A DNA stretch of 64,000 bases from Sulfurifustis variabilis (GTDB taxonomy: Bacteria > Pseudomonadota > Gammaproteobacteria > Acidiferrobacterales > Sulfurifustaceae): the NCBI RefSeq assembly GCF_002355415.1, contig NZ_AP014936.1:3447501-3511500 (forward strand), read 5' to 3'. The notes beneath the pieces are model-generated. The model made no database searches, was not told the DNA's origin, and was given only the letters and a program-made list of their open reading frames with translations. Each line of letters opens with the position of its first letter. Position 1 is the first letter of the stretch. Below, piece after piece: positions 1-64,000 of the stretch. Both the position numbers and the translations under genes were made by a program.

Positions 1-1182
1 GAGAAATCGGCGTTTCCCCACCTGGACCAGATAGGGGCCGCCGGCAGGCAGTTCCGTCCCCGGATCCGCCCGTTCGCCGTCGACGCGAACACCGCCCTGC
101 CGGATCAGCCTCAGGGCTTCGGAGGTGCTCTTCGTCAGGCCCGCTTCCTTGAGCAATTGCGGCAGCGGCGCCCGGCCGCCCGGCACCCGGAGCCGCGCCT
201 CCGGGATTTCGGCGGGCAGCTCGCCACGGCTGAAGCGAGCAAGGAATCCTTCTTGAGCGCGATGGGCCGCCGCAGAACCATGGAATCGCATGACCATCTC
301 CTCGGCCAGCCGCAGCTTTACGTCCCGGGGATTCAGCCCCTTCTCGACTTCCTCCCGCCAGCCGGCGACAACCGCCATATCCGCGCTGCTCAACAATTCG
401 AGATAGCGCCACATGAGGACATCGGAAATCGACATCAGCTTCCCGAACATTTCGTCCGGCGGTTCGTTGATTCCTATGTAGTTGCCGAGCGACTTCGACA
501 TCTTCTGCACCCCATCGGTGCCCTCCAATATCGGCAGGGTAATGACGACCTGAGGCGACATGCCGTAATGCTTCTGAAGCTCCCGGCCTACCAGCATGTT
601 GAACTTCTGGTCCGTTCCGCCGAGCTCGACATCGGCCTTGAGCGCCACGGAGTCGTAGCCCTGAATGAGGGGGTACAGAAACTCGTGGATCGCGATCGGT
701 TGCCCGCCGGCATAGCGCTTCTGGAAGTCGTCGCGCTCGAGCATGCGTGCGACCGTGTGCTTGGCGGCCAGTTGGATCAGATCGGCCGCCTTCATTTCCC
801 CCATCCAGCTGGAGTTGAAAACGACGAGGGTCTTCTCGGGGTCGAGGATCTTGTAAATCTGGCTCTCGTACGTCTGCGCGTTCTCGAGCACTTGTTCGCG
901 CGTGAGCGGGGGACGGGTCGCGCTCTTGCCGGTCGGATCGCCGATCATCCCGGTGAAGTCGCCGATGAGAAAGAGGACCTCGTGCCCCAGATCCTGGAAC
1001 TGTCGCAGCTTGTTGATCAGGACGGTATGCCCCAGATGCAGGTCCGGAGCGGTCGGGTCGAAACCAGCCTTCACGCGTAACCGTCGGCCGGCCTTCAAGC
1101 GGTCGACCAGGTCCTGCTCGAGCAGAATCTCCTCGGTCCCGCGACGGAGAAGGCGGAGCGCGTCCTCGATGTTGCCACTCAT
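1..1182 (-). CDS. tyrS: Tyrosyl-tRNA synthetase (3' end off the window)
   Basis: This cytoplasmic enzyme charges tRNA-Tyr with tyrosine. The 394 codons present include the class I signature HLGH near residue 47 and the KMSKS loop near residue 230, followed by a C-terminal S4-type RNA-binding region that is cut by the window edge, so only the last few residues are missing. The start [12 protein letters not shown] fits the family and leaves a divergent control region before the M23 peptidase gene on the other strand. The pairing of tyrS with a divergent peptidoglycan endopeptidase is common in gammaproteobacteria. The identification is secure; only the exact C-terminus is unknown. Confidence 0.96.
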
Positions 1183-1367
1183 GAATCGGGCGGTGCTGTA
1201 TTCGATGCGCCGAAGAGTATCACCGGGCGCGGTACGGCTTCTAGGGAACGAAGCGCGTATTGAACCTGCCCTTTTTCTGCTTTTGACCGCCAGCCGCCCC
1301 GGCGGTTAGAGTTCGCTTGTTCGGAACGGACTTCGGAGCGCGGGAACGGACTTCCCTCCAGGCCGCC

Positions 1368-2798
1368 ATGCGACAACCAACACGAATAAACTTTTCAAGC
1401 ATGAGCGACCGAAGTGCCTTCCAAGAAAGGGCGGCATGGCGGCGGTCGCTGCTTTTCGTGGGGGCCGGCGTGTTCGCGACTTCTGTAACGATCGCGTCGA
1501 TTCCGACACCCGATCTCGCGCTTGCTCCCGATCCAGCCATTCCTCCCTCGACTCCTCCGCAGACGCTCGTTTACTCGCAAGTCATTCCCGGGTCGGAGTC
1601 GACCGATCGGCACCTGCTTGCCGAACTCCTCCGGTCCGCCGCAGTGGTGGAGCCCGCCACTACCACCGAGGGCTACTCCGAAGTGACGGTGCGCCCGGGG
1701 GACACGCTGGCTCGTATTCTTCGGGGGCGCGGCATCGAGGCGCCCGGGCTGCTGCAGGTCGTGCATGCGCGGGCTGAGGCGCGTGGCCTGAGCCGTTTGA
1801 TCCCCGGGGACCGTCTACTTTTGAGGACCGATGCGGGCGGCCATTTGCAAGAGCTGGTGCACAGCGTCGAGCCTTACGAAAACCTGCGCTTGACACGGGC
1901 GGCAACCGGTTTCGAGGTGCTGCGCGAGCGGCGAGAATACGACATTCGGGTCGCTTACGTGGCTGGCGGGATCACCCATTCGCTGTTCGAGGATGCGCAG
2001 CGAGCCGGACTATCCGAGCCCCTGGTTCTGGCCCTGGCGGAGATTTTCGGCTGGGACATCGACTTCGCGCTCGACCTGCGCACCGGCGATCGCTTCGCCG
2101 TAGTCTACGAGGAGAAGTACTGGCTGGGCCAAAAGGTGGCTGACGGGGAAATCCTGGCAGCCGAGTTCGTCAACCGCGGAAAGACGTACCGCGCCATCGG
2201 TTATCGACACGACGACGGCGCACTCGAGTATTACACACCGGAAGGCAAGAGCCTTAAACGCGAATTTCTGCGCGCACCGGTGAAGTTCAGTCGAGTGAGC
2301 TCCACTTTCTCGAATGCCCGCTACCATCCGATACTCAAGATTCCGAGAGCACACAAAGGAATCGACTATGCTGCACCGGTCGGAACACCGGTGCACGCGA
2401 CCGCGGGCGGCCAGATCATTTCGCTCGGCTGGAATGGGGGATATGGCAAGACCGTCGTCATCCGGCACGGGACATCGTACAGGACGCTGTACGCCCACCT
2501 ATCCCGCGTCCGGTCCGACCTCAAAGTAGGGCATAGCGTCGAGCAGGGCGACACGATCGGTTATATTGGACAGACGGGTCTCGCGACCGGGCCTCACCTG
2601 CACTACGAGTTCCAGGTTAATGGAGTACACCGGAACCCGCTCACCTATCGGTTTCCCACCGCGACTCGAACTGGGCCGCTGCCCGATGAATTCCATAGCT
2701 TCGTGCGGCAGTGGAGCGTTCAGCTGGACATCGTGGGCGGCTCGCATCGGCTCGCGCGCCTGGCAACAGAGCGCGGGAGGGGGGCGGAAGCCCGATAG
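1368..2798 (+). CDS. Peptidoglycan M23 metalloendopeptidase (MepM/YebA-like)
   Basis: A predicted cell-envelope zinc endopeptidase that would cut peptidoglycan cross-links during wall growth. It has an N-terminal membrane anchor just after MSDRSAFQERAAWRR, a proline-rich linker, a LysM/OapA-like region (around TVRPGDTLARIL), and a C-terminal M23 domain with the zinc motif HKGID and the later HLHYEF. Length (476 aa) fits YebA/MepM relatives. The start is uncertain: ATG 1368 is used here, ATG 1401 gives a more typical signal anchor, and a TTG at 1317 is also open; none has a strong ribosome site. It is monocistronic, transcribed divergently from tyrS and convergent with erpA. Confidence 0.88.
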   Translation: MRQPTRINFSSMSDRSAFQERAAWRRSLLFVGAGVFATSVTIASIPTPDLALAPDPAIPPSTPPQTLVYSQVIPGSESTDRHLLAELLRSAAVVEPATTTEGYSEVTVRPGDTLARILRGRGIEAPGLLQVVHARAEARGLSRLIPGDRLLLRTDAGGHLQELVHSVEPYENLRLTRAATGFEVLRERREYDIRVAYVAGGITHSLFEDAQRAGLSEPLVLALAEIFGWDIDFALDLRTGDRFAVVYEEKYWLGQKVADGEILAAEFVNRGKTYRAIGYRHDDGALEYYTPEGKSLKREFLRAPVKFSRVSSTFSNARYHPILKIPRAHKGIDYAAPVGTPVHATAGGQIISLGWNGGYGKTVVIRHGTSYRTLYAHLSRVRSDLKVGHSVEQGDTIGYIGQTGLATGPHLHYEFQVNGVHRNPLTYRFPTATRTGPLPDEFHSFVRQWSVQLDIVGGSHRLARLATERGRGAEAR

Positions 2799-2804
2799 AA
2801 AAAA

Positions 2805-2826
2805 CAAAGGGGCCTTTCGGCCCCTT
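2805..2826 (-). terminator. Intrinsic terminator of the argC-erpA strand
   Basis: An 8-bp GC-rich stem (2807-2814 with 2819-2826) with a TTTC loop is followed, on the minus strand, by a run of T from the A-run at about 2799-2804. It lies between the convergent M23 and erpA genes and is oriented to end erpA transcription. Confidence 0.75.
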
Positions 2827-2851
2827 ATGTCGGTACTCGAATTTGCCGCGT

Positions 2852-3205
2852 TCAGGTGTTGAAGGATGACCCGCAGCCGCAGGTTGTTTTTGCGTTTGGA
2901 TTCTTGATGACGAACTGCGCTCCGTGCAGCCCTTCCTGATAATCGATCTCGGCGCCCATTAGATACTGGAAGCTGAGCGGGTCAATGAGCATCGTCACGC
3001 CGTTCTTCGAAACACGGGTGTCGTCCTCGTTCGCGTTCTCCTCGAACGTGAAGCCATACTGGAAGCCGGAACAGCCCCCTCCGGATACGAATACGCGCAG
3101 CATGAGTGCCGGGTTGTTCTCTTCTGCGATCAGCTCCCTGACCTTCTCTGCCGCGCTATCGGTGAAAACGAGCGGCGAAGGCATTTCAGGCATGGCAGCG
3201 GTCAT
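2852..3205 (-). CDS. erpA: Iron-sulfur cluster insertion protein ErpA
   Basis: An A-type carrier that delivers Fe-S clusters to apoproteins, essential for respiratory and isoprenoid enzymes in relatives. The 117-residue protein has the three conserved cysteines of the family: C45 in CSGF and C109/C111 in TTCGCG. The start [10 protein letters not shown] was chosen because it matches the usual ErpA length; an upstream in-frame start would add 19 unrelated residues. It is the last gene of the minus-strand set argC, coiled-coil protein, bactofilin, erpA and is followed by a terminator. This order is typical of gammaproteobacteria. Confidence 0.95.
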
Positions 3206-3258
3206 TTGCAATCTCCGACTGTAATGCGTCCGATTATCCCAATTCCTGACGGGACCAG

Positions 3259-3708
3259 TCAACCGTTCTTGGTTTCGTCCTCGGTACCCGCCGCGACGGA
3301 TTTGAGGCGGGCGACTGTGGCCCGTTCCTTTCCGTCGGCAGGTTCCCGTACGAGGTTCCCGTTGATTGCTGCCCCGAGCGCCATCTCGATGACCTTGTAG
3401 TAAACGTCTCCCGTGATTTCGGCCTTCGGTTGCAGCTCGATCCGTTCGACGGCCCGGACTGTACCTTTGATCGTGCCATTACTGATGACGTAGGGGACGG
3501 TCACGTTCCCGACTATCTCGGCATTTTCGCTCAATACGAGGGTGCTGTTGCCGTCACCCTTTGCGGTGATGTTGCCCTTGAGCTTTCCGTCGATCCGCAG
3601 CCCGCCGGAGAACGCGATATCTCCCTTAAGTTCCGTGCGTGCGCCGATCAGCGTATCGATGGTGTTGCACGGTTTTTCGTTCGTCTGCTTGCCCAAGGTG
3701 CTCAACAT
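3259..3708 (-). CDS. Bactofilin family cytoskeletal protein
   Basis: A 149-residue member of the polymer-forming bactofilin (DUF583) family. The central part, from about residue 17 to 120, shows the periodic hydrophobic/glycine pattern of a right-handed beta-helix (for example [14 protein letters not shown] and [13 protein letters not shown]). Bactofilins build filaments at the membrane and often scaffold peptidoglycan enzymes; an M23 endopeptidase lies two genes away on the opposite strand. N- and C-terminal tails are short and polar, as usual. It follows the coiled-coil membrane protein gene by 30 nt and is probably co-transcribed with argC. Confidence 0.92.
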
Positions 3709-3738
3709 GTGAGAGGTCTCCCCATCATTAACCTCGAT

Positions 3739-4461
3739 CTAGGCCTGCGGCCAAGCGTAGCTCTCTTCGACCGACTGACTGCTTCCCGCCGGCGTGACGT
3801 TCACCTTCACTCGGCGCGGCTTGAAGTTCTTCGGCAACTCGAAGCGCCCTTCGAGGTCCTGGAAATACTTGAAGCTCACTTTAAGAGGGCGCTCGCCGGG
3901 CCCGGGGACGGTCAACACCGATTCTTCCGTTCCCTGCATCCCGCTGATCTCCAGGCTAGCCGAACCACTGATCGTGCGCTCGTGCTTGAGGGCCTGTATG
4001 AGCACCAGCTTGTAGCGGTATTGATTGGTCCCGGTCGGCTCGATGTAAAGGTTCTGGATGCGTAGGCCACTCTTCTTGTCGACCGGCGTGATGATATTGC
4101 GATAGAAGTTGAGCTCCTCGCGCAGTTTCACGATCTCCTGGCTGGACGCCTTGAGCGCCCGCTCCAGTTCCTGGAAGGCCGTTTCGTTCATCTGCAGGCT
4201 GCGTTCGGCTCGCGCGAGGTGGTCGCGCAGCTCCTGGTTCTCAGCCGCCTTGCGCTGCAGATCCTCCTGCAGCCGGCTCTGCTTCCGGTTCGCCGAGAAC
4301 CGCTCGAAACCGGCCGTGCTCAAACCATAGTTATAGATCGAACCGGCAGCCAGGACGACGACCGTGACGACGCTGCCCGTAAGCAGCAGTTTTGTGCGCG
4401 GAGACAGTTTGCGACGCACCACGAGATCCGCCGTGGCGCGCTTCTTGAACCAGTTTTTCAA
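3739..4461 (-). CDS. Membrane-anchored coiled-coil protein, DUF6776-like
   Basis: A 240-residue protein of unknown function. It has a basic N-terminus, one transmembrane segment near residues 28-48, a long coiled coil at about 60-125 (heptad-rich, many E/L/Q), then a compact C-terminal domain rich in beta-type sequence ending YAWPQA. Homologues of this layout sit between argC and a bactofilin gene in many gammaproteobacteria, which suggests a link to the bactofilin scaffold; that link is inferred from position. The family name is from memory of the domain organisation and is moderately certain. Confidence 0.75.
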   Translation of the reverse strand: MKNWFKKRATADLVVRRKLSPRTKLLLTGSVVTVVVLAAGSIYNYGLSTAGFERFSANRKQSRLQEDLQRKAAENQELRDHLARAERSLQMNETAFQELERALKASSQEIVKLREELNFYRNIITPVDKKSGLRIQNLYIEPTGTNQYRYKLVLIQALKHERTISGSASLEISGMQGTEESVLTVPGPGERPLKVSFKYFQDLEGRFELPKNFKPRRVKVNVTPAGSSQSVEESYAWPQA

Positions 4462-4535
4462 GATCCTCCCTCGGGGATAAAAACGCAGGACCTTCGGGCG
4501 CCCAGGCGGCCCTCATCTATTATAGCGACTGAAAA

Positions 4536-5564
4536 TCAAGGCATGAGACCAGGCTGGCTCAAGCCCGTCGCCTCGTTGATACCGAACATGATGTTCATGT
4601 TCTGGATCGCCTGACCGGCGGCACCTTTGGTGAGGTTGTCGATCACGGAAAGGACGACCACCGTATCGGCGCCCTGCGGGCGATGAACCGCCAGCCGGCA
4701 GGTGTTGGCGCCGCGCACCGAGCGGGTCTCGGGATGGGTGCCGGCAGGCATGACGTCCACGAACGGCTCGTCGTGATAACGCGACTCGTACAAGCCCTGG
4801 AGATCGACATCCCGGGTCAGGCGAGCGTAGAGCGTCGCGTGGATGCCACGGATCATCGGGACCAGGTGCGGAACGAAGGTAAGTCCCACCTTCTTCCCGG
4901 TGGCCGCCTCGAGGCCCTGGCGGATCTCCGGCCAGTGCCGGTGCCCGGCCACGGCGTAGGCCTTCATCGTGTCCGCCGCCTCGCCGAGGAGCAGGTGCAC
5001 CTCCGCCTTGCGCCCCGCACCGCTCGCTCCCGATTTCGCGTCCGCGATGAGATGATCCGAATCGACCACTCCGGCCTCGACGAGGGGCAGGAAACCGAGC
5101 TGGACGGAGGTCGGGTAGCACCCGGGATTCGCCACCAGGCGGGCCTTACTGATGCGCTGACGGTTGACCTCCGGCAGCCCGTACACGGCCTCTTCAAGGA
5201 GCTCGGGGCACGCGTGCGGCACGCCGTACCACGTCTCCCAGACGGTCGGGTCCTTGAGCCGGAAATCGGCAGCGAGGTCGATCAGGCGGACACCGGCGGC
5301 GAGCAGCTCGCGCGCCTGCTGCATGGCCACGCCGTTGGGTGTGGCGGAGAAGACGACGTCGCATTGCTCGAGCCCGGCGGCATCGGGGGCGGTAAATGCC
5401 AAATCCACGTGGCCACGGAGGCTCGGAAACAGGTCGGTCACGGGCTTGCCTGCCTCGGCCCGCGAGGTGATCGCGCGCAGCTCGACCTGCGGATGTACGG
5501 CCAGGAGACGAAGCAGCTCCACGCCGGTATATCCGGTACCGCCAATGATGCCGACTTTGATCAT
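4536..5564 (-). CDS. argC: N-acetyl-gamma-glutamyl-phosphate reductase
   Basis: Catalyses the NADPH-dependent reduction of N-acetylglutamyl phosphate to the semialdehyde in arginine biosynthesis. The 342 residues begin [14 protein letters not shown], the dinucleotide-binding glycine motif, and carry the catalytic cysteine C149 in NPGCYPT and the later HRHWPEI histidines. The ATG at 5564 is preferred over 5579 because it starts exactly at the conserved strand. It leads a minus-strand set with the coiled-coil protein, bactofilin and erpA. Confidence 0.96.
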
Positions 5565-5632
5565 TTTCGAGGAAAGCACTAGGAACGAATCGGGAGGAGT
5601 GTATCAGAATGGGCTGGCACCTTTACGGGGCC

Positions 5633-5660
5633 AAAAAAACGGGGCCCTTTCGGGCCCCGT
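5633..5660 (-). terminator. Intrinsic terminator downstream of the porin gene
   Basis: A 9-bp perfect stem (5639-5647 with 5652-5660) with a TTTC loop, followed on the minus strand by seven T residues (A-run 5633-5639). It lies just after the porin stop codon and before argC, so it isolates the porin transcript. Confidence 0.85.
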
Positions 5661-5707
5661 TAACTGCACTAACAGTTATTATTGTTAGCTGTCGATTGCC
5701 TTTCGGC

Positions 5708-6736
5708 TTAGAAGTTGACGATCATGCCAACCGAGAGGCCGGAGCTGTCGCCACCGGCGGGCAGACCCGAGACAACGGTCTCGTGGCCGTTGCCGCCGAC
5801 AGCGAAAGTGCCACCGTCGTCGTTGCTGGTCGCCGCATAGGTGACATAGCCGATCGTCGTCTTGCTGAAGAGATGATCCCAGCCCACCGAGATCTGGTCA
5901 CCACCGTTCTCCACAGCCGCGCCATCGACTTCATCGGCAATGTAGTACTGCGCCTTGAAGACGTTGTTACCCGTCTTGAAGGACGCGCCCACGCCGTAGC
6001 TGCTGCGGTCCGCGCCGTCCACGCCACCGAGGGCGCTCACGTCCTGCCACAGCGCCGCGACGGTGAAGCCGCCGCCGACATCAAACTTGCCGGCCAGACG
6101 GATCACGTCGGTATCTTCGAGCGGATCAGCGTTCTCGGTGGACAGAAAGCCGAGACCGACAGTGAGCGGGCCACCCGCCCAACGCACGTTGGCCGCCATC
6201 TGGTTCTCGTCAGTGAACTCGTCAGCACCGAATTGCGCCTTGAAAGAAAGGCCTCCGAGCTTCGGCGAGAGGTAGATGATGCCGTTGTTGACGCGGCTGT
6301 CGGCACCGCCCTGATTGATGATCGCGCGGCTCTCGCCGAGTTGCTCGCGGTAAAACAGGTCGGCGATGCCGCCGATGTCCTTGGTCGCGCTGTCGATCAC
6401 GCCGAGCCGCAGGGCACCGAAACCGCCTTCAAGACCGATATAGTTGTCGCGATTCGTGGCCGGGGTGCTGGTGACGGTGTCCTGGTCGAACAGGAACTCG
6501 TACTGGGCAACGCCCTTCAGTCCGCCGCCCAGATCTTCGCTCGCGCGGATGCCGAAGCGGGAGCTGTTGGTCGAGACGAACAGGCCGCCGTCGTCGGCAC
6601 CGGGAGCCGCTTCGTCCTGATCGATCACGTCGAGAGACATATGCGCGTGGCCGTAGAGCTTCACCTCGGCCTGCGCCATCATCGGGCCGGCCGCGATCGC
6701 CGCACCGATGGCTGCAACTAACAGCTTCTTGTTCAT
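5708..6736 (-). CDS. Gram-negative outer-membrane porin
   Basis: A general diffusion porin of the proteobacterial OmpC/porin_4 type, a trimeric beta-barrel in the outer membrane. The 342-residue precursor has a clean signal peptide (residues 1-23, cleavage after AQA, mature start EVKLYGHAH), alternating beta-strand pattern throughout, acidic extracellular-loop segments, and the terminal phenylalanine (MIVNF) needed for barrel insertion. A strong ribosome site (AGGAGG) precedes ATG 6736. It is monocistronic with its own promoter (6805-6833) and terminator. Substrate cannot be read from the sequence. Confidence 0.93.
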   Translation of the reverse strand: MNKKLLVAAIGAAIAAGPMMAQAEVKLYGHAHMSLDVIDQDEAAPGADDGGLFVSTNSSRFGIRASEDLGGGLKGVAQYEFLFDQDTVTSTPATNRDNYIGLEGGFGALRLGVIDSATKDIGGIADLFYREQLGESRAIINQGGADSRVNNGIIYLSPKLGGLSFKAQFGADEFTDENQMAANVRWAGGPLTVGLGFLSTENADPLEDTDVIRLAGKFDVGGGFTVAALWQDVSALGGVDGADRSSYGVGASFKTGNNVFKAQYYIADEVDGAAVENGGDQISVGWDHLFSKTTIGYVTYAATSNDDGGTFAVGGNGHETVVSGLPAGGDSSGLSVGMIVNF

Positions 6737-6804
6737 TTACTCCTCCTGATTCGGGAAGGTTTGTCGGTGTTAACGCAAAGCGCAAAGACCCGCGCCTCGA
6801 CGCT

Positions 6805-6833
6805 TGTATAGCACCGCTTTTGCGCCCATGCAA
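6805..6833 (-). promoter_or_regulatory. Sigma-70 promoter of the porin gene
   Basis: Reading the minus strand, -35 TTGCAT (6828-6833) and -10 TATACA (6805-6810) are separated by exactly 17 nt. This predicts a start near 6798 and a leader of about 60 nt ending in a strong AGGAGG ribosome site. Confidence 0.7.
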
Positions 6834-6867
6834 CTTTTTTGTGATTTTACGGCAGACTGTAAAGGGG

Positions 6868-6887
6868 TTGTTGCTGATTAGCAACAA
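6868..6887. promoter_or_regulatory. Dyad, candidate operator upstream of the porin promoter
   Basis: A perfect 8-bp inverted repeat, TTGTTGCT-gatt-AGCAACAA, centred about 47 bp upstream of the porin -35 box. Its position suits an activator or an upstream repressor site. The cognate regulator is not identifiable here. Confidence 0.4.
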
Positions 6888-7164
6888 TAGAAGCGTTGTG
6901 GCGCGTTCCCGTCCACGGCGGAATGAAGCCAGGCAACACGCGGCGCGCCGTCGGATCACATGCAGGAGATGGAGCTGGGGCGAATAATCTTCGCGATCGT
7001 CGCGTCATGGCGCTTCACCGCCGACGACCACTTCGGGCAGACGAGCTTTACTTGCAGCACCAAGAGGACTGCTACGCGGGACGAATGGCTTGGGAATTAG
7101 GATTGACTCGCCCACATCCATGTGGGTCGTCCCTTCGGGACGCGCTGAAGCGCGCCCAAATCGT
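6888..7164. other. Non-coding stretch with no recognised feature
   Basis: Between the porin control region and the tRNA-derived palindromes no convincing gene is seen. The only open frame (about 6896-7246, plus strand) has an arginine-rich composition typical of chance frames in GC-rich DNA and runs into the palindromic repeat. Small stem-forming stretches occur near 7108-7150. Confidence 0.5.
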
Positions 7165-7248
7165 GTCGAACCCAAGGGTTCTCGTCCTAGTCCCCCAAAC
7201 GCAAAGGCCCGCCGCGCGGGCCTTTGCTAACTGGCTGGGGGACTAGGA
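7165..7248. repeat. Palindromic unit A, derived from the tRNA-Gln 3' end and terminator
   Basis: An 84-bp nested palindrome. The outer arms (TCCTAGTCCCCCA and its complement TGGGGGACTAGGA) match the T-arm and acceptor 3' strand of the neighbouring tRNA-Gln. The inner arms (7201-7212 with 7216-7227) form a 12-bp terminator-like stem. The same unit recurs 166-169 bp downstream as unit B, with a few substitutions and a change in loop length. Confidence 0.8.
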
Positions 7249-7333
7249 CTACTCGCGCCTTCCTGGCGCTCGCCCCTTCGGGGGCCAGCGTCGCTGCGCG
7301 TCGCTGTTCCGCGCGCGCTCCCGGCGCGCGCTG

Positions 7334-7415
7334 GTCGAACCAGGTTCTCATCCTAGTCCCCCAAACGCAAAGGCCCGCTTGCGCGGGCCTTTGCTAACTG
7401 GCTGGGGGACTAGGA
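7334..7415. repeat. Palindromic unit B, overlapping the 3' end of tRNA-Gln
   Basis: A second copy of the palindrome at 7165-7248. Its right outer arm is the real 3' end of the tRNA-Gln gene, its left outer arm is a diverged inverted copy of that end (AGGTTCTCATCCTAG against AGGTTCGAATCCTAG in the tRNA), and its inner stem (7367-7378 with 7383-7394) acts as the tRNA terminator hairpin. Confidence 0.8.
7367..7394 (-). terminator. Terminator hairpin downstream of tRNA-Gln
   Basis: A 12-bp perfect stem (GCAAAGGCCCGC paired with its complement) with a TTGC loop, starting five bases after the encoded CCA of the tRNA. The T-run is short (TTTG within and after the stem), so strength is uncertain. 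Confidence 0.6.
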
Positions 7416-7472
7416 TTCGAACCTAGATTGACGGAGTCAGAGTCCGCTGTCCTACCATTAGACGATCCCCCA
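7399..7472 (-). tRNA. tRNA-Gln (anticodon CTG)
   Basis: The minus strand folds as a tRNA: 7-bp acceptor stem TGGGGGA/TCCCCCA, D-arm with TCTAATGGTAGGAC, an anticodon stem GCGGA/TCCGT with loop CTCTGAC giving anticodon CTG, a T-arm with GGTTCGAATCC, discriminator G, and an encoded CCA at 7399-7401. The T-loop GTTCGAAT is canonical. No other tRNA was recognised in the window. Confidence 0.95.
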
Positions 7473-7490
7473 AGGCGGGATAGGCGGGCA

Positions 7491-7520
7491 ATTCTACAGA
7501 AACCGAAGTCCTCGCCACAA
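7491..7520 (-). promoter_or_regulatory. Promoter of tRNA-Gln
   Basis: On the minus strand, -35 TTGTGG (7515-7520) and -10 TAGAAT (7491-7496) are separated by 18 nt, followed by a GC-rich discriminator (TGCCCGCC) of the kind seen at stringently controlled stable-RNA promoters. The predicted start is about 12 nt before the tRNA 5' end. Confidence 0.5.
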
Positions 7521-7542
7521 CGAAACGCCGTGTATGCGGCAA

Positions 7543-7574
7543 GCAAAAAGGCCGCCCGCGGGCGGCCTTTTTGC
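7543..7574 (-). terminator. Intrinsic terminator of the rplM-rpsI operon
   Basis: A stem of 15 bp (7543-7557 with 7560-7574) including GGCCGCCC, with flanking A5/T5 runs so that it can work in both directions. It lies 14 nt after the rpsI stop codon. Confidence 0.85.
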
Positions 7575-7588
7575 TGAACCTCAAAGAG

Positions 7589-7987
7589 CTAGCGCTTGGA
7601 GTACTGAGGCCGCTTGCGTGCCTTGTGGAGGCCGTACTTCTTTCGCTCGACCGCTCGGGCGTCTCTGGTGACGTAACCTGCCTTGCGGAGAGCCGAACGA
7701 AGGGCCTCATCGTATTTCATCAACGCGCGGGTAATGCCGTGCCGAATCGCGCCGGCCTGCCCGCTGGGTCCACCACCCGCGACGTTGACCATTACATCGA
7801 ACCGGTCCTTGAGATCCACGGCCGCAAACGGCTGGCGCACGATCATGCGCGCGGTCTCGCGGCCGAAGTATTGCTCGAGCGGGCGGCTGTTCACGACGAT
7901 CTCGCCCTTGCCGGGCTTGAGGAACACGCGCGCCGTCGACGACTTGCGTCGGCCGGTCCCGTAGAAGCTTTCTTTTGCAGTTGCCAT
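7589..7987 (-). CDS. rpsI: 30S ribosomal protein S9
   Basis: Small-subunit protein whose C-terminal tail reaches the P-site tRNA. The 132-residue protein starts [17 protein letters not shown] and ends with the diagnostic KRPQYSKR tail. An open upstream extension to 8095 overlaps rplM and is ignored because S9 proteins start at the chosen ATG. It follows rplM by 19 nt in the universal L13-S9 pair and is closed by a strong terminator. Confidence 0.98.
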
Positions 7988-8006
7988 CAGGAGTCTCGGG
8001 TTCGAA

Positions 8007-8435
8007 TCAGATCTCAATCGCCTTCGGCCCCTGCGCCGCGTGCTTGTGCTCGGCGCCGGCGTAGACTTTGAGCTTGCGGAACATTTCGCGCCCAAGCGGA
8101 TTCTTGGGAAGCATGCCCTTCACGGCGTGCTCGATAAGGCGCTCGGGATGCTTCGCCTGGACTTCCTTGAAGCTCGCCGTCTTGAGACCGCTCTGGTAGC
8201 CGGAGTAGCTGTAGTACGCCTTCTGGTCCGCCTTCGCGCCGGTGACACGCACCTTTGCGGCATTGAGCACGATGACGTAATCGCCGGTGTCGATGTTGGG
8301 CGTGAACTCGGGCTTGTGCTTGCCACGCAGCCGCCGGGCCACCTCGGCCGCCACGCGCCCGAGGACCTTGTCGGCCGCGTCGATGACGAGCCACTGGCGC
8401 TTGATGGTGTCGGGTTTGGCTACGTAGGTTTTCAT
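8007..8435 (-). CDS. rplM: 50S ribosomal protein L13
   Basis: Early-assembling large-subunit protein. The 142-residue sequence [15 protein letters not shown] through GPKAIEI matches the family length and conserved [14 protein letters not shown] region. The reading frame happens to stay open upstream to 8687, but that part does not resemble L13 and contains the promoter leader, so the ATG at 8435 is used. It is the first gene of the rplM-rpsI operon and is preceded by a leader that contains an intrinsic terminator (8535-8565). Confidence 0.98.
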
Positions 8436-8462
8436 GGTTCGGCCAAGCGTGGAAAGCGGCGC

Positions 8463-8491
8463 ATGGTACAAAATGAGTTCCCGGGTTACAA
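8463..8491 (-). promoter_or_regulatory. Possible proximal promoter of rplM
   Basis: On the minus strand, -35-like TTGTAA (8486-8491) and -10-like TACCAT (8463-8468) are 17 nt apart and lie between the leader terminator and the rplM start. Matches are moderate. If used, it would make rplM-rpsI independent of the upstream promoter. Confidence 0.35.
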
Positions 8492-8534
8492 GCCCGAGAA
8501 CGGGCCGCGGGAGGAATCCGGATGCAGCCGAAAG

Positions 8535-8565
8535 CAAAAAAAAAGGCGTGGCTTTGAGCCACGCC
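8535..8565 (-). terminator. Intrinsic terminator inside the rplM leader
   Basis: A 9-bp stem GGCGTGGCT/AGCCACGCC (8545-8553 with 8557-8565), loop TTG, followed on the minus strand by nine T residues (8535-8543). It lies 100 nt upstream of rplM and about 130 nt downstream of the promoter. Confidence 0.8.
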
Positions 8566-8691
8566 CGAACCACCACTAGGAGGATGGAGGAGCCGTGAAA
8601 AGTCGATGCATATCGTGCGACGTCACCGACCCGAATTCCTTGATCCCTATCAAGAGTAGCAAACGCTACCGGCAACATGAGGATCACTATT
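8535..8691 (-). ncRNA. Candidate short RNA or attenuated leader upstream of rplM
   Basis: A predicted transcript of about 155 nt from the strong promoter at 8697-8724 to the intrinsic terminator at 8535-8565. It could be an attenuator leader of the L13-S9 operon or a free small RNA. No known RNA family was recognised. Near its 3' end one frame holds Ile-Leu-Leu-Val-Val-Val codons (8568-8585) directly before the terminator stem, but that frame has no stop before rplM. Confidence 0.35.
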
Positions 8692-8696
8692 TAATA

Positions 8697-8724
8697 ATTA
8701 TCTAATATTTTTACCGATTGTCAA
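8697..8724 (-). promoter_or_regulatory. Strong sigma-70 promoter upstream of rplM
   Basis: On the minus strand, -35 TTGACA (8719-8724, perfect) and -10 GATAAT (8697-8702) are 16 nt apart in an AT-rich patch that stands out from the GC-rich surroundings. Confidence 0.75.
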
Positions 8725-8798
8725 CTCCCCGCTCACGTCGAGTTTGCCCTCGCCCCGACCCAGTATGGTGTTGATTAAAAAGGTAGAACTTTCTTTTT

Positions 8799-9107
8799 CT
8801 ATATGCGCAGGCGGTCGACGATTCGACCGTGAACGAGGTGCTCGTCGATAATTTCGTCGATGTCCTCCCGGTCAACGTAGGTGTACCACGTGCCTTCCGG
8901 GTAAACGACGATCACCGGACCTTCTTCGCACCGGTCGAGGCATCCCGCGGTGTTGATGCGCACCCCGCCCTGCCCGGCGAGACCCAGTGCCTTGACACGC
9001 TCCTTGGCGTATTCACGTAGCGCCGGTGAGCCGTGGTTCGCGCAGCACGCACGACCGTCCTCTCGCTGATTGAGGCAGAAAAAGACGTGGTAGCGGTAGT
9101 AGGACAT
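8799..9107 (-). CDS. [2Fe-2S] thioredoxin-like ferredoxin
   Basis: A 102-residue soluble electron carrier of the thioredoxin-fold [2Fe-2S] type. Cluster ligands are visible as C11, C21/C22, C56 and C60 (FFCLN, RACCA, AGCLDRC), the spacing of this family rather than of plant-type ferredoxins. The start MSYYRYHVFFC is chosen; the upstream in-frame extension overlaps the coq7 control region. It is divergent from coq7. The redox partner is not known. Confidence 0.88.
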   Translation of the reverse strand: MSYYRYHVFFCLNQREDGRACCANHGSPALREYAKERVKALGLAGQGGVRINTAGCLDRCEEGPVIVVYPEGTWYTYVDREDIDEIIDEHLVHGRIVDRLRI

Positions 9108-9166
9108 AGGTCGCGGCGAGAGTATAGGATATCCGCCCAGCCGCACCTATCTTTCGAACATCATCC

Positions 9167-9805
9167 ATGAGAGATATCTCGTCTGCCGATCGCCTTATCG
9201 GTTCCCTTGATCAAGCCATTCGGCTGGTCTTCGGACCGCGGCCACACGCCGAGCGTTCCACTCCGGCCGTTTCCGTCCCCGAGTCCGATCTTTCGGCCGA
9301 GGAACGCGACCTGTCCGGCCGCCTTATGCGCATCAACCACGCCGGCGAGATTTGCGCTCAGGCGCTTTATCAGGGCCAGGCCCTGACCGCCCGCCTGGAA
9401 CATGTGCGCGACAAAATGGAGCAGGCCGCGCAGGAGGAAAACGATCACCTGGCCTGGACGGAGGAACGAGTCCACGAGCTCGGCTCGCATACAAGCTATC
9501 TGAATCCCGTGTGGTACGGGGGCTCGTTTGCGATCGGGGCGATTGCAGGCCTCGCCGGCGACCGCTGGAGCCTGGGCTTCCTTGCCGAGACGGAACGGCA
9601 GGTCGTCGAGCACCTCGGAGAGCATCTGGAACGGCTGCCTGCCGGAGATTCCAGAAGCCGCGCCATCCTATTACAGATGCGTGAAGACGAAGGCAAACAC
9701 GCGACGACCGCCGTCGAGTCGGGGGGCACGCCGCTGCCCCGCCCGGTTCAGCGGCTGATGCGTCTCACCTCGCGCGTGATGACCCGTACCGCTTTTTGGG
9801 TCTGA
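9167..9805 (+). CDS. coq7: Ubiquinone biosynthesis hydroxylase Coq7
   Basis: Membrane-associated di-iron monooxygenase that adds the last ring hydroxyl in ubiquinone synthesis under aerobic conditions. The 212 residues contain the iron ligands of the Coq7 family: E61 in NHAGEI, E91 and H94 in EENDH, a third glutamate and histidine in ERQVVEH, and EDEGKH near residue 171. A hydrophobic stretch at about 116-135 fits the membrane-contact region. It is monocistronic and faces a DUF885 gene. Confidence 0.95.
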   Translation: MRDISSADRLIGSLDQAIRLVFGPRPHAERSTPAVSVPESDLSAEERDLSGRLMRINHAGEICAQALYQGQALTARLEHVRDKMEQAAQEENDHLAWTEERVHELGSHTSYLNPVWYGGSFAIGAIAGLAGDRWSLGFLAETERQVVEHLGEHLERLPAGDSRSRAILLQMREDEGKHATTAVESGGTPLPRPVQRLMRLTSRVMTRTAFWV

Positions 9806-9836
9806 CGGCGGCGTCCGAGCCGATCGGTCGGGCCGT

Positions 9837-11495
9837 TCACGCTTGGCCGAAGAGCATCCCCCGCACCGCCCGCCAGTCGTCAGCACCGAACTGACGTGCG
9901 ATTACGAGCGGGAGCGCAATAGAACCCGCAGCGATCAGTCGGTCATGGAATTTCGTGAGAGTGAATGCAGCATCCCGCGCACGCAGGCGGTCACGCAGGG
10001 CGTTGATCAACGCCCAGCCGGTCGCGTAGCCAAGCGGCACCGTCGGGGCACGTGTGTACCAGGTGAGGTCAGCCAGCGCCTGTGAGCGCGGAAATCCCAA
10101 GTGCGTCGTGAGCAGGTTGGCGGCTTGCTCGATTGTCATTCCCTGCGTGTGCAGCCCAATATCGATCACAATACGCAACGCGCGCCACAGGCGATCGCGC
10201 AGCAAGATCACCCGCTGCTCGGGCAGAGACAGGAAGCCCTGCTCGTGCATCAATTGCTCAGAGTAGAGCGCCCAGCCTTCGTAGAGGGTCGCCGAGGCGT
10301 TGAGGAGGCGCGGCAGGGAACGGGAGTCCGGACGAGTATGGGCCGTCACGAACTGAAGATGATGACCCGGCCAGGCCTCGTGCACGCAAGTGTGCATGAT
10401 CCCGGCGGCGTCGTGCTCGGCCAGCTGCTCCTCGTCTTTCGGGGGAGTCACGTAGTAGTACCCCTTTTGCTCGGGATCGATCGGCGAGGGTTCCATGTAA
10501 GCGGCAAAAGGTATCTGGTGCCGAAGAAAGATCGGCGTCTCTACGATCTCCAGGCTCTCTCGGATCGGCATGGTGACAAGCCCGCGCTCGACCAGGAACG
10601 CACGTGCAGCCTGCATGTGCGAGCGGTAGGCATTCAGTAATCTGTCGGAGGCCACGCCGCGCTCGCGAATGCGCGCCATCGCCGCCTGCAGGTCCGCGTG
10701 ACCGAGCGCCCGGCACGCATCGCCCAGATCCCGCCGTACCTGGTGAATGAGCCGTTGGGCGAAGCGCTCGAGTTCCGGGGTTCCAACGTCGAGGAAATGC
10801 CGGTGCCTTAGCAGGTGGGCGAAATAAGGTGCGCCGCAGGCGAACTCGCCGGCTGCTTCACGCGAAAGCTCCGTCCTCAAAAAATCGCCGAAGTCCTCAA
10901 GCGCGCGGGCGGCTCGTTCGATTTCTCTCTTGAGCGTTCCGGTATCCACGCCGATCCCGGCCTGCGCGGCAAGTCCGGCGATGAACTGCGCTCCCTGTCC
11001 TGCAGCGACCTCGGCCGATTCCAGCCAGAGCGGCGGGACCAGTTTCGCGCGCTCACGCAGATATTCTTTCGCCCGCGCCAGGTGATCGGGAATCGCACCA
11101 AGACGCGCCCGCAATGCTTCGGCTGCGTTTGCGACGGGTCGAACCGTGAGCTGGTAGATCGCGCTGACCGGGAGCAGCACGGACGGATCGGGCTGGCGCG
11201 GCTCGAGCTCCAGGATGTGCTGGTTCTCAAGGAAAACCGCGCCGCGCAGGATCTCGTAATCGAGCGCCTCGTCCACGGTGAGATCGGCTGAGCCGAGTTC
11301 CTCGAGGCCGACAACGAGCTGATCGTTCAGGCAAACGAGGGCGGCGCGATCGTCGTGGCCGAAAGGTGTCAGGAGGTGCTCGTAGCCGGGCACCCCGACA
11401 TCGACCGCCGCCTCCGGGTGATAGCGGAACCAGGCGGCGAAATAAGTCTCGATCAGCTCCCGGAATCTGGCCGAGGCGTCCGGTTTCGCGCTCAC
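9837..11495 (-). CDS. DUF885 family protein, putative metallopeptidase-like enzyme
   Basis: A 552-residue protein of the DUF885 family. The hallmark HEAWPGHHLQF lies near residue 374, resembling a zinc-binding HExxx motif, and a second conserved region (LYEGWALYSEQLM) follows it. There is no signal peptide, so a cytoplasmic location is likely. Biochemical function is not established for most members. The start ATG 11495 overlaps the stop of the OsmC gene (11492) in an ATGA arrangement, so the two are probably translated together. Confidence 0.85.
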   Translation of the reverse strand: MSAKPDASARFRELIETYFAAWFRYHPEAAVDVGVPGYEHLLTPFGHDDRAALVCLNDQLVVGLEELGSADLTVDEALDYEILRGAVFLENQHILELEPRQPDPSVLLPVSAIYQLTVRPVANAAEALRARLGAIPDHLARAKEYLRERAKLVPPLWLESAEVAAGQGAQFIAGLAAQAGIGVDTGTLKREIERAARALEDFGDFLRTELSREAAGEFACGAPYFAHLLRHRHFLDVGTPELERFAQRLIHQVRRDLGDACRALGHADLQAAMARIRERGVASDRLLNAYRSHMQAARAFLVERGLVTMPIRESLEIVETPIFLRHQIPFAAYMEPSPIDPEQKGYYYVTPPKDEEQLAEHDAAGIMHTCVHEAWPGHHLQFVTAHTRPDSRSLPRLLNASATLYEGWALYSEQLMHEQGFLSLPEQRVILLRDRLWRALRIVIDIGLHTQGMTIEQAANLLTTHLGFPRSQALADLTWYTRAPTVPLGYATGWALINALRDRLRARDAAFTLTKFHDRLIAAGSIALPLVIARQFGADDWRAVRGMLFGQA

Positions 11496-11911
11496 TCGAC
11501 CTCGGTGATCTCGTAGTCGTGCGTGATCGTCGCGGTCTTGGCAAGCATGATCGAGGCGGAGCAGTACTTGTCGGCCGAAAGCTCGATCGCGTGCGCCACG
11601 CGCTTGGGATCCAGACCCTTTCCCTTCAGGACGAAATGGACATGGATGCGCGTAAAAACCTTAGGGTCGACAGGCGCGCGGTCGGCGTCAATCTCCGCGG
11701 TGCACTCCCGGACATCCTGCCGCGCTTTCCGGAGAATGTGCACGACGTCGAACGAGGTGCAGCCACCCATTCCGGCCAGCACGAGCTCCATCGGCCGGGG
11801 GCCCTCGTTCTGCCCTCCGGCCTCGGGGGACCCGTCCATCGGCACGCGATGCCCGCTCTCCGTCGTGGCGAGGAAACTCACGTTACCGGTCCATTCGACT
11901 CGGGTTTTCAT
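11492..11911 (-). CDS. OsmC family peroxiredoxin-like protein
   Basis: A 139-residue OsmC/YhfA-type protein. The two family cysteines are present, C51 in GGCTSFD and C117 in DKYCSAS, so thiol-dependent hydroperoxide or sulfur chemistry is plausible. Its stop overlaps the start of the DUF885 gene. It belongs to the YhfA-like branch by sequence feel (MELVLAGMGGC), which is less studied than Ohr or OsmC. Confidence 0.92.
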   Translation of the reverse strand: MKTRVEWTGNVSFLATTESGHRVPMDGSPEAGGQNEGPRPMELVLAGMGGCTSFDVVHILRKARQDVRECTAEIDADRAPVDPKVFTRIHVHFVLKGKGLDPKRVAHAIELSADKYCSASIMLAKTATITHDYEITEVE

Positions 11912-11982
11912 GGTTCAAGGTCCCAATTGATCCGTGTGGCGCAGTATATTCGATCGCCCTTCGTGGGAAGCCGGTGGATGCC

Positions 11983-12789
11983 TCAGGCGGACGCGGCGAA
12001 CAGCTCCCGGAGCGCAACGCCCGGGTCCGGCGCGCGCATGAAGGCCTCACCCACCAGGAAGGCGCTCACACCGTGTGCGCGCATGAGGTGCACGTCGTCG
12101 CTGCTTTGTATGCCGCTTTCGGTGATCACAACCCGGTCACTTGGGATCGAGGGCAGCAGCTCGAGCGTGGTCGAGAGGTTCACCGCGAACGTATGGAGGT
12201 CGCGATTGTTGACGCCGATGAGCGGGGACGGAACCGCGAGTGCGCGCTCGAGCTCGACGGCGTCGTGCACCTCGACGAGCACGTCGAGGCCGAGGCCGAA
12301 GGCCAGGGCGGCGAGTTCCTGCAGCTGTGTGTCCCCGAGCGCAGCGACAATGAGCAGGATCGCGTCCGCCCCCATGACGCGGGCCTCGTAGACCTGGTAA
12401 GCATCGACGGTAAAGTCCTTGCGCAGGACGGGCAGGTTGCACGCCTCCCGTGCCGCCGTCAGGTGCTCGTCCGAGCCCTGAAAGAACTCGATGTCGGTCA
12501 GGACCGAAAGGCAGGTGGCGCCGTGCCGTTCATAGGACCGGGCAATCTCCGCCGGTTCGAAGCCGGCGCGCAGCACGCCCTTGCTCGGCGAAGCCTTCTT
12601 GATCTCCGCGATAACAGCGGGCTCACCGCTCGCAACGCGCCCGCGCAGGGTGCGGGCGAAGCCGCGGACCGCGGGCGCAACTTCGGCCTGCTCGCTCAAC
12701 GCCCGCAGCGGCAGCCGGCCGGCGCGCCGTGCCACCTCCTCGGCTTTGCGCGCGATGATGCGTTTCAGGATGTCTGGCGTCCCGCTCAT
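11983..12789 (-). CDS. trpC: Indole-3-glycerol phosphate synthase
   Basis: Closes the indole ring from CdRP in tryptophan synthesis; cytoplasmic TIM barrel. The 268 residues show the catalytic lysine in [11 protein letters not shown], the strand motifs [11 protein letters not shown] and PVLRKDF, and ESGIQSSDD for phosphate binding. Its ATG overlaps the trpD stop by ATGA. It is the last gene of the tight trpE-trpG-trpD-trpC unit. Confidence 0.97.
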
Positions 12790-13811
12790 TGTCCGGCGAG
12801 TTTTCGCGACAGTCCGACGAGCGCGTGGAGCTTGTCCTTCGCGCTACCGTCGGCCATGACGGCATGCGCCCGCTCGATTCCGGCGGCGAGGGTGGGCGTG
12901 AGCTCGGCCGCGTAGATTGCGGCACCCGCGTTGAGTGCGACGATGTCCCGCGCCGGCCCGGCCTCGTTGCTCAGAACCGCTTCGATCATCGACAGGCTTT
13001 CGGTCGCATTCGAAACCGCCACGTCGCGGACCCGCCCGCGCGCCACGCCGAACTGCTCCGGCGTGATGGTATAGCTCGTCACCTCGCCGTGCTTCAACTC
13101 CGCGACGTGGGTCGGCGCCTCGATGCTGATCTCGTCGAGCCCTCCCTCTGCGTGGACCACGAGCACGTGCTCACTGCCCAGCCGCGCAAGCACGTGTGCC
13201 AGCGGCTCCACCCATTGCCGTGCGAATACACCGATCACCTGGTAAGGAGCGGCGGCGGGGTTGGTAAGAGGTCCGAGCAGGTTGAAGATCGTGCGCACCG
13301 CCATCTCGCGGCGGGGACCGATGGCGTGTTTCATGGCCCCATGGTGGTTTGGCGCGAACATGAAACCGACACCCACCTCGTTCACGCACTGAGCCACCTG
13401 TTCCGGAGTGAGCGAGAGGCTCACGCCGGCGGCTTCGAGCACGTCGGCGCTGCCTGTCTTCCCGGAAACCGAGCGATTGCCGTGCTTCGCGACCTTGCCG
13501 CCGGCGGCCGCCACGACGAAGGCCGAGGCGGTAGAGATGTTAAACGTGCTCGCACCGTCGCCCCCGGTACCGCAGGTGTCCACCAGATGCGGGCCACTGA
13601 CCCCGACGCGCGTGCAGAGCTCGCGCATCACTTCGGCCGCAGCGGCGATCTCCTCGACGGTCTCACCCTTCATCCGCAGGCCGATCAGGAAACCGCCTAT
13701 CTGCGCGGCGGTGGCCTGGCCGGTCATGATCGTGCGCATGACCGCCCGCATGTCCTCGGCGGAAAGATTGCGCCGTTCGGTAACGGCGCGAATGGCGGAT
13801 GACATGTCCAT
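12786..13811 (-). CDS. trpD: Anthranilate phosphoribosyltransferase
   Basis: Joins anthranilate to PRPP. The 341-residue protein contains the PRPP/Mg motif [10 protein letters not shown], the [18 protein letters not shown] anthranilate region and [13 protein letters not shown]. The start ATG 13811 gives [13 protein letters not shown] 13805 is equally possible. The much longer open frame upstream overlaps trpG and is rejected. It is coupled to trpC by overlap and separated from trpG by 2 nt. Confidence 0.97.
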
Positions 13812-13813
13812 GC

Positions 13814-14395
13814 TCAGCTCGCGCGATGCCCGGTGAGGAAGTTCTCGAGCAGCTGATGACCATGCTGGGTCAGGATCGATTCGGGATGAAACTGCACGCC
13901 CTCGACCGCCAGCGACTTGTGGCGTACGCCCATGATTTCGCCGTCCTCTGTCCAGGCCGTAATCTCCAGGCACTCCGGCAGCGTCTCGCGCTCGATGACG
14001 AGCGAGTGGTACCGAGTGGCCTCGAAGGGGCTCGGCAGACCGCGGAACACGCCCTTCGCCGCATGATGGATCATCGAGGTCTTGCCGTGCATGAGCTCCC
14101 TCGCGCGCACGATGCACCCGCCGTAAGCCTGACCGATACTCTGGTGACCGAGACAGACGCCGAGTATCGGGACCCGGCCGCCGAGGCGTGCGATCACCGG
14201 CACGGAAATCCCGGCCTCGTTGGGCGTGCAGGGACCGGGGGAGATCACGATCCGCGCCGGCTCTAGCCGTTCGATATCGTCGAGCGCGATCTGGTCGTTG
14301 CGATACACGCGCACATCCTCGCCCAGCTCGCCCAAATACTGGACCAGGTTGTAAGTAAAGGAATCGTAGTTGTCGATCATGAGGAGCATGTTCAT
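13814..14395 (-). CDS. trpG: Anthranilate synthase glutamine amidotransferase
   Basis: Supplies ammonia from glutamine to TrpE. The 193 residues hold the class I amidotransferase triad: nucleophile C81 in LGVCLGHQ and the histidine/glutamate pair in VQFHPES. The start 14395 overlaps the trpE stop (ATGA); ATG 14389 (MLLMIDNYD) is an alternative. A single trpG between trpE and trpD suggests that it may also serve folate synthesis, but that cannot be told here. Confidence 0.97.
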
Positions 14396-15885
14396 GCCCT
14401 CCCCGCGCCGTTCAGACCCGCCGATGCGAGCGCGACCGCGCGGAAGATGGCCCGCGCCTTGTTCATCGTCTCTTCCCATTCCTTCGCGGGCACGGAATCC
14501 GCGACGATGCCGGCGCCCGCCTGGATATACAAGGTACCATCCTTGATTACCGCGGTGCGAATGGCGATGGCGGTGTCCATGTTGCCGCTCCAGCCCAAGT
14601 AGCCGACGGCGCCCGCGTAGATGCCGCGGCGCGTCGGCTCGAGCTCGTTGATGATCTCCATCGCGCGCACCTTGGGCGCCCCGCTGACCGTGCCGGCGGG
14701 GAACGCGCCCCGCAGCACATCGATCGCATCGAGACCGTCTTTCAAAGTGCCGACCACGTTGGAGACGATGTGCATCACGTGCGAGTAGCGTTCGACGACC
14801 ATCTGGTCCGTCACGCGCACGCTGCCGGTCCGTGCGACGCGCCCGACATCGTTGCGCCCCAGATCGACGAGCATGATGTGCTCCGCCCGCTCCTTGGGAT
14901 CCGCGAGCAATTCCTCTTGCAGGCGCCGGTCCTCGGCCTCGTCCGGCCCCCGGGGGCGCGTACCCGCGATGGGGCGCACGGTGACCGTCGCGTCCTCCAG
15001 CCGCACCAGAATCTCCGGCGACGAGCCGACGATGTGAAAGTCGGCGAGATCGACGAAGTACATATAGGGTGAGGGGTTGAGGGTGCGCAGGGCGCGGTAC
15101 AGATCAAGGGGCGAAGCGCCGTACGGAATCGAGAGGCGCTGTGACAGTACGACCTGCATGATGTCGCCCGCGCGAATGTACTCGCGTACGCGCTCAACGG
15201 CCGTCTCGAACCGCTCCCGGTTGAACTCGGCGTGAAAATCGGCCTCCTGTACCAGTGCATTGCCGGTTGGCGTGACCGCCGGCAGACCCGCGCGCAATCG
15301 GGTGACCAGCTCGTCCAGGCGTCGATTGGCGGCCCGGAAGGCGTCCGGGGCGGCGGGGTTCACGTGGATTACCACGTAGAGCTTGCCGGCCAGGTTGTCG
15401 AACACGACCACCTCGTCCGACACCATGAGCAGGACGTCCGGTGCACCGATGGCGTCCGGTTTCCTCATCTCCCCGAGTCGAGGCTCGATGAAGCGTACCG
15501 TCTCGTAGCCGAAGTAGCCGACGAGGCCGCCGGTGAAGCGTGGCAGGCCCGCGACCTCCGGCATGCGGTAGCGGGCCTTGAAAGCGCGCACGTACTCGAG
15601 CGGGTCGGCGACCTGCTCGTGCTCCACGACTTCCCCGTCACGCATCACCTCGACGCGGTCGCCGCGAATGGTGAGGTGCGTACGGCAGGGCAGGCCGATG
15701 ATCGAGTAGCGGCCCCACTTCTCCCCGCCCTGCACGGACTCGAACAGGTAGGAGTACGGCCCGCGGGCGAGCTTCAGGTAGATCGAGAGCGGGGTGTCGA
15801 GATCGGCCAGGACCTCGCGCATCACCGGGATGCGGTTAAAGCCCTGCGCGGCGTAACAATCGAATGCGGTCTGACTGAGGGACAT
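14392..15885 (-). CDS. trpE: Anthranilate synthase component I
   Basis: Converts chorismate to anthranilate with TrpG. The 497 residues include an N-terminal tryptophan-feedback region ([16 protein letters not shown]), the catalytic core [16 protein letters not shown] and DLGRNDVGR, and [20 protein letters not shown]. It is the first gene of trpE-G-D-C; about 100 nt separate it from gph, with no clear attenuator seen. Confidence 0.97.
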
Positions 15886-15989
15886 GGATCACCATGAGAT
15901 CACAGGTTGAACGGAAACGGCACGGCCCGACGGCGCGCTTCGGCGCCATCGCGTGCGGTTCCACGGTTCAAAGCTGTGTCTCACGGTGA

Positions 15990-16697
15990 CTACAAAACCA
16001 GAGTGACGAGGCGAGGCAGGTCCCCGAGCGACTCGATTACGGCGTCGGGATTGAGCTCCCGCACGTCCTGGCCGTGATTATAACCATAGCTCACGCAGAC
16101 GACATGCATGCCGGCCGCGCGCGCCGCCTTCACGTCGTTGCCCGAGTCGCCCACGAGCAGGCCCTGCTCGGGTCGGATGCCGAAGTGCTCGCAGGCGTGG
16201 AGCAGCGGGAGCGGATCGGGCTTCTTCTTCGGGAGACTGTCGCCGCTCAAAACCAGCTCGAAGTAGCGCGAGAGATCGAGGGCGTCGAGCAGCGGCCGGG
16301 TGAATGCCCCGGCCTTGTTGGTGATGCAGGCGAGGCGAAACCTCGCGCGGGCAAGCTCTTCGAGCCCGTCGACCACGCCCGGGAACGGCCGGCTCTTGGC
16401 CGCGACACGCTCGCCGTAATGATGCCGGAAACGCGCGATCGCTTGCTCGAAGAGCGGGGCGTCGGGCTCGGCCCACATTTCGCCCGTCAGCGCCCGCTTC
16501 ACCAGACGGCTGACGCCGTTGCCGATCCACTCGGCGATCCTGTCGAGCGGGTGCGGCTCCCGCCCCAGGTCCGCGAGCATCAGATTCGCGCTGTCGGCAA
16601 TGTCGGGCGCGGTATCGACGAGGGTACCGTCGAGGTCGATCATGATCATTTTGACCGCGAGCGGAAAGCGGGCGCCCGCGGCGGCCGGCATCTGCAT
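15990..16697 (-). CDS. gph: Phosphoglycolate phosphatase
   Basis: A HAD-family phosphatase that removes 2-phosphoglycolate, the oxygenation by-product of RuBisCO. That role is apt in a genome with two RuBisCOs, although gph is also a standard housekeeping gene here. Motifs: DLDGTLVDT (nucleophile D), TNKAG and the lysine in KKKPDPLP, and GDSGNDVKAA. Its ATG shares one base with the rpe stop (TAATG), so it is translationally coupled to rpe. rpe-gph-trpE is a classic gammaproteobacterial order. Confidence 0.94.
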   Translation of the reverse strand: MQMPAAAGARFPLAVKMIMIDLDGTLVDTAPDIADSANLMLADLGREPHPLDRIAEWIGNGVSRLVKRALTGEMWAEPDAPLFEQAIARFRHHYGERVAAKSRPFPGVVDGLEELARARFRLACITNKAGAFTRPLLDALDLSRYFELVLSGDSLPKKKPDPLPLLHACEHFGIRPEQGLLVGDSGNDVKAARAAGMHVVCVSYGYNHGQDVRELNPDAVIESLGDLPRLVTLVL

Positions 16698-17392
16698 TAT
16701 CCGACCTTCGCCTTTTCCAACTCGGCCCGCATCGCCTTCACGACCGTGTCGTAGCGATGCGCGTCGGAGGTCCTGCCGGCGCCGAAAATCGCCGAGCCCG
16801 CGACGAAGGTGTCGGCCCCGGCTTCGGCGATCTGTCGAATGTTGTCCACTTTCACGCCCCCGTCGATCTCGAGACGGATGTCACGTCCGCTTTTCTCGAT
16901 CAGGCGACGCGCCTCGCGGAGTTTCGGAAGCGATGAGGAGATGAAGCTCTGTCCCCCGAAACCCGGGTTGACGGACATGAGCAGGATCATGTCGACCTTG
17001 TCCATCACGTAGTCGAGATAATCGAGCGGAGTCGCCGGATTGAAGACGAGACCCGACTTGCACCCGGAGTCGCGCACCAGCGAAAGGGAACGGTCGATGT
17101 GCTCGCTCGCTTCCGGATGGAAGGTAATGTACGTCGCTCCGGCCTTGGCGAAGTCCGGAATGATCCGATCGACGGGTTTGACCATCAGGTGCACGTCGAT
17201 GTCGGCCTTCACGCCGTGCTTGCGCAGCGCCTCGCATACCAGCGGACCGATGGTGAGGTTCGGGACGTAATGGTTGTCCATGACGTCGAAGTGCACGATG
17301 TCGGCGCCGGCGGCAAGGACGTTGTCGACCTCCTCGCCGAGGCGCGCGAAGTCGGCCGACAGTATCGAAGGAGCGATCTTGTAGTCGCGCAT
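16697..17392 (-). CDS. rpe: Ribulose-phosphate 3-epimerase
   Basis: Interconverts ribulose-5-phosphate and xylulose-5-phosphate in the pentose phosphate and Calvin cycles. The 231-residue protein begins [19 protein letters not shown] and carries [19 protein letters not shown]-type region (DVHLMVKP), [10 protein letters not shown] and EIDGGVK, all characteristic metal and phosphate sites. The long upstream open frame is non-homologous and rejected. It is the first gene of the rpe-gph pair. Confidence 0.97.
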
Positions 17393-17549
17393 GAGCTTTC
17401 CCCTCGCGCCCGACGGGCGCGGGTCCCCAAAGGTTTCGGAAGAGGCGCACTTTAACCGATCAAAGGGCCCTTTGGCAGCCGGGGCATGCCCGAGGTCGCC
17501 GGCGCCGGTCACTCGACCGTTCCATCTTGGCGCACCTATACTCCTTATC

Positions 17550-18347
17550 ATGCGTACACCCCCGATCCTCGCCCTTGTCCTCCTGGGTGCACTCGCCGTC
17601 CCGGCGCAGACCGCCACGTCGACCTCGAACCTCGAGCGGGAAAAGAACTGGGCCGACCAGATCGTCGATGCCCTGATCGCCGGCGAGCCGGTGACGCTCG
17701 AAGCACGGGGGGTCAAGTTCCTCGGGTTGCATACCGAACCGGCAAACTCGGAGAAATCGCCGAAGGCGGTCATCCTGCTGCACGGACGCGGCGTCCATCC
17801 CGCCTGGGGGTTCATCGATACCCTCCGGGTGGACCTGGCCGACGCCGGTTGGCACACACTCTCACTTCAGATGCCGATCCTCGACGCCGACGTGAAATTG
17901 TCGGAGTACGGCGCGACCTTGCCCGAGGCGTTTGACCGGATCGATGCGGGCATCCGGTTCCTGCAAGCGCGGGGGATCAGGACGATAGTGCTCGCCGGAC
18001 ACAGCTCGGGGGCGATGACGGCCCTGGCGTACGCGGCAGAGCGCCCGACGGCATCCATCGCCGCCGTCGGGGCGATCAGCCCGCCGACCGAACCGGCCGG
18101 CGGCCGACTGATGAAACCGGTCGAGCTCCTGCCTCACATCAACAAACCCGTGCTCGACATCTACGGCAGCGACGACTTTCCGGAAATCCGGAGCACGGCC
18201 AAGGCCCGCCGGGCGGCAGCCGGGAAGGCGGGGAACCGTGACTACGCGCAGCAGCTCGTAAAGGGCGCCAATCACTTCTACACGGACCGCTACGACGCGC
18301 TGAAACAGAACCTGCTCGCCTGGCTCGCCCGCTTCGGCGGGAAATAG
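17550..18347 (+). CDS. DUF3530-like periplasmic alpha/beta-hydrolase
   Basis: A 265-residue protein with a signal peptide (cleavage near AVPAQTATS) and an alpha/beta-hydrolase fold: the oxyanion region [11 protein letters not shown] and the nucleophile elbow AGHSSGA (serine near residue 154), with a late histidine in KGANHFY. This matches the DUF3530 family of uncharacterised exported hydrolases. The ATG 17550 follows a TATACT -10-like box by only 8 nt, so the transcript may be leaderless. It is divergent from rpe. Confidence 0.8.
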
Positions 18348-18411
18348 CGGGTGCCGGGGGCGGCCGCGCGTGTTAAGATGCGGCGCCTTCTCAGCGCCGC
18401 AACCGTCATTC

Positions 18412-19008
18412 ATGAGTGCCGAACAACCCAGCCTCGCCGAGCGCACGGGCCTCGCCCGCTTCGCACACGATCTCAGGTACCGCCGCCACCGCTTCCGCCA
18501 GTTCATCGGCATCGCGTTCCTGATCCTCCTCACAGGAGTCGGCCATCCGTGGGGTCCGCTGTCGTACTATGTCGGCGCGGTGATCGCGGTGCTCGGCATC
18601 GTCGTCCGCCTGTGGGCCTCCGGGCATGTGAAGAAGAACAAGCAGCTCGCGACGACCGGCCCGTACGCCTACGTGCGCCATCCTCTGTACGTCGGCAATC
18701 ACCTGCTTATGGGCGGCTTCTCGCTGGCCTCGGGGCTGTGGTGGGCCTTCCTCGGCTGGGCGTTCATCAGCTTCTACTTCTACCCGCAGACGATCCGACA
18801 CGAGGACCGGCATCTCGCGCGCCTGTTCCCCGGCCAGTGGGAGCCGTGGGCAAAGGAGACGCGCGCGCTGATCCCGCGGCTATCGCCCTACGGCACCGGC
18901 GAGAAAGGCGAGTGGTCGTTCCGGCAGAGCCTTCGCCAGAACGGTGAGCCGATCATCGCGGCGCTCCTCGTCCTGTTCCTCTACGTGCTGCACACCCGCC
19001 TGCCCTGA
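18412..19008 (+). CDS. Isoprenylcysteine carboxyl methyltransferase-like membrane protein
   Basis: A 198-residue integral membrane protein of the ICMT/PEMT (NnrU-like) superfamily. It has about five hydrophobic segments and the cofactor motif region TGPYAYVRHPLYVGN near residues 80-95, which in characterised relatives binds S-adenosylmethionine. A glutamate-rich segment (RHEDRHLARLF) follows. The substrate is unknown. It overlaps nothing and is followed 6 nt later by the kinase gene, so the two are probably co-transcribed. Confidence 0.78.
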   Translation: MSAEQPSLAERTGLARFAHDLRYRRHRFRQFIGIAFLILLTGVGHPWGPLSYYVGAVIAVLGIVVRLWASGHVKKNKQLATTGPYAYVRHPLYVGNHLLMGGFSLASGLWWAFLGWAFISFYFYPQTIRHEDRHLARLFPGQWEPWAKETRALIPRLSPYGTGEKGEWSFRQSLRQNGEPIIAALLVLFLYVLHTRLP

Positions 19009-19013
19009 GCCCC

Positions 19014-19691
19014 ATGGACGCCGGGGACGAGGCCGAACTCGTCAGGCGGATCGAAGAACGGCTGCGGGCCGGCAGCCCGGCGCACTCGGGCTACCAGGGC
19101 GAGATACACGTTCTCGAATACCATGGCCGGCGTCTCGCGGTTAAGGTCGCGGCGGGATTCGGGCCACTCGCCTGGCTGGGACGCCTTACACTCAGACGCG
19201 AGGCCCGCGCCTACGAGAACCTTCGCGGCTTTGCCGGCAGCCCGGCCTGCCTCGGCCTGTTGCGCGGTCGCTACCTCGTCCTCGACTACGTCGAAGGCGT
19301 GCCCCTGCGTCGGGCGAAGGACTTCGATCGCGCGGCGTACTTCGAGACACTGCTCGCCTATGTGAAGGAGCTGCATGCGCGCGGCGTTGCACACGCGGAT
19401 CTCAAGCGCAAGGACAACCTGCTCGTGGTCGAGGGAAGGCGGCCGTGCCTCATCGATTTCGGCGCCGCGATCGTGCGCAAGCCCGGCTTCGCGCCGATCA
19501 ACCACCTGCTCTACGGTCTCGCCCGTCAGTTCGACTACAACGCATGGGTCAAGCTAAAGCACCGGCGCCGGATAGATCAGGCGCCGCCCGAGGACCTCGG
19601 ATACTACCGGCGGACACGCACCGAAAAACTTGCGGGCGCGGTGAAGGCCGTCTGGCTGGCGCTCAAGAGCGCCGTCCGCGCGCGGTCTTGA
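19014..19691 (+). CDS. Small protein-kinase-like / LPS-kinase-like protein
   Basis: A 225-residue protein with a minimal kinase fold: AVKVAAG for the ATP lysine, catalytic loop HADLKRKDN near residue 124, and metal site DFGAA near residue 149. It resembles the RIO/BUD32 and lipopolysaccharide heptose/Kdo kinase group. No membrane segment is seen. It directly follows a membrane methyltransferase-like gene, which would fit lipid or envelope modification, but this is only positional. Confidence 0.72.
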   Translation: MDAGDEAELVRRIEERLRAGSPAHSGYQGEIHVLEYHGRRLAVKVAAGFGPLAWLGRLTLRREARAYENLRGFAGSPACLGLLRGRYLVLDYVEGVPLRRAKDFDRAAYFETLLAYVKELHARGVAHADLKRKDNLLVVEGRRPCLIDFGAAIVRKPGFAPINHLLYGLARQFDYNAWVKLKHRRRIDQAPPEDLGYYRRTRTEKLAGAVKAVWLALKSAVRARS

Positions 19692-19738
19692 CGGGCGGGC
19701 GACGGACAAAATAATCACAACCGGAGAGGACTGCTCCC

Positions 19739-20203
19739 ATGCCTTTCGCGATCACACTCCACCTGCTCGCCGCCGTCGTCTGGGTCGGCGGCATGTTCTT
19801 CGCCTACATGGCGCTGCGGCCGGTCGCAGCGACGCTGCTCGAACCGCCGCTGCGTCTTCCGCTCTGGTCGCAGGTGTTCGGCCGATTCTTCCCCTGGGTA
19901 TGGGCGGCGATCCTGGCCCTTCCGCTGACCGGATACTGGATGATCCTCGGGCCGTTCCAAGGCTTCGCCAGCGTCCGCTGGTACGTGCACGTCATGCAGG
20001 CGATCGGCTGGGTGATGATCGCGATTTTCCTGCACATCTACTTCGCGCCGTACAGGCGGCTCAACCGGGCGGTGGCGGCCGGCGACTGGAAGAGCGCCGG
20101 TGCGCAGCTCGCGCAGATCCGCCGTCTGGTCGGCTTGAACCTGATCCTCGGTCTGACCACGATCACCGTGGCGACTGCCGGCGCCTACTTCACCGTCGAT
20201 TGA
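19739..20203 (+). CDS. CopD-like four-helix membrane protein
   Basis: A 154-residue membrane protein with four predicted helices (about 4-26, 50-70, 83-105 and 128-150). The starting HLLAAVVWVGGMFFAYMAL matches the CopD / copper-export domain family, in which H7 and a later histidine (HVMQ or HIYF) may bind haem or copper. Its place at the border of a copper island supports that reading. A ribosome site (GGAGAGG) precedes the ATG. Confidence 0.75.
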   Translation: MPFAITLHLLAAVVWVGGMFFAYMALRPVAATLLEPPLRLPLWSQVFGRFFPWVWAAILALPLTGYWMILGPFQGFASVRWYVHVMQAIGWVMIAIFLHIYFAPYRRLNRAVAAGDWKSAGAQLAQIRRLVGLNLILGLTTITVATAGAYFTVD

Positions 20204-20352
20204 GAAACCGGCGCGGGCCGGAGGTTCCGGGACCTCGCCGGGATCGGCGCCGGATGCGCGCCTCGCTCTGCTGGCGCACCCATTGTCAGCGGTTCCGTTT
20301 CGGACTCGCCGCGTGCGAGGTTGCGCTTGGAGCGCGCCCTGCATGTCCGCCG

Positions 20353-20715
20353 CTAGCGGGCGATCAGGCGCCCGCGGTACATCCGCATCTGGCAGGTGAA
20401 CTCGTACTCGCCGGGCTGCCCGGGCAGCACGGTGAGATCGCGCGGCTTGCCGACCGGCAGCTCGGCTGCAATGCCGAGACTATCGAAGCGAACCTGTTCG
20501 GCGCACGGGCTCGGGTCCTTGCGAAGGAAGCGCAGCGTCACGGGCCTGCCCGCCGGGACCTCGATCACGGGCGGCGTGTAGACGCCGTTCTCCACGAGGA
20601 CCTCGACCGGCCCGGAGGCCGCCACGCGCGCCGCGCGCGGTCCCGAGAGCCAGAACCACCATACGATGAAGCCGATCAGGACGAGACCGGTGAGGTTGAC
20701 CAGCACTGAAGTCAT
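20353..20715 (-). CDS. Membrane-anchored cupredoxin-like protein
   Basis: A 120-residue protein with an N-terminal transmembrane helix (about 6-22) and a cupredoxin-like beta domain. Possible copper ligands are the cysteine in FTCQM, the methionines after it, and a histidine-poor strand region, so type 1 site geometry is incomplete. It lies 47 nt downstream of the Cu(I) ATPase gene copA and is probably in the same operon, suggesting a copper relay at the outer face of the membrane. Confidence 0.7.
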   Translation of the reverse strand: MTSVLVNLTGLVLIGFIVWWFWLSGPRAARVAASGPVEVLVENGVYTPPVIEVPAGRPVTLRFLRKDPSPCAEQVRFDSLGIAAELPVGKPRDLTVLPGQPGEYEFTCQMRMYRGRLIAR

Positions 20716-20762
20716 GAAACTATCTCCTGGGATCGTGAGGTCGCGAGATCGGGAGAGGGCCA

Positions 20763-23024
20763 CTACGCCCTCACGCGCTCGCGCCCTCCGGAGTTGAAGT
20801 AGCGCAGCCGGTTGGCGTTGGTGACCACCGTCACCGAGGACATGGCCATGGCGGCGCCTGCGATCATCGGATTGAGCAGCACGCCGAAGAAGGGATAGAG
20901 CAGTCCCGCCGCGACCGGAATGCCCAGCGTGTTGTATACGAACGCACCGAACAGGTTCTGCTTGATATTGCGCACCGTTGCGCGCGAAATGGCAATCGCG
21001 TCCGCGACCCCGTGGAGCGAGCCGCGCATCAGCGTCACGTCGCCGCTCTCGATCGCGACGTCCGTCCCCGTGCCGATGGCGAATCCCACGTCGGCCCGCG
21101 CGAGCGCCGGGGCGTCGTTGATGCCATCGCCCACCATGCCGACGATCTCATTGCGCGCCTGAAGCTCGGCCACTTTCGCCGACTTGTCGCCGGGCAGCAC
21201 TTCGGCGAAGACCTCGTCGATCCCCACCTGGGCGGCCACCGCCTGGGCAGTCGCGCGATTGTCGCCGGTGAGCATCACCACCCTGAGGCCGATCGCGTGC
21301 AGCCGCTTGATCGCCGCGGCCGAGTCGGCCTTGATCGGATCGGAAACGGCCACCACGCCTGCCGCGCGCCCGTCGACCGCGAGGTACATCGGCGTCGCCG
21401 CCAGGGCCGCGAGGCGCCCTGCCTCGGCCTCCAGACCTCCGAGCGTCACGCCATGCTCCTCCATCAACCGGCGGTTGCCGAAGAGCACGACTTTTCCATT
21501 GAGCGTCGCGCGCACGCCGCGGCCGGCGATCGCCTCGAATGCGCTCGCTGGTTCGAGCGCGAGACCGCGCTCCTTCGCCGCGTCGACGATCGCCTGCGCA
21601 AGCGGATGCTCGGAGCCGCTCTCCACGCTCGCCGCCGTGACGAGCAGCCGTCGCTCGTCCCAACCGGGGGCCGCCACGAGCGCCGTGGCCGTCGGCCGAC
21701 CCTCGGTGACGGTGCCGGTCTTGTCGAGCACCACGGTCGTGAGCCGGCCCGCCTGCTGCAGCGCCTCACCGTTGCGGATGAGCACGCCGTACTCGGCGGC
21801 CTTGCCCACGCCGACCATGATGGAGATCGGCGTCGCGAGACCGAGCGCGCACGGGCAAGCGATGATGAGCACGGTCATCGTCGCCACCAGCGCGTAGGAC
21901 ACTACCGGGCTCGGCCCGAGGTTGAACCAGGCGAGAAAGGTTACGACCGCGACGATCAGCACCGTCGGCACGAAGACGCTCGAGACCCGGTCGGCGAGCC
22001 GGCCGATGGCGGGCTTGGAGTTCTGCGCCTGGCGCACCATCTCGATGATGCGCGCGAGCGCCGTGTCGCGTCCGATGCGCGTGGCCTTGAAAAGAAAGGA
22101 GCCGGACTTGTTGAGCGTGCCGCCGGTCACCTCGTCGCTCGCGCGCTTCTCCACGGGGAGCGGCTCACCGGTGAGCATCGACTCGTCCACCGTCGAGTGG
22201 CCGTCGAGGATCACGCCGTCGACCGGAATCTTCTCGCCGGGGCGCACGCGCACGGTGTCTTCCAGGCCCACCTCTTCGATCGGCACGTCGATCTCGCGGC
22301 CCTCGCGTACGACGCGCGCGGTGCGCGGCTGCAGGCCGATGAGGCGCCTGATGGCCTCGGAGGTCTTGCCGCGCGCCCGCATCTCGAGCGCCTGACCGAG
22401 ATTGATCAGCGCGATGATGATCGCGGCCGCCTCGAAGTACGCGTGCTGCGCGATCGAAGGGACGATGTTCGGCGCGGCCGCCACGGCGATCGAGTACACC
22501 CAGGCGGTGCCGGTGCCGAGCGCGATGAGCGTGTCCATGTTCGCGTTGTGCGCCCGGAAGGCCTTGAGCGCGCCGCGAAAGAAATGCCCGCCGGAGTACA
22601 CGAGCACGAAGAGCGTCGCCGCGCCGACGAGCAGCCAGAAGAGCTGTCCGCCGGATTCCGAAAGCATGGGCAGCAGGCCGAGCGGCTCGGCAACGAAAAG
22701 CGGCAGACCGACGGCCGCAGCGACCGCCGTCTTGCGCACGAGCGCGCGGTAGTGCGCGGCCTCGGAGGCCTCTTTCTCCGCCTCGTCCGCGACGCCACGC
22801 AGCTCGGCCGCGTCGTAGCCGGCCTGTTTTACGGCGGCGACGAGCGCCTCGGCCGAGGCCTCGCCGCTCACGGTCGCCGTGTGCTCGGCGAAGTTCACGG
22901 CAGCCTCGCGCACGCCCGGCACGGTCTTCAGGGCGTTCTCGACGCTTGCCACGCAACCGGCGCAGCTCATGCCGGCGATGGAGAGACGCCGGGTCTCGAT
23001 CGCGTCCTTCTCGACCGCGCTCAT
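20763..23024 (-). CDS. copA: Cu(I)-exporting P1B-type ATPase
   Basis: Inner-membrane pump that expels Cu(I) to the periplasm using ATP. The 753 residues have one N-terminal metal-binding domain (GMSCAGC, residues 18-24), eight predicted helices, TGEP in the actuator domain, the transport-site CPC in ACPCALG near 390, the phosphorylated aspartate in DKTGT near 434, and [10 protein letters not shown]. The CPC motif defines a monovalent copper/silver pump. The start overlaps the stop of the cueR gene (ATGA), so regulator and pump are co-translated. Confidence 0.96.
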
Positions 23025-23518
23025 GCGGCTACCCTCGTCTTCGCAGGCGCATTCGATCGTCCGGCTTTTTTCGGTCGAGCCGTCTTGCGCCCGGCCGGTT
23101 CACGCCCGCCGGACGGCGCATGGCACCGCTCCGGCTCGACCAGGCCGTCGATAATGGGGCAATCCGGCCGGTGATCCCCCCGGCAATGCCCCGCCAGATG
23201 CTGCAGCGCCTGCGCGATCGACTGCAGCTCGGCGATCTTGTGCTCGAGCTCGGCGATGTGCGCGAGCGCGATCCGCTTGACCTCCCCGCTCGAGCGGCGG
23301 GGATCGCGCCAGAGCGCGACAAGCCGGCGGATCTGCTCGACGGGAAAGCCGAGGCCGCGGGCGCGCTTCACGAAGCGCAGGGTGTGGACATCGGATTCGG
23401 TGTAGCTCCGATAGCCGTTGGTCCGGCGCGAAGCCGGCGAGATGACGCCGATATCCTCGTAGTACCGGATCATCTTCGCTGAAACGCCCGAGGCGCGGGC
23501 GGCGGTGCCGATGTTCAT
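23021..23518 (-). CDS. cueR: Copper-responsive MerR-family regulator (CueR)
   Basis: DNA-binding activator that bends its promoter when Cu(I) binds. The N-terminal winged helix begins [21 protein letters not shown]; the dimerisation helix follows and the metal loop has two cysteines seven residues apart ([10 protein letters not shown]), the CueR spacing. A basic, alanine-rich C-terminal tail of about 35 residues is longer than in E. coli. It is the first gene of cueR-copA behind an operator with a 19-nt spacer (23546-23576). Confidence 0.93.
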
Positions 23519-23545
23519 GGGTCTGCTCCCGTCTGATTCGTGCAC

Positions 23546-23576
23546 ATCCTAGACCCTCCCACGATGGGAAGGTCAA
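23546..23576 (-). promoter_or_regulatory. CueR operator-promoter with 19-nt spacer
   Basis: On the minus strand, -35 TTGACC (23571-23576) and -10 TAGGAT (23546-23551) are 19 nt apart, the overlong spacing typical of MerR-family promoters. The spacer holds the dyad GACCTTCCCA-TCG-TGGGAGGGTC (one mismatch between arms), close to known CueR boxes. Confidence 0.85.
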
Positions 23577-23587
23577 GCGGCCGACCC

Positions 23588-24109
23588 TCAGCGCGCCCCG
23601 CCCGACGGAGGCGCCGGACGTTGCTCCGGTTCTTCGATGTTGAGCGGCTCGAAGTCCCCGGTCTGCGTCCCGGGATGCATCATGTAGGGGAGGGATTCGG
23701 GATACGGCGCGGGGCCCTGCCCGCGTCGCCACCGGACGAGTTTGAGGCGCTGCGCCTCGGTCAGAAGGGCATCGACCCGGTTCTCGGCGTCGATGCGGGC
23801 CTCCAGGCGTTCCTGCTGGAGCGTGGCGATCCTGCGAAAGGCGGCGCCGATCGCCTCGGCATTACGCTCCGGCGCATCATAAAGCTCGCGCAGGTCCGCC
23901 TGCGCCTCGAGGATGCGCCCGTCGAGGGCGCACCGCCGTGCGTGCAGGTCCCGCTGGATCCGGCGAAGCTGGTCCCGCTGCTCCGACCCGAGCTGAAGGA
24001 GTCCGGGCGGAACGAGAAAGTACGCGGGCGGCGCGGAACGCTGTGCCCCTGCGTCGCCCCCGGCGAGGACGAGCGCCACCGCCAGTGCCAGCATCGATCC
24101 CTGATGCAT
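23588..24109 (-). CDS. CpxP/Spy-like periplasmic protein (heavy-metal-sensor family)
   Basis: A 173-residue exported helical protein with a signal peptide (cleavage near GDAGA-QRS) and an LTxxQ-like region: SEQRDQLRRIQRDL and LLTEAQRLKLV, which mark the Spy/CpxP/ZraP/CnrX superfamily. These proteins act as periplasmic chaperones or metal sensors. Its place among copper genes suggests a copper-stress role. The C-terminal 40 residues are proline-rich and disordered. It follows the copZ gene by 12 nt. Confidence 0.75.
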   Translation of the reverse strand: MHQGSMLALAVALVLAGGDAGAQRSAPPAYFLVPPGLLQLGSEQRDQLRRIQRDLHARRCALDGRILEAQADLRELYDAPERNAEAIGAAFRRIATLQQERLEARIDAENRVDALLTEAQRLKLVRWRRGQGPAPYPESLPYMMHPGTQTGDFEPLNIEEPEQRPAPPSGGAR

Positions 24110-24121
24110 ATCGCCCCCGTG

Positions 24122-24331
24122 TCAGGTCTTCGCGACCGCCGGATACCCCGCCCCTGAGAGCGCCGCCTCCACGTCCCCGGGGCGTACTTCGCCTCTGACG
24201 ATCGCCGTCTTCGTGGTCAGGTCGACGCTCACGTCCGACACGCCCGGCAAGCTCTTCAGCGTCTCCTGCACCTTGGCGACACAACCACCGCACTTCATGC
24301 CCGGTACGTCGAAGCGAGTTTCTGCGGCCAT
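24122..24331 (-). CDS. CopZ-like copper chaperone (HMA domain)
   Basis: A 69-residue ferredoxin-fold metallochaperone with the Cu(I)-binding GMKCGGC near residues 11-17. It is a single HMA domain with the usual length. It probably carries Cu(I) to the CopA ATPase encoded nearby. The start 24331 is preferred over an extension to 24346. It lies 33 nt after the upstream membrane-protein gene. Confidence 0.9.
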   Translation of the reverse strand: MAAETRFDVPGMKCGGCVAKVQETLKSLPGVSDVSVDLTTKTAIVRGEVRPGDVEAALSGAGYPAVAKT

Positions 24332-24364
24332 GAACCGTTGCTCCAAACTGACGACGTTCTGCGG

Positions 24365-24850
24365 TTAGACGCGCACAGGGGCCTGCGGGTTCGGGGCGCG
24401 AAGGGTCGCGGTACACGCGGTGAGCACCGCGGCCATGCTCATGCCGAAGAGCAGCTTCGAGGCCAGCGTCACCCCCGGCGGCATCAACGTGACAAAGGCC
24501 GGATTCAGAACGGGCAGCACGACGCCGAAATTCACGGCCCATACGGCAGACAGCGTCGCGGCCGCGAGAACCCAGGTCAGGACCGGGGCGCGATGCCTGG
24601 CCAGCGGCCACCAGAGCAGAGCCGCGAAACCGAACGCGACCGCAAGCGCAAGGAGCAGGTGCACCGCGATGCCGAGCCAGACGCTCATCGCACTCATCGG
24701 CGTCGCCACGAAGCTGGCCGTCACCTCGTGCGCCACGCGGCTTGCCTCGAGCGGTCCGAATCCGGCGCAAAGACCGACCCACACCAGCTCGGCCAGGCCT
24801 CCGGCGAGTCCCGCCAGCACCACCCCACGAATCGGAAAATGCGCCTGCAT
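24365..24850 (-). CDS. Four-helix membrane protein of unknown function
   Basis: A 161-residue protein with four clear hydrophobic segments and no recognised domain. It begins MQAHFPIRGVV after a GGAGG-like ribosome site. It is the first gene of a set with copZ and the CpxP-like gene, and its upstream region carries an FNR-type site and matching -10 box (24905-24946). The name of the family is not recognised; a role in copper or redox adaptation is suggested only by neighbours. Confidence 0.7.
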   Translation of the reverse strand: MQAHFPIRGVVLAGLAGGLAELVWVGLCAGFGPLEASRVAHEVTASFVATPMSAMSVWLGIAVHLLLALAVAFGFAALLWWPLARHRAPVLTWVLAAATLSAVWAVNFGVVLPVLNPAFVTLMPPGVTLASKLLFGMSMAAVLTACTATLRAPNPQAPVRV

Positions 24851-24904
24851 CGGACCCTCCTCGCGGCCCTGCCGCGGTTCACCTGCTTCGAAAAGCGCCG
24901 AGCC

Positions 24905-24946
24905 AATTAACCATGGCTCAGCGGACGCTTTATTGATCGGCGTCAA
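24905..24946 (-). promoter_or_regulatory. Candidate FNR/Anr-class promoter
   Basis: On the minus strand, TTGACGCCGATCAA (24933-24946) matches the FNR-family consensus TTGAT-N4-ATCAA with one mismatch. Exactly 22 nt further lies a -10-like TTAATT (24905-24910), the spacing expected for a class II FNR-activated promoter. It faces the membrane-protein gene starting at 24850. Confidence 0.5.
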
Positions 24947-25011
24947 AGGACCGTTTCACAGGCCGGGCCGCAAAAACCCGTCGGCGCCGAGCGCCGCAAA
25001 CGCCGGGCTGG

Positions 25012-25398
25012 CTACTTGAGCCGGTCGCGTACGCGCTCGAGGCGGCCGCGCACCTCGCGAGCTATCTCCGCGATCTCCGGGCGGTCGGTCAGCTTGAGGA
25101 CGGCGATCGGGTCCATCAAGCCCACGTTGATGCTCTGGTCGGGCTCCACGCGCACGACGACGTTACAGGGGAGAAGGAGGCCGATGTCGGGGTCCGCCGT
25201 GATCGCCCGGTGGGCGAGCGGCGGGTTGCACGCGCCGAGAATGCGGTACGGGCGCATGTCGAGGCCGAGCTTGCTCTTCAGGGTGGACTGCACGTCGATC
25301 TCGGTCAGCACGCCGAAACCTTCCGTCTTGAGCGCTTCGGTCACGCGCTGGATCGCGCTCTCGAAGCTGTCACGCAACTGCACGCTGAAGCCGTACAT
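25012..25398 (-). CDS. DUF302 family protein
   Basis: A 128-residue DUF302 domain protein: the start MYGFSVQL, the EALKTEGFGVLTEIDV segment and the LLPCNVVVR strand are characteristic. DUF302 proteins are often found beside copper, heme or sulfur-oxidation genes; their function is unclear. The cysteine in LLPCN and the NPPLAH pattern are conserved in the family. The start 25398 was chosen at MYGFSVQLRDSF. Confidence 0.85.
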   Translation of the reverse strand: MYGFSVQLRDSFESAIQRVTEALKTEGFGVLTEIDVQSTLKSKLGLDMRPYRILGACNPPLAHRAITADPDIGLLLPCNVVVRVEPDQSINVGLMDPIAVLKLTDRPEIAEIAREVRGRLERVRDRLK

Positions 25399-25538
25399 GC
25401 CTGCCTCCTGGAATGCGTTGACGATTGCCAGGCTCGCACGCTCGGACGGATCTGCGTCGACGCCCGGCGGCGCCCGGACCAATGACGAGCCACGCATTAT
25501 ACGGAGCGTGCCCGGCCGCAACAGCCCGGAGTACTCGG

Positions 25539-25622
25539 TTACTTCTTCCGGTTATCCGTGAGCAGATACTTGATGAGGGCGGCGATCACGAGGATGACGA
25601 GAACCCAGAGTACGATGCCCAT
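25539..25622 (-). CDS. 27-residue single-helix membrane peptide
   Basis: A very short gene that encodes MGIVLWVLVILVIAALIKYLL plus a TDNRKK tail. It has a near-perfect ribosome site (TAAGGAGG, 5 nt before ATG 25622) and one hydrophobic helix with a positively charged end. It lies 26 nt after the cytochrome c gene and before DUF302, so it is probably co-translated with the copper operon. It resembles small membrane proteins that stabilise larger complexes, but no family is recognised. Confidence 0.7.
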   Translation of the reverse strand: MGIVLWVLVILVIAALIKYLLTDNRKK

Positions 25623-25648
25623 TGCGCCTCCTTAGCGTCGAAGACGCT

Positions 25649-26119
25649 TCAGCCCTTCGGCGTCGCCTGCTTGCGCCGCCATTGCGAGTACACCTCGGGC
25701 GGCCAAAGGGCCTGGAACCAGGCGATGATGTCGTCGATCTCGTTGTCCGACAGCCGCCCGTTCCACGAGGGCATCACCTGCGCGCCGTCGCGCTTGACGC
25801 CGTTTCGGATCGCCGCGACGAGTTCGGCGCGCGAGCGCTTCCAGTCGTTGCCGGTGCCGTCGAGCGGCGGCGCGGCGGTCACCCCCGGCGTCTGCCAGTC
25901 GGGATGCCCTTGCGCCTCCGGTCCGTGACACTGCGCACAGTGTTCCTGGTAGAGTCCGGCGCCGCGGTTGAGCGCAGCGATCGAGACCGGGGGCTCCGGG
26001 GCCGCGACCGACGCGGGCGCGGCGCTCGTCGGAGCGGCCGGCTCCTCCTTCTTCCCGCAGGCGAGAGGAAGAACGGCGAGCGCGATGAGGACGATGCAGA
26101 GCGCGTAGCGTTGATTCAC
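25649..26119 (-). CDS. Lipoprotein c-type cytochrome (first of a pair)
   Basis: A 156-residue monohaem cytochrome c with a lipoprotein signal (lipobox LPLAC, C near residue 21), a proline/alanine linker and a haem site CAQCH near residue 60. The axial methionine is probably in QVMPSWNG. It would sit on the outer face of the inner membrane or be carried to the outer membrane. It is closely related in plan to the adjacent cytochrome at 26183-26731, suggesting a local duplication. Confidence 0.88.
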   Translation of the reverse strand: MNQRYALCIVLIALAVLPLACGKKEEPAAPTSAAPASVAAPEPPVSIAALNRGAGLYQEHCAQCHGPEAQGHPDWQTPGVTAAPPLDGTGNDWKRSRAELVAAIRNGVKRDGAQVMPSWNGRLSDNEIDDIIAWFQALWPPEVYSQWRRKQATPKG

Positions 26120-26182
26120 GGCGCCGCCCTCCCCGGCGGCAGCGCTATGATAGAGCCGCAGGCGCGCCCAGGAGAAGCGCCC

Positions 26183-26731
26183 TCAGTGTCGTGCCGCCTT
26201 CCCCTCGATCTCGCGCCAGGCCCCGTGTATCTCGTCGGGCCAGCGGGCGACCATCCAGTCGACGACCGCCTCGATCTCCGCGTCCGACAGCTTGCCCTTC
26301 CAGGCCGGCATGTTGCCGCCCAGGCGAGCGGTGCCTTCCTGGATGGTGACGCGGAGGGCGGCGCGCGGGTGATGCCAGGCGTGCGCGCTCCCGTCGAGCG
26401 GCGGAGGCGGATACTTCCCGTCGGGTCCCGGCTTGTGCCAGCCGGGCGCCCCTTCCGCGCGCGCGCCGTGACACTCGGCGCAGTGCGCCGCGTAAAGGTC
26501 CGCGCCGCGAGCCACCGCCGCCGGCTCGAGGCCGCGCCGACGGGCAACGTCGGGATCGACGGCGAGCGGGGCGGCCGCGGTCGTCGGGGTCGGAGGCGCC
26601 TCGCCTTCGGAGCAGCCGCCGAGGAGAAACACGACGGACCCCACGGCAATCCACCCGGCAAGAGGGTTGCACGAAAGGCGCTCCGCCATGAGCGTCAAGT
26701 CACGATGCCGTGTTTGCATCGATGCCGACAT
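26183..26731 (-). CDS. Lipoprotein c-type cytochrome (second of a pair)
   Basis: A 182-residue monohaem cytochrome c with lipobox LLGGC, linker, CAECH haem site and axial methionine candidate in GNMPAWKG. The start ATG 26731 shares bases with the stop of the upstream cupredoxin gene (TGATG) and has a GGAGG site, so it is preferred over ATG 26689. The body aligns with the neighbouring cytochrome (KLSDAEIEAVVDWM and RLSDNEIDDIIAWF), indicating gene duplication. Possibly it passes electrons linked to copper oxidation. Confidence 0.85.
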   Translation of the reverse strand: MSASMQTRHRDLTLMAERLSCNPLAGWIAVGSVVFLLGGCSEGEAPPTPTTAAAPLAVDPDVARRRGLEPAAVARGADLYAAHCAECHGARAEGAPGWHKPGPDGKYPPPPLDGSAHAWHHPRAALRVTIQEGTARLGGNMPAWKGKLSDAEIEAVVDWMVARWPDEIHGAWREIEGKAARH

Positions 26732-27273
26732 CACTCGACCTCCACCTGCCCGAGCATTCCGGCCTCCAGATGACCGGGGACGAGGCACGCGAAGTGAACC
26801 GTCCCCGCCGCATCGAACCGCCAGACCATGCCCCCGAGCCGCCCGGGACGCACGGAGGTCATGTTCGGATCGGCGTGCGTCATGTGCGGCTGGGCGCGCA
26901 TCATCGCCGCGTGTTCCTTAAGCTCGCCCATCGTACCGAGCACCATTTCGTGTTGCATCCGGCCGGTGTTGCGTACGAAGAACCGGATCGTTTCGCCGGC
27001 TTTCACCTTGATCCGATCCGGCGTGAAGCGCATGTCGTCGCCCATCGTGACCTCGATCGTGCGGCTGACCTTCGCGGGGTCGCCGGGCCGACCGATTCCG
27101 GCACCGTGCATCGAGCCACCCGTGTGCGTGTCGTGGCCGCCGTGGTGCCGGTGATCCATGTGTTGGCCGCCGTCGCGGGTGTGGGACTTGTCGTGGTCGC
27201 CGGAATGATTGCCGGCAGCGTGCGCGGCCCACGGCAGCGCGCCGAGCAGCAGGACAGCGAATGCCTTCTTCAT
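26731..27273 (-). CDS. Periplasmic cupredoxin with His-rich N-terminus
   Basis: A 180-residue exported copper protein. After the signal peptide (MKKAFAVLLLGALPWAAHA) comes a histidine-rich linker of about 50 residues (many HH/DH/GH) and then a cupredoxin domain with candidate type 1 ligands H in MQHEM, C in FACLV, H in PGHLE and M in AGM. This matches azurin/plastocyanin-like proteins of copper operons. It lies between copB and the cytochromes and is coupled to the cytochrome gene by TGATG. Confidence 0.88.
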   Translation of the reverse strand: MKKAFAVLLLGALPWAAHAAGNHSGDHDKSHTRDGGQHMDHRHHGGHDTHTGGSMHGAGIGRPGDPAKVSRTIEVTMGDDMRFTPDRIKVKAGETIRFFVRNTGRMQHEMVLGTMGELKEHAAMMRAQPHMTHADPNMTSVRPGRLGGMVWRFDAAGTVHFACLVPGHLEAGMLGQVEVE

Positions 27274-27302
27274 CGGTTTCTCCAGTCGATCAGGTTGTCG
27301 CA

Positions 27303-28241
27303 TCAGAACCAGAAACGCACGCCCGCAACGAGGTGGGTCTCCTTGTCGTCGTCGCCCGCGGCGCGCGCGAAATCGGCGGTGTCGCCGTACCTGGCTGCCC
27401 GCTCGATGCCGACGTACGGCGCGAACTCGCGGCGAAACTCGTAGCGCAGCCGCAACCCCGCGTCGACGCGGGAAAGACCGGTGCCCTGCTCGCGCTCGGC
27501 ATCCTCGCTGCCGTAGAACGTCGCCTCCAGCCTCGGCTGCAGGATCAGCCGTTGGGTGATCAGCAGCTCGTACTCGGCCTCTATGCTGAGCGCCGTCCGC
27601 CCTTCTTCGCCGAGGTACCCGGTGACGTCCAGCTCGAACCAGTACGGCGCGAGACCCTGCACGCCGAAGGCCAGCCAGGTGCGGTTGGGTCCCTCCCCGC
27701 TGTCATGCCGTACGCCGAGCTGCGCGTCCCAGTACGCGGCCACCGCGTGCCCCCACAGGAGTTCGGTATGGGCGTCCTCCAGCCTGCCGTCGTCCACTTC
27801 TCCCTCGGCCTTGAGCCAGACGCGGTTGTAGTCCCGCCCGTACCAGGCGAGGACGTCGTAGACCGCGAACCAATCGTCGTCCGTACGCACCCCTTCCAGC
27901 CGATCCGCCAGGAGGGAACCGAACGCATGATGCTCCGCCATCATCCGGGGTGGCGGGATCGGGCCGAAGTCGTAGCCCTCGGCATAGGCATGCGGATCGC
28001 GCGCGTCCGGCGGAGGCATGCCGCCCTGCATCGACCCGTGGTCCGTGGCGCCGCCGCCCGCCGGGCCCGGCCGGTTCGCGGGTGCCGGTGCTGCGTGCGT
28101 ACCGTGGTCGGCGTGGCCCTGCTCCCCGGGCATCGTCGCCGCCTCGACACCCGCCGGCGCCGCCTCCTGCGCCTCGACCGCGGAACCGAAAGCCAGGATC
28201 GCGGCCGCGGCGGCGTACCGCATCATGCGCGCGTTCATCAT
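27303..28241 (-). CDS. copB: Copper resistance outer-membrane protein CopB
   Basis: A 312-residue outer-membrane protein. It has a signal peptide, a His/Met/Pro-rich N-terminal segment (GHADHGTHA, DHGSMQGGMPPPDA) that likely binds copper, and a C-terminal beta-barrel ending in F (VRFWF). The start overlaps the copA stop (TGATG). In pseudomonads and xanthomonads the copA-copB pair gives copper resistance; copB follows copA here in the same order. Confidence 0.92.
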   Translation of the reverse strand: MMNARMMRYAAAAAILAFGSAVEAQEAAPAGVEAATMPGEQGHADHGTHAAPAPANRPGPAGGGATDHGSMQGGMPPPDARDPHAYAEGYDFGPIPPPRMMAEHHAFGSLLADRLEGVRTDDDWFAVYDVLAWYGRDYNRVWLKAEGEVDDGRLEDAHTELLWGHAVAAYWDAQLGVRHDSGEGPNRTWLAFGVQGLAPYWFELDVTGYLGEEGRTALSIEAEYELLITQRLILQPRLEATFYGSEDAEREQGTGLSRVDAGLRLRYEFRREFAPYVGIERAARYGDTADFARAAGDDDKETHLVAGVRFWF

Positions 28242-30085
28242 CACGCCACCACCACTTCGCGGAACATGCCCGCTTCCATGTGGTAGAGGAGATGGCAGTG
28301 CCAGGCCCAGCGACCGGGGGCGTCGGCGGTGACGAGGAAGGTGACGCGCTGCGCCGGTTGCACGTTGAAGGTGTGCTTGCGCACCTGGAAGCGCCCGTCG
28401 GGGCCCTCGAGTTCCTGCCACATGCCGTGCATGTGCATCGGGTGGGTCATCATGGTGTCGTTCACGAGGATCACCCGCAGGCGCTCGCCGTAACGGAAGC
28501 GCACCGGCGACGATCGTCCGAACTCCAGCCCGTCGAACGACCAGGTGAAACGCTCCATGTTGCCGGTGAGATGAAGCTCGATCTCGCGCTCCGGTCCGCG
28601 TTCGTCGATCGGCCCGCCGATCGTGCGCAGATCCGCATAGGTCAGCACGCGCCGCCCGTTGTCGCGCAACCCGATGCCCGGGTCGTCGAGGTTGGTACGG
28701 GGCGTGTCGACGCGCATGTCGACGCTCGGCCCGTACTCGGTCCGCGCATGGCGGGCGCGCGCCGGGCCGGCGGACGCGGCCGCCGTCATGCCGTGTCCGG
28801 CATGGTCCATGCCCTGCATGCCGGGCATCGTGTGGCCCGCGTGATCCGTTCCGCCCGAGCCCGGCGCCTGCCCGGGCATCGCGTGCGCGCTGTGATCCAG
28901 CGCCATTCCCCCGTGCGCGCCGTGATCCATCGCACCCATCATGTCGGTCATGGTGAGCAGCTGTGGGGCATCGAGGGCCGGGACGTCGGCTTCCATGCCC
29001 GGACGCGGAGCGAGGGTGCCGCGCGCGTATCCCGACCGGTCCATGGATTGCGCGAAAATCGTGTAGGCCCGATCGTCCCTGGGCTGGACGATCACGTCGT
29101 ACGTCTCGGCGACGCCGATGCGAAGCTCGTCCACCGTCACCGGCTCCACGTACTGGCCGTCGGTTTCGACCACGGTCATCCTGAGCCCCGGAATGCGCAC
29201 GTCGAAGAAGCTCTGTGCCGCGCTGTTGATGAAGCGCAGACGCACGCGCTCGCCGGGCCGGAACAGGCCGGTCCAGTTGCCCGCCGGAGCCGTGCCGTTC
29301 ATGAGGTAGGTGTAGGTATAGCCGGAGATGTCGGCGAGGTCGGCCGGGCTCATGCGCATCTGGTTCCACATCCTGCGCTTGTCGAGCGCGGACCGGACGC
29401 CTTCGTCGGCGACGTCCCTGAAGAACTCGACCGCGGTCGGCTGGTTGAAGTTGTAATAGTCGCTCTGCACCTTGAGTTTCTTGAGCACCCGCATCGGGTC
29501 CTCGTCGGTCCAGTCGGCGAGCTGCACGACGTACTCGCGGTCGGAACCGATCGGATCCCGGCCTTGCGGCTCGATGACGATGGACCCGTACATCCCGGTC
29601 TGTTCCTGAAAACCGGAATGCGAGTGGTACCAGTACGTGCCCGCCTGCCTGACGTTGAAGCGGTAGACGAAGGTCTCGCCGGGCGCGATGCCGCGGAAGC
29701 TGATGCCCGGGACGCCGTCCATCTCGAACGGCAGCAGAATGCCGTGCCAGTGTATCGACGTGTCTTCCGCCAGACGGTTGGTGACGCGCAGGGTGACCGT
29801 CTCGCCCTCGCGCCAGCGCAGTACCGGTCCGGGGATCGCGCCGTTGATGGTCGTCGCCATCCGCGGGCGGCCGGTGAAATTGGCCGGCGTTTCGGCGATG
29901 GTGAGGTCGAACTCGGTGCCGCGCAGCACGGCGGAAGTGCCGGTTGCCGTGCCCGGCGCGCGCGCCAGCGCCGGCCGCAGCCAGGGCGAAAACCCGAGCA
30001 TCGCTCCGCCAGCGGCGAGGCCCTGGAGAAACCGGCGGCGCCGGAAGTTCGGCAAGCCGATCGGTGGGTGAGAAAAACGCTTCAT
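28241..30085 (-). CDS. copA: Periplasmic multicopper oxidase CopA
   Basis: A 614-residue multicopper oxidase that oxidises or sequesters periplasmic copper. A twin-arginine signal (RRRRFLQG) shows export of the folded protein. Copper-site motifs are HWHG, YHSHSG, HPMHMHG and HCHLLYHMEAGM. Between them lies a long Met/His-rich insert (about residues 380-430, with repeated MDHG/DHAGH), typical of copper-resistance CopA/PcoA and not of laccases. It leads copA-copB and follows copL by 176 nt. Confidence 0.94.
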   Translation of the reverse strand: MKRFSHPPIGLPNFRRRRFLQGLAAGGAMLGFSPWLRPALARAPGTATGTSAVLRGTEFDLTIAETPANFTGRPRMATTINGAIPGPVLRWREGETVTLRVTNRLAEDTSIHWHGILLPFEMDGVPGISFRGIAPGETFVYRFNVRQAGTYWYHSHSGFQEQTGMYGSIVIEPQGRDPIGSDREYVVQLADWTDEDPMRVLKKLKVQSDYYNFNQPTAVEFFRDVADEGVRSALDKRRMWNQMRMSPADLADISGYTYTYLMNGTAPAGNWTGLFRPGERVRLRFINSAAQSFFDVRIPGLRMTVVETDGQYVEPVTVDELRIGVAETYDVIVQPRDDRAYTIFAQSMDRSGYARGTLAPRPGMEADVPALDAPQLLTMTDMMGAMDHGAHGGMALDHSAHAMPGQAPGSGGTDHAGHTMPGMQGMDHAGHGMTAAASAGPARARHARTEYGPSVDMRVDTPRTNLDDPGIGLRDNGRRVLTYADLRTIGGPIDERGPEREIELHLTGNMERFTWSFDGLEFGRSSPVRFRYGERLRVILVNDTMMTHPMHMHGMWQELEGPDGRFQVRKHTFNVQPAQRVTFLVTADAPGRWAWHCHLLYHMEAGMFREVVVA

Positions 30086-30261
30086 CTGGTTCTGTCCTCG
30101 TCAATAAATCGAGCCCGGCCGGTCTGTCCGGCCACCTCCGCCCTCCGGGCAGCGGCTCGTCCAGCGTTGGTCGAAGCGGGCCGTGCTCCCGGACCATTCC
30201 AAACGACGGGTTGCCGCGCACGCCATCGGCGCCGTGCGAGCGAAGCCCGGGCAGGAAGCAA

Positions 30262-30639
30262 TCAGCCGGCCGAGGGAGGCCGGTTCAGGAAGCTGACGAG
30301 GAGGGAATCGAGAAGCGTGCGAACGGTGGGCGTCTGCACGGGCCGCGCGTCCCCATGGGCGGTGACGAGCGCGGTGGTCCCGGTGAAGCACTGGACGCAC
30401 GTCGCGCAGCACTGGCCGTGACAGCCGTCGTGCTGGGCGCAGGGGGACTCGCCGTCATCGGCCGCCGAGCCGTGGTGGTCGGCGTGCCCGGCATGGCCGG
30501 CGGCATCGGCGTCATGCGTCGCATGGGCGGCGAACGCCGGGTCCGGTGGATCGCCAAAGGCGAATCCGGGCAGGATCGGCGCGAACGCGAGGGCCAGCGC
30601 CGTGAGGAGGTGCAGCAACGGAGGAAAAGCGCGCGTCAC
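30262..30639 (-). CDS. CopL-like Cys/His-rich protein upstream of copA
   Basis: A 125-residue protein with a hydrophobic N-terminus, a His/Asp/Ala-rich middle (THDADAAGHAGHADHH) and a cysteine cluster (CAQHDGCHGQCCATCVQC). Its position immediately upstream of copA-copB matches copL of xanthomonads, where it is needed for copper-induced expression. The GTG at 30639 is the best available start but lacks a strong ribosome site; a TTG further in is possible. The identity rests on composition and position. Confidence 0.65.
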   Translation of the reverse strand: MTRAFPPLLHLLTALALAFAPILPGFAFGDPPDPAFAAHATHDADAAGHAGHADHHGSAADDGESPCAQHDGCHGQCCATCVQCFTGTTALVTAHGDARPVQTPTVRTLLDSLLVSFLNRPPSAG

Positions 30640-30716
30640 GCCGGGGACAATAGCAGACTCGTTCCAGGCCGCACAATTCGACCGCGGGCCCGCGCGCCGG
30701 TTCGCACGTCGACTGA

Positions 30717-30755
30717 CTCCGGCTGTCGAATCAGGAACATACTCGACAGCCGGAG
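30717..30755 (+). promoter_or_regulatory. 13-bp inverted repeat masking the ribosome site of the CusF-like gene
   Basis: Two perfect 13-nt arms, CTCCGGCTGTCGA (30717-30729) and TCGACAGCCGGAG (30743-30755), flank a 13-nt loop. The right arm contains the CGGAGG ribosome site of the gene starting at 30763. In RNA it would sequester that site; in DNA it could be an operator in the copL/CusF divergent region. Confidence 0.6.
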
Positions 30756-30762
30756 GTTCTGC

Positions 30763-31119
30763 ATGGAAAGGCGGCCTTTTTTCCTCGTCGTGATCGTGAC
30801 GCTGTTCGTCGCGCATCCCGTCGGACCCGTGTCTGCGCAGCGCATCGGCGACACGCCCGTGCGACCGGCGCCGGCGGACAAGCGAATTCACGTGGGCGAA
30901 GGCACGGTCAATCGGGTGGACGTGCGGGCGGGCCAGGTGAACCTCACGCATGCGCCGATCGCAAGCCTCGGATGGCCCGGAATGACCATGGACTTCGTCG
31001 TTTCGGACCGCGAGCAGCTCGCCGCGCTCGAGCCGGGACAACGTGTGCGGTTCGAGCTGCACCCGATCGGCAACAAGTACGTGATCAGCTCGATCCGGCC
31101 GGCGTCCTCTTCTCCGTGA
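30763..31119 (+). CDS. CusF-like periplasmic copper-binding protein
   Basis: A 118-residue exported protein with a signal peptide (cleavage near GPVSAQR) and a CusF/DUF1344-like OB-fold: HVGEGTVNRVDVRAGQVNLTHAPIASLGWPGMTMDF. The H36-W44-M47-M49 type ligands of CusF have counterparts in THAP, LGWPGMTM. It is the only plus-strand gene of the copper island and is divergent from copL. Its ribosome site lies in an inverted repeat. The long upstream open frame is not part of the gene. Confidence 0.88.
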   Translation: MERRPFFLVVIVTLFVAHPVGPVSAQRIGDTPVRPAPADKRIHVGEGTVNRVDVRAGQVNLTHAPIASLGWPGMTMDFVVSDREQLAALEPGQRVRFELHPIGNKYVISSIRPASSSP

Positions 31120-31135
31120 GGGGCGGTGTCGGCCC

Positions 31136-32020
31136 CTAGGATGCGAGACGCGTCAACGCCTCGCGGTACTTTTCCACGGTCCTTGCCACGACCTCGGGCG
31201 GCAGCGCCGGCGCGGGCGGTTTCTTGTTCCAGCCGATCGACTCGAGGTAGTCGCGCACGTACTGTTTGTCGAAGCTCGGCGGATTGGCGCCCGGACGGTA
31301 CTCGTTCGCGGGCCAGAAGCGGGAGGAGTCCGGGGTCAGGATCTCGTCGATCAGTGTCAGCCGTCCATCGGCATCCAGGCCGAACTCGAACTTGGTGTCG
31401 GCAATGATGATGCCCCGCGTGAGCGCGTACGCCGCGCACTCTTTATATATGGCGAGGCTGACGCGGCGCACCTGCTCGGCCAGATCACCGCCGAGCAGCC
31501 GGGCGGCCGCCTCGAAGCTGATGTTCTCGTCGTGCGCGCCGACGGCCGCCTTGGTGGACGGCGTGAAGATCGGCTCGGGCAGCTTCTCGGCCTCCCGCAG
31601 ACCCGCGGGAAGCGCGATGCCGCACACCGTCCCCGCCTTCCGGTACTCCTTCCACCCGGAACCGACGATGTACCCGCGCACGATAGCCTCGATCGGCAGC
31701 GCCTTCAGCCGGCGCACGACGATCGCGCGGCTGCCGACCCGGGCGCGCTCGGCGGCGTCCGGGAGAACCCGTTCGATGGGTCGCTCCGCCAGATGGTTCG
31801 GCACGATCGAGCGGGTGCGCGCGAACCAGAAGTTGGAAAGACGGGTGAGCACCTCCCCCTTGCCCGGGATCGGTGTCGGGAGGACCACGTCGAACGCCGA
31901 AAGTCGGTCGGTCGTGACGATCAGCAGGTGGCCGTCGTCGACCGTGTAGATATCGCGCACCTTGCCGCGGTGCAGCAGCGGCAGGCTTTTAAGGCTGGAT
32001 TCGAACAGTGGCTCGCTCAT
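31136..32020 (-). CDS. purC: Phosphoribosylaminoimidazole-succinocarboxamide synthase
   Basis: SAICAR synthetase of purine synthesis. The 294 residues begin MSEPLFESSLKSLPLLHRGKVRD and include the ATP and substrate motifs VRGYIVGSGWKEY, KEYRKAG, TKFEFGLD and DEILTPDSSRFW. This is the longer, bacterial/yeast-like type. A GGAGG site precedes ATG 32020; the huge open extension beyond it is rejected as it runs antisense through hyfB. Monocistronic, convergent with the CusF-like gene. Confidence 0.96.
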   Translation of the reverse strand: MSEPLFESSLKSLPLLHRGKVRDIYTVDDGHLLIVTTDRLSAFDVVLPTPIPGKGEVLTRLSNFWFARTRSIVPNHLAERPIERVLPDAAERARVGSRAIVVRRLKALPIEAIVRGYIVGSGWKEYRKAGTVCGIALPAGLREAEKLPEPIFTPSTKAAVGAHDENISFEAAARLLGGDLAEQVRRVSLAIYKECAAYALTRGIIIADTKFEFGLDADGRLTLIDEILTPDSSRFWPANEYRPGANPPSFDKQYVRDYLESIGWNKKPPAPALPPEVVARTVEKYREALTRLAS

Positions 32021-32139
32021 GACACCTCCGTTGGAGAGGGGTCGGATTCTAACCGTCCGGGCGGTCACGAGGAACGGTGTCTGTGTTTTGCCGCCGCCGC
32101 GCAGTGGCCCCGACGAACCTAGGTCCACTTCCCCGCGCG

Positions 32140-32148
32140 TGCTATAGT
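32140..32148 (+). promoter_or_regulatory. Extended -10 promoter of the hyf-like operon
   Basis: TGCTATAGT (32140-32148) is a good extended -10 element about 65 nt before hyfB, with no good -35. It is the only clear promoter signal for the six-gene operon. Confidence 0.45.
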
Positions 32149-32212
32149 TCACGCCCGCTCGACCCCCCAAAACCACGACTCCAAAACCCGAACGAACGCC
32201 GTTCAAGGCCAG

Positions 32213-34231
32213 GTGTCCGCGCTCGATCTTGCCTATGCGGCCGTGCTCGCCGCCGTCGTCTCCGGCCTGATCCCGACCCTCGCCGATGCCCGGCGTCGTT
32301 ATGTCGGAGCCGCCGCGTTCGCCCTGCTCGGTGCCGCCGGCGCGCTTGCCGCGGCGGCCGGCGCCTGGACGCTGATCGGCGACAGCGTGCTCACCGACCG
32401 GCTGGCGCTCGGCCTGCCCTGGCTCAAGTGGCACGCGCGGCTGGACGCCGTCGGGGGCTTCTTCAGCGTGATCGTCGGGCTCGTCGTCCTTGCCGCGAGC
32501 GTCTACGGCCCGACGTACGTGCGCGAGTTCGAGCGCGGCCCGCAGCCGCCCCTGGTGCTCCACCTGTTCACGGGGTTCTTCGTGGCCGGGATGCTGCTGG
32601 TGCTGATCGCCGACGACGCGTTCAGCTTCATGGTGGCCTGGGAGCTCATGTCGGTCTCGAGCTACTTCCTCGTGACCTTTCAGCACCAGAATGCCGCGAA
32701 CCGGCGAGCCGGCTTCCTCTACCTGCTTATGGCGCACGTCGGCGCGCTCGGCATCCTGCTCGGCTTCGGCGTGCTCGCCGGCTTCGGCGGCAGCTTCACG
32801 TTCGAGGCGATGCGTGCGGCCGGTCTCTCGAGCACCTGGGCCTCGATCGCGTTCGCGCTCGCGCTGTTCGGGTTCGGCATGAAGGCGGGCATGGTGCCCG
32901 TGCACGCCTGGCTCCCGGAGGCGCATCCGGTCGCGCCCTCGCACATCTCCGCGCTCATGAGCGGCGTGATGCTGAAAGTGGCGATCTACGGCTTCGTGCG
33001 CTTCACCTTCGACCTGATCGGCGACATCCAGTGGCAATGGGGCGTGGCCGTGCTCGTGATCGGCGCGGCCTCCGCGCTTCTCGGCGTGCTCTACGCACTC
33101 ATGCAGAATGACCTGAAGCGCCTGCTCGCCTACTCGTCGGTCGAGAACGTGGGAATCATCCTGATCGCCCTCGGGCTCTCGATGATCTTCCTCGGAACGG
33201 GGCATCGGAACCTCGGGGCCATCGGCCTCGTCGCCGCGCTCTACCACGCGCTCAACCACGCGATGTTCAAGGGCCTGCTGTTCCTCGGCGCCGGCGCCGT
33301 GCTCTTTCGCACCCATGAGCGCGACCTCGAGCACCTCGGCGGGCTCATCCACCGCATGCCGGCGACGGCCGCCCTCTTCCTCATCGGTTCGATCGCGATC
33401 GCCGGGCTCCCGCCGCTCAACGGCTTTGTCTCGGAGTGGCTGACCTTCCAGACGGCGCTGCAGGCAGGGTCCCTCGAGAGCGGCGTCCTCCGCTCCGTGC
33501 TGCCGATTGCGGCCGCCGTGCTCGCGCTCACGGCTGCCCTGGGTGCGGCGGCCTTCGTGAAGGTCTACGGCGTCGCCTTTCTCGGCAAGGCGCGCGGCCG
33601 CCACGCGGCGAGAGCGCGCGAGGTTCCGCGCGGCATGCTCCTCGGCATGGGTCTGCTCGCCGCCCTCTGCGTGGCGTTCGGCGTCCTGCCCACCGCGGTA
33701 ATCTCGATCATGGATCCGATCCCGCAGCTTCTGGTCGGCCGCGGCCTGCCGAGCGCCACGGCGGAGGGCTGGATCTGGCTGACCCCGGTGTCTCCGCGCG
33801 TCGCGTCCTACTCGGCGCCGCTCGTGCTGCTGGCGATCGCCGTCAGCTACCTGATCGGCCGCCTGGTGAAGCTTCGCGAGCCGAAACCGCGCCGCACCCA
33901 TGCCTGGGACTGCGGCTTCGGGGCGCTCAACAGCCGGATGCAGTACACGTCCACGGCCTTCGCCATGCCCATTCGCCGCGTGTTCGGACCTGTCTGGAAG
34001 GTGAACGAGCAGATCGAGGTGACGCGGCCGGCGAACGCGCCGACGTCGGTCGCGAGCGTCAAGCACCAGCTTCACGTCGAGGACTGGTCGTGGAACGCGC
34101 TCTACGAGCCCGTCGGCCGGATCGTGCTCGCGGCCGCCCGCCGGGTGGGACGCATACAGACCGGCTCGATCCGCGCGTACCTCGTGTACTCGTTCCTCAC
34201 CCTCCTGTTCCTGCTCTGGGTCGTGACGTGA
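32213..34231 (+). CDS. hyfB: Hydrogenase-4/complex-I-type proton-pumping subunit (HyfB-like)
   Basis: A 672-residue integral membrane protein of the NuoL/MrpA antiporter family. It has about sixteen helices with the proton-channel lysine/histidine region GMKAGMVPVHAWLPEAHPVAPSHISALMSG and the KRLLAYSSVEN helix. In complex I and hydrogenase-4 this subunit translocates protons. It starts with GTG 32213 after AAGG. It opens the operon hyfB-C-E-F-G-I and overlaps hyfC by GTGA. Sequence is HyfB-type rather than NuoL because of the C-terminal RRTHAWDCGF motif. Confidence 0.9.
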   Translation: MSALDLAYAAVLAAVVSGLIPTLADARRRYVGAAAFALLGAAGALAAAAGAWTLIGDSVLTDRLALGLPWLKWHARLDAVGGFFSVIVGLVVLAASVYGPTYVREFERGPQPPLVLHLFTGFFVAGMLLVLIADDAFSFMVAWELMSVSSYFLVTFQHQNAANRRAGFLYLLMAHVGALGILLGFGVLAGFGGSFTFEAMRAAGLSSTWASIAFALALFGFGMKAGMVPVHAWLPEAHPVAPSHISALMSGVMLKVAIYGFVRFTFDLIGDIQWQWGVAVLVIGAASALLGVLYALMQNDLKRLLAYSSVENVGIILIALGLSMIFLGTGHRNLGAIGLVAALYHALNHAMFKGLLFLGAGAVLFRTHERDLEHLGGLIHRMPATAALFLIGSIAIAGLPPLNGFVSEWLTFQTALQAGSLESGVLRSVLPIAAAVLALTAALGAAAFVKVYGVAFLGKARGRHAARAREVPRGMLLGMGLLAALCVAFGVLPTAVISIMDPIPQLLVGRGLPSATAEGWIWLTPVSPRVASYSAPLVLLAIAVSYLIGRLVKLREPKPRRTHAWDCGFGALNSRMQYTSTAFAMPIRRVFGPVWKVNEQIEVTRPANAPTSVASVKHQLHVEDWSWNALYEPVGRIVLAAARRVGRIQTGSIRAYLVYSFLTLLFLLWVVT

Positions 34232-35193
34232 CGGAGTCGCCGGATACCGTCGTGCGCTGGGTCGCCGCCGCCGTGCAGACCGCGCTCTTCGTTGCCGCCG
34301 CTCCGCTGCTCGCCGGCTGGATCAAGCGCGTGAAGTGCCACATGCAGAACCGGGCGGCACCCTCGCTGCTGCAGCCCTACCGTGATCTCGCGAAGCTCTT
34401 CCGCAAGGAGATCGTGCTCGCCGAAAACGCCTCCTGGCTGTTCCGTACCGCGCCCTACGTCGTCTTCGGGGCATTCGTGCTCGCCGCTGCGGTCGTGCCG
34501 CTCGTCGCGGTGCATCTGCCGACCGCGGCGATCGCCGACGTCATCGTGCTGGTCGGTTTTTTCGCGCTCGCCCGCTTCTTCCAGGCGCTCGCCGGCCTCG
34601 ATATCGGCACCGCCTTCGGGGGCATGGGTTCCTCCCGCGAGATGACGGTCGCCTCGCTCGCGGAGCCGGCGATGTTGATGGCGGTCTTCACGCTCGCCAT
34701 GGTCGCGTCGACCACGAATCTCTCCGTCGCGATCGAGCACAACCTCGACGCCGGGCTGGTGCTGCGGCCGTCGTTCCTGTTCGCGCTGCTCGGGCTCGCC
34801 ATGGTCGCCATCGCCGAGACCGGCCGCATCCCGGTCGACAACCCGGCGACGCACCTGGAGCTCACGATGCTGCACGAGGCCATGGTGCTCGAGTACAGCG
34901 GCCGGCATCTCGCGCTCGTCGAGTGGGCCGGTCAGATCAAGCTGATGATCTACGCCGTGCTGATCGCGAACATCTTCTTTCCCTGGGGCATCGCGCAGGA
35001 CTTCGCCCCGCTGGCGCTCGGCGTCGGGATGGTCGCCGTCGCGGCCAAACTCGCGGCCCTCGGCATCGCGCTCGTCGTCTGGGAGACCGTCATCGCGAAG
35101 ATGCGGCTCTTCCGCGTTCCGCAGTTCCTCGGCTTCGCGTTCCTGCTCGCCCTGCTCGGCATGCTGACCCAGGTGATCCTGGAGACAGGGTGA
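34228..35193 (+). CDS. hyfC: Membrane linker subunit (HyfC/NuoH-like)
   Basis: A 321-residue membrane protein like NuoH and HyfC, which join the hydrophilic arm to the proton pumps. Conserved features are KRVKCHMQNRAAPSLLQPYRDL, FARFFQALAGLD and ETGRIPVDNPATHLELTMLHE, the quinone/arm-facing glutamate-rich loop of this family. The GTG start 34228 overlaps the hyfB stop. About eight helices are predicted. A 111-nt gap containing an AT-rich palindromic repeat separates it from hyfE. Confidence 0.9.
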   Translation: MTESPDTVVRWVAAAVQTALFVAAAPLLAGWIKRVKCHMQNRAAPSLLQPYRDLAKLFRKEIVLAENASWLFRTAPYVVFGAFVLAAAVVPLVAVHLPTAAIADVIVLVGFFALARFFQALAGLDIGTAFGGMGSSREMTVASLAEPAMLMAVFTLAMVASTTNLSVAIEHNLDAGLVLRPSFLFALLGLAMVAIAETGRIPVDNPATHLELTMLHEAMVLEYSGRHLALVEWAGQIKLMIYAVLIANIFFPWGIAQDFAPLALGVGMVAVAAKLAALGIALVVWETVIAKMRLFRVPQFLGFAFLLALLGMLTQVILETG

Positions 35194-35202
35194 CATGAAG
35201 AT

Positions 35203-35293
35203 CAATTTTGAATGCTTGATGCTTAATGTCGGGTTCATGACGCGCGTGAAGCGCGCACCGCAATTCAACATTCGACATTCAAAATTCAACATT
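35203..35293. repeat. Dispersed AT-rich palindromic intergenic repeat, copy 1
   Basis: Between hyfC and hyfE. Arms of the type GAATGCTTGATG...CAATTCAACATTC...AATTCAACATT flank a GC-rich core (CGCGCGTGAAGCGCGC). It matches copies at 39066-39140 and 53511-53602 in word content and layout. Confidence 0.7.
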
Positions 35294-35304
35294 GGGGTAG
35301 CTTG

Positions 35305-36000
35305 GTGAACCTCGCACAGCTCAGCCTCTACGATCAGGCGGTGGTGGTGTCGGCCTCGCTCGTGCTGCTGACGTCGTTCATCATGCTCGCGCAGGCCCGC
35401 ATCGTCCCGCTGATCTACGCCTTCGCCTGGCAGGGCGCGCTGCTCGCGCTCGTCACTGCGCTGGTCGCCTACGTCTCCGGCCATCCGCATCTCTACGTTT
35501 CGGCGCTGCTCACGCTGGGGCTCAAGGCGCTCCTGATCCCCTGGATGCTCCACCGCCTCGCGGTCCGGCTGAAGATCCACCACGAGATCGAGGCGATCAC
35601 CAACCCCTCGCTCATGCTGCTCGCGGGCGCGGCGCTCGTGATCTTCAGCTACTACGTCTCGCTGCCGATCGTGCACCTCTCGACGCTCGTGACGCGCAAT
35701 ACGATCGGCGTGAGCGTCGCGATCGTGCTCCTCGGGATGCTGCTCATGGTCTCGCGCAGCAAGGCGGTCGCGCAGGTGGTCGGGTTCATGTCGATCGAGA
35801 ACGGCCTCTTCTTCGCGGCCGTGGTCGCGACGTACGGCATGCCCATGGTGGTGGAGCTCGGCATCGCCTTCGACGTGCTGGTCGCGGCGGTCATTTTCGG
35901 CGTGTTCTTCTTCCAGATGCGGGAGTCGATCGATTCGCTCGACGTCGACCGCCTCAACCGCCTGTCCGAAACCGCCGAGCCGACGGAGGGCGGGCGATGA
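35305..36000 (+). CDS. hyfE: Small membrane subunit (HyfE/NuoK-like)
   Basis: A 231-residue membrane protein of the HyfE family, an N-terminal NuoK-like region followed by more helices, about seven in all. Start: GTG 35305 (VNLAQLSLYDQAV); the TTG at 35302 is equally open. The stop overlaps hyfF (ATGA). It sits after the intergenic repeat, so its ribosome site follows the palindrome. Complex I counterpart NuoK lies between the pump subunits. Confidence 0.85.
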   Translation: MNLAQLSLYDQAVVVSASLVLLTSFIMLAQARIVPLIYAFAWQGALLALVTALVAYVSGHPHLYVSALLTLGLKALLIPWMLHRLAVRLKIHHEIEAITNPSLMLLAGAALVIFSYYVSLPIVHLSTLVTRNTIGVSVAIVLLGMLLMVSRSKAVAQVVGFMSIENGLFFAAVVATYGMPMVVELGIAFDVLVAAVIFGVFFFQMRESIDSLDVDRLNRLSETAEPTEGGR

Positions 36001-37481
36001 CGTTGCTGCGGGTCGTACTCCTCGCGCCCCTGCTCGGAGCCCTCGTGCTCGCGCTCGTCGGGCACCGGCCCGTCGGCGGCTGGATCAACGTGGCCGTCGG
36101 CGCGATCACGTTCGGCGCCTCCCTCTTCATGGCGATCGACATCTACCAGCACGGCGCGACCCTCTCCCCCGACAAGCTCTTCTATATCGACGCCTTCAAC
36201 GTCTACCTCGTGGTGCTCACCGCGTTCGTGGGACTGACCACGGCGATCTTCTCGCGCCCCTACATGGAGCACGAGGTCGAGCGCGGGCGCCTCGGGCACG
36301 GGCGCATGCGCCTGTACCTGTCGATGTACCAGGGCTTCATGTTCGCGATGCTGCTCGCCCTCTCGACGAACAACCTCGGGCTCCTCTGGGTCGCGATGGA
36401 GGCGGCGACGCTCACGACGGTGCTGCTCGTCTCGCTCTACCGCACGCCGGAGTCGGTCGAGGCCGCCTGGAAATACTTCGTGCTGTGCGGCGTCGGCATC
36501 GCGCAGGCGCTCTTCGGCACGGTGCTCCTCTACTTCGCCGCCGAGCGCGAACTGGGCGCGGAGCGCGACGACACGCTGCTGTGGAGCGTGCTCCACGCCT
36601 CGAGCGGAAGCCTCGAGCCGACGGTGCTGACGCTCGCCTTCGTGTTCCTCCTCGTCGGCTACGGCACGAAAGTGGGCCTCGTGCCGCTGCACAACTGGCT
36701 GCCGGACGCGCATTCCGAGGGCCCGACGCCCATGTCGGCGGTGCTCTCCGGGCTGCTCCTCAACGTGGCGCTCTACGCCCTCGTGCGCGTCAAGATGCTG
36801 GTCGACGGCTCGACGCAATCGGCGCTCGCGGGCTACCTGATGATGGGCTTCGGGCTCGTTTCGTTCGTGGTGGCCGGGTTCTTTCTGCACCGCCAGCACG
36901 ACATCAAGCGCATGTTCAGCTACTCCTCGATCGAGCACATGGGGCTCATGACCTTCGCCTTCGGAGTGGGCGGCGCGCTCGCGACCTTCGGGGCGCTCCT
37001 GCACATGACGGTGCACTCGCTCACGAAATCGGCGATCTTCGTCACCGTGGGGCACGCCTCGCAGCTGGCCGGAACCCAGCGCATCGACCGGATCCGCGGC
37101 CTCATCCGGACGCAGCCGGCGATCGGCTGGGGTCTCCTGATCGGGACGGTCGCGATCGCCGGCTTTCCGCCGTTCGGCGTGTTCGCGAGCGAGTTCCTCG
37201 TGCTCATCGCGACGATGAAGGCCTGGCCCTGGCTCACCCTGCCGCTGCTCGTCGGCCTGGGCGTCGCCTTCGCCGGGCTCTTCAAGCACCTGCATCCGAT
37301 GGTCTACGGCGAGCCGCCCGCCGGCCAGGTGCCGGTCAAGGCCAACATGGTGCCCGTCATCGTGCACCTCGCCCTCGTGCTGTGGCTCGGCCTCGCCATG
37401 CCGGGTTTCGTGGCCGACTGGTTCGAGCAGGCGACGGTGCTCATTTCCGGGCAGCACCTGCCCGCGGACGGTCCGCTGTGA
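35997..37481 (+). CDS. hyfF: Second antiporter-like pump subunit (HyfF-like)
   Basis: A 494-residue NuoN/NuoM-type membrane protein with about fourteen helices. Characteristic stretches are GYGTKVGLVPLHNWLPDAHSEGPTPMSAVLSGLLLN (channel lysine and histidine) and KRMFSYSSIEHMG. It is a proton-pumping subunit in complex I-like enzymes. Start overlaps hyfE by ATGA, and its stop overlaps the GTG start of hyfG (GTGA). Confidence 0.9.
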   Translation: MTLLRVVLLAPLLGALVLALVGHRPVGGWINVAVGAITFGASLFMAIDIYQHGATLSPDKLFYIDAFNVYLVVLTAFVGLTTAIFSRPYMEHEVERGRLGHGRMRLYLSMYQGFMFAMLLALSTNNLGLLWVAMEAATLTTVLLVSLYRTPESVEAAWKYFVLCGVGIAQALFGTVLLYFAAERELGAERDDTLLWSVLHASSGSLEPTVLTLAFVFLLVGYGTKVGLVPLHNWLPDAHSEGPTPMSAVLSGLLLNVALYALVRVKMLVDGSTQSALAGYLMMGFGLVSFVVAGFFLHRQHDIKRMFSYSSIEHMGLMTFAFGVGGALATFGALLHMTVHSLTKSAIFVTVGHASQLAGTQRIDRIRGLIRTQPAIGWGLLIGTVAIAGFPPFGVFASEFLVLIATMKAWPWLTLPLLVGLGVAFAGLFKHLHPMVYGEPPAGQVPVKANMVPVIVHLALVLWLGLAMPGFVADWFEQATVLISGQHLPADGPL

Positions 37482-39061
37482 AGCCCGCCTGGTACGACGG
37501 ACTCTACGAGCGGCTGCTCGGCGAAGGGGTGGTGCTGAGCGAGGTTCTGGCCGCGGGCCTCGAGCCGGCTCACGGCGTCGCCCTGAGCAGCGAGGATTGG
37601 GGCACGCTCGGGCGCCAGGCCAAGCAGTGGGGCCTGCGCTTCGCCGCCACGTGGGCAGAGGACCGCGGCGAGGTGCTCGTGGTTCATGCCCTCTTCGAGC
37701 GCGACGGGGCGTACGTGGCCGCGCGGACCCACGTCGACAAGATGGGTCCCGTCCTGCCGTCGCTGACCGCGCACTACCCGGGGGCCAACCGCCTGGAACG
37801 GCACATCCAGGACCTCTACGGCGTCGTCTTCAGCGACCACCCCGACGCACGGCGCTGGACGCGGCACCAAGCGTGGAAGGACGCCGAGTACCCGCTGCGC
37901 AAGGACTTCCCGGCCGGGGGCCGCGCCCCGGGCCAGACCCCGGCCGACCACGGCTACCGCTTCCTCTACGCGCACGGCGCCGGGGTGTACGAGATCCCCG
38001 TCGGCCCGGTGCATGCGGGTATCATCGAGCCCGGCCACTTCCGCTTCCAGGCGGTCGGCGAGACGGTGCTGAACCTCGAGGAACGGCTGGGCTACGTGCA
38101 CAAGGGCATCGAGAAGGTCGCCGAGCGGCGCGACATCGACTCGCTCGCCCGCCTGGCGGGCCGCGTCTCCGGCGACACGACGGTCGCTCACGCCTGGGCC
38201 GCCTGCATGGCGATGGAGCGCGCCGCGGGCGTCGAGGTACCGCCGCGGGCGGTGAACCTGCGCGCGATCATGGCGGAGCGCGAGCGCGTCGCGAACCATC
38301 TGGGCGACATCGGCGCGATCTGCAACGACGTCGCCTTCAGTTTCGCCTTCTACCAGTTCGCGCGCCTACGCGAGCAGTGGTGCCGCGCTTCGGCGCGGGC
38401 CTTCGGGCACCGCTTCATGATGGACCGCGTCGTGCCGGGCGGGGTCGCGGCCGGCCTCTCGGACGACGAGATCGATCGCATGGAGGCCGAGATCCGCTCG
38501 CTGCGCGCCGAGGTCGAAGCGCTCATGCGCATCAACAACGAGTCGCCGACGCTCGAGGACCGGCTGGTCACGACCGGCGAGCTGAGCCCGGAGCTCGCGG
38601 CGACGCTCGGCACGCTCGGCTACGTCGCCCGCGCGAGCGGCCAGGCCTTCGACCTGCGACACGACGCGCCCTACGCGCCCTACGACCGTCTGACCGTCGA
38701 GGTGCCTGTCTACAGGTACGGGGACATCGCGGCGCGGCTGAAGGTGCGCGCCGAGGAAATCCGCGTTTCGTGCGCGCTGATCGAGCAACTGCTGCAGGAC
38801 CTGCCCGGCGGACCGTTGCGGGCGCCCTGGAAGACTCCGCGCGTGGGCGCCGAAGGTCTGGGCCTGGTCGAAGGCTGGCGCGGAGAGATCGTCGCGTTCG
38901 TGCGTTTCGGCGACGACGGAAGAATCGAGCGCTATTTTCCGCGCGATCCCTCCGTCATGAACTGGCCGGCGCTCGAGCTTCTGATCCACGGGAATATCGT
39001 CCCGGACTTCCCCGTGTGCAACAAATCGGTCAATGGCTCGTACTCCGGGAACGACCTGTGA
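37478..39061 (+). CDS. hyfG: Large catalytic-type subunit lacking Ni-Fe ligands (HyfG/NuoCD-like)
   Basis: A 527-residue fusion of a NuoC-like N-terminal part (HYPGANRLERHIQDLYGV) and a hydrogenase-large-subunit/NuoD-like part. In [NiFe] group 4 enzymes the N-terminal ligand motif reads RVCGIC; here the matching stretch is RVSGDTTVAHAWA, so both cysteines are replaced by serine and threonine. The C-terminal DPCxxC motif is likewise replaced by DFPVCNKSVNGSYSG with a single cysteine. It therefore cannot bind a Ni-Fe centre in the usual way. Overlaps the hyfF stop. Confidence 0.88.
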   Translation: MKPAWYDGLYERLLGEGVVLSEVLAAGLEPAHGVALSSEDWGTLGRQAKQWGLRFAATWAEDRGEVLVVHALFERDGAYVAARTHVDKMGPVLPSLTAHYPGANRLERHIQDLYGVVFSDHPDARRWTRHQAWKDAEYPLRKDFPAGGRAPGQTPADHGYRFLYAHGAGVYEIPVGPVHAGIIEPGHFRFQAVGETVLNLEERLGYVHKGIEKVAERRDIDSLARLAGRVSGDTTVAHAWAACMAMERAAGVEVPPRAVNLRAIMAERERVANHLGDIGAICNDVAFSFAFYQFARLREQWCRASARAFGHRFMMDRVVPGGVAAGLSDDEIDRMEAEIRSLRAEVEALMRINNESPTLEDRLVTTGELSPELAATLGTLGYVARASGQAFDLRHDAPYAPYDRLTVEVPVYRYGDIAARLKVRAEEIRVSCALIEQLLQDLPGGPLRAPWKTPRVGAEGLGLVEGWRGEIVAFVRFGDDGRIERYFPRDPSVMNWPALELLIHGNIVPDFPVCNKSVNGSYSGNDL

Positions 39062-39065
39062 AGAG

Positions 39066-39140
39066 CAATTTCGAATGCTGAATTGCGGTGCGCGCGAGGC
39101 GCGCTTGATCAATTCAACATTTCAACATTAGGCATTCAAC
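39066..39140. repeat. Dispersed AT-rich palindromic intergenic repeat, copy 2
   Basis: Between hyfG and hyfI. GAATGCTGAATTGCGGTGCGC, a GCGCGC-GAG-GCGCGC core hairpin, then AATTCAACATTTCAACATT. The outer AT arms are complementary (AATTGCGG... against AATTCAACATT-type tails). Confidence 0.7.
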
Positions 39141-39149
39141 AGTCCCGTC

Positions 39150-39665
39150 ATGTTACGAATACTCGGAAAAATCCAGCGCATCGGCGTCATCACCGAGGAG
39201 GTGCCGGAAGACCTCGAGCCGGCGTTGCAGGAAATCGGGGAGCGGGTGAAGGCGGCCGTCGGCGAGCTCTTCGCCGGCAGCCTCGCCATCCGCCAGGTCG
39301 ACGCGGGCTCCTGCAACGGGTGCGAGCTCGAGATCCAGGCGCTCGGCAACCCGTACTACGGCATCGAGCGCTTCGGCGTGCACTTCGTCGCGAGCCCGCG
39401 CCATGCCGACATGCTGCTCGTGACCGGGCCGGTCTCGCGCCACATGGAGGCGGCGCTCCGGCGGGTCTACGAGTGCGCGCCTGATCCGAAGCTCGTGCTG
39501 GCGGTGGGCGAATGCGGCGCCAACGGCGGCGAGTTCGGCGTGAGCTACGCGTCGTGCGGCGCCGTCTCCAACGTGATTCCCGTCGACGGCGTCGTGCGCG
39601 GCTGCCCGCCGACCCCGCTCGATCTGCTGCGCGGCATACTCGAAGCGATCGGCAGGCGCCGCTAG
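39150..39665 (+). CDS. hyfI: Fe-S small subunit (HyfI/NuoB-like)
   Basis: A 171-residue NuoB/HyfI protein that holds the last Fe-S cluster (N2 type) before the quinone or active site. The ligands are present: SCNGCELE, GECGA and GCPPTP. Unlike the large subunit, this one keeps full cluster-binding potential. The N-terminal 30 residues are less conserved. It ends the operon and is followed by a terminator-like hairpin with a T-run. Confidence 0.9.
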   Translation: MLRILGKIQRIGVITEEVPEDLEPALQEIGERVKAAVGELFAGSLAIRQVDAGSCNGCELEIQALGNPYYGIERFGVHFVASPRHADMLLVTGPVSRHMEAALRRVYECAPDPKLVLAVGECGANGGEFGVSYASCGAVSNVIPVDGVVRGCPPTPLDLLRGILEAIGRRR

Positions 39666-39667
39666 AA

Positions 39668-39695
39668 GCGGCGTCGCGCCGCCCCAGCGTTTTTT
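39668..39695. terminator. Terminator between hyfI and the convergent repeat-protein gene
   Basis: A 6-bp GC stem (39668-39673 with 39677-39682) is followed after 7 nt by six T (39690-39695); a second short stem (39686-39691 with 39697-39702) overlaps it. The layout suits termination of the hyf-like operon. Confidence 0.55.
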
Positions 39696-40276
39696 CAACG
39701 CTGCTCTTCGTCGTTCTTTTCCCGCGCGATGCTCCGACCGGACTGGCGCACGTCCTGGCGCAGATCCTGGCGCTCTTCTTTCGTCAGCTCGCCGTCGGAC
39801 TTGTAGGCGCGCTCCTGCTGGCGGATCGAGCGTTGCTCTTGAGCGAGCGCGACGGCCTCGTCCCTGGTCAGCTCGCCCGAACGCACGCCTTGTCCGATGC
39901 GCGCGCGCTGGTTGCCCTGCCGCGCGTTCACACGCGGGTCGTGCAGCTCGGCCGGCGGGCGATCCTGGGCATCGTGCTTCTGTCGATGGATGCCTCGGCT
40001 CGCCCGGGCCTGGTCCCTGCGCAAATCCGCCCGCTCGACCGGGCCGAGGTTTCCGTCCGCGCGGTATCGACGCTCTTCCGCCCGGATGTGGCGCTGCTGC
40101 GCCGTCGCCCGGGCCGCCTCCCGCCGGGTGAGCTCGCCCGAGCGTACGCCCTGCTCGATCCGGTGATGCTGCCGGTGCTGGCGCGCATCGACGCCCTGCC
40201 CGCCCGGCGACGCGACCGCCTCAAAGGTGCCGCCTGCGACCACCAGCGAACCGAGAATAGCCGCCAAACGCTTCAT
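39695..40276 (-). CDS. Exported protein with two tandem 66-residue repeats
   Basis: A 193-residue protein of unknown function. After a signal peptide (cleavage near VASPG) it has two repeats (residues 41-106 and 128-193) of the pattern QGVRSGELTRxEA...QRxIRxxERxYxxDGxLxxxERxDLRxD. The DGxL..ER loops look weakly EF-hand-like, so calcium or helical bundling is possible. Highly charged (R, E, Q). Monocistronic with its own upstream region. A calcium/sodium antiporter gene lies next, on the same strand. Confidence 0.6.
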   Translation of the reverse strand: MKRLAAILGSLVVAGGTFEAVASPGGQGVDARQHRQHHRIEQGVRSGELTRREAARATAQQRHIRAEERRYRADGNLGPVERADLRRDQARASRGIHRQKHDAQDRPPAELHDPRVNARQGNQRARIGQGVRSGELTRDEAVALAQEQRSIRQQERAYKSDGELTKEERQDLRQDVRQSGRSIAREKNDEEQR

Positions 40277-40391
40277 GGAAACCTCCTTTTTGTCGTTGAC
40301 CGGGCGGCCAAAGCGGCCGTCCATGCCGCTACAACGATCGACCCGGGCAACGGTTGACGCGGGCGGCCCGCCGATCGATCGCCCGGGGGCT

Positions 40392-41468
40392 TCAGCCGCC
40401 CGGCCGGACTGCCGATCGCCGCAGCGCCTGCAGCACCAGCACCAGCAGCGTCACCATCGTGAGCGGCAGCACGAACTCGAGCATGGCCGTGCTGTACGCA
40501 GGCAGCGCGTCATGGCCGGTGGAGTCGAGAACGAGATAAGCGGCGTACGCGACGTAGTAGCCGAAAAAGAGCGCGCCTTCCCAGCGCGCGATGTTGCCTC
40601 CCGTGAAGAAAATCGGCAGGCACGCGACCGCCACGGCGATCATGACCGGCAGGTCGAAGCGCAGCACCGCGGAACTCACCGTCAACCCCTCGGGGGCGAG
40701 GAGCGCGGCCGCCCCGAGGATCGCCAGGATGTTGTACAGATTGCTCCCGACCACGTTCCCCACTGCGATGTCGCGCTCGCCGCGCACGGCCGCCACGACC
40801 GACGTCGCGACCTCGGGGAGCGAGGTGCCCGCCGCCACGAGCGTAAGACCGATGACCGCCTCGGTGAAACCGATGTCGCGCGCGATCGTCACCGCGGCGT
40901 CGACCAGCCAGCGTGCGCCGAGGACGAGCAGCGCGAGACCTGCCAGGACGAATGCCGCAGCGGGCACCAGCCGCGGTCTGCCGGACGCGTGTCCGGCACT
41001 ATCCGTCGCTCCCGCTTCCTTGCGGCCTTCGCGTATCGCAAAGATTGTGTAACCGACGATGCCGCCGACGAGAAGCAGTCCGTCGAAGCCGCTCACGCGG
41101 CCGTCGAGCGCGAGCACGAGAAAGATCAGCGATACCCCGACCATGAGCGGCACGTCGAGGCGCACGAGCTGCCGTGACACCGTGAGCGGCGCGATCAGCG
41201 CCGACAGCCCGAGGATGAACAGCACGTTGAAGATGTTGCTGCCGACGACGTTGCCGACGGCGAGGTCGACCCTGCCCTCGACCGCCGCCTGTGCCGTCAC
41301 CGCGAGCTCCGGGGTGCTGGTGCCGAACGCGACCACCGTGAGGCCGATCACGAGCGAGGAGATGCCGAAGGCACGCGCGAGCGTGGCCGCCCCGTTTACG
41401 AGGAGCTGCGCGCCGGCGATCAGGAGCGCCAGACCGACGCCGAACAGGAGCCAGGTCTGGAGCGTCAT
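40392..41468 (-). CDS. Calcium/sodium antiporter (YrbG-like, CaCA family)
   Basis: A 358-residue inner-membrane exchanger with two homologous halves of about five helices. The two alpha-repeat signatures are seen: GLTVVAFGTSTPELAVTAQA and GLTLVAAGTSLPEVATSVVA, each with the key glutamate and the following VGNVVGSNIFN/VGNVVGSNLYN. It exports calcium against sodium or protons. Overlaps the PsiE-like gene by ATGA. It is the last gene of the long operon started by red-type cbbL. Confidence 0.93.
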   Translation of the reverse strand: MTLQTWLLFGVGLALLIAGAQLLVNGAATLARAFGISSLVIGLTVVAFGTSTPELAVTAQAAVEGRVDLAVGNVVGSNIFNVLFILGLSALIAPLTVSRQLVRLDVPLMVGVSLIFLVLALDGRVSGFDGLLLVGGIVGYTIFAIREGRKEAGATDSAGHASGRPRLVPAAAFVLAGLALLVLGARWLVDAAVTIARDIGFTEAVIGLTLVAAGTSLPEVATSVVAAVRGERDIAVGNVVGSNLYNILAILGAAALLAPEGLTVSSAVLRFDLPVMIAVAVACLPIFFTGGNIARWEGALFFGYYVAYAAYLVLDSTGHDALPAYSTAMLEFVLPLTMVTLLVLVLQALRRSAVRPGG

Positions 41469-41881
41469 CGGGCCCGCGAGTCGGCGCGGGAGTCCGGGTA
41501 CGGAAAGCGCGTGTGCCCGTAGCGGATCAGCAGCACCGCGCCGGCGAGCAGCACGATCGCGCCGGCCACGGCGAGCATGCGCCAGGCGTCGAGGTCCTTG
41601 ATGTCGAGCACGAGGTAGCGCGCGAGTGCGACCATGCCGATGTAGAGCGGCATGCGCACGGGCAGCTGTCCCGAGCGCAGGTACAGTCCGACCATGGCCA
41701 GGACTTCGAGATAGATGAAGAGCAGCAGCAGGTCGGCGAGCGTGACCTGGCGGTGGGCGATCCAGGACGCGATCTCCTGCCCGCCCGCCACCACCGTCCC
41801 CGCGCCGATGACCGCGAGCCCGATCAGCTCGACCGCGCGCAGCGCCAGCCTGCCCGCGCGCAGACCCCTGTCCTCGATCAT
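41465..41881 (-). CDS. PsiE-like membrane protein
   Basis: A 138-residue membrane protein with four helices that matches the phosphate-starvation-inducible PsiE family (LLLLFIYLEVLAMVGLYLRSGQLPVRMPLYIGMVALARYLVLD). The start 41881 (MIEDRGLRAG) was chosen; an extension to 41947 is open but poor. The stop overlaps the antiporter gene. Function is unknown in most bacteria. It is 83 nt after the aldolase gene, so co-transcription is probable. Confidence 0.75.
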   Translation of the reverse strand: MIEDRGLRAGRLALRAVELIGLAVIGAGTVVAGGQEIASWIAHRQVTLADLLLLFIYLEVLAMVGLYLRSGQLPVRMPLYIGMVALARYLVLDIKDLDAWRMLAVAGAIVLLAGAVLLIRYGHTRFPYPDSRADSRAR

Positions 41882-41963
41882 GCCCCGCTCCGATTCGGCC
41901 CGCCCCAGCTTATCAGGATCCGCCGCGGTCGGCCGGGCAGTCCCCAACAGGCGGGATAGCGGA

Positions 41964-43184
41964 TCAGTTGGCCGCCCGGCGCAGCGGCGGCGCCGCCTCG
42001 GCGCGCACGTCCAGGGCCTCGAAATCGACGCTGACGCGGTCCGGCGCCAGCGGCCAGAACTTCTCGTCCGCGAACGCGCGGTGCAGCGGGTGGTCGCGGT
42101 AGCTCTCGATCACCGCCCGGCTCGCGAACTCGACGAGCCAGCAGAAGCGGAAGCGCGGCTTGTCCGGGACCGCCCAGCCGGTGACGACCCGGCGCACGCC
42201 GGGGATGCGCGCGAGCACCTCGCGCCCCTCGGCCATCAGGGCGTCGACCGCGGCGTCGCCCGCCCCTTCGACGTTGTAGAGGATGACGTGCTGCAAGGAG
42301 CGCCACGGCCGGCACTGCATGAGCACCTCGGCGGCGCGGCCGGCCGATCCCCAGAGCCGCATGCAGCGCTCGGCCTCCTCGGCAATCGCGGCGCGCACGC
42401 CCCTGACGAGAGTCGTGTATCCCGCGGCGCCATTCGCCTTGGCGTTCGCCCGGATGCGGTCGCCCGCCGCGTCGGCGAGGGCCGTGTAGTAATTGATCTT
42501 GGCAACGCCGTTGGCGATCAGGCGCCGGAACTGTTCCTCCGCAAGCCCGGTACCGCCGTGGATCACGAGCGGAATCCGCAGCTCCTGGTTGATGCGCTTG
42601 AGCCGCTCGCAGTCGAGCTTCGGCCGCCCGCGCAGTCGACCGTGCACGGTACCGATCGAGACGGCGAGAAAATCGACGCCGGTGCGCTTGACGTAGGCCT
42701 TCGCCTCCTCGACGGAAGTGTAGACGACCTCACCCGGATGCTTTTCGGCGTCCTCGCCCTCGACGCCCGCCACGTACCCGAGCTCCCCCTCGACCGGCAC
42801 CCCGCAGGCATGTGCCATGGCGACGACGGCGCGCGTGCGCTCGACGTTGTCGAGGAACGCCTCGTGCGACGCGTCCACCATCACGCCGTTGGCGCCGAGG
42901 CGGATGGCGTTGACGGCGGAATCCAGCGAGGCTCCGTGATCGAGATGGATCGCGACCGGCACTTCCGCGCGCCGTGCGGCCGCCTCGGTCGCCGCCATGG
43001 CGAGCTCGAAGTCGTAGTGCTCGAAATGCGACTCGGCGAGCGAGAGGATCACCGGCGAACGGCAGCGCTCGGCGGCGTCGGTGATCGCCTCGAGAAAATC
43101 GAGGCTGACGAGATCGAAGGCGCCGACCGCGTAGCCGTTGCGGTAGGCGTGGTCGAGCATGTCGCGCATATCAACCAGAGGCAT
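41964..43184 (-). CDS. Class II fructose-bisphosphate aldolase fused to a Dabb domain
   Basis: A 406-residue fusion. Residues 1-285 are a class II aldolase: metal histidines in HLDHGAS and VIHGGTG, plus GYVAGVEG and KINYYTAL for phosphate. Residues about 295-390 form a stress-responsive A/B-barrel (Dabb) domain (LQHVILYNVEG...PDKPRFRFCWLVEF), which is not normally fused to aldolases. It overlaps the unknown gene upstream by 14 nt. The aldolase role fits the Calvin cycle, the Dabb part might regulate oligomerisation. Confidence 0.85.
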   Translation of the reverse strand: MPLVDMRDMLDHAYRNGYAVGAFDLVSLDFLEAITDAAERCRSPVILSLAESHFEHYDFELAMAATEAAARRAEVPVAIHLDHGASLDSAVNAIRLGANGVMVDASHEAFLDNVERTRAVVAMAHACGVPVEGELGYVAGVEGEDAEKHPGEVVYTSVEEAKAYVKRTGVDFLAVSIGTVHGRLRGRPKLDCERLKRINQELRIPLVIHGGTGLAEEQFRRLIANGVAKINYYTALADAAGDRIRANAKANGAAGYTTLVRGVRAAIAEEAERCMRLWGSAGRAAEVLMQCRPWRSLQHVILYNVEGAGDAAVDALMAEGREVLARIPGVRRVVTGWAVPDKPRFRFCWLVEFASRAVIESYRDHPLHRAFADEKFWPLAPDRVSVDFEALDVRAEAAPPLRRAAN

Positions 43185-43554
43185 GGTTCTCTCCTTGCGC
43201 CGCCGCCGCGAGGCGCAGACGCAGCGCGTCGGTCAGCGCATCGAGCGTCGTGCCCATCACGAGGCCGGCGTGGACGTGATAGACGTCGAGCCGGCACGCC
43301 ACCGGTGCGTGGAGGCTGGAACGGCCGCGGGTTTCGAAATCGAACCAGGCGAGCACCGGCGTGTCCTCGCGCGCCGCATCGACACACAGCCAGAGATCGT
43401 CGTCCAGGATCACCTCCAGCCCGCGATGGCGCGGCAGCCCAACACGCAACGGCGCGCCGAAGCGCAGCAGCGCCAGCCGCACGTGGTTGTAGCAGGCGGC
43501 GTCGATCTGCTTCGGGTACGTTCGCAAGGGAGTGCGCTCGACGCCCGCCGCCAT
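43171..43554 (-). CDS. Unknown RuBisCO-linked protein (paralogue of 48310-48696)
   Basis: A 127-residue protein of no recognised family. It aligns over most of its length with the protein at 48310-48696: YNHVRLALLRFGAPLR against FNQVRLALRRVGNPLR, GLEVILDDDLWLCVD against GLDLSLEDEAWVCVD, TPVLAWFDF against MPVLAWLGF, and LHAPVACRLDVYHVHA against LHLPVACELRYYHAHA. The start overlaps nothing, and its stop overlaps the aldolase start. It lies 13 nt after cbbX in the red-type RuBisCO operon, so a role with that enzyme is a reasonable guess. Confidence 0.7.
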   Translation of the reverse strand: MAAGVERTPLRTYPKQIDAACYNHVRLALLRFGAPLRVGLPRHRGLEVILDDDLWLCVDAAREDTPVLAWFDFETRGRSSLHAPVACRLDVYHVHAGLVMGTTLDALTDALRLRLAAAAQGENHASG

Positions 43555-43567
43555 CGCGCCGCGCCCT

Positions 43568-44494
43568 TCAGCTCTCGTCGTCCGCGGCGTCCCCGTCCGG
43601 GCGCCCTTCCTGGAACACGCGGCTCGCGCGCACGTCCTCCGCCTCGATCGTCATCAGGTCCTCCTTGGTCAGCGGCCGACCACGGCGCGCGAACAGCCGG
43701 TTCGCCTGCCGCAGGCGCGCGCGGTCCAGGGCGTTGCGTATCGAGCGCGCGTTCGCGAAGTGCGGCAGCTTCATGCGCAGATCGATGTACTCGGCGAACG
43801 CCTGCTCGCCCTCCGCGCTGAAGCGGTAGTTGAGGCCCGCGAGCATGAGCTTCGCGATCGCCAGGAGCTCGGCCGGCGCATAATCCGGGAAATCGATGTG
43901 GTGCGCGATGCGCGAGCGCATTCCCGGGTTGCTCAGGAAGAACCGGTCCATCTTGTCCTTGTAGCCGGCGAGGATCACGACCAGGTCGTCGCGGTTGTTC
44001 TCCATGACCTGCAGCAGGATCTCGATCGATTCCTGGCCGTAGTCGCGCTCATTCTCGGGCTTGTAGAGGTAATAGGCCTCGTCGATGAAGAGCACGCCGC
44101 CCATCGCCTTCTTGATGACCTCCTTGGTCTTGGGCGCGGTGTGGCCGATGTACTGGCCGACGAGGTCGTCGCGCGTCACGGTCACCAGGTGACCCTCGCG
44201 CACGTACCCCAGGCGCTTCAGGATCTCGCCCATGCGCACCGCCACGGTGGTCTTGCCGGTACCGGGATTCCCGGTGAAGTTCATGTGCAGCGTCGGCGTG
44301 GCCGAGGTGAGGTTGAGCTGCTTGCGCAGCCGGTCGACCAGGAGCAGTGCCGCGATCTCGCGAATGCGCGTCTTCACCGGCTTCAGGCCGACGAGCTCGC
44401 GGTCGAGCTTGTCCAGCACCTCCTGCACGTTGGAGGCACGGAACTCGGATTCGAGGTCCACCTGCATGTCCTGGGGCGTCGTTTGGGAATTCAT
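43568..44494 (-). CDS. cbbX: Red-type RuBisCO activase CbbX
   Basis: An AAA+ remodelling enzyme that frees red-type RuBisCO from inhibitory sugar phosphates. The 308 residues hold Walker A (GNPGTGKT), Walker B ([10 protein letters not shown]), sensor and arginine-finger region (SNPGMRSRI), and the ring-forming C-terminal domain. Start 44494 ([10 protein letters not shown]) follows GGAG and gives the usual CbbX length; ATG 44533 adds 13 residues and overlaps the DJ-1 gene. It follows the form IC cbbLS pair with one gene inserted. Confidence 0.93.
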
Positions 44495-44525
44495 CAACGT
44501 TGCTCCGACCGCGCCGATGCTGCTG

Positions 44526-45107
44526 TCACCCATGGGCAGCCTTCCGCGGCTCGTTTTGCCCGCGCGCCATGACCAGGCCGGCCTCGACCTCGTCGCGCTT
44601 GGCCCGGCCGGCAAGCATCTCCACGAGCGCCAGCGCGAACGGTATCGCGGTGCCGGCTCCGCGCGAGGTGACGAGCGAGCCGTCGACCACGACGTCGTCC
44701 TCGCGGTAATCGACGCCGCCGACCGCGACCTGTTCGCGGAATTTGGGGTTGCTGGTCACGCGCTTGCCGTCGAGCATCCCGTAGGCCGCGAGGATCGACG
44801 GCGCCGCGCAGATGGCGGCGGTGCGCTTGTCGCGGTAGCGCTCGAGCAGGGTCTTGATGCGCGCGTCCTCGCGCAGGTGCTTGACCCCCGGCATGCCGCC
44901 GGGCAGCACCAGCATGTCGAACTCCCGGCCCATGACGTCACCGAGGCGCGCGTCCGGGACCACGGTGGTCTCGCGCGAGCCGCGCACCGGCCCGTCTCCG
45001 AGCCCCGCCACCGTTACGCCGATCCCGGCGCGGCGGAGGATATCGATTACGGCGACGGCCTCGAGGTCCTCGAAGCCCTCCGCCAGCGGAAGTAGTACGG
45101 TTGCCAT
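44526..45107 (-). CDS. DJ-1/PfpI family protein (YajL-like)
   Basis: A 193-residue DJ-1 superfamily protein. The nucleophile cysteine is in AICAAPSIL (near residue 101), the acidic partner in EGFED at residue 14, and TSRGAGTA is conserved. YajL/DJ-1 relatives are linked to protection from reactive carbonyls and oxidised thiols. It stands between cbbS and cbbX, an unusual slot; triose and glyoxal by-products of the Calvin cycle could be its target, but that is speculation. Confidence 0.85.
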
Positions 45108-45133
45108 CTGTCGTCTCCGCAAGGTTTTCAGTC

Positions 45134-45168
45134 ACAGGAGTGGAGGTCGTCTTCGCCCCCACTCCTGT
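45134..45168 (-). terminator. Hairpin downstream of red-type cbbS, partial terminator
   Basis: A 10-bp perfect stem ACAGGAGTGG/CCACTCCTGT (45134-45143 with 45159-45168). On the minus strand it follows cbbS but is not followed by a strong T-run, so it may stabilise the 3' end of the cbbLS mRNA or reduce transcription into the DJ-1 and cbbX genes. Confidence 0.4.
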
Positions 45169-45200
45169 TTTCGACAGACTGATGTAGCGACTGCTCCGCG

Positions 45201-45635
45201 CTAATAGCGCTCGCCCTCCGGCTTCTCGGTGGCATACGGACGGATCGTGTAGCGAATCTGCCGTCCGTCGACCTCCTGACGCTCCAGCCCATAGCCCGGC
45301 TCCTTCTTCGGCCGGTTGACGATGAACGACATGCGCGGAGTCTCCCAGCCACGCGTCGAGTCGAACGCCGTCACGCGGACGTAGTGATTGGGGAACGTCT
45401 TGCGGCAGTTGTTGATCTCCATGAGGATGCCGGCCGGATCCTTGAGATCGAACATGGGCATGCCGAACATCTCCCAGTAGGTGTTGCGCGGGTGCGGGTC
45501 ATCCGTGTATTCGACGTTGACCGCCCAGCCGTTCTCGAGGGCGTACTTGATCTGCGCCGTGATCTGCTCGTCCGTCAGATCGGGCAGGAACGAGAACTGG
45601 CCCTGCGTAATGCGGTTGCCGTGATTGCTCATCAT
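45201..45635 (-). CDS. cbbS: RuBisCO small subunit, red-type (form IC)
   Basis: A 144-residue small subunit. The core reads [46 protein letters not shown], and a C-terminal extension ([14 protein letters not shown]...) of about 30 residues. That extension forms the beta-hairpin that lines the central channel in red-type enzymes and is absent from the green-type CbbS at 54856. ATG 45635 is used, and ATG 45632 is adjacent. It follows cbbL by 17 nt. Confidence 0.95.
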
Positions 45636-45652
45636 GATCGGATCCTCCTCTC

Positions 45653-47265
<1,613 letters not shown>

Positions 47266-47292
47266 GTCTATGTAACCCGGAGTTGCTCCGAA

Positions 47293-48273
47293 ATGCGCCA
47301 CAGCACGCTGCGCCAGCTCGAGGTGTTCGAGGCCATCGCCCGGCTCGGGAGCTTCACGCGAGCGGCCGAGGAGCTGTACCTGACGCAGCCCACCGTCTCG
47401 ATGCAGATCAAGAAGCTCTCGGACGCCGTCGGTCTGCCGCTCTTCGAGCACGTCGGCAAGAAGGTCTATCTCACCGACGCCGGGCGCGCGCTGCACGCCT
47501 TCGCGCGCGAGATCTTCGATCACTTCGCGCGGTTCGAGATGACGATCGCCGACATGAAGGGGCTCAAGAAGGGAACGCTCAAGCTCGCGGTGGTAACGAC
47601 CGCGAAGTACTTCGCCCCGCGCCTCCTCGGCCCTTTCTGCCAGCGATATCCCGGCATCGATGTCTCGCTCAAGGTCTCGAACCGCGAGCGTGTGCTCGAG
47701 CGCCTGGCGGAAAACCAGGACGATTTGTATATCCTGGGCCAGCCGCCGGAGGAGCTCGACGCGGTCGCCGAACCGTTCCTCGAGAATCCATTGGTCGTGC
47801 TCGCGCCGGCGAACCACCCGCTGGTCGGAAGGAAGATCCCGCTCGCACGGCTCGCGGAGGAGCCCTTTCTCATGCGCGAGCCCGGCTCGGGCACGCGCAA
47901 GGCGCTGGAGCGCCTGTTCGCCGCGCACGGGCTCGCGCTCAAGGTGCGCATGGAGCTCGGCAGCAACGAGGCGATCAAGCAGGCGATCGTCGGCGGGCTG
48001 GGCGTCTCGGTGCTCTCGCGGCACACCCTCGCCCTCGACGCACCGATGGGGCAACTCGCGGTGCTCGACGTCGAAGGCTTCCCCATCCCGCGTCACTGGT
48101 ACGTCGCCTACCCGGCGGGCAAGCAGCTTTCGGTGGTGGCCCGCACCTTTCTGGATTATCTGAAGCAGGCGCCGAAGCACGTGTCGGAGGTGCCGTGCCA
48201 CCACGCGAGCGTCGGCGAATGTCCGCTGCTGCCCGAGCCGACGACGAAGCGCAAGCGCTCGACGACGGCCTGA
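47293..48273 (+). CDS. cbbR: LysR-family regulator CbbR of the red-type operon
   Basis: A 326-residue LysR regulator. The N-terminal helix-turn-helix (MRHSTLRQLEVFEAIARLGSFTRAAEELYLTQPTVSMQIKKL) and the C-terminal ligand domain (REPGSGTRKALERLF, ELGSNEAIKQAIVGGLGVSVLS) match CbbR, which activates Calvin-cycle genes in response to metabolites. It is divergent from cbbL, the normal arrangement. A His/Cys-bearing tail (PCHHASVGECPLLP) of about 30 residues is longer than in typical CbbR. Confidence 0.92.
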   Translation: MRHSTLRQLEVFEAIARLGSFTRAAEELYLTQPTVSMQIKKLSDAVGLPLFEHVGKKVYLTDAGRALHAFAREIFDHFARFEMTIADMKGLKKGTLKLAVVTTAKYFAPRLLGPFCQRYPGIDVSLKVSNRERVLERLAENQDDLYILGQPPEELDAVAEPFLENPLVVLAPANHPLVGRKIPLARLAEEPFLMREPGSGTRKALERLFAAHGLALKVRMELGSNEAIKQAIVGGLGVSVLSRHTLALDAPMGQLAVLDVEGFPIPRHWYVAYPAGKQLSVVARTFLDYLKQAPKHVSEVPCHHASVGECPLLPEPTTKRKRSTTA

Positions 48274-48309
48274 GCCCGGCGCATGCCCGTCACTCCCAAC
48301 AGGAGCGAT

Positions 48310-48696
48310 CTAGAACGGGGAAGGATCGGGTGCGGGCTCGGCCGCGCGGAGCCGCGCGTCGAGGACATCGTCCATGAGCGCGAGCACCCTCGCGCGAATC
48401 ATGTCCGCGTGGGCGTGGTAGTAGCGGAGCTCACAGGCGACGGGCAGGTGCAGACCCGCCCGAGCGGCGGTCGCGAACCCGAGCCAGGCCAGCACGGGCA
48501 TGTCGTTGAGCGTGCGGTCCACGCACACCCAGGCTTCGTCCTCGAGCGACAGATCCAGCCCGCGCAGCCCGCCGAGCTCGAAACGCAGGGGGTTCCCCAC
48601 CCGTCGCAAGGCCAGGCGCACCTGGTTGAAACGCTGGGCCTCGATGGTGTCGGAAACGACGTGGTAGGCCGGCAGGTCCCGGAGGCGGTCGCTCAA
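48310..48696 (-). CDS. Unknown protein, paralogue of the cbbX-linked gene
   Basis: A 128-residue protein of no recognised family, similar along most of its length to the protein at 43171-43554 (shared VRLAL, GNPLR/GAPLR, WVCVD/WLCVD, PVLAW, LHLPVAC, YYHAHAD). There is no signal peptide or membrane segment. The gene stands alone, convergent with cbbR1 and divergent from a CbiM-like gene, between the two RuBisCO modules. It may serve the green-type enzyme as its paralogue may serve the red-type; this is inferred from position only. Confidence 0.65.
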   Translation of the reverse strand: MSDRLRDLPAYHVVSDTIEAQRFNQVRLALRRVGNPLRFELGGLRGLDLSLEDEAWVCVDRTLNDMPVLAWLGFATAARAGLHLPVACELRYYHAHADMIRARVLALMDDVLDARLRAAEPAPDPSPF

Positions 48697-48860
48697 GCCT
48701 TGAATCTTGACGGGATTTCTCCTGCGGATCGGCTGTGCCGATTATCGGCCGCGGCCCGACATCGGGCAAACCGCCTGCGCGCATACATCGACCACCTACT
48801 GGCGATACCGGGCGCGGCCGCCCATGATAGCAAGCAGTCACAGACCGAGCCCGCGACCGC

Positions 48861-49526
48861 ATGAACCTCTCGCACGGCATTCTGCCGGACCACCTGAACG
48901 CGATCGCCGCGGTCCTGTTCGCGCTCGGGCTGGCGCTGGCGCTCTGGCGCGCGCCGTGGGGCTACCTCAGGGAAGAACGCAACCTGCACGTATTCCTCGG
49001 CGCCTGCGTCGCGCTGATGCTGATGTGGACCGTGCGCGGCATGACCATCCCCGGCCTCGGTTACCACTATTTCGGCGCCACGCTGCTCACGCTGATGTTC
49101 GGCTGGCAGCTGGCGCTCCTGGGCATCTCGGTGGTGCTCGTCGGAACGGTGCTGAACCACTCGGGCGACTGGCTCAGCCTGCCGGTCAACGGGCTCGTGA
49201 TGGGCGCCCTGCCGATCGCCGTGAGCCACTTCCTCTGGCGGTTCTCGGAGCGTCGCCTGCCGAACAATTACTTCGTCTACGTCTTCGTCTGCGCCTACTT
49301 CGGCGCCGCCTTCGCCTTCCTCGCCGCGGCGCTCGCCGCGTCGGGTCTGCTGCTCGTTGGGACCCATCCGAACCCGGAGCAGCTCTTCAGCGAGTTCTTC
49401 CCCCTGGTCTTTCTCATGGCTTTCCCCGAAGCCTTCATCACCGGCTTCGTCATCTCGCTGCTCGCCGTCTACCGGCCCGCCTGGGTGCGGACTTTCGCGG
49501 ACGAACGCTACATCAAGGGGAAGTAG
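48861..49526 (+). CDS. CbiM-like ECF transporter permease, orphan
   Basis: A 221-residue membrane protein with about seven helices of the energy-coupling-factor CbiM family (LLTLMFGWQLALLGISVVLVGTVLNHSGDWLSLPVNGLVMGALP). The N-terminal MHIxDG metal motif of nickel/cobalt CbiM is not kept (MNLSHGILPDH instead) and no CbiN, CbiQ or CbiO gene is near. It may carry a different ligand or use another energy module. Its stop is one base from the zinc-ribbon gene stop on the other strand. Confidence 0.75.
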   Translation: MNLSHGILPDHLNAIAAVLFALGLALALWRAPWGYLREERNLHVFLGACVALMLMWTVRGMTIPGLGYHYFGATLLTLMFGWQLALLGISVVLVGTVLNHSGDWLSLPVNGLVMGALPIAVSHFLWRFSERRLPNNYFVYVFVCAYFGAAFAFLAAALAASGLLLVGTHPNPEQLFSEFFPLVFLMAFPEAFITGFVISLLAVYRPAWVRTFADERYIKGK

Positions 49527-49527
49527 G

Positions 49528-50130
49528 TCAGGCCGCGTCGCCGGAATCGCTCTTGCGCGCCTCCAAACGCTTCAAGAGATCGGCGGCCGCCGCGCGGACT
49601 TCCGGTGATACGTCCGGCGGCAGCGCTTTCAGAAGCGCCCGGACGCGCTGAAGCTGCCGCTCGTGGAAGATGCCCGATTCGACCAGCGACAGGCAGCACT
49701 CGGCCATCTCGAGGTCCTGCTCGACGGTGCGATCGGACGCGTGGAACAGCTCCTCATACCGTTCGCGCCGACGGTCGAGACCGTGTCGCCTTTTCCGGCA
49801 ATCCACGCATCGCACGCAATCGGACTCGAGCGGAAAACCGAGCTCCTCGTACCAGTATTTCTGTTCCTCGGCGAAAAAGATGAACGACCGGCCGCAGTCG
49901 CGGCATTCGCGCCGCGCGTCGAAATAATGCGTCACGGGAACGGTGGCCGGGGACTGCCGGGAAAGGTCGGCGGCGATCGCCGTATCGGGGATCCGGCTTC
50001 CCGGCGGAGAATGCCAGTGCAGGAAGACGTTCTCGCCCTCTCCCGGCTCGGGATTGAGGCCCGTGATCCGCGGCCGGCGACCGTACCGCGGATGCGTGAC
50101 GAAACGGCTGTAGTCGTCTGTCGTTGTCAT
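49528..50130 (-). CDS. Zinc-ribbon domain protein at the end of the green-type RuBisCO operon
   Basis: A 200-residue soluble protein with a probable zinc ribbon: CRDCGRSFIF near residue 79 and CVRCVDCR near 108 supply four to five cysteines (the PF13451-type probable zinc-ribbon domain). The middle FFAEEQKYWYEELGF is characteristic. The C-terminal 60 residues are helical and acidic. It follows SemiSWEET by 45 nt, so it is probably the last gene of the cbb operon. Function unknown. Confidence 0.75.
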   Translation of the reverse strand: MTTTDDYSRFVTHPRYGRRPRITGLNPEPGEGENVFLHWHSPPGSRIPDTAIAADLSRQSPATVPVTHYFDARRECRDCGRSFIFFAEEQKYWYEELGFPLESDCVRCVDCRKRRHGLDRRRERYEELFHASDRTVEQDLEMAECCLSLVESGIFHERQLQRVRALLKALPPDVSPEVRAAAADLLKRLEARKSDSGDAA

Positions 50131-50174
50131 GTGCGATCCCGCGGTGGCGCTCGATTCCGGCGGAGCCGGACGCC

Positions 50175-50429
50175 TCACTTGTACCGCAGCTTGAAGAAGA
50201 CGATGACCGCCGCGAGGGCGAAGGTAATGCCGTTGGCGATGACGATGGGTGGCGAGCCGATCTGCACGCCGTAAAGCAGCCACAGGAGCACGCCGAGGGC
50301 GAACAGCGCGAACATGCCGAGCGAAATGTCCTCGGTCGAGCGGGTACGCCAGGTCTTCACGACCTGGGGAACGAACGCGGCGGTCGTGAGGCCGCCGGCG
50401 ATGAGGCCGAGGACGTTGGCGGCTTCCAT
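50175..50429 (-). CDS. SemiSWEET sugar transporter
   Basis: An 84-residue three-helix membrane protein with the PQ-loop motif FVPQVVKTWRTRSTEDIS, hallmark of SemiSWEETs, which dimerise to form a sugar uniporter. Start ATG 50429 overlaps the carbonic anhydrase stop (TGATG), so the two are translationally coupled. A sugar channel in a RuBisCO operon is unusual and could export or balance Calvin-cycle sugars, but its substrate is unknown. Confidence 0.9.
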   Translation of the reverse strand: MEAANVLGLIAGGLTTAAFVPQVVKTWRTRSTEDISLGMFALFALGVLLWLLYGVQIGSPPIVIANGITFALAAVIVFFKLRYK

Positions 50430-51124
50430 CAGCGCGCCTCGTTCGGAGAAGCGGCGGATGGCGCTGACGTTTGCACGCCGCCGGGGCCGGCGAGGAGCGT
50501 GAAGGCGCCGGTGGCGCCGTCGTAGCGCAGGAGCTCCCCCTGTTGGAGGTCGAAGTACCAGCCGTGCAGCTTCAGGCGCCCGGCCTCGACGGCCCTGCGC
50601 ACGAAATCGAAGCTCGCCAGGTTGCGCAACGAGACGCGGATCGCGCCCAGCTCGCATTCGCGCATCAACGTCTCCCGCGGCACGGCCGGATGCGCGGCGA
50701 TCGCCTCGCGGCGGGCTTCCTCGGCGATCGACATCCACGGTTCGACGAACCGGCCGGCCTCGCCCTCCCAGCGGATGTCCCCGAGCAGAGCCCGGATGCC
50801 GCCGCACTGCGCGTGTCCGAGGACGATGACGTGCCGGACCGAAAGGCAGCGGACCGCGAACTCGAGGGCGGCGCTGGTGCCGTGGTAGTGCCCGCTTTCT
50901 TCCCACGGCGGCACGAGGTTCGCCACATTACGGACGACGAAGAGATCGCCGGGGTCGCTGTCGGTGATGATGGCGGGATCGACCCGGGAATCGCAGCAGG
51001 CAACGACCATCACGCGGGGTGACTGGCCCACCCGCGTGAGGCGTTCGAAGAGATCGGGGCGCTCGTCGAAATACGTGGTCCGAAAGCGCCGGAATCCGGC
51101 GACCAGGTCCTCGATGTCTTTCAT
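50429..51124 (-). CDS. can: Beta-class carbonic anhydrase
   Basis: A 231-residue beta-carbonic anhydrase. Zinc ligands C43 or C44, H104 and C107 lie in ACCDSRVD and GHAQCGG, with the aspartate/arginine dyad D45/R47. It interconverts CO2 and bicarbonate and so supplies CO2 to RuBisCO. It lies 39 nt after cbbO and overlaps SemiSWEET, so it belongs to the green-type cbb operon. No carboxysome gene is seen, so a cytoplasmic location is expected. Confidence 0.95.
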   Translation of the reverse strand: MKDIEDLVAGFRRFRTTYFDERPDLFERLTRVGQSPRVMVVACCDSRVDPAIITDSDPGDLFVVRNVANLVPPWEESGHYHGTSAALEFAVRCLSVRHVIVLGHAQCGGIRALLGDIRWEGEAGRFVEPWMSIAEEARREAIAAHPAVPRETLMRECELGAIRVSLRNLASFDFVRRAVEAGRLKLHGWYFDLQQGELLRYDGATGAFTLLAGPGGVQTSAPSAASPNEAR

Positions 51125-51162
51125 AGCGCCTTGGCGGTCCGGAACACGGGGGCTGACTGTAC

Positions 51163-53496
51163 CTAGCGGGTGAGGCCGGCGTAAAGCAGCGGCAGACGTT
51201 CGGGAAGGCGCTGTACGTGGTCGACGACCATGTAACCCTTCGGCCCGAAGATGCGCGAGACGTAGTCGTCGGCGCGAGGGTCGAGCGTGAGGCAGAATGT
51301 GCGCACGCCCCTCGTCGCCAGCTCCTCCACCGCCTTCTTGGTATCGTGGCGCAGGTACTGGGGGTCGCGCACGTCGATGTCGGCCGGCTCGCCGTCGGAC
51401 ACGAGCAGGATCAGCTTCTTCTGCTCGGGCTGCCTGAGCAGGAACGACGCCGCGTGGCGCAATGCGGCGCCCATGCGCGTCGAGAGGCCGCCCCGCATGC
51501 CGGCGAGGCGCGCTTTGGCCTCGTCGCCATAGCGATCACCGAAGTCCTTGAAGCGGTAGTACTGCACGTCGTGGCGGCCGTCGGAGGCGAAGCCGTGGAT
51601 CGCGAACGGGTCGCCGACCCGGTCGATCGCCCAGGACAGGAGCGAGGTCGCTTCGCGCGCGAGCTGGATGACGGGCCGGTCCGAATCGCCGAGCTTCTCG
51701 TTGGTCGATTCCGAGAGGTCGAGCAGCACCAGCACGGCGAGGTCGCGCACCTTGCGCTCGATCCGGATGTTGATTCGGGGGTCCGGCGTCTGGCCCATGC
51801 GGATGTCGATCATCGCCCGAATGGCGGCGTTGAGGTCGATCTCCTCGCCGTCCTCCTGCCGCCGGAAGCGCTGCACGCCCTCGGGCTGCATCGCGTCGAT
51901 GATGTGCCGCAGGCGCGAGGCGATGGGCCGGTGCGCGGTCAGGATACGGTCTATCTCCCCGGGATCGCCCCGCTTCTGGCGCTTCTCGAGCACGGTCGCC
52001 CAGTTCGGCCGATGCAACTGCACCGTGTAGTCCCATTCCGCGTAGTGGTGGGGCTCGGAGACGGGTTCCTTCCCTTCCATTTCGTTGATCGTGCGACCCT
52101 CCTGGTCGAGGTAGAACGGCGTGTCGAGCACCCAGATCTCCTGGGCGTCATCGCCGGCCAGCTCGCAGTCCACCTCGTTCGCCATCTCCATGGCGGTCAC
52201 GTACTTGCGCACCTGTTTGGGCGCGGGCACATACTCGGCCGCCGCCCAGGCGATCTCGTCCGATGCCCAGCAGTAGCGGTTGTCGTCGCGGTACGGGATG
52301 CCCATGGACTCGAGCACCCGCAGAGAGGGAATCGCGCCCCGCTCGCCGAGGCGGTTGTGCAGGGTCACGCCGAGATCCCACGAAAGCCCGTTGTCATCGG
52401 CCCGGCGTGCGAACTCCTCGCGGAAGGCGCCGGTCATTTCGCGGATCAACGCGTCATCGTCGACGTAGCGCTCGTCGAGGAGCGCGTACGCCAGCCGCTC
52501 GAGCAGGCTCACGACCGGATCGGTCGGGCAGCTCACCTCGCGGACCTTCGCGTGAAACTGCGCCCAGAGCGCCTTCATGCCCGGGAAGTCGCGCAGCGCC
52601 AGGCCCTCGATGCGCGCGTCCTCGAAGACGCCGATCAGGAACATCTGCGCCGGGCTGAGCTGCTCCATGGAAAGCGGGTGCGTGGTGTAGACGAGGTGCG
52701 CGGCCGCGTGCGCGGCCGCGGCGCGGTAGAGTTCCCTTCCCGGCAGCCCGGCATAGTCGTCGTAGGCGTCGGGCAGGTGGATCACGCGCGACTCGATGAA
52801 CGGACGGTAGCCCTCGCGCGTCTCGTAGTCGCCGGAAGTCGGGCGCATGAAGAAGTCCCGGCCCCAGAAAGCGCGCAGGTAGAAGTTGAGCTTGCGCTGG
52901 TGGTCGATGAAGAGGACGCCGCGCCGCTCCTTCTGGAGCATCGCCTGGCTGTCGGCGCTCTTGAGATCGAAGTAGGCGATCTGCGCCGGGAAGTCGCGCA
53001 GGTGCGCCTGGGCGCCCCAGAGCGCCCAGCGGCGCAGGCCGCCGAGAGTCAGCTTCGCGAAGAGCTCGTCGACATGCGACAGCATGGGCCGCAAACCGCG
53101 CGGGACCTTCGCCGACAGCTGGTGGATGAGACCGAGATAGCCGCGCAACAGCTCGGCATCGCCGAGCCGGCCGGCCGCGGCGGGGAGCGTATCGAAGAGG
53201 AGCTGGATCACCTCGCCGCTCACCATGGAGGCGAGCTTCATGGCGGCCGTGACGCAGTCCTTGATGACGTCCTCGCCGACCTCCTTGACGACCGCCGGCA
53301 TCTCCTGGATGTAGGTGACGACGAGGTCCCTCCCGCGCCCGAGCTCCGAGAGACCGCGCGCGCCCTCGAGCCAGTTGTGCAGGCCGGCCGGCGACATGAC
53401 GCGCGCCGCCTCGGCGAAGCTCGCCGCCAGCGTGTCGTGCACGTGGGCGTCGATGCGCTCGAGCGTCTCCCTGTAATCGTCGAGCTGGATGCTCAT
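51163..53496 (-). CDS. cbbO: RuBisCO activase adaptor CbbO
   Basis: A 777-residue VWA-domain protein that docks the CbbQ AAA+ ring onto green-type RuBisCO. The metal-ion site (MIDAS) DLSES lies near residue 591 in LVLLDLSESTNEK, followed by the GDPFAIHGFASDGRHDVQYYRFKDF and VSDGEPADI loops. The N-terminal two thirds form the CbbO helical region. It follows the small unknown gene by 117 nt that contain repeat copy 3. Together CbbQ and CbbO reactivate inhibited form I enzyme. Confidence 0.94.
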   Translation of the reverse strand: MSIQLDDYRETLERIDAHVHDTLAASFAEAARVMSPAGLHNWLEGARGLSELGRGRDLVVTYIQEMPAVVKEVGEDVIKDCVTAAMKLASMVSGEVIQLLFDTLPAAAGRLGDAELLRGYLGLIHQLSAKVPRGLRPMLSHVDELFAKLTLGGLRRWALWGAQAHLRDFPAQIAYFDLKSADSQAMLQKERRGVLFIDHQRKLNFYLRAFWGRDFFMRPTSGDYETREGYRPFIESRVIHLPDAYDDYAGLPGRELYRAAAAHAAAHLVYTTHPLSMEQLSPAQMFLIGVFEDARIEGLALRDFPGMKALWAQFHAKVREVSCPTDPVVSLLERLAYALLDERYVDDDALIREMTGAFREEFARRADDNGLSWDLGVTLHNRLGERGAIPSLRVLESMGIPYRDDNRYCWASDEIAWAAAEYVPAPKQVRKYVTAMEMANEVDCELAGDDAQEIWVLDTPFYLDQEGRTINEMEGKEPVSEPHHYAEWDYTVQLHRPNWATVLEKRQKRGDPGEIDRILTAHRPIASRLRHIIDAMQPEGVQRFRRQEDGEEIDLNAAIRAMIDIRMGQTPDPRINIRIERKVRDLAVLVLLDLSESTNEKLGDSDRPVIQLAREATSLLSWAIDRVGDPFAIHGFASDGRHDVQYYRFKDFGDRYGDEAKARLAGMRGGLSTRMGAALRHAASFLLRQPEQKKLILLVSDGEPADIDVRDPQYLRHDTKKAVEELATRGVRTFCLTLDPRADDYVSRIFGPKGYMVVDHVQRLPERLPLLYAGLTR

Positions 53497-53510
53497 GGCA
53501 TGGAAGCGAC

Positions 53511-53602
53511 AGAAATTCTGAATGCTGAATTGTGAACGTTGAATTGCGGTCCGCGCTGCGCGCGCTCTTCCATTAAGAATTCAAGATTCACCATTCAACA
53601 TT
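53511..53602. repeat. Dispersed AT-rich palindromic intergenic repeat, copy 3
   Basis: Between the cbbQ-linked unknown gene and cbbO. GAATGCTGAATTGTGAACGTTGAATTGCGGTCCGCGC, a CGCGC core, then AATTCAAGATTCACCATTCAACATT. It shares the GAATGCTGAATT, AATTGCGGT and CATTCAACATT words with the other two copies. Confidence 0.7.
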
Positions 53603-53613
53603 GCCGTCCGGCC

Positions 53614-53922
53614 CTACTCGTCCTCGTCGTCCAGGTCGGCCGACCAGCCGAGCGCGCGCGCCCGGGCGACCGCGTCGGCATAGATGCGCTCGTGGCGCGC
53701 CCGCAGCTCGGCCGGCAGGCGGCTCGCCAGGTGCCCGTACGGCTCCCAGGCGGCGTGCACGCGCGCGTAGAGATCGTCGAACCGCGCGCGATCCCAGCCT
53801 TCGCAGGTCTCCGTCTCAGGGAGCAGCCCGAATACCCAGGCGTCGCGGATGATGCGGCCGAGATCGGTCATGCCGCCGTAGACGTCGTCGTGGATCCCCG
53901 GATAGCGGGTCGACTCGGTCAT
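53614..53922 (-). CDS. Small unknown protein between cbbQ and cbbO
   Basis: A 102-residue acidic protein: MTESTRYPGIHDDVYGG, LGRIIRDAWVFGLLPETETCEGW, and a helical C-terminus ending SADLDDEDE. No family is recognised. It lies 6 nt after cbbQ, so it is co-translated with it. Similar small genes occur between cbbQ and cbbO in other autotrophs, suggesting a role with the activase. The ATG 53922 has a good ribosome site inside the end of cbbQ. Confidence 0.7.
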   Translation of the reverse strand: MTESTRYPGIHDDVYGGMTDLGRIIRDAWVFGLLPETETCEGWDRARFDDLYARVHAAWEPYGHLASRLPAELRARHERIYADAVARARALGWSADLDDEDE

Positions 53923-53928
53923 CGCCGG

Positions 53929-54765
53929 CTAGAAGTAGGTGTTGATCGCGGCGTCCAGCGTATCCCGCATATCGGGGTCGTCGGTGATTGGCCGCACCAG
54001 CGTCATCTGGCACGCCGCCCGGGGCTCGATCCCGCGCGCAATGAGCTGGCCGGCGTAGGCCAGCAGGCGCGTGGAAATGCCTTCGTCGAGCCCGTGGCCC
54101 TTCAGGTTGCGGGCCCGATGGGCGATCTGCACCAGCTTGTCGGCGGTCGCCTTGTCGACGTTCGTTTCGTGCATGACGATCTCCGACTCGACCTCGGCCT
54201 CGGGATAGTCGAAGTCGATCGCGCCGAAGCGCTGCTTGGTCGACTGCTTGAGGTCCTTCATCAGGCTCTGATACCCCGGGTTGTAGGAGATCACCAGCTG
54301 GAAATCCGGGTGGCAATGGACGATCTCGCCCTTCTTGTCGAGCGGGAGCTGCCGGCGGTGGTCGGTGAGCGGGTGGATCACGACCGTCGTGTCCTGGCGG
54401 GCCTCGACCACCTCGTCGAGATAGCAGATCGCACCGATGCGCGCGGCGACCGTGAGCGGACCGTCGTGCCACTTCGTCCCCGTGGCGTCGAGCAGATACC
54501 GGCCCACCAGGTCCGACGCCGTCATGTCCTCGTTGCAGGCGACGGTGATGAGCGGGCGCTTGAGCTTCCACGCCATGTACTCCACGAAGCGCGACTTGCC
54601 GCAACCGGTCGGGCCTTTGAGCATGACCGGCATGCGGGCACTGTAGGCAGCTTCGTAGAGCTCGACCTCGTTCGTGACCGGCCGGTAGTACGGCTCCTGG
54701 GCGATCACGTACTGCGTGGAACTCGGGGTTTCCGGCGACTTGGCGCTCGCGGCGGGTCGACTCAT
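53929..54765 (-). CDS. cbbQ: RuBisCO activase CbbQ
   Basis: A 278-residue AAA+ ATPase of the MoxR/NirQ/CbbQ group. Walker A GPTGCGKS near residue 52, Walker B (ICYLDEVVEA), sensor 1 (SYNPGYQ) and the C-terminal lid are present. ATG 54765 (MSRPAASAKSP) has a GAGGTG site and is preferred over GTG 54774. It follows cbbS by about 90 nt, including an intrinsic hairpin. It forms the ring that works with CbbO on the green-type RuBisCO. Confidence 0.95.
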   Translation of the reverse strand: MSRPAASAKSPETPSSTQYVIAQEPYYRPVTNEVELYEAAYSARMPVMLKGPTGCGKSRFVEYMAWKLKRPLITVACNEDMTASDLVGRYLLDATGTKWHDGPLTVAARIGAICYLDEVVEARQDTTVVIHPLTDHRRQLPLDKKGEIVHCHPDFQLVISYNPGYQSLMKDLKQSTKQRFGAIDFDYPEAEVESEIVMHETNVDKATADKLVQIAHRARNLKGHGLDEGISTRLLAYAGQLIARGIEPRAACQMTLVRPITDDPDMRDTLDAAINTYF

Positions 54766-54791
54766 GTTTCTCACCTCATCAAATCGCGCAA

Positions 54792-54829
54792 AACAAAAGG
54801 CCCCTGCCCGGCTGGACCGGACAGGGGCC
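54792..54829 (-). terminator. Attenuating terminator between green-type cbbS and cbbQ
   Basis: An 8-bp GC stem (54799-54806 with 54822-54829), extended by an inner CCGG pairing, followed on the minus strand by TTTTGTTTTG. It would reduce cbbQO expression below cbbLS, as is common for RuBisCO operons. Confidence 0.65.
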
Positions 54830-54855
54830 GTCGGGACGGCTCGATGCCCGGGGAC

Positions 54856-55212
54856 TTACTTCATCTTGCCGCGGTAGATCACCATGGCGGCGCCCTGGCT
54901 CTGGCGGAAGTTGTCGTAGCCGACCAGGCGCACGTGGTTATTCGGGTGCGCCTTGTGGCACGCCTCGGCCTCGGCCAGGATCCGGCTCACGTCGGTCTCC
55001 CCGAACATGGGCAGCTTCCACATGTACCAGTAGTGGTCGAAGGCGTTCTCCGGCTCGGTGTGCTCGATCGCCGGGTTCCAGCCCTTTTTCACGATGTACT
55101 CCACCTGCTTCTTGATCTCGTCGACGTCCATGGCCGGCAGGTACGAGAAGGTCTCGAACTTGCGGCTGCCGACATCGCTCACGCTCGATTTGTAGTCCTG
55201 CACTTCGCTCAT
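54856..55212 (-). CDS. cbbS: RuBisCO small subunit, green-type (form IA)
   Basis: A 118-residue small subunit: [56 protein letters not shown], and [19 protein letters not shown]. It lacks the red-type C-terminal hairpin, so it pairs with the form IA large subunit 40 nt upstream. ATG 55212 is used; the longer open frame is antisense-like noise within cbbL. Confidence 0.96.
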
Positions 55213-55252
55213 TGCACCGACCTCGATTCGTTCGTTGACTGGGACGACTGCG

Positions 55253-56683
55253 TCACTTATGCGCCACGTCGAGCTTGTCGACGGTGTCGAACTCGAACTT
55301 GATCTCCTTCCACGTCTCCATGGCGATCTTGAGCTCGGGCGAGTGCTTGGCCGCGGCGGTGAGGATCTCCTTGCCCTCCTTCTCGATCGCGCGGCCCTGG
55401 TTGCGGGCCTCGACGCAGGCCTCGAGGGCCACGCGGTTGGCCGCCGCACCCGCGGCGTTGCCCCACGGATGGCCGAGCGTGCCGCCGCCGAACTGCAGCA
55501 CCGCGTCGTCGCCGAAGATCGTCACGAGCGCCGGCATGTGCCAGACGTGGATGCCGCCGGAGGCGACGGCGAAAGCGCCCGGCATGCTGCCCCAGTCCTG
55601 ATCGAAGAAGATGCCGCGCGAGCGGTCTTCCTTCACGAACTTCTCGCGCAGCAGGTCGATCCAGCCGAGCGTCGAGGCGCGGTCGCCCTCGAGCTTGCCG
55701 ACGACCGTGCCCGTGTGCAGGTGATCGCCGCCCGAGAGGCGCAGGATCTTGGTGAGCACGCGGAAGTGGATGCCGTGGTGCGGGTTGCGGTCGAGCACCG
55801 CGTGCATGGCCCGGTGGATGTGCAGTAGCAAACCGTTGTCGCGGCACCAGTTGGCGAGACCCGTGTTCGCGCAGAAGCCGCCGGTGATGTAGTCGTGCAT
55901 GATGATCGGCGCGCCCAGCTCCTTCGCGTACTCGGCGCGCTTGTACATCTCTTCGGGCGTCGGCGCCGTGACGTTCAGGTAGTGGCCCTTGCGCTCGCCG
56001 GTCTCCTTCTCCGCCTTGTGGATCGCCTCCATCACGAAGTCGAAGCGCTGGCGCCAGCGCATGAACGGCTGGCTGTTGACGTTTTCGTCGTCCTTGGTGA
56101 AGTCGAGACCGCCGCGCAGGCACTCGTACACGGCGCGGCCGTAGTTCTTCGCCGAGAGGCCGAGCTTCGGCTTGATGGTGCAGCCGAGCAGCGGACGGCC
56201 GTACTTGTTCATGATGTCGCGCTCGACCTGGATGCCGTGCGGCGGGCCGCCGCAGGTCTTCACGTAGGCGATCGGGAAGCGCACGTCCTCGAGACGCAGC
56301 GCGCGGATGGCCTTGAAGCCGAACACGTTGCCGACGAGGGAAGTGAACACGTTCACCACCGAGCCTTCCTCGAAGAGATCCATCGGGTAGGCCACGAAGG
56401 CGTAGAAACAGGTATCGTCGCCCGGAACGTCCTCGATGCGGTAGGCGCGGCCCTTGTAGAAGTCGAGGTCGGTCAGCAGGTCGGTCCACACCGTGGTCCA
56501 GGTGCCGGTGGACGACTCGGCGGCGACCGCCGCGGCGGCCTCTTCGCGCGGCACGCCCGGCTGCGGGGTGATCTTGAAGCAGGCGAGGATGTCCGTGTCC
56601 CTGATCTTGTAATCGGGCTCCCAGTACGTTTCCCGGTACTCCTTCACGCCTGCCTTGTAAGTCTTCACATTGCCTTTGGACAT
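55253..56683 (-). CDS. cbbL: RuBisCO large subunit, green-type (form IA)
   Basis: The second RuBisCO large subunit, 476 residues. Catalytic motifs are [19 protein letters not shown] with the carbamylated lysine, HIHRAMH and [10 protein letters not shown]. The short N-terminus ([20 protein letters not shown]) and [25 protein letters not shown] are form IA features. The absence of carboxysome genes and presence of cbbQO suggest a free cytoplasmic enzyme for higher CO2. ATG 56683 has a GAGGAG site; GTG 56689 is an alternative. Divergent from cbbR2. Confidence 0.97.
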
Positions 56684-56777
56684 GACCACTCCTCTTTCGG
56701 AAATCGGGGTCGCGGGCCGCGCCCGCTCGTTCAGGCGCGCACCTTACGCCAGGCGTACCATAAAATAAATTAAGGCT

Positions 56778-56801
56778 TTATGATGGTTACCATAAGCTTA
56801 T
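56778..56801. promoter_or_regulatory. Paired dyads in the green-type cbbL/cbbR control region
   Basis: TTATGATGGTTACCATAA (56778-56795) and ATAAGCTTAT (56792-56801) are overlapping palindromes in an AT-rich stretch between cbbL and cbbR2. They are good candidates for the CbbR sites. ATGGTTACCAT inside the first is itself an 11-bp palindrome. Confidence 0.45.
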
Positions 56802-56813
56802 ACTTATCACTTC

Positions 56814-57770
56814 GTGCACCTGACTTTACGCCAATTGCGGACCTTCGAGGCCGTCGCCCGGCACCTGAACTATACCCGTGCGGCCGAGGAGCTCTTTCTC
56901 ACGCAGCCGGCCGTCTCCATGCAGATCCGGGGCCTCGAGAAGCAGCTCGGCGTGGCCCTCTTCGAGCAGCTCGGGAAGCGCCTGTATTTGACCGAGGCGG
57001 GCCGTGAAGCGCTCCATTACGCACGGTCGATCGCCCAGCAGATCGAGGACCTCGAAACGGTGCTCGCCGGGCTCAAGGGCGTCGGCGGCGGCCGGCTGCG
57101 CATCTCGGTCGCCTCGACCGCCAACTACTTCATGCCGGCGCTGCTTGCCGCCTTCTCCCAGCGCCACTCGGGAGTACAGGCGAGCCTCGACATCACCAAC
57201 CGCGAGGCTCTCCTGCGCCAGCTTGCCGAGAACACTGTCGATCTCGTGGTGATGGGCCAGCCGCCCGCCGAAATGGATCTCGAGGCGGCGGTCTTTCGGG
57301 AGAACCCGCTGGTCATCGTCGCTCCACCCGATCACCCGCTCGCGAGCGAACGGCGCATTCCGCTGGAGCGTCTGCAGCAGGAGGTATTTCTCGTCCGGGA
57401 ACCCGGCTCCGGCACGCGAATCGCCATGGAACGCTTCTTCAGCGAGCGCGGGATCCGGCTGACGACCGGCATGGAGGTCGGGAGCAACGAGGCGATCAAG
57501 CAGAGCGTCGAGGCGGGACTCGGGCTCGGGGTGCTGGCCCGCGACACGATCGCGCTCGAGCTGGAGCTGCAGCGCCTCGTCGTCCTCGACGTGCGGGATT
57601 TCCCGATCATGCGACACTGGTACGTGGTGCACCGGCGGGGCAAGCGGCTCCCGGCGGTCGCGCAGGCGTTCAAGGAATTTCTGTTGACCGGAGTCCCTGC
57701 GCGCGGTCGGGCTTCCGGACCCCCGGCGCCGGCAAAGGGGGGCGTGCGTCGGCCCGCCCGCCCGCGCTGA
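56814..57770 (+). CDS. cbbR: LysR-family regulator CbbR of the green-type operon
   Basis: A 318-residue LysR regulator with the HTH TLRQLRTFEAVARHLNYTRAAEELFLTQPAVSMQIRGL and the ligand-domain REPGSGTRIAMERFF and GSNEAIKQSVEAGLGLGVLA. It is clearly related to the first CbbR but not identical, fitting separate control of the two RuBisCOs. GTG 56814 is the start and lacks an obvious ribosome site. The last 25 residues are Arg/Pro-rich. Divergent from green-type cbbL. Confidence 0.92.
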   Translation: MHLTLRQLRTFEAVARHLNYTRAAEELFLTQPAVSMQIRGLEKQLGVALFEQLGKRLYLTEAGREALHYARSIAQQIEDLETVLAGLKGVGGGRLRISVASTANYFMPALLAAFSQRHSGVQASLDITNREALLRQLAENTVDLVVMGQPPAEMDLEAAVFRENPLVIVAPPDHPLASERRIPLERLQQEVFLVREPGSGTRIAMERFFSERGIRLTTGMEVGSNEAIKQSVEAGLGLGVLARDTIALELELQRLVVLDVRDFPIMRHWYVVHRRGKRLPAVAQAFKEFLLTGVPARGRASGPPAPAKGGVRRPARPR

Positions 57771-57882
57771 CCCCGTCTTTTCCCGGCGACATCGTCAATC
57801 ACCCTACGGGCTTCCTCGTCTTCAGGCGCGACAGGCCGCCTCTTATCCTCGAGCGCGGTCAACGTTTCGAAGGAGAAACCGC

Positions 57883-58122
57883 ATGATGCGCACAGGGATG
57901 GTGATGGCGACCGGGGCGGCAATGGTGCTGGCCCTGGCCGGCTGCAGCAGCAAGACCGGCACCGCGGCGGCGGTCGGCGTCGGCGCGGCCGGGGCGGCCT
58001 ACGAATACTCGAACAAGCGCGCGATGGACGAGCTCAAGGAACAGCGGGACTCGGGCCAGATCTCGCAGGAGGAGTTCAACCGTCGCAAGCAGGAGATCGA
58101 AGGGCGCTCCGCCGTCTACTGA
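57883..58122 (+). CDS. Small SHOCT-domain lipoprotein
   Basis: A 79-residue lipoprotein: signal with lipobox LAGC (cysteine near residue 21), an Ala/Gly-rich spacer, and a SHOCT-type C-terminal helical hairpin (DELKEQRDSGQISQEEFNRRKQEIEGR). SHOCT domains help oligomerise; cargo is unknown. ATG 57883 has an AGGAG site. Monocistronic. Confidence 0.82.
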   Translation: MMRTGMVMATGAAMVLALAGCSSKTGTAAAVGVGAAGAAYEYSNKRAMDELKEQRDSGQISQEEFNRRKQEIEGRSAVY

Positions 58123-58405
58123 ACCGGGTCAGCTCGCCCAGCGACCCCGGTAACTCTACGCCAGTTGACAGGACCGTCGTGTCCGCGAGCGGGTAAGTGT
58201 TCCCGTAGCGGACGCAGGCGGCGAGTTCCTCGGTGTTGTCGTACTTGGGTCAAGGGGACGCCGGTCAGCCTCTCGGCGTCTCTTCTCGTGGAACCCGCCC
58301 AGCCCGCTCTTGCGCCGCTCGGCCATGCCGGCAGATGGAGCAGGCGGTCGCCCGCGGGCTGGGCGAAAGGGCTTTCGCTGAACGATCCTGCCTGGCCGCT
58401 TTCCG

Positions 58406-59818
58406 TCAATCTTCCACGCCCTCGCACGCTCCGGGACAGATGTCTTTCAGCAGCACGGTGCCGGCCTCGGTGCCGTCGGTCCGCCACCACTCCCTGCCGC
58501 TTGAGCCATCGTCGGCAAAGAAATAGAGCGCGCCGTTGAAGGCCGTAAAGTCGTCGGGCCAGGATTCCCCACCGGGGTAGATGTCCTTGACCTGCACCGT
58601 ACCGGCTTCGGTGCCGTCGGTCTTCCAGAGCTCGGCGCCGGTGACGCCATCGGCGGCAGTGAAATACAGCGCCCCGCTGAAGGCCGTAAAGCCGTGCGGC
58701 GAGGAACTCCCGCCGGGGTAGATGTCCTTGACCGGCACCGTGCCCACCTCGGTGCCGTCGGTCTTCCAGAGCTCGTAGCCGCTGGTGCCGTCGTTAGCAC
58801 GGAAATAGAGCGCGCCGCTGAAGGCCGTCAAGTAGGAGGGATAGGAACCCATCACGCCGGGGTTGATGTCCATTACCCGCACCGTGCCGGCTTCGGTCCC
58901 GTCTGTCTGCCATAACTCCCTGCCGCTGACGCCGTCCTCAGCACTGAAATAGAGCGTGCCGTTGAGGACTGTAATGTCGTAGGGCCGGGAATCTCCCAGG
59001 CCAGGGAATATGTCCTTGACCCGCACCGTGCCGGCTTCGGTGCCGTCGGTCTTCCACAGTTCCACACCGTCGACGCCGTCGTTGGCAGTGAAGTAGAGCG
59101 CGCCGTTGAAGGCCGTAAAGCCGTAGAGCGAGGCGTGCCCACCGAGGTTGATGTCCTTGACCCGCACCGTACCGGCTTCGGTGCCGTCGGTCTTCCAGAG
59201 TTCCGCGCCGGTGACGCCGTCGTTGGCAGTGAAATAGAGCGCGCCGTTGAAGGACGTAAAGTAGGAGGGATAGGAACTTCCCACGCCCGGGTCGATGTCC
59301 TTGACCCGCACCGTGCCGGCTCCGGTGCCGTCGGTCTTCCACAGTTCAGCGCCGGTGACGCCGTCGTTGGCACTGAAATAGAGCGCGCCGTTGAAGGACG
59401 TAAAGCCGTACGGCGATGAGCTCCCGCCGGGGTTGATGTCCTTGACCCGGGCCGTGCCCGCCTCGGTACCGTCGGTTTTCCACAGTTCCGCGCCGGTGGC
59501 GCCGTCGTTGGCAAGGAAATAGGTCTCGCCGTTCAAGGCTGTGAAGTAAACGGGCCAGGAATCTCCTCCGCCGGGATTGATGTCCTTGACCCGCACCGTG
59601 CCCGCCTCGGTGCCGTCGGTTTTCCACAGCTCCCAGCCGCTGGCGCCATCGTTGCCTATGAAATAGCGGAACGTCGGCCCGGTATCCGCGCCGCCTCCCG
59701 CATCCCCGCCTCCACCGCCCCCGCCGCACGCCGCGAGAGCCAGCAGCAGGAGAACAAGGCAACCTGCCCGCGCCGGGCCTCCCACGGCCGATCGATCGTG
59801 TTCGATTTGTGATTTCAT
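58406..59818 (-). CDS. Lipoprotein with nine ELWxxDGT repeats
   Basis: A 470-residue exported lipoprotein. Lipobox ALAAC (C31) and a Gly-rich spacer are followed by nine repeats of about 46 residues of the form (D/N)G..G.ELWKTDGTEAGTVRVKDINPGG, most nearly identical, the last degenerate (EWWRTDGT). The ELWxxDGT repeat forms a beta-propeller-like or solenoid domain of unknown binding partner. The coding DNA is strongly repetitive. It ends KDICPGACEG, with two cysteines in the tail. Monocistronic. Confidence 0.85.
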   Translation of the reverse strand: MKSQIEHDRSAVGGPARAGCLVLLLLALAACGGGGGGGDAGGGADTGPTFRYFIGNDGASGWELWKTDGTEAGTVRVKDINPGGGDSWPVYFTALNGETYFLANDGATGAELWKTDGTEAGTARVKDINPGGSSSPYGFTSFNGALYFSANDGVTGAELWKTDGTGAGTVRVKDIDPGVGSSYPSYFTSFNGALYFTANDGVTGAELWKTDGTEAGTVRVKDINLGGHASLYGFTAFNGALYFTANDGVDGVELWKTDGTEAGTVRVKDIFPGLGDSRPYDITVLNGTLYFSAEDGVSGRELWQTDGTEAGTVRVMDINPGVMGSYPSYLTAFSGALYFRANDGTSGYELWKTDGTEVGTVPVKDIYPGGSSSPHGFTAFSGALYFTAADGVTGAELWKTDGTEAGTVQVKDIYPGGESWPDDFTAFNGALYFFADDGSSGREWWRTDGTEAGTVLLKDICPGACEGVED

Positions 59819-60196
59819 GAGCGTGTTCTTCCTCCCGTTCAGGTTTTCGCATGCGTGTCGGTGCGCGGTGTCGAATGTCCGCCCCGGCATCCTGCGCCGG
59901 AACCGGCGAGTACCCCGACCTGAGACCGAAAGGGCGACTTCGATTGAGCGCGCCTCAGCAGGACAGGCCTCCTCCGTTGCGTGGCTGATGGAAGCGACAG
60001 GCCGCATTATTCGCCGACGTTCTCACTCGAAGAATCCGACGCGTGAACTAGCACGAAGGTCGGACCGGTCGGCGGGCCCTCGCTACAATCGGTGCAGGCG
60101 AAGGCGTGATCGGAAAGGTGGAGAGTCCGGAAGGACTCGGTTATATAAGCCGGAAGAACTAGAACGCGGGGCCGCAGGCACGGGGAGGTTTACAGC
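59819..60196. other. Divergent control region with a small dyad
   Basis: No gene is seen in these 378 nt between the ELWxxDGT gene and the response regulator. A 6-bp dyad GAGTCC-ggaa-GGACTC (60123-60138) followed by TTATATAAG could be an operator and -10 region for the plus-strand regulator. No clear -35 was found. Confidence 0.45.
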
Positions 60197-60871
60197 ATGG
60201 CGGAGCGAGAAGCGCGATTGAAGATCCTGGTTGTCGATGATCACCCCTTGATCCGGCAGGCACTGCCCGGGGTGTTGCGCCAGCTGGACGATGCCGGCCT
60301 CGTGCTGGACGCGCCCGACTGGCCGAGCGCGGGGAAAGTGCTGGCGGAGCACCCGGACCTCGACCTCATCCTGCTCGACCTGCACTTGCCGGGCATCAGC
60401 GGGCTGGAAGCGCTGTCGGAACTGCGTGACAGCCACGCCGGAATCCCGGTGGTCGCGCTCTCCGCGGCCGACGACCGCCAGACAGTGCTGGAGGCGATCG
60501 ACCGGGGCGCGGCCGGTTTCATTCCCAAGTCCTCGTCGAACGAGGTCCTGGTGAACGCCTTGCGGCTCGTGCTGTGCGGCGGTGTCTACCTCCCTCCCGA
60601 GATCCTCGAGCACGCGCGCTCGACCGCGCCCGGCCCGGCCCAGGCGCGGCCGGCCGCGCAAATGCGAGCGGAGCTCGGTCTCACGGAGCGCCAGCTCGAG
60701 GTGCTCGCCCTGATCGTCCAGGGCAAGTCGAACAAGGTCATCGGCCGGCAGCTCGACCTGGCGGAGGCGACGGTGAAGATCCACGTTTCGGCGATCCTCA
60801 AGGCCTTCAAGGTCACGAGCCGCACGCAGGCCCTGATCGCCGCGACGCGGCTGGGGCTGCGGTTCGACTAG
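60197..60871 (+). CDS. NarL/LuxR-type response regulator
   Basis: A 224-residue two-component regulator: receiver domain with acidic pocket DDH (14-16), phospho-acceptor D61 (LILLDLHLPG) and lysine in FIPKSS, then a LuxR-type HTH (LTERQLEVLALIVQGKSNKVIGRQLDLAEATVKIHVSAIL). A good GGGGAGG ribosome site precedes ATG 60197. It converges with the hybrid sensor kinase, so the two are a candidate pair though not co-transcribed. Confidence 0.9.
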   Translation: MAEREARLKILVVDDHPLIRQALPGVLRQLDDAGLVLDAPDWPSAGKVLAEHPDLDLILLDLHLPGISGLEALSELRDSHAGIPVVALSAADDRQTVLEAIDRGAAGFIPKSSSNEVLVNALRLVLCGGVYLPPEILEHARSTAPGPAQARPAAQMRAELGLTERQLEVLALIVQGKSNKVIGRQLDLAEATVKIHVSAILKAFKVTSRTQALIAATRLGLRFD

Positions 60872-60901
60872 CGAGCCGCGGACATGCGCCGCGGCGAGCG
60901 A

Positions 60902-60933
60902 GTTGAAAAACGCCAAGGATGGCGTTTTTCAAC
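60902..60933. terminator. Bidirectional terminator between regulator and sensor kinase
   Basis: A 13-bp perfect stem GTTGAAAAACGCC/GGCGTTTTTCAAC (60902-60914 with 60921-60933) with a 6-nt loop, flanked by A5 and T5 runs inside the stem. It lies between the converging response-regulator and kinase genes. Confidence 0.75.
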
Positions 60934-60939
60934 AAACTG

Positions 60940-63207
60940 CTAGACGGACGGCGCGGCGGCACGCGGCGCCCCGGGCGTGACGTCGCCGGCGAGCAGGATG
61001 TGGAGCGCGTCGCGCAACCTCTCCGGCTGCACCGGCTTGTGCAGAATCGCGAAGCCGCTGGCGAGCGCCTCCTTCAACCGCTCGGGGGCGGTGTCCCCGG
61101 TCACGATCACCGCCGGAATCTCGAGCCCGGACAGAACGCGCAGCCGCTGGACCAATCCGATGCCGCTCTCGGTTCCCGGCAAGCGGTAATCGCATACGAT
61201 GACGTCGGGAAAACGCTCGGAGCGCGCCAGCCGCTCGACCGCCTCGTCGCTGCCGCCGGCGACGATGACGTGGCAACCCCAGCGGGAAAGCAGACCGGTC
61301 ATCGCCGCGCGCACGAGCATGTCGTCGTCCACGATCATCACCAGCGCACCCCCCAACCGATCCGAAGCGCACGCCGGCGCCGGGACGGGCGCTGCCGTCC
61401 GCACGGCCGCGCCGCGCTCGACCGTAACGGCGAACACCGACCCTCGCCCGGGCTCGGAACGGAGCTCGAGGCGATGGCCGAGCAGCCGCACGAGACGATC
61501 GACGATCGCGAGCCCGAGCCCCAGACCCTTGCCGCGGTCGCGCTCCGGGTTTCCCAGCTGCACGAACTCCCGGAAAATCTCACGGCGCTTGTCCCGCGGG
61601 ATGCCGACGCCACTGTCCCAGACCTCGATCCGCACCTGCGCGCCCGAGCGCCGACAGCCGAGCAGCACGCCGCCGCGCTCGGTGTAGCGGAGCGCGTTGC
61701 TGACGAGATTCAGCAGAATCCGCTCGAGCAGCACCGGGTCGCTGCGCACCGACAGCCGGCAAGGCGCCACGCGCAGCCGGAGGCCCTTGCGCGCGAACTC
61801 GGGCGCGAAGCTCGCCCGCAGGCGATCGAACAGGCTGCCGATCGCGAATTCCGTCCGCGACGGCCTGAGCACGCCGGCATCGAGCTTCGAGACGTCGAGG
61901 ATCGCATCGAGCAGTTGCCGGAGGGCGGACACCGCGGACTGCGCCTGCTCGACCAGCTCGAGCGTGTCCGGCGAGCGCGCGGTGTCGCGCAGTTGCGCGA
62001 CGAAGAGACCGAGTGCGTGCATCGGCTGGCGCAGGTCGTGGCTCGCGGCCGCGAGGAAACGGGACTTGGCCTCATTGGCCCGGGCGAGCTGCTCCGTGCG
62101 CTCCTCGACCTTGCGTTCGAGATGCGCGTAGGACTCGCGCAGCTGGTCCGCCATCCGGTTGAACTGGGTAGCGAGGTCCTCCAGCTCGTCGCCCGTGTGT
62201 ACTTCGATGCGGTGATCGAGCCTGCCGGCGCCGATGCGGTCCGCGCCCGCCTGCAACGCCCTGATCGGTTCGACCATCCGCCGCGCCAGGACGAAGGATG
62301 CCCCCGCCGCAAGAACGAGGCCGGCAAGCAGCAGCAAGGCGGTGCGGAGCATGGAGCCGTACAGCGGCGCGAGGGCCTCGGTCAGCGGCTGTTCCACGAG
62401 CACCGCCCAGCCGAGGGACGGGATCGGCGCGTGCGCGACGAGGACCGGTTGCCCGCCCCGGTTCTCGGCGACGTGGAGGTCCGGCCGCTCGGTGACCGGA
62501 TTCCCTGCGGACAGCGCCGCCCGCACCTGCCGCAAGGAGCCGAGGTCCGTCTTCTTGAGCACGAGACTGATGTCCGGATGCGAGATCAGGCGGCCTCCGG
62601 GCCCGACGACATAGGCGTACCCGGTCCGTCCCGCGCGGATTCCGGAAACCACGTCCCACATGAACTTGAGGTTGACCTCGGCGACGGTCACGCCCGCGTC
62701 GTCGACCATCGCGACCGTCATGTACGGCTCGGTCTCCTTTCGGAAGTAGACGGGCCCGAAGTAGGTTCGATCCCTTTCCGCCTCGCGAAATGCGGGGAGC
62801 CGCGAGCGGTCCTTGCCGCTCTCGATCGAGTCCATCGCAAGTCGCGAGACGAGCAGCCGTTCCTGCCCGGAGGGATCGATCAGGGCGATTTCGGTGATGG
62901 CCGGGGCCTGGCGCAGGAGCCGCAGGTAATCGAGACGCCGCTGCTCGAGCGGCGAGGGTCCGGTCACGACCCGAGGCAGGCTCGTCCAGCCCACCTGGCG
63001 CTCGATTTCCTTCACGTATTGCTCGATCTTGTAGGCGGCCGCGGCCGCCTTCTCGCGCTGTAGCGTGACCAGCGTGGCGACGTTGTCGCGGTGGGAGAAG
63101 TACATACCGCTGAGCCCGCTCGCGAGCAGCGCGAGGGTGACGAGCGCGACGAAGTAGACCGCGTACTTGCGGTGCAGCCGCCCGCCGAGACCGTGCCACG
63201 TCGCCAT
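60940..63207 (-). CDS. Hybrid sensor histidine kinase with periplasmic Cache-like domain
   Basis: A 755-residue membrane kinase: N-terminal helix (about 15-35), a Cache-like sensor domain in the periplasm (about 60-280), second helix, HAMP (about 300-360), HisKA with phosphorylated histidine near 389 (AASHDLRQPMHAL), HATPase with NALRYT, GVGIP and GKGLGLGLAI, then a receiver domain from about 626 with aspartate near 670 (VCDYRLPG). It faces the LuxR-type regulator gene across a shared terminator and is 203 nt from the substrate-binding-protein gene on the same strand. Confidence 0.9.
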   Translation of the reverse strand: MATWHGLGGRLHRKYAVYFVALVTLALLASGLSGMYFSHRDNVATLVTLQREKAAAAAYKIEQYVKEIERQVGWTSLPRVVTGPSPLEQRRLDYLRLLRQAPAITEIALIDPSGQERLLVSRLAMDSIESGKDRSRLPAFREAERDRTYFGPVYFRKETEPYMTVAMVDDAGVTVAEVNLKFMWDVVSGIRAGRTGYAYVVGPGGRLISHPDISLVLKKTDLGSLRQVRAALSAGNPVTERPDLHVAENRGGQPVLVAHAPIPSLGWAVLVEQPLTEALAPLYGSMLRTALLLLAGLVLAAGASFVLARRMVEPIRALQAGADRIGAGRLDHRIEVHTGDELEDLATQFNRMADQLRESYAHLERKVEERTEQLARANEAKSRFLAAASHDLRQPMHALGLFVAQLRDTARSPDTLELVEQAQSAVSALRQLLDAILDVSKLDAGVLRPSRTEFAIGSLFDRLRASFAPEFARKGLRLRVAPCRLSVRSDPVLLERILLNLVSNALRYTERGGVLLGCRRSGAQVRIEVWDSGVGIPRDKRREIFREFVQLGNPERDRGKGLGLGLAIVDRLVRLLGHRLELRSEPGRGSVFAVTVERGAAVRTAAPVPAPACASDRLGGALVMIVDDDMLVRAAMTGLLSRWGCHVIVAGGSDEAVERLARSERFPDVIVCDYRLPGTESGIGLVQRLRVLSGLEIPAVIVTGDTAPERLKEALASGFAILHKPVQPERLRDALHILLAGDVTPGAPRAAAPSV

Positions 63208-63410
63208 GCGCGCTTTCGCCCCTGGCCGATTCCGCTCATCCTACCGCCTGGCGGGAGTTTTATTCACGCCCGCGGGTCGTCCGATGCGCTTCGTCGCAGC
63301 AGGAGTCCTGCACGCGGTGTTCAACCCGAGGCAAGCCGGGTTTCAGTCGGAGGCCGGACCGTCAGCTTGACGCGTTCGTATCGTGTTGCCGCCGGTGCAT
63401 CGAGCCATCC

Positions 63411-64000
63411 TCATTGGATCAGCTCGTCGGCTCGAAGGAGCAGGCCCTGCGGAATTGTCAGTCCGAGCTCGTCGGCGGCTCTGAGATTGATGACGAACTC
63501 CAGCGTCGCCGGCTGCTCGATGGGAAGCTCGGCCGGGTTCGCCCCTTTGAGGATCCTGTCGACATACATCGCCGTGCGATGATAAAGCGTCGCGTAGTCG
63601 ACCCCGTAGCTCATCAGCCCTCCCGCCTTCGGGAAGGGCTTGCGAAAGTGGACGACGGGCAGGTGATGCCGTTTCGACAGCTCGACCAGGCGCCGGGTCT
63701 CGGCGGCGACCTCACGCATCGGGGCGACGTACACACCATCCGCCTTGAACCGGCCCATCTCCTCGAAGGCCCGATCCAGGTCTTCGAGCGTCTTGAACTT
63801 GACGACCTTCGCGTCGAATCGGAGAGCCCCGGCGGCCGCCTCGGCGTCCCGAATGTAGGCGCTCGCCAGGTCTTCGGGAACACCGGCATGCACCAGCACG
63901 GCAAGACGCTTGAAGTTCGGCACTACGGTCTTGAGCAGCTCGAGCCGTTTGATGTTGAGCTCGGTGTTGTAGTAGCTCACGCCCGTCATGTTGCCCCCCG
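63411..64000 (-). CDS. ABC-type substrate-binding protein (5' end off the window)
   Basis: The C-terminal 195 or so residues of a periplasmic binding protein of the ABC_sub_bind (TrpX-like) family. The frame stays open to the window edge (GGNMTGVSYY...). Typical parts are LAVLVHAGVPE, VVKFKTLEDLDRAF, GLMSYGVDYATLYHRTAMYVDRILKG and LEFVINLRAADELGL. Such proteins are often linked to hybrid sensor kinases like the one downstream. Substrate unknown. Confidence 0.82.
   Translation of the reverse strand, partial: GGNMTGVSYYNTELNIKRLELLKTVVPNFKRLAVLVHAGVPEDLASAYIRDAEAAAGALRFDAKVVKFKTLEDLDRAFEEMGRFKADGVYVAPMREVAAETRRLVELSKRHHLPVVHFRKPFPKAGGLMSYGVDYATLYHRTAMYVDRILKGANPAELPIEQPATLEFVINLRAADELGLTIPQGLLLRADELIQ

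Follow-up and report, generated by a model that had tools for sequence, protein, structure and literature searches.

Xa and Xb, two small proteins encoded beside the RuBisCO genes of Sulfurifustis variabilis, represent a protein family, here called X, that appears to be undescribed and comprises members of about 115-130 residues in chemolithoautotrophic Proteobacteria. Core X members are almost confined to RuBisCO genomes in the class tested, and the lineage found in red-type RuBisCO operons is distinct from the copies in green-type operons. The X protein is probably a small factor with a binding or assembly role. In the genomes checked, the family is found almost only with RuBisCO and mostly adjoins its helper genes, so Xa and Xb probably assist RuBisCO or the functioning of the Calvin cycle. 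The comparative data suggest that X may be a RuBisCO/Calvin-cycle accessory protein helping to assemble or maintain active RuBisCO; we give this explanation as a whole, the undescribed family included, a probability of roughly 0.4.

Results

Two related small proteins in the window

The window is the whole 64,000-nt stretch of S. variabilis DNA that was analysed. According to a passage in PMC5024460, the source genome encodes two RuBisCO enzymes, one of form IC and the other of form IA. The initial annotation had proposed two related small proteins here, and open frames for both are found (Table 1). By BLASTP, Xa and Xb are identical at 50 of 102 positions (49%) without gaps (94 bits, E 8e-31). 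Under a second BLAST setting the pair scores 100 bits, versus 24.6 bits for the top copy in a control of 1000 shuffled Xb sequences, 908 of which gave some match. The strings listed earlier as shared are confirmed, apart from the last motif, which reads Y-H-x-H-A and not 'Y.HAH'. The arrangement had also been described correctly: a 13-nt gap separates cbbX from the start of Xa, which shares 14 nt with the aldolase gene, and Xb is a lone gene, convergent with cbbR and divergent from a CbiM-like gene. A promoter-like match upstream of Xb (48769-48741) is weak, because the region holds 2 matches versus a shuffle mean of 0.8. No third X copy was found in the source genome, either with Xa (E 10) or with profile A3 (E 0.001), and a plasmid search with Xa (E 0.001) gave no match.

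Table 1. Genes of the X pair and of the two RuBisCO modules in the window
Feature	Coordinates	Strand	Remarks
Class II aldolase with C-terminal Dabb domain	41964..43184	-	PF01116, PF07876; overlaps Xa
Xa	43171..43554	-	127 aa, red-lineage member; gene run cbbLS-DJ1-cbbX-Xa-fba
cbbX, red-type RuBisCO activase	43568..44614	-	TIGR02880 530 bits (cut-off 459); directly upstream of Xa
DJ-1/PfpI family gene	44526..45122	-	PF01965; inside red operon
Red-type cbbS	45201..45632	-	Named from place after cbbL; translated frame
Red-type (form IC) cbbL	45653..47131	-	Contains PF00016 match (contig positions 3493225-3494148); red from place beside cbbX
cbbR, LysR family	47293..48273	+	PF00126/PF03466; top NCBIfam match CbbR, below its cut-off
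Xb	48310..48696	-	128 aa, TTG start; single gene, outside red lineage
CbiM-like gene	48861..49526	+	
cbbO, green (form IA) module	51163..53496	-	VWA domain; named from place after cbbL, cbbS and CbbQ-like ATPase
Green-type cbbL, second RuBisCO module	55253..56689	-	NF003252 810 bits

Family searches and predicted fold

At E 0.01, no Pfam or NCBIfam model was matched by any of 37 X members. Searches by sequence in PHROGs and PDB returned nothing meaningful, with no PDB chain below E 1.3. The earlier failure to recognise a family is thus borne out in all four collections, and no known unrelated family emerged from the Pfam and NCBIfam scan. AlphaFold predicts one confident fold for both proteins (pLDDT 88.3 for Xa and 91.9 for Xb), consisting of a strand, a helix, five strands and a long C-terminal helix. 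For both models the first structural row is the Atp11 functional domain (PDB 2p4f), at Z 6.2 over 108 residues (rmsd 3.9) and Z 6.5 over 105 residues (rmsd 3.6), values below the trust level of 8 that may reflect a common arrangement alone. The row after Atp11 stands at Z 4.4 in both models, and phosphoglucomutase domains occur among the weak rows, at about Z 3-4. Foldseek against PDB and viral fold libraries gave no match at E <= 0.001. The conserved residues of the family include N23, R31, W55, W70, F73, R78, P84, C87, Y92 and H93; differences between its lineages fall in the N-terminal segment and where the last helix begins.

Co-occurrence with RuBisCO

A class-wide draw comprised 276 genomes, 64 with a core X member and 212 without; that the class-wide searches all covered the same 276 is deduced from their identical settings and counts and from agreement of the genome handles, the genomes without a match being mostly unlisted. 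The 64 were counted after 10 weak (divergent) genomes had been set aside from 74 with X matches, and they include G080, whose sole copy falls in the divergent tree clade, and G104, where a stop interrupts the copy and no frame was obtained in locus L158. After 13 of 151 genomes with a weak best RuBisCO match had been set aside, RuBisCO was present in 63 of the 64 core-X genomes versus 75 of the 212 others (Fisher 4e-22, uncorrected for relatedness of the genomes). G104 was kept as a RuBisCO genome despite its weak match (E 1e-70) because a contig end truncates that match; exclusion of G104 gives 62 of 64. In the sole core-X genome without a RuBisCO match, X lies beside cbbO on a 4,965-nt contig. 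The initial annotation had named homologues mainly in heterotrophs as evidence against a RuBisCO link; core members show the opposite distribution, and the profile search and co-occurrence comparison link the family strongly with cbb operons and with genomes that have RuBisCO.

Within the 138 RuBisCO genomes, form-I-type CbbO is present in 55 of 63 with core X versus 28 of 75 without, after CbbO matches in 23 of 108 genomes had been judged by hand to be weaker than the form I type and set aside. The corresponding figures for cbbX are 19 of 63 versus 8 of 75. More than half of the RuBisCO genomes (75/138) lack core X, and in seven X genomes neither CbbX nor form-I-type CbbO is present. Among the ten genomes with divergent X members, nine have strong RuBisCO matches; RuBisCO was not found in G183, a carrier of a divergent member.

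Genomic places of X genes

Of 103 core X genes whose surroundings were opened, 25 follow red-type cbbX/cbbS and 35 follow green-type cbbO (60/103 together), these labels resting on chosen distance limits and BLAST to the window genes; 13 more follow the aldolase gene (fba) of a glycolytic operon. Places left unopened include those in G047, G049, G050, G055, G215, G228, G237, G296, G325 and G328; L173 duplicates L004 and was left out, and so was L070 (in G015), a copy split over two frames. A RuBisCO or activase gene lies within 5 kb on the same strand in 70 of the 103. The commonest position of X is the gene after a RuBisCO activase (cbbX or cbbO), with a gap below 40 nt in 33 of the 62 cases listed, the frames between X and its neighbours being taken mechanically and uncurated. 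Under the distance limits used, 22 of 103 core copies are without a recognised cbb neighbour, as are 10 of 19 divergent-clade genes. A fixed link between X and aldolase was considered and dropped: an aldolase gene lies within 1.5 kb on the same strand in just 24 of 105 X genes. Divergent X precedes suhB in four loci (L051, L055, L124 and L188), and hyp3, the first gene of the cbb3 operon in A. ferrooxidans, was therefore considered as a divergent member; it was dropped because a later paper (a passage of PMC6458275) assigns it to the 16S RNA methyltransferase family.

Red and green lineages

On the X tree, the red and green operon labels require 2 changes, versus at least 16 in 200 shuffles. 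Xa falls inside the red lineage. Xb falls outside it, the nearest row by path being a cbbO-linked copy (L041), a placement that is weakly supported. The initial idea of one paralogue per RuBisCO type therefore holds in that cbbX-linked and cbbO-linked lineages separate, with Xa in the former, but strict pairing fails. Neither cbbX nor red cbbL was found in 5 of 13 opened genomes with a red-lineage X in a glycolytic operon. One genome (G206) keeps red-type cbbS alone beside X, red cbbL and cbbX not being found there. Furthermore, 16 of the 27 cbbX genomes in the class draw are without an intact red-lineage X copy, where the 12 red-lineage genomes of the class counts were assigned by hand from the tree.

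Discussion

As a small binding protein, X would contact the RuBisCO holoenzyme, one of its subunits or the activase, possibly through conserved residues such as those listed above. It could then aid the assembly or upkeep of active RuBisCO, in the manner of assembly chaperones or activase partners, and the residues differing between lineages may tune the choice of partner. This reading draws on the co-occurrence of core X with RuBisCO, on the nearby RuBisCO and activase genes, on the lineages that follow operon type, on the enrichment with form-I-type CbbO and cbbX, and on Atp11 as first fold row. Counting against it are the 13 copies behind a glycolytic-operon aldolase, five of them in genomes where neither cbbX nor red cbbL was found, the seven X genomes with neither activase type, the 75 RuBisCO genomes without core X, the 22 core copies without a recognised cbb neighbour, the divergent member in G183, and the low Z values and negative Foldseek search. 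The more specific proposal that X is an assembly or maintenance chaperone serving form I enzymes of the red as well as the green type, with an Atp11-related fold and a tuned copy for each RuBisCO, seems unlikely to us.

Alternatively, X may handle sugar phosphates and not a protein, binding or disposing of RuBP-like inhibitors or tuning Calvin-cycle flux in the way of CbbY or CP12. Such a role, which we find rather unlikely, would fit RuBisCO operons and gap-pgk-pyk-fba operons alike. It is consistent with the 13 core copies behind fba and the aldolases near 24 of 105 X genes, with the phosphoglucomutase fold rows, with the conserved polar residues N23, R31, R78, C87 and H93, and with red-lineage copies in genomes where red RuBisCO was not found. 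However, no enzyme or ligand-binding family was matched, the mutase rows reach just about Z 3-4, and 60 of 103 core copies follow cbbX/cbbS or cbbO. The commonest location of X, a short gap behind cbbX or cbbO, and the enrichment of X with both activases among RuBisCO genomes would instead suit a dedicated adaptor or regulator of CbbX and CbbQO. We regard this as fairly improbable: the seven X genomes without CbbX and form-I-type CbbO argue that X is not simply an activase subunit, 16 of 27 cbbX genomes are without an intact red-lineage X, and a single partner family for both activases would be odd, given the distant relationship between the CbbX and CbbQO machines.

That X acts more generally in chemolithoautotrophs and is just co-regulated with cbb genes appears fairly improbable as well, given RuBisCO in 63 of 64 core-X genomes and the separation of red and green copies by operon type, even if it would accommodate the 22 core and 10 divergent-clade copies without a recognised cbb neighbour and the RuBisCO-negative G183.

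The RuBisCO accessory reading can be compared with several known systems. In Nitrosomonas europaea, Wei et al. (2004) are said to have described a cbbLSQON operon with CbbN as its fifth gene. By position, X resembles CbbN in the slot after cbbO of a form IA operon, where 35 of 103 core genes lie within 1.5 kb; X also occurs after cbbX, after fba or alone, and Xb in the window does not follow cbbO. A search of the literature for cbbN and cbbLSQON returned no relevant paper, and a passage of one paper gives the operon order as cbbOQSL. Small RuBisCO accessory proteins include RbcX, Raf1 and the pterin-dehydratase-like acRAF, whose families are included in the Pfam/NCBIfam libraries that none of the 37 X members matched at E 0.01. 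RbcX is all-helical, whereas both X models mix strands and helices. CbbY is a XuBP phosphatase encoded after cbbX in Rhodobacter, and X shares this operon slot but has no match to the HAD family or any other in Pfam, which also sets it apart from CP12. Atp11 is an F1-ATPase assembly chaperone; it heads the fold rows of both X models, at Z below 8, but shows 9-10% identity, belongs to an unrelated mitochondrial pathway and is not matched by any of the 37 members in Pfam. According to a review (PMC9833100), organisms with red-type RuBisCO have not been found to carry homologues of Raf1, Raf2, RbcX and BSD2.

If the chaperone reading were true, bacterial red-type RuBisCO would gain, to our knowledge, its first assembly factor. 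Because RuBisCO depends on helper proteins, its transfer to crops or other hosts can be limited where these are lacking. The X family, without a Pfam or NCBIfam match and linked with red as well as green RuBisCO operons in many autotrophic Proteobacteria, offers a direct candidate for a helper of this kind. Further needs of RuBisCO enzymes thereby become testable with one small gene.

Two related small proteins and their surroundings

The initial annotation had described two related small proteins near the RuBisCO genes, and both open frames, here called Xa and Xb, are present and clearly similar: 50 of 102 residues are identical without gaps (E 8e-31), and the pair scores 100 bits, versus 24.6 bits for the top shuffled Xb (908 of 1000 shuffles gave a match). 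Searches of the whole Sulfurifustis genome (one contig, 3,958,814 bases) found no third copy. According to PMC5024460, S. variabilis skN76T has a single form IA RuBisCO and a single one of form IC. The arrangement was also read correctly: Xa starts 13 nt downstream of cbbX and shares a 14-nt overlap with a gene for a class II aldolase carrying a Dabb domain, and Xb is a single gene flanked by cbbR and a CbiM-like gene. A DJ-1/PfpI family gene sits inside the red (cbbX-type) operon, with cbbS on one side and cbbX on the other; locus L048 has a DJ-1/PfpI-like gene in the same place. The CbiM-like membrane protein and a treble-clef protein are encoded between both RuBisCO modules, and locus L162 has carbonic anhydrase and a divergent X, then a CbiM-like gene.

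Coordinates of X genes and neighbouring features
Feature	Sequence	Position	Strand	Remark
Xa	window	43171-43554	-	127 aa open frame
Xb	window	48310-48696	-	128 aa open frame
DJ-1/PfpI family gene	window	44526-45122	-	
CbiM-like gene	window	48861-49526	+	
Treble-clef (zf_Tbcl) gene	window	49528-50283	-	
Tandem X pair	L049	4011-4352, 4389-4730	+	3' of cbbQ-cbbO
DUF302 gene	L061	8531-8950	-	
Protein without Pfam match	L139	13472-13900	-	about 140 aa
Red-type cbbS (PF00101)	L118	9015-9335	+	genome G206

No family had been recognised for these proteins, and this holds: neither Xa nor Xb matched Pfam or NCBIfam at E 1, and none of 37 aligned members of the X family (alignment A4) did so at E 0.01. 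The sole PHROGs row stood at E 0.32. PDB sequence searches returned nothing with alignment A1 and two rows, both at E 1.3, with A4.

Distribution and gene neighbourhoods

Xa has matches in 36 of 60 kin genomes, and profile A3 in 74 of 276 genomes of a class-wide draw and 10 of 397 of a phylum-wide draw, its own genome counted each time. Searched with settings as for X, the class draw has the RuBisCO large subunit in 151 genomes (E 1e-10), CbbX in 27 (E 1e-80) and CbbO in 108 (E 1e-60). In the co-occurrence count, which leaves out 10 weak X and 13 weak RuBisCO genomes, RuBisCO is present in 63 of the 64 genomes with core X (the X genomes other than those 10) versus 75 of the 212 without (Fisher 4e-22, kinship ignored); the former count falls to 62 if G104, with a RuBisCO match truncated by the end of a contig, is excluded. 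Only G318 departs from the pattern; there X follows cbbO on a 4,965-nt contig (L153). RuBisCO, checked in the X genomes of the phylum draw, is found in all nine besides the window's own. No RuBisCO match was found in G183, which carries a divergent X. Among the 138 RuBisCO genomes of the class draw, X is associated with form-I-type CbbO (55 of 63 with X versus 28 of 75 without) and, less strongly, with cbbX (19 of 63 versus 8 of 75); seven X genomes have neither.

We opened 118 loci and obtained 122 X genes, the window's two apart (L158 yielded no X frame), and sorted them by tree clade and neighbour label. The red clade (37 genes) follows red cbbX/cbbS in 24 cases and fba in 13; a pyruvate kinase label directly precedes fba in 11 of these 13. 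Among the 66 other core genes, 35 come after cbbO, four are by a Dabb-type aldolase, two by cbbM, two by other RuBisCO genes and one after cbbX, and 22 have no recognised cbb neighbour; the 19 divergent genes are after cbbO (4), by suhB (4), near RuBisCO (1) or elsewhere (10). A RuBisCO or activase gene lies on the same strand within 5 kb of 70 of 103 core X genes. The gap from cbbX or cbbO to X is operon-like, below 40 nt in 33 of 62 listed gaps, these lengths being approximate because frames begin at the first possible start codon. One locus holds X in tandem. Nine of the 13 glycolytic-operon loci, and L044 as well, have a DUF302 gene immediately 3' of X. Between cbbS and cbbQ, L139 encodes a protein without Pfam match, and by BLAST label the slot is filled alike in several green (cbbO-type) operons (e.g. 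L053, L109, L117, L146, L149); PMC6908604 mentions a conserved hypothetical gene there.

Phylogeny and pairing with RuBisCO type

The tree (124 rows, 126 columns, quick search) is poorly resolved, since 20 of its 121 inner branches are starred. Of 26 red-labelled rows, 25, including Xa, fall on one side of a fork with support 94, with zero green-labelled rows there, and the red/green label changes twice on the tree, whereas 200 shuffles needed at least 16 changes and averaged 20.3. Xb is placed outside the red side. Measured by path along the tree it is closest to L041, which is linked to cbbO and comes from an order-level relative; this relative also carries a copy linked to cbbX (L040). Judged by this placement Xb is likely the green copy, and only likely, because the fork uniting it with L041 (support 80) holds seven mixed rows, of which L038 is red-labelled and another is cbbM-linked, and because its closest sequence by identity, L103 (52%), has no cbb neighbour.

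The proposal of one paralogue per RuBisCO type thus stands in part: the red lineage is apart from the green-operon copies, but its members also turn up in two settings where no red RuBisCO was found. Thirteen opened genomes carry red-lineage X after fba. Eight of them have cbbX, in one case a partial gene where the contig ends; in G027, G032, G040, G048 and G054 there was no match to cbbX and none to red cbbL (best cbbL match 56-58%), an absence less sure in G048 and G054, which are 91% and 80% complete, than in the other three (99%). In G206 a red-type cbbS directly precedes red-lineage X, no cbbX match or red cbbL was found, and the single RuBisCO large gene is green-type. In G197, an X by cbbX, closest to red-lineage copies, is split over two frames.

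Conserved residues and predicted structure

In Xa numbering, A19, N23, R31, W55, P66, W70, F73, R78, L81, P84, C87, Y92 and H93 are conserved in the red and other core groups (R31 at 97% and 74% in two core groups), and N23, R31, W70 and R78 are also invariant across 19 divergent rows. P9, R11, P14, G97, L98 and M100 are common in the red lineage; R37, D59 and D64 are common outside it and not within, yet Xa has all three.

AlphaFold models from 8 sequences each (Xa: pLDDT 88.3, pTM 0.80; Xb: 91.9, 0.83) have a common core of strand, helix, five strands and a long C-terminal helix. Foldseek found no PDB match to the Xa model at E <=0.001. In the VIA second look, Atp11 (2p4f) came top for Xa and Xb with Z scores of 6.2 and 6.5, the row below reaching 4.4, although Z below 8 may reflect a mere common arrangement. 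The lower rows include phosphoglucomutase domains, START and PR-10 proteins, Aha1 and KA1 domains, which we take to be one broad fold group; this would fit a binding module.

Possible role

The analysis establishes that X is a family tied to RuBisCO and placed in its operons, that its red lineage is separate from the copies in green operons, and that its fold is modelled with confidence. We favour, with a probability of roughly 0.42, the reading that X would be a small binding protein helping RuBisCO assembly or maintenance. That it handles sugar phosphates instead seems rather unlikely. It is improbable that X is a partner of the activase, and about equally improbable that it has a general role in autotrophs.

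A literature search (cbb operons, cbbN, genes 3' of cbbO/cbbX, Sulfurifustis) found no paper naming the family. In Nitrosomonas europaea, Wei et al. (2004) reportedly described a gene, cbbN, that follows cbbO. If X is CbbN, a positional name has existed for part of the family since 2004.
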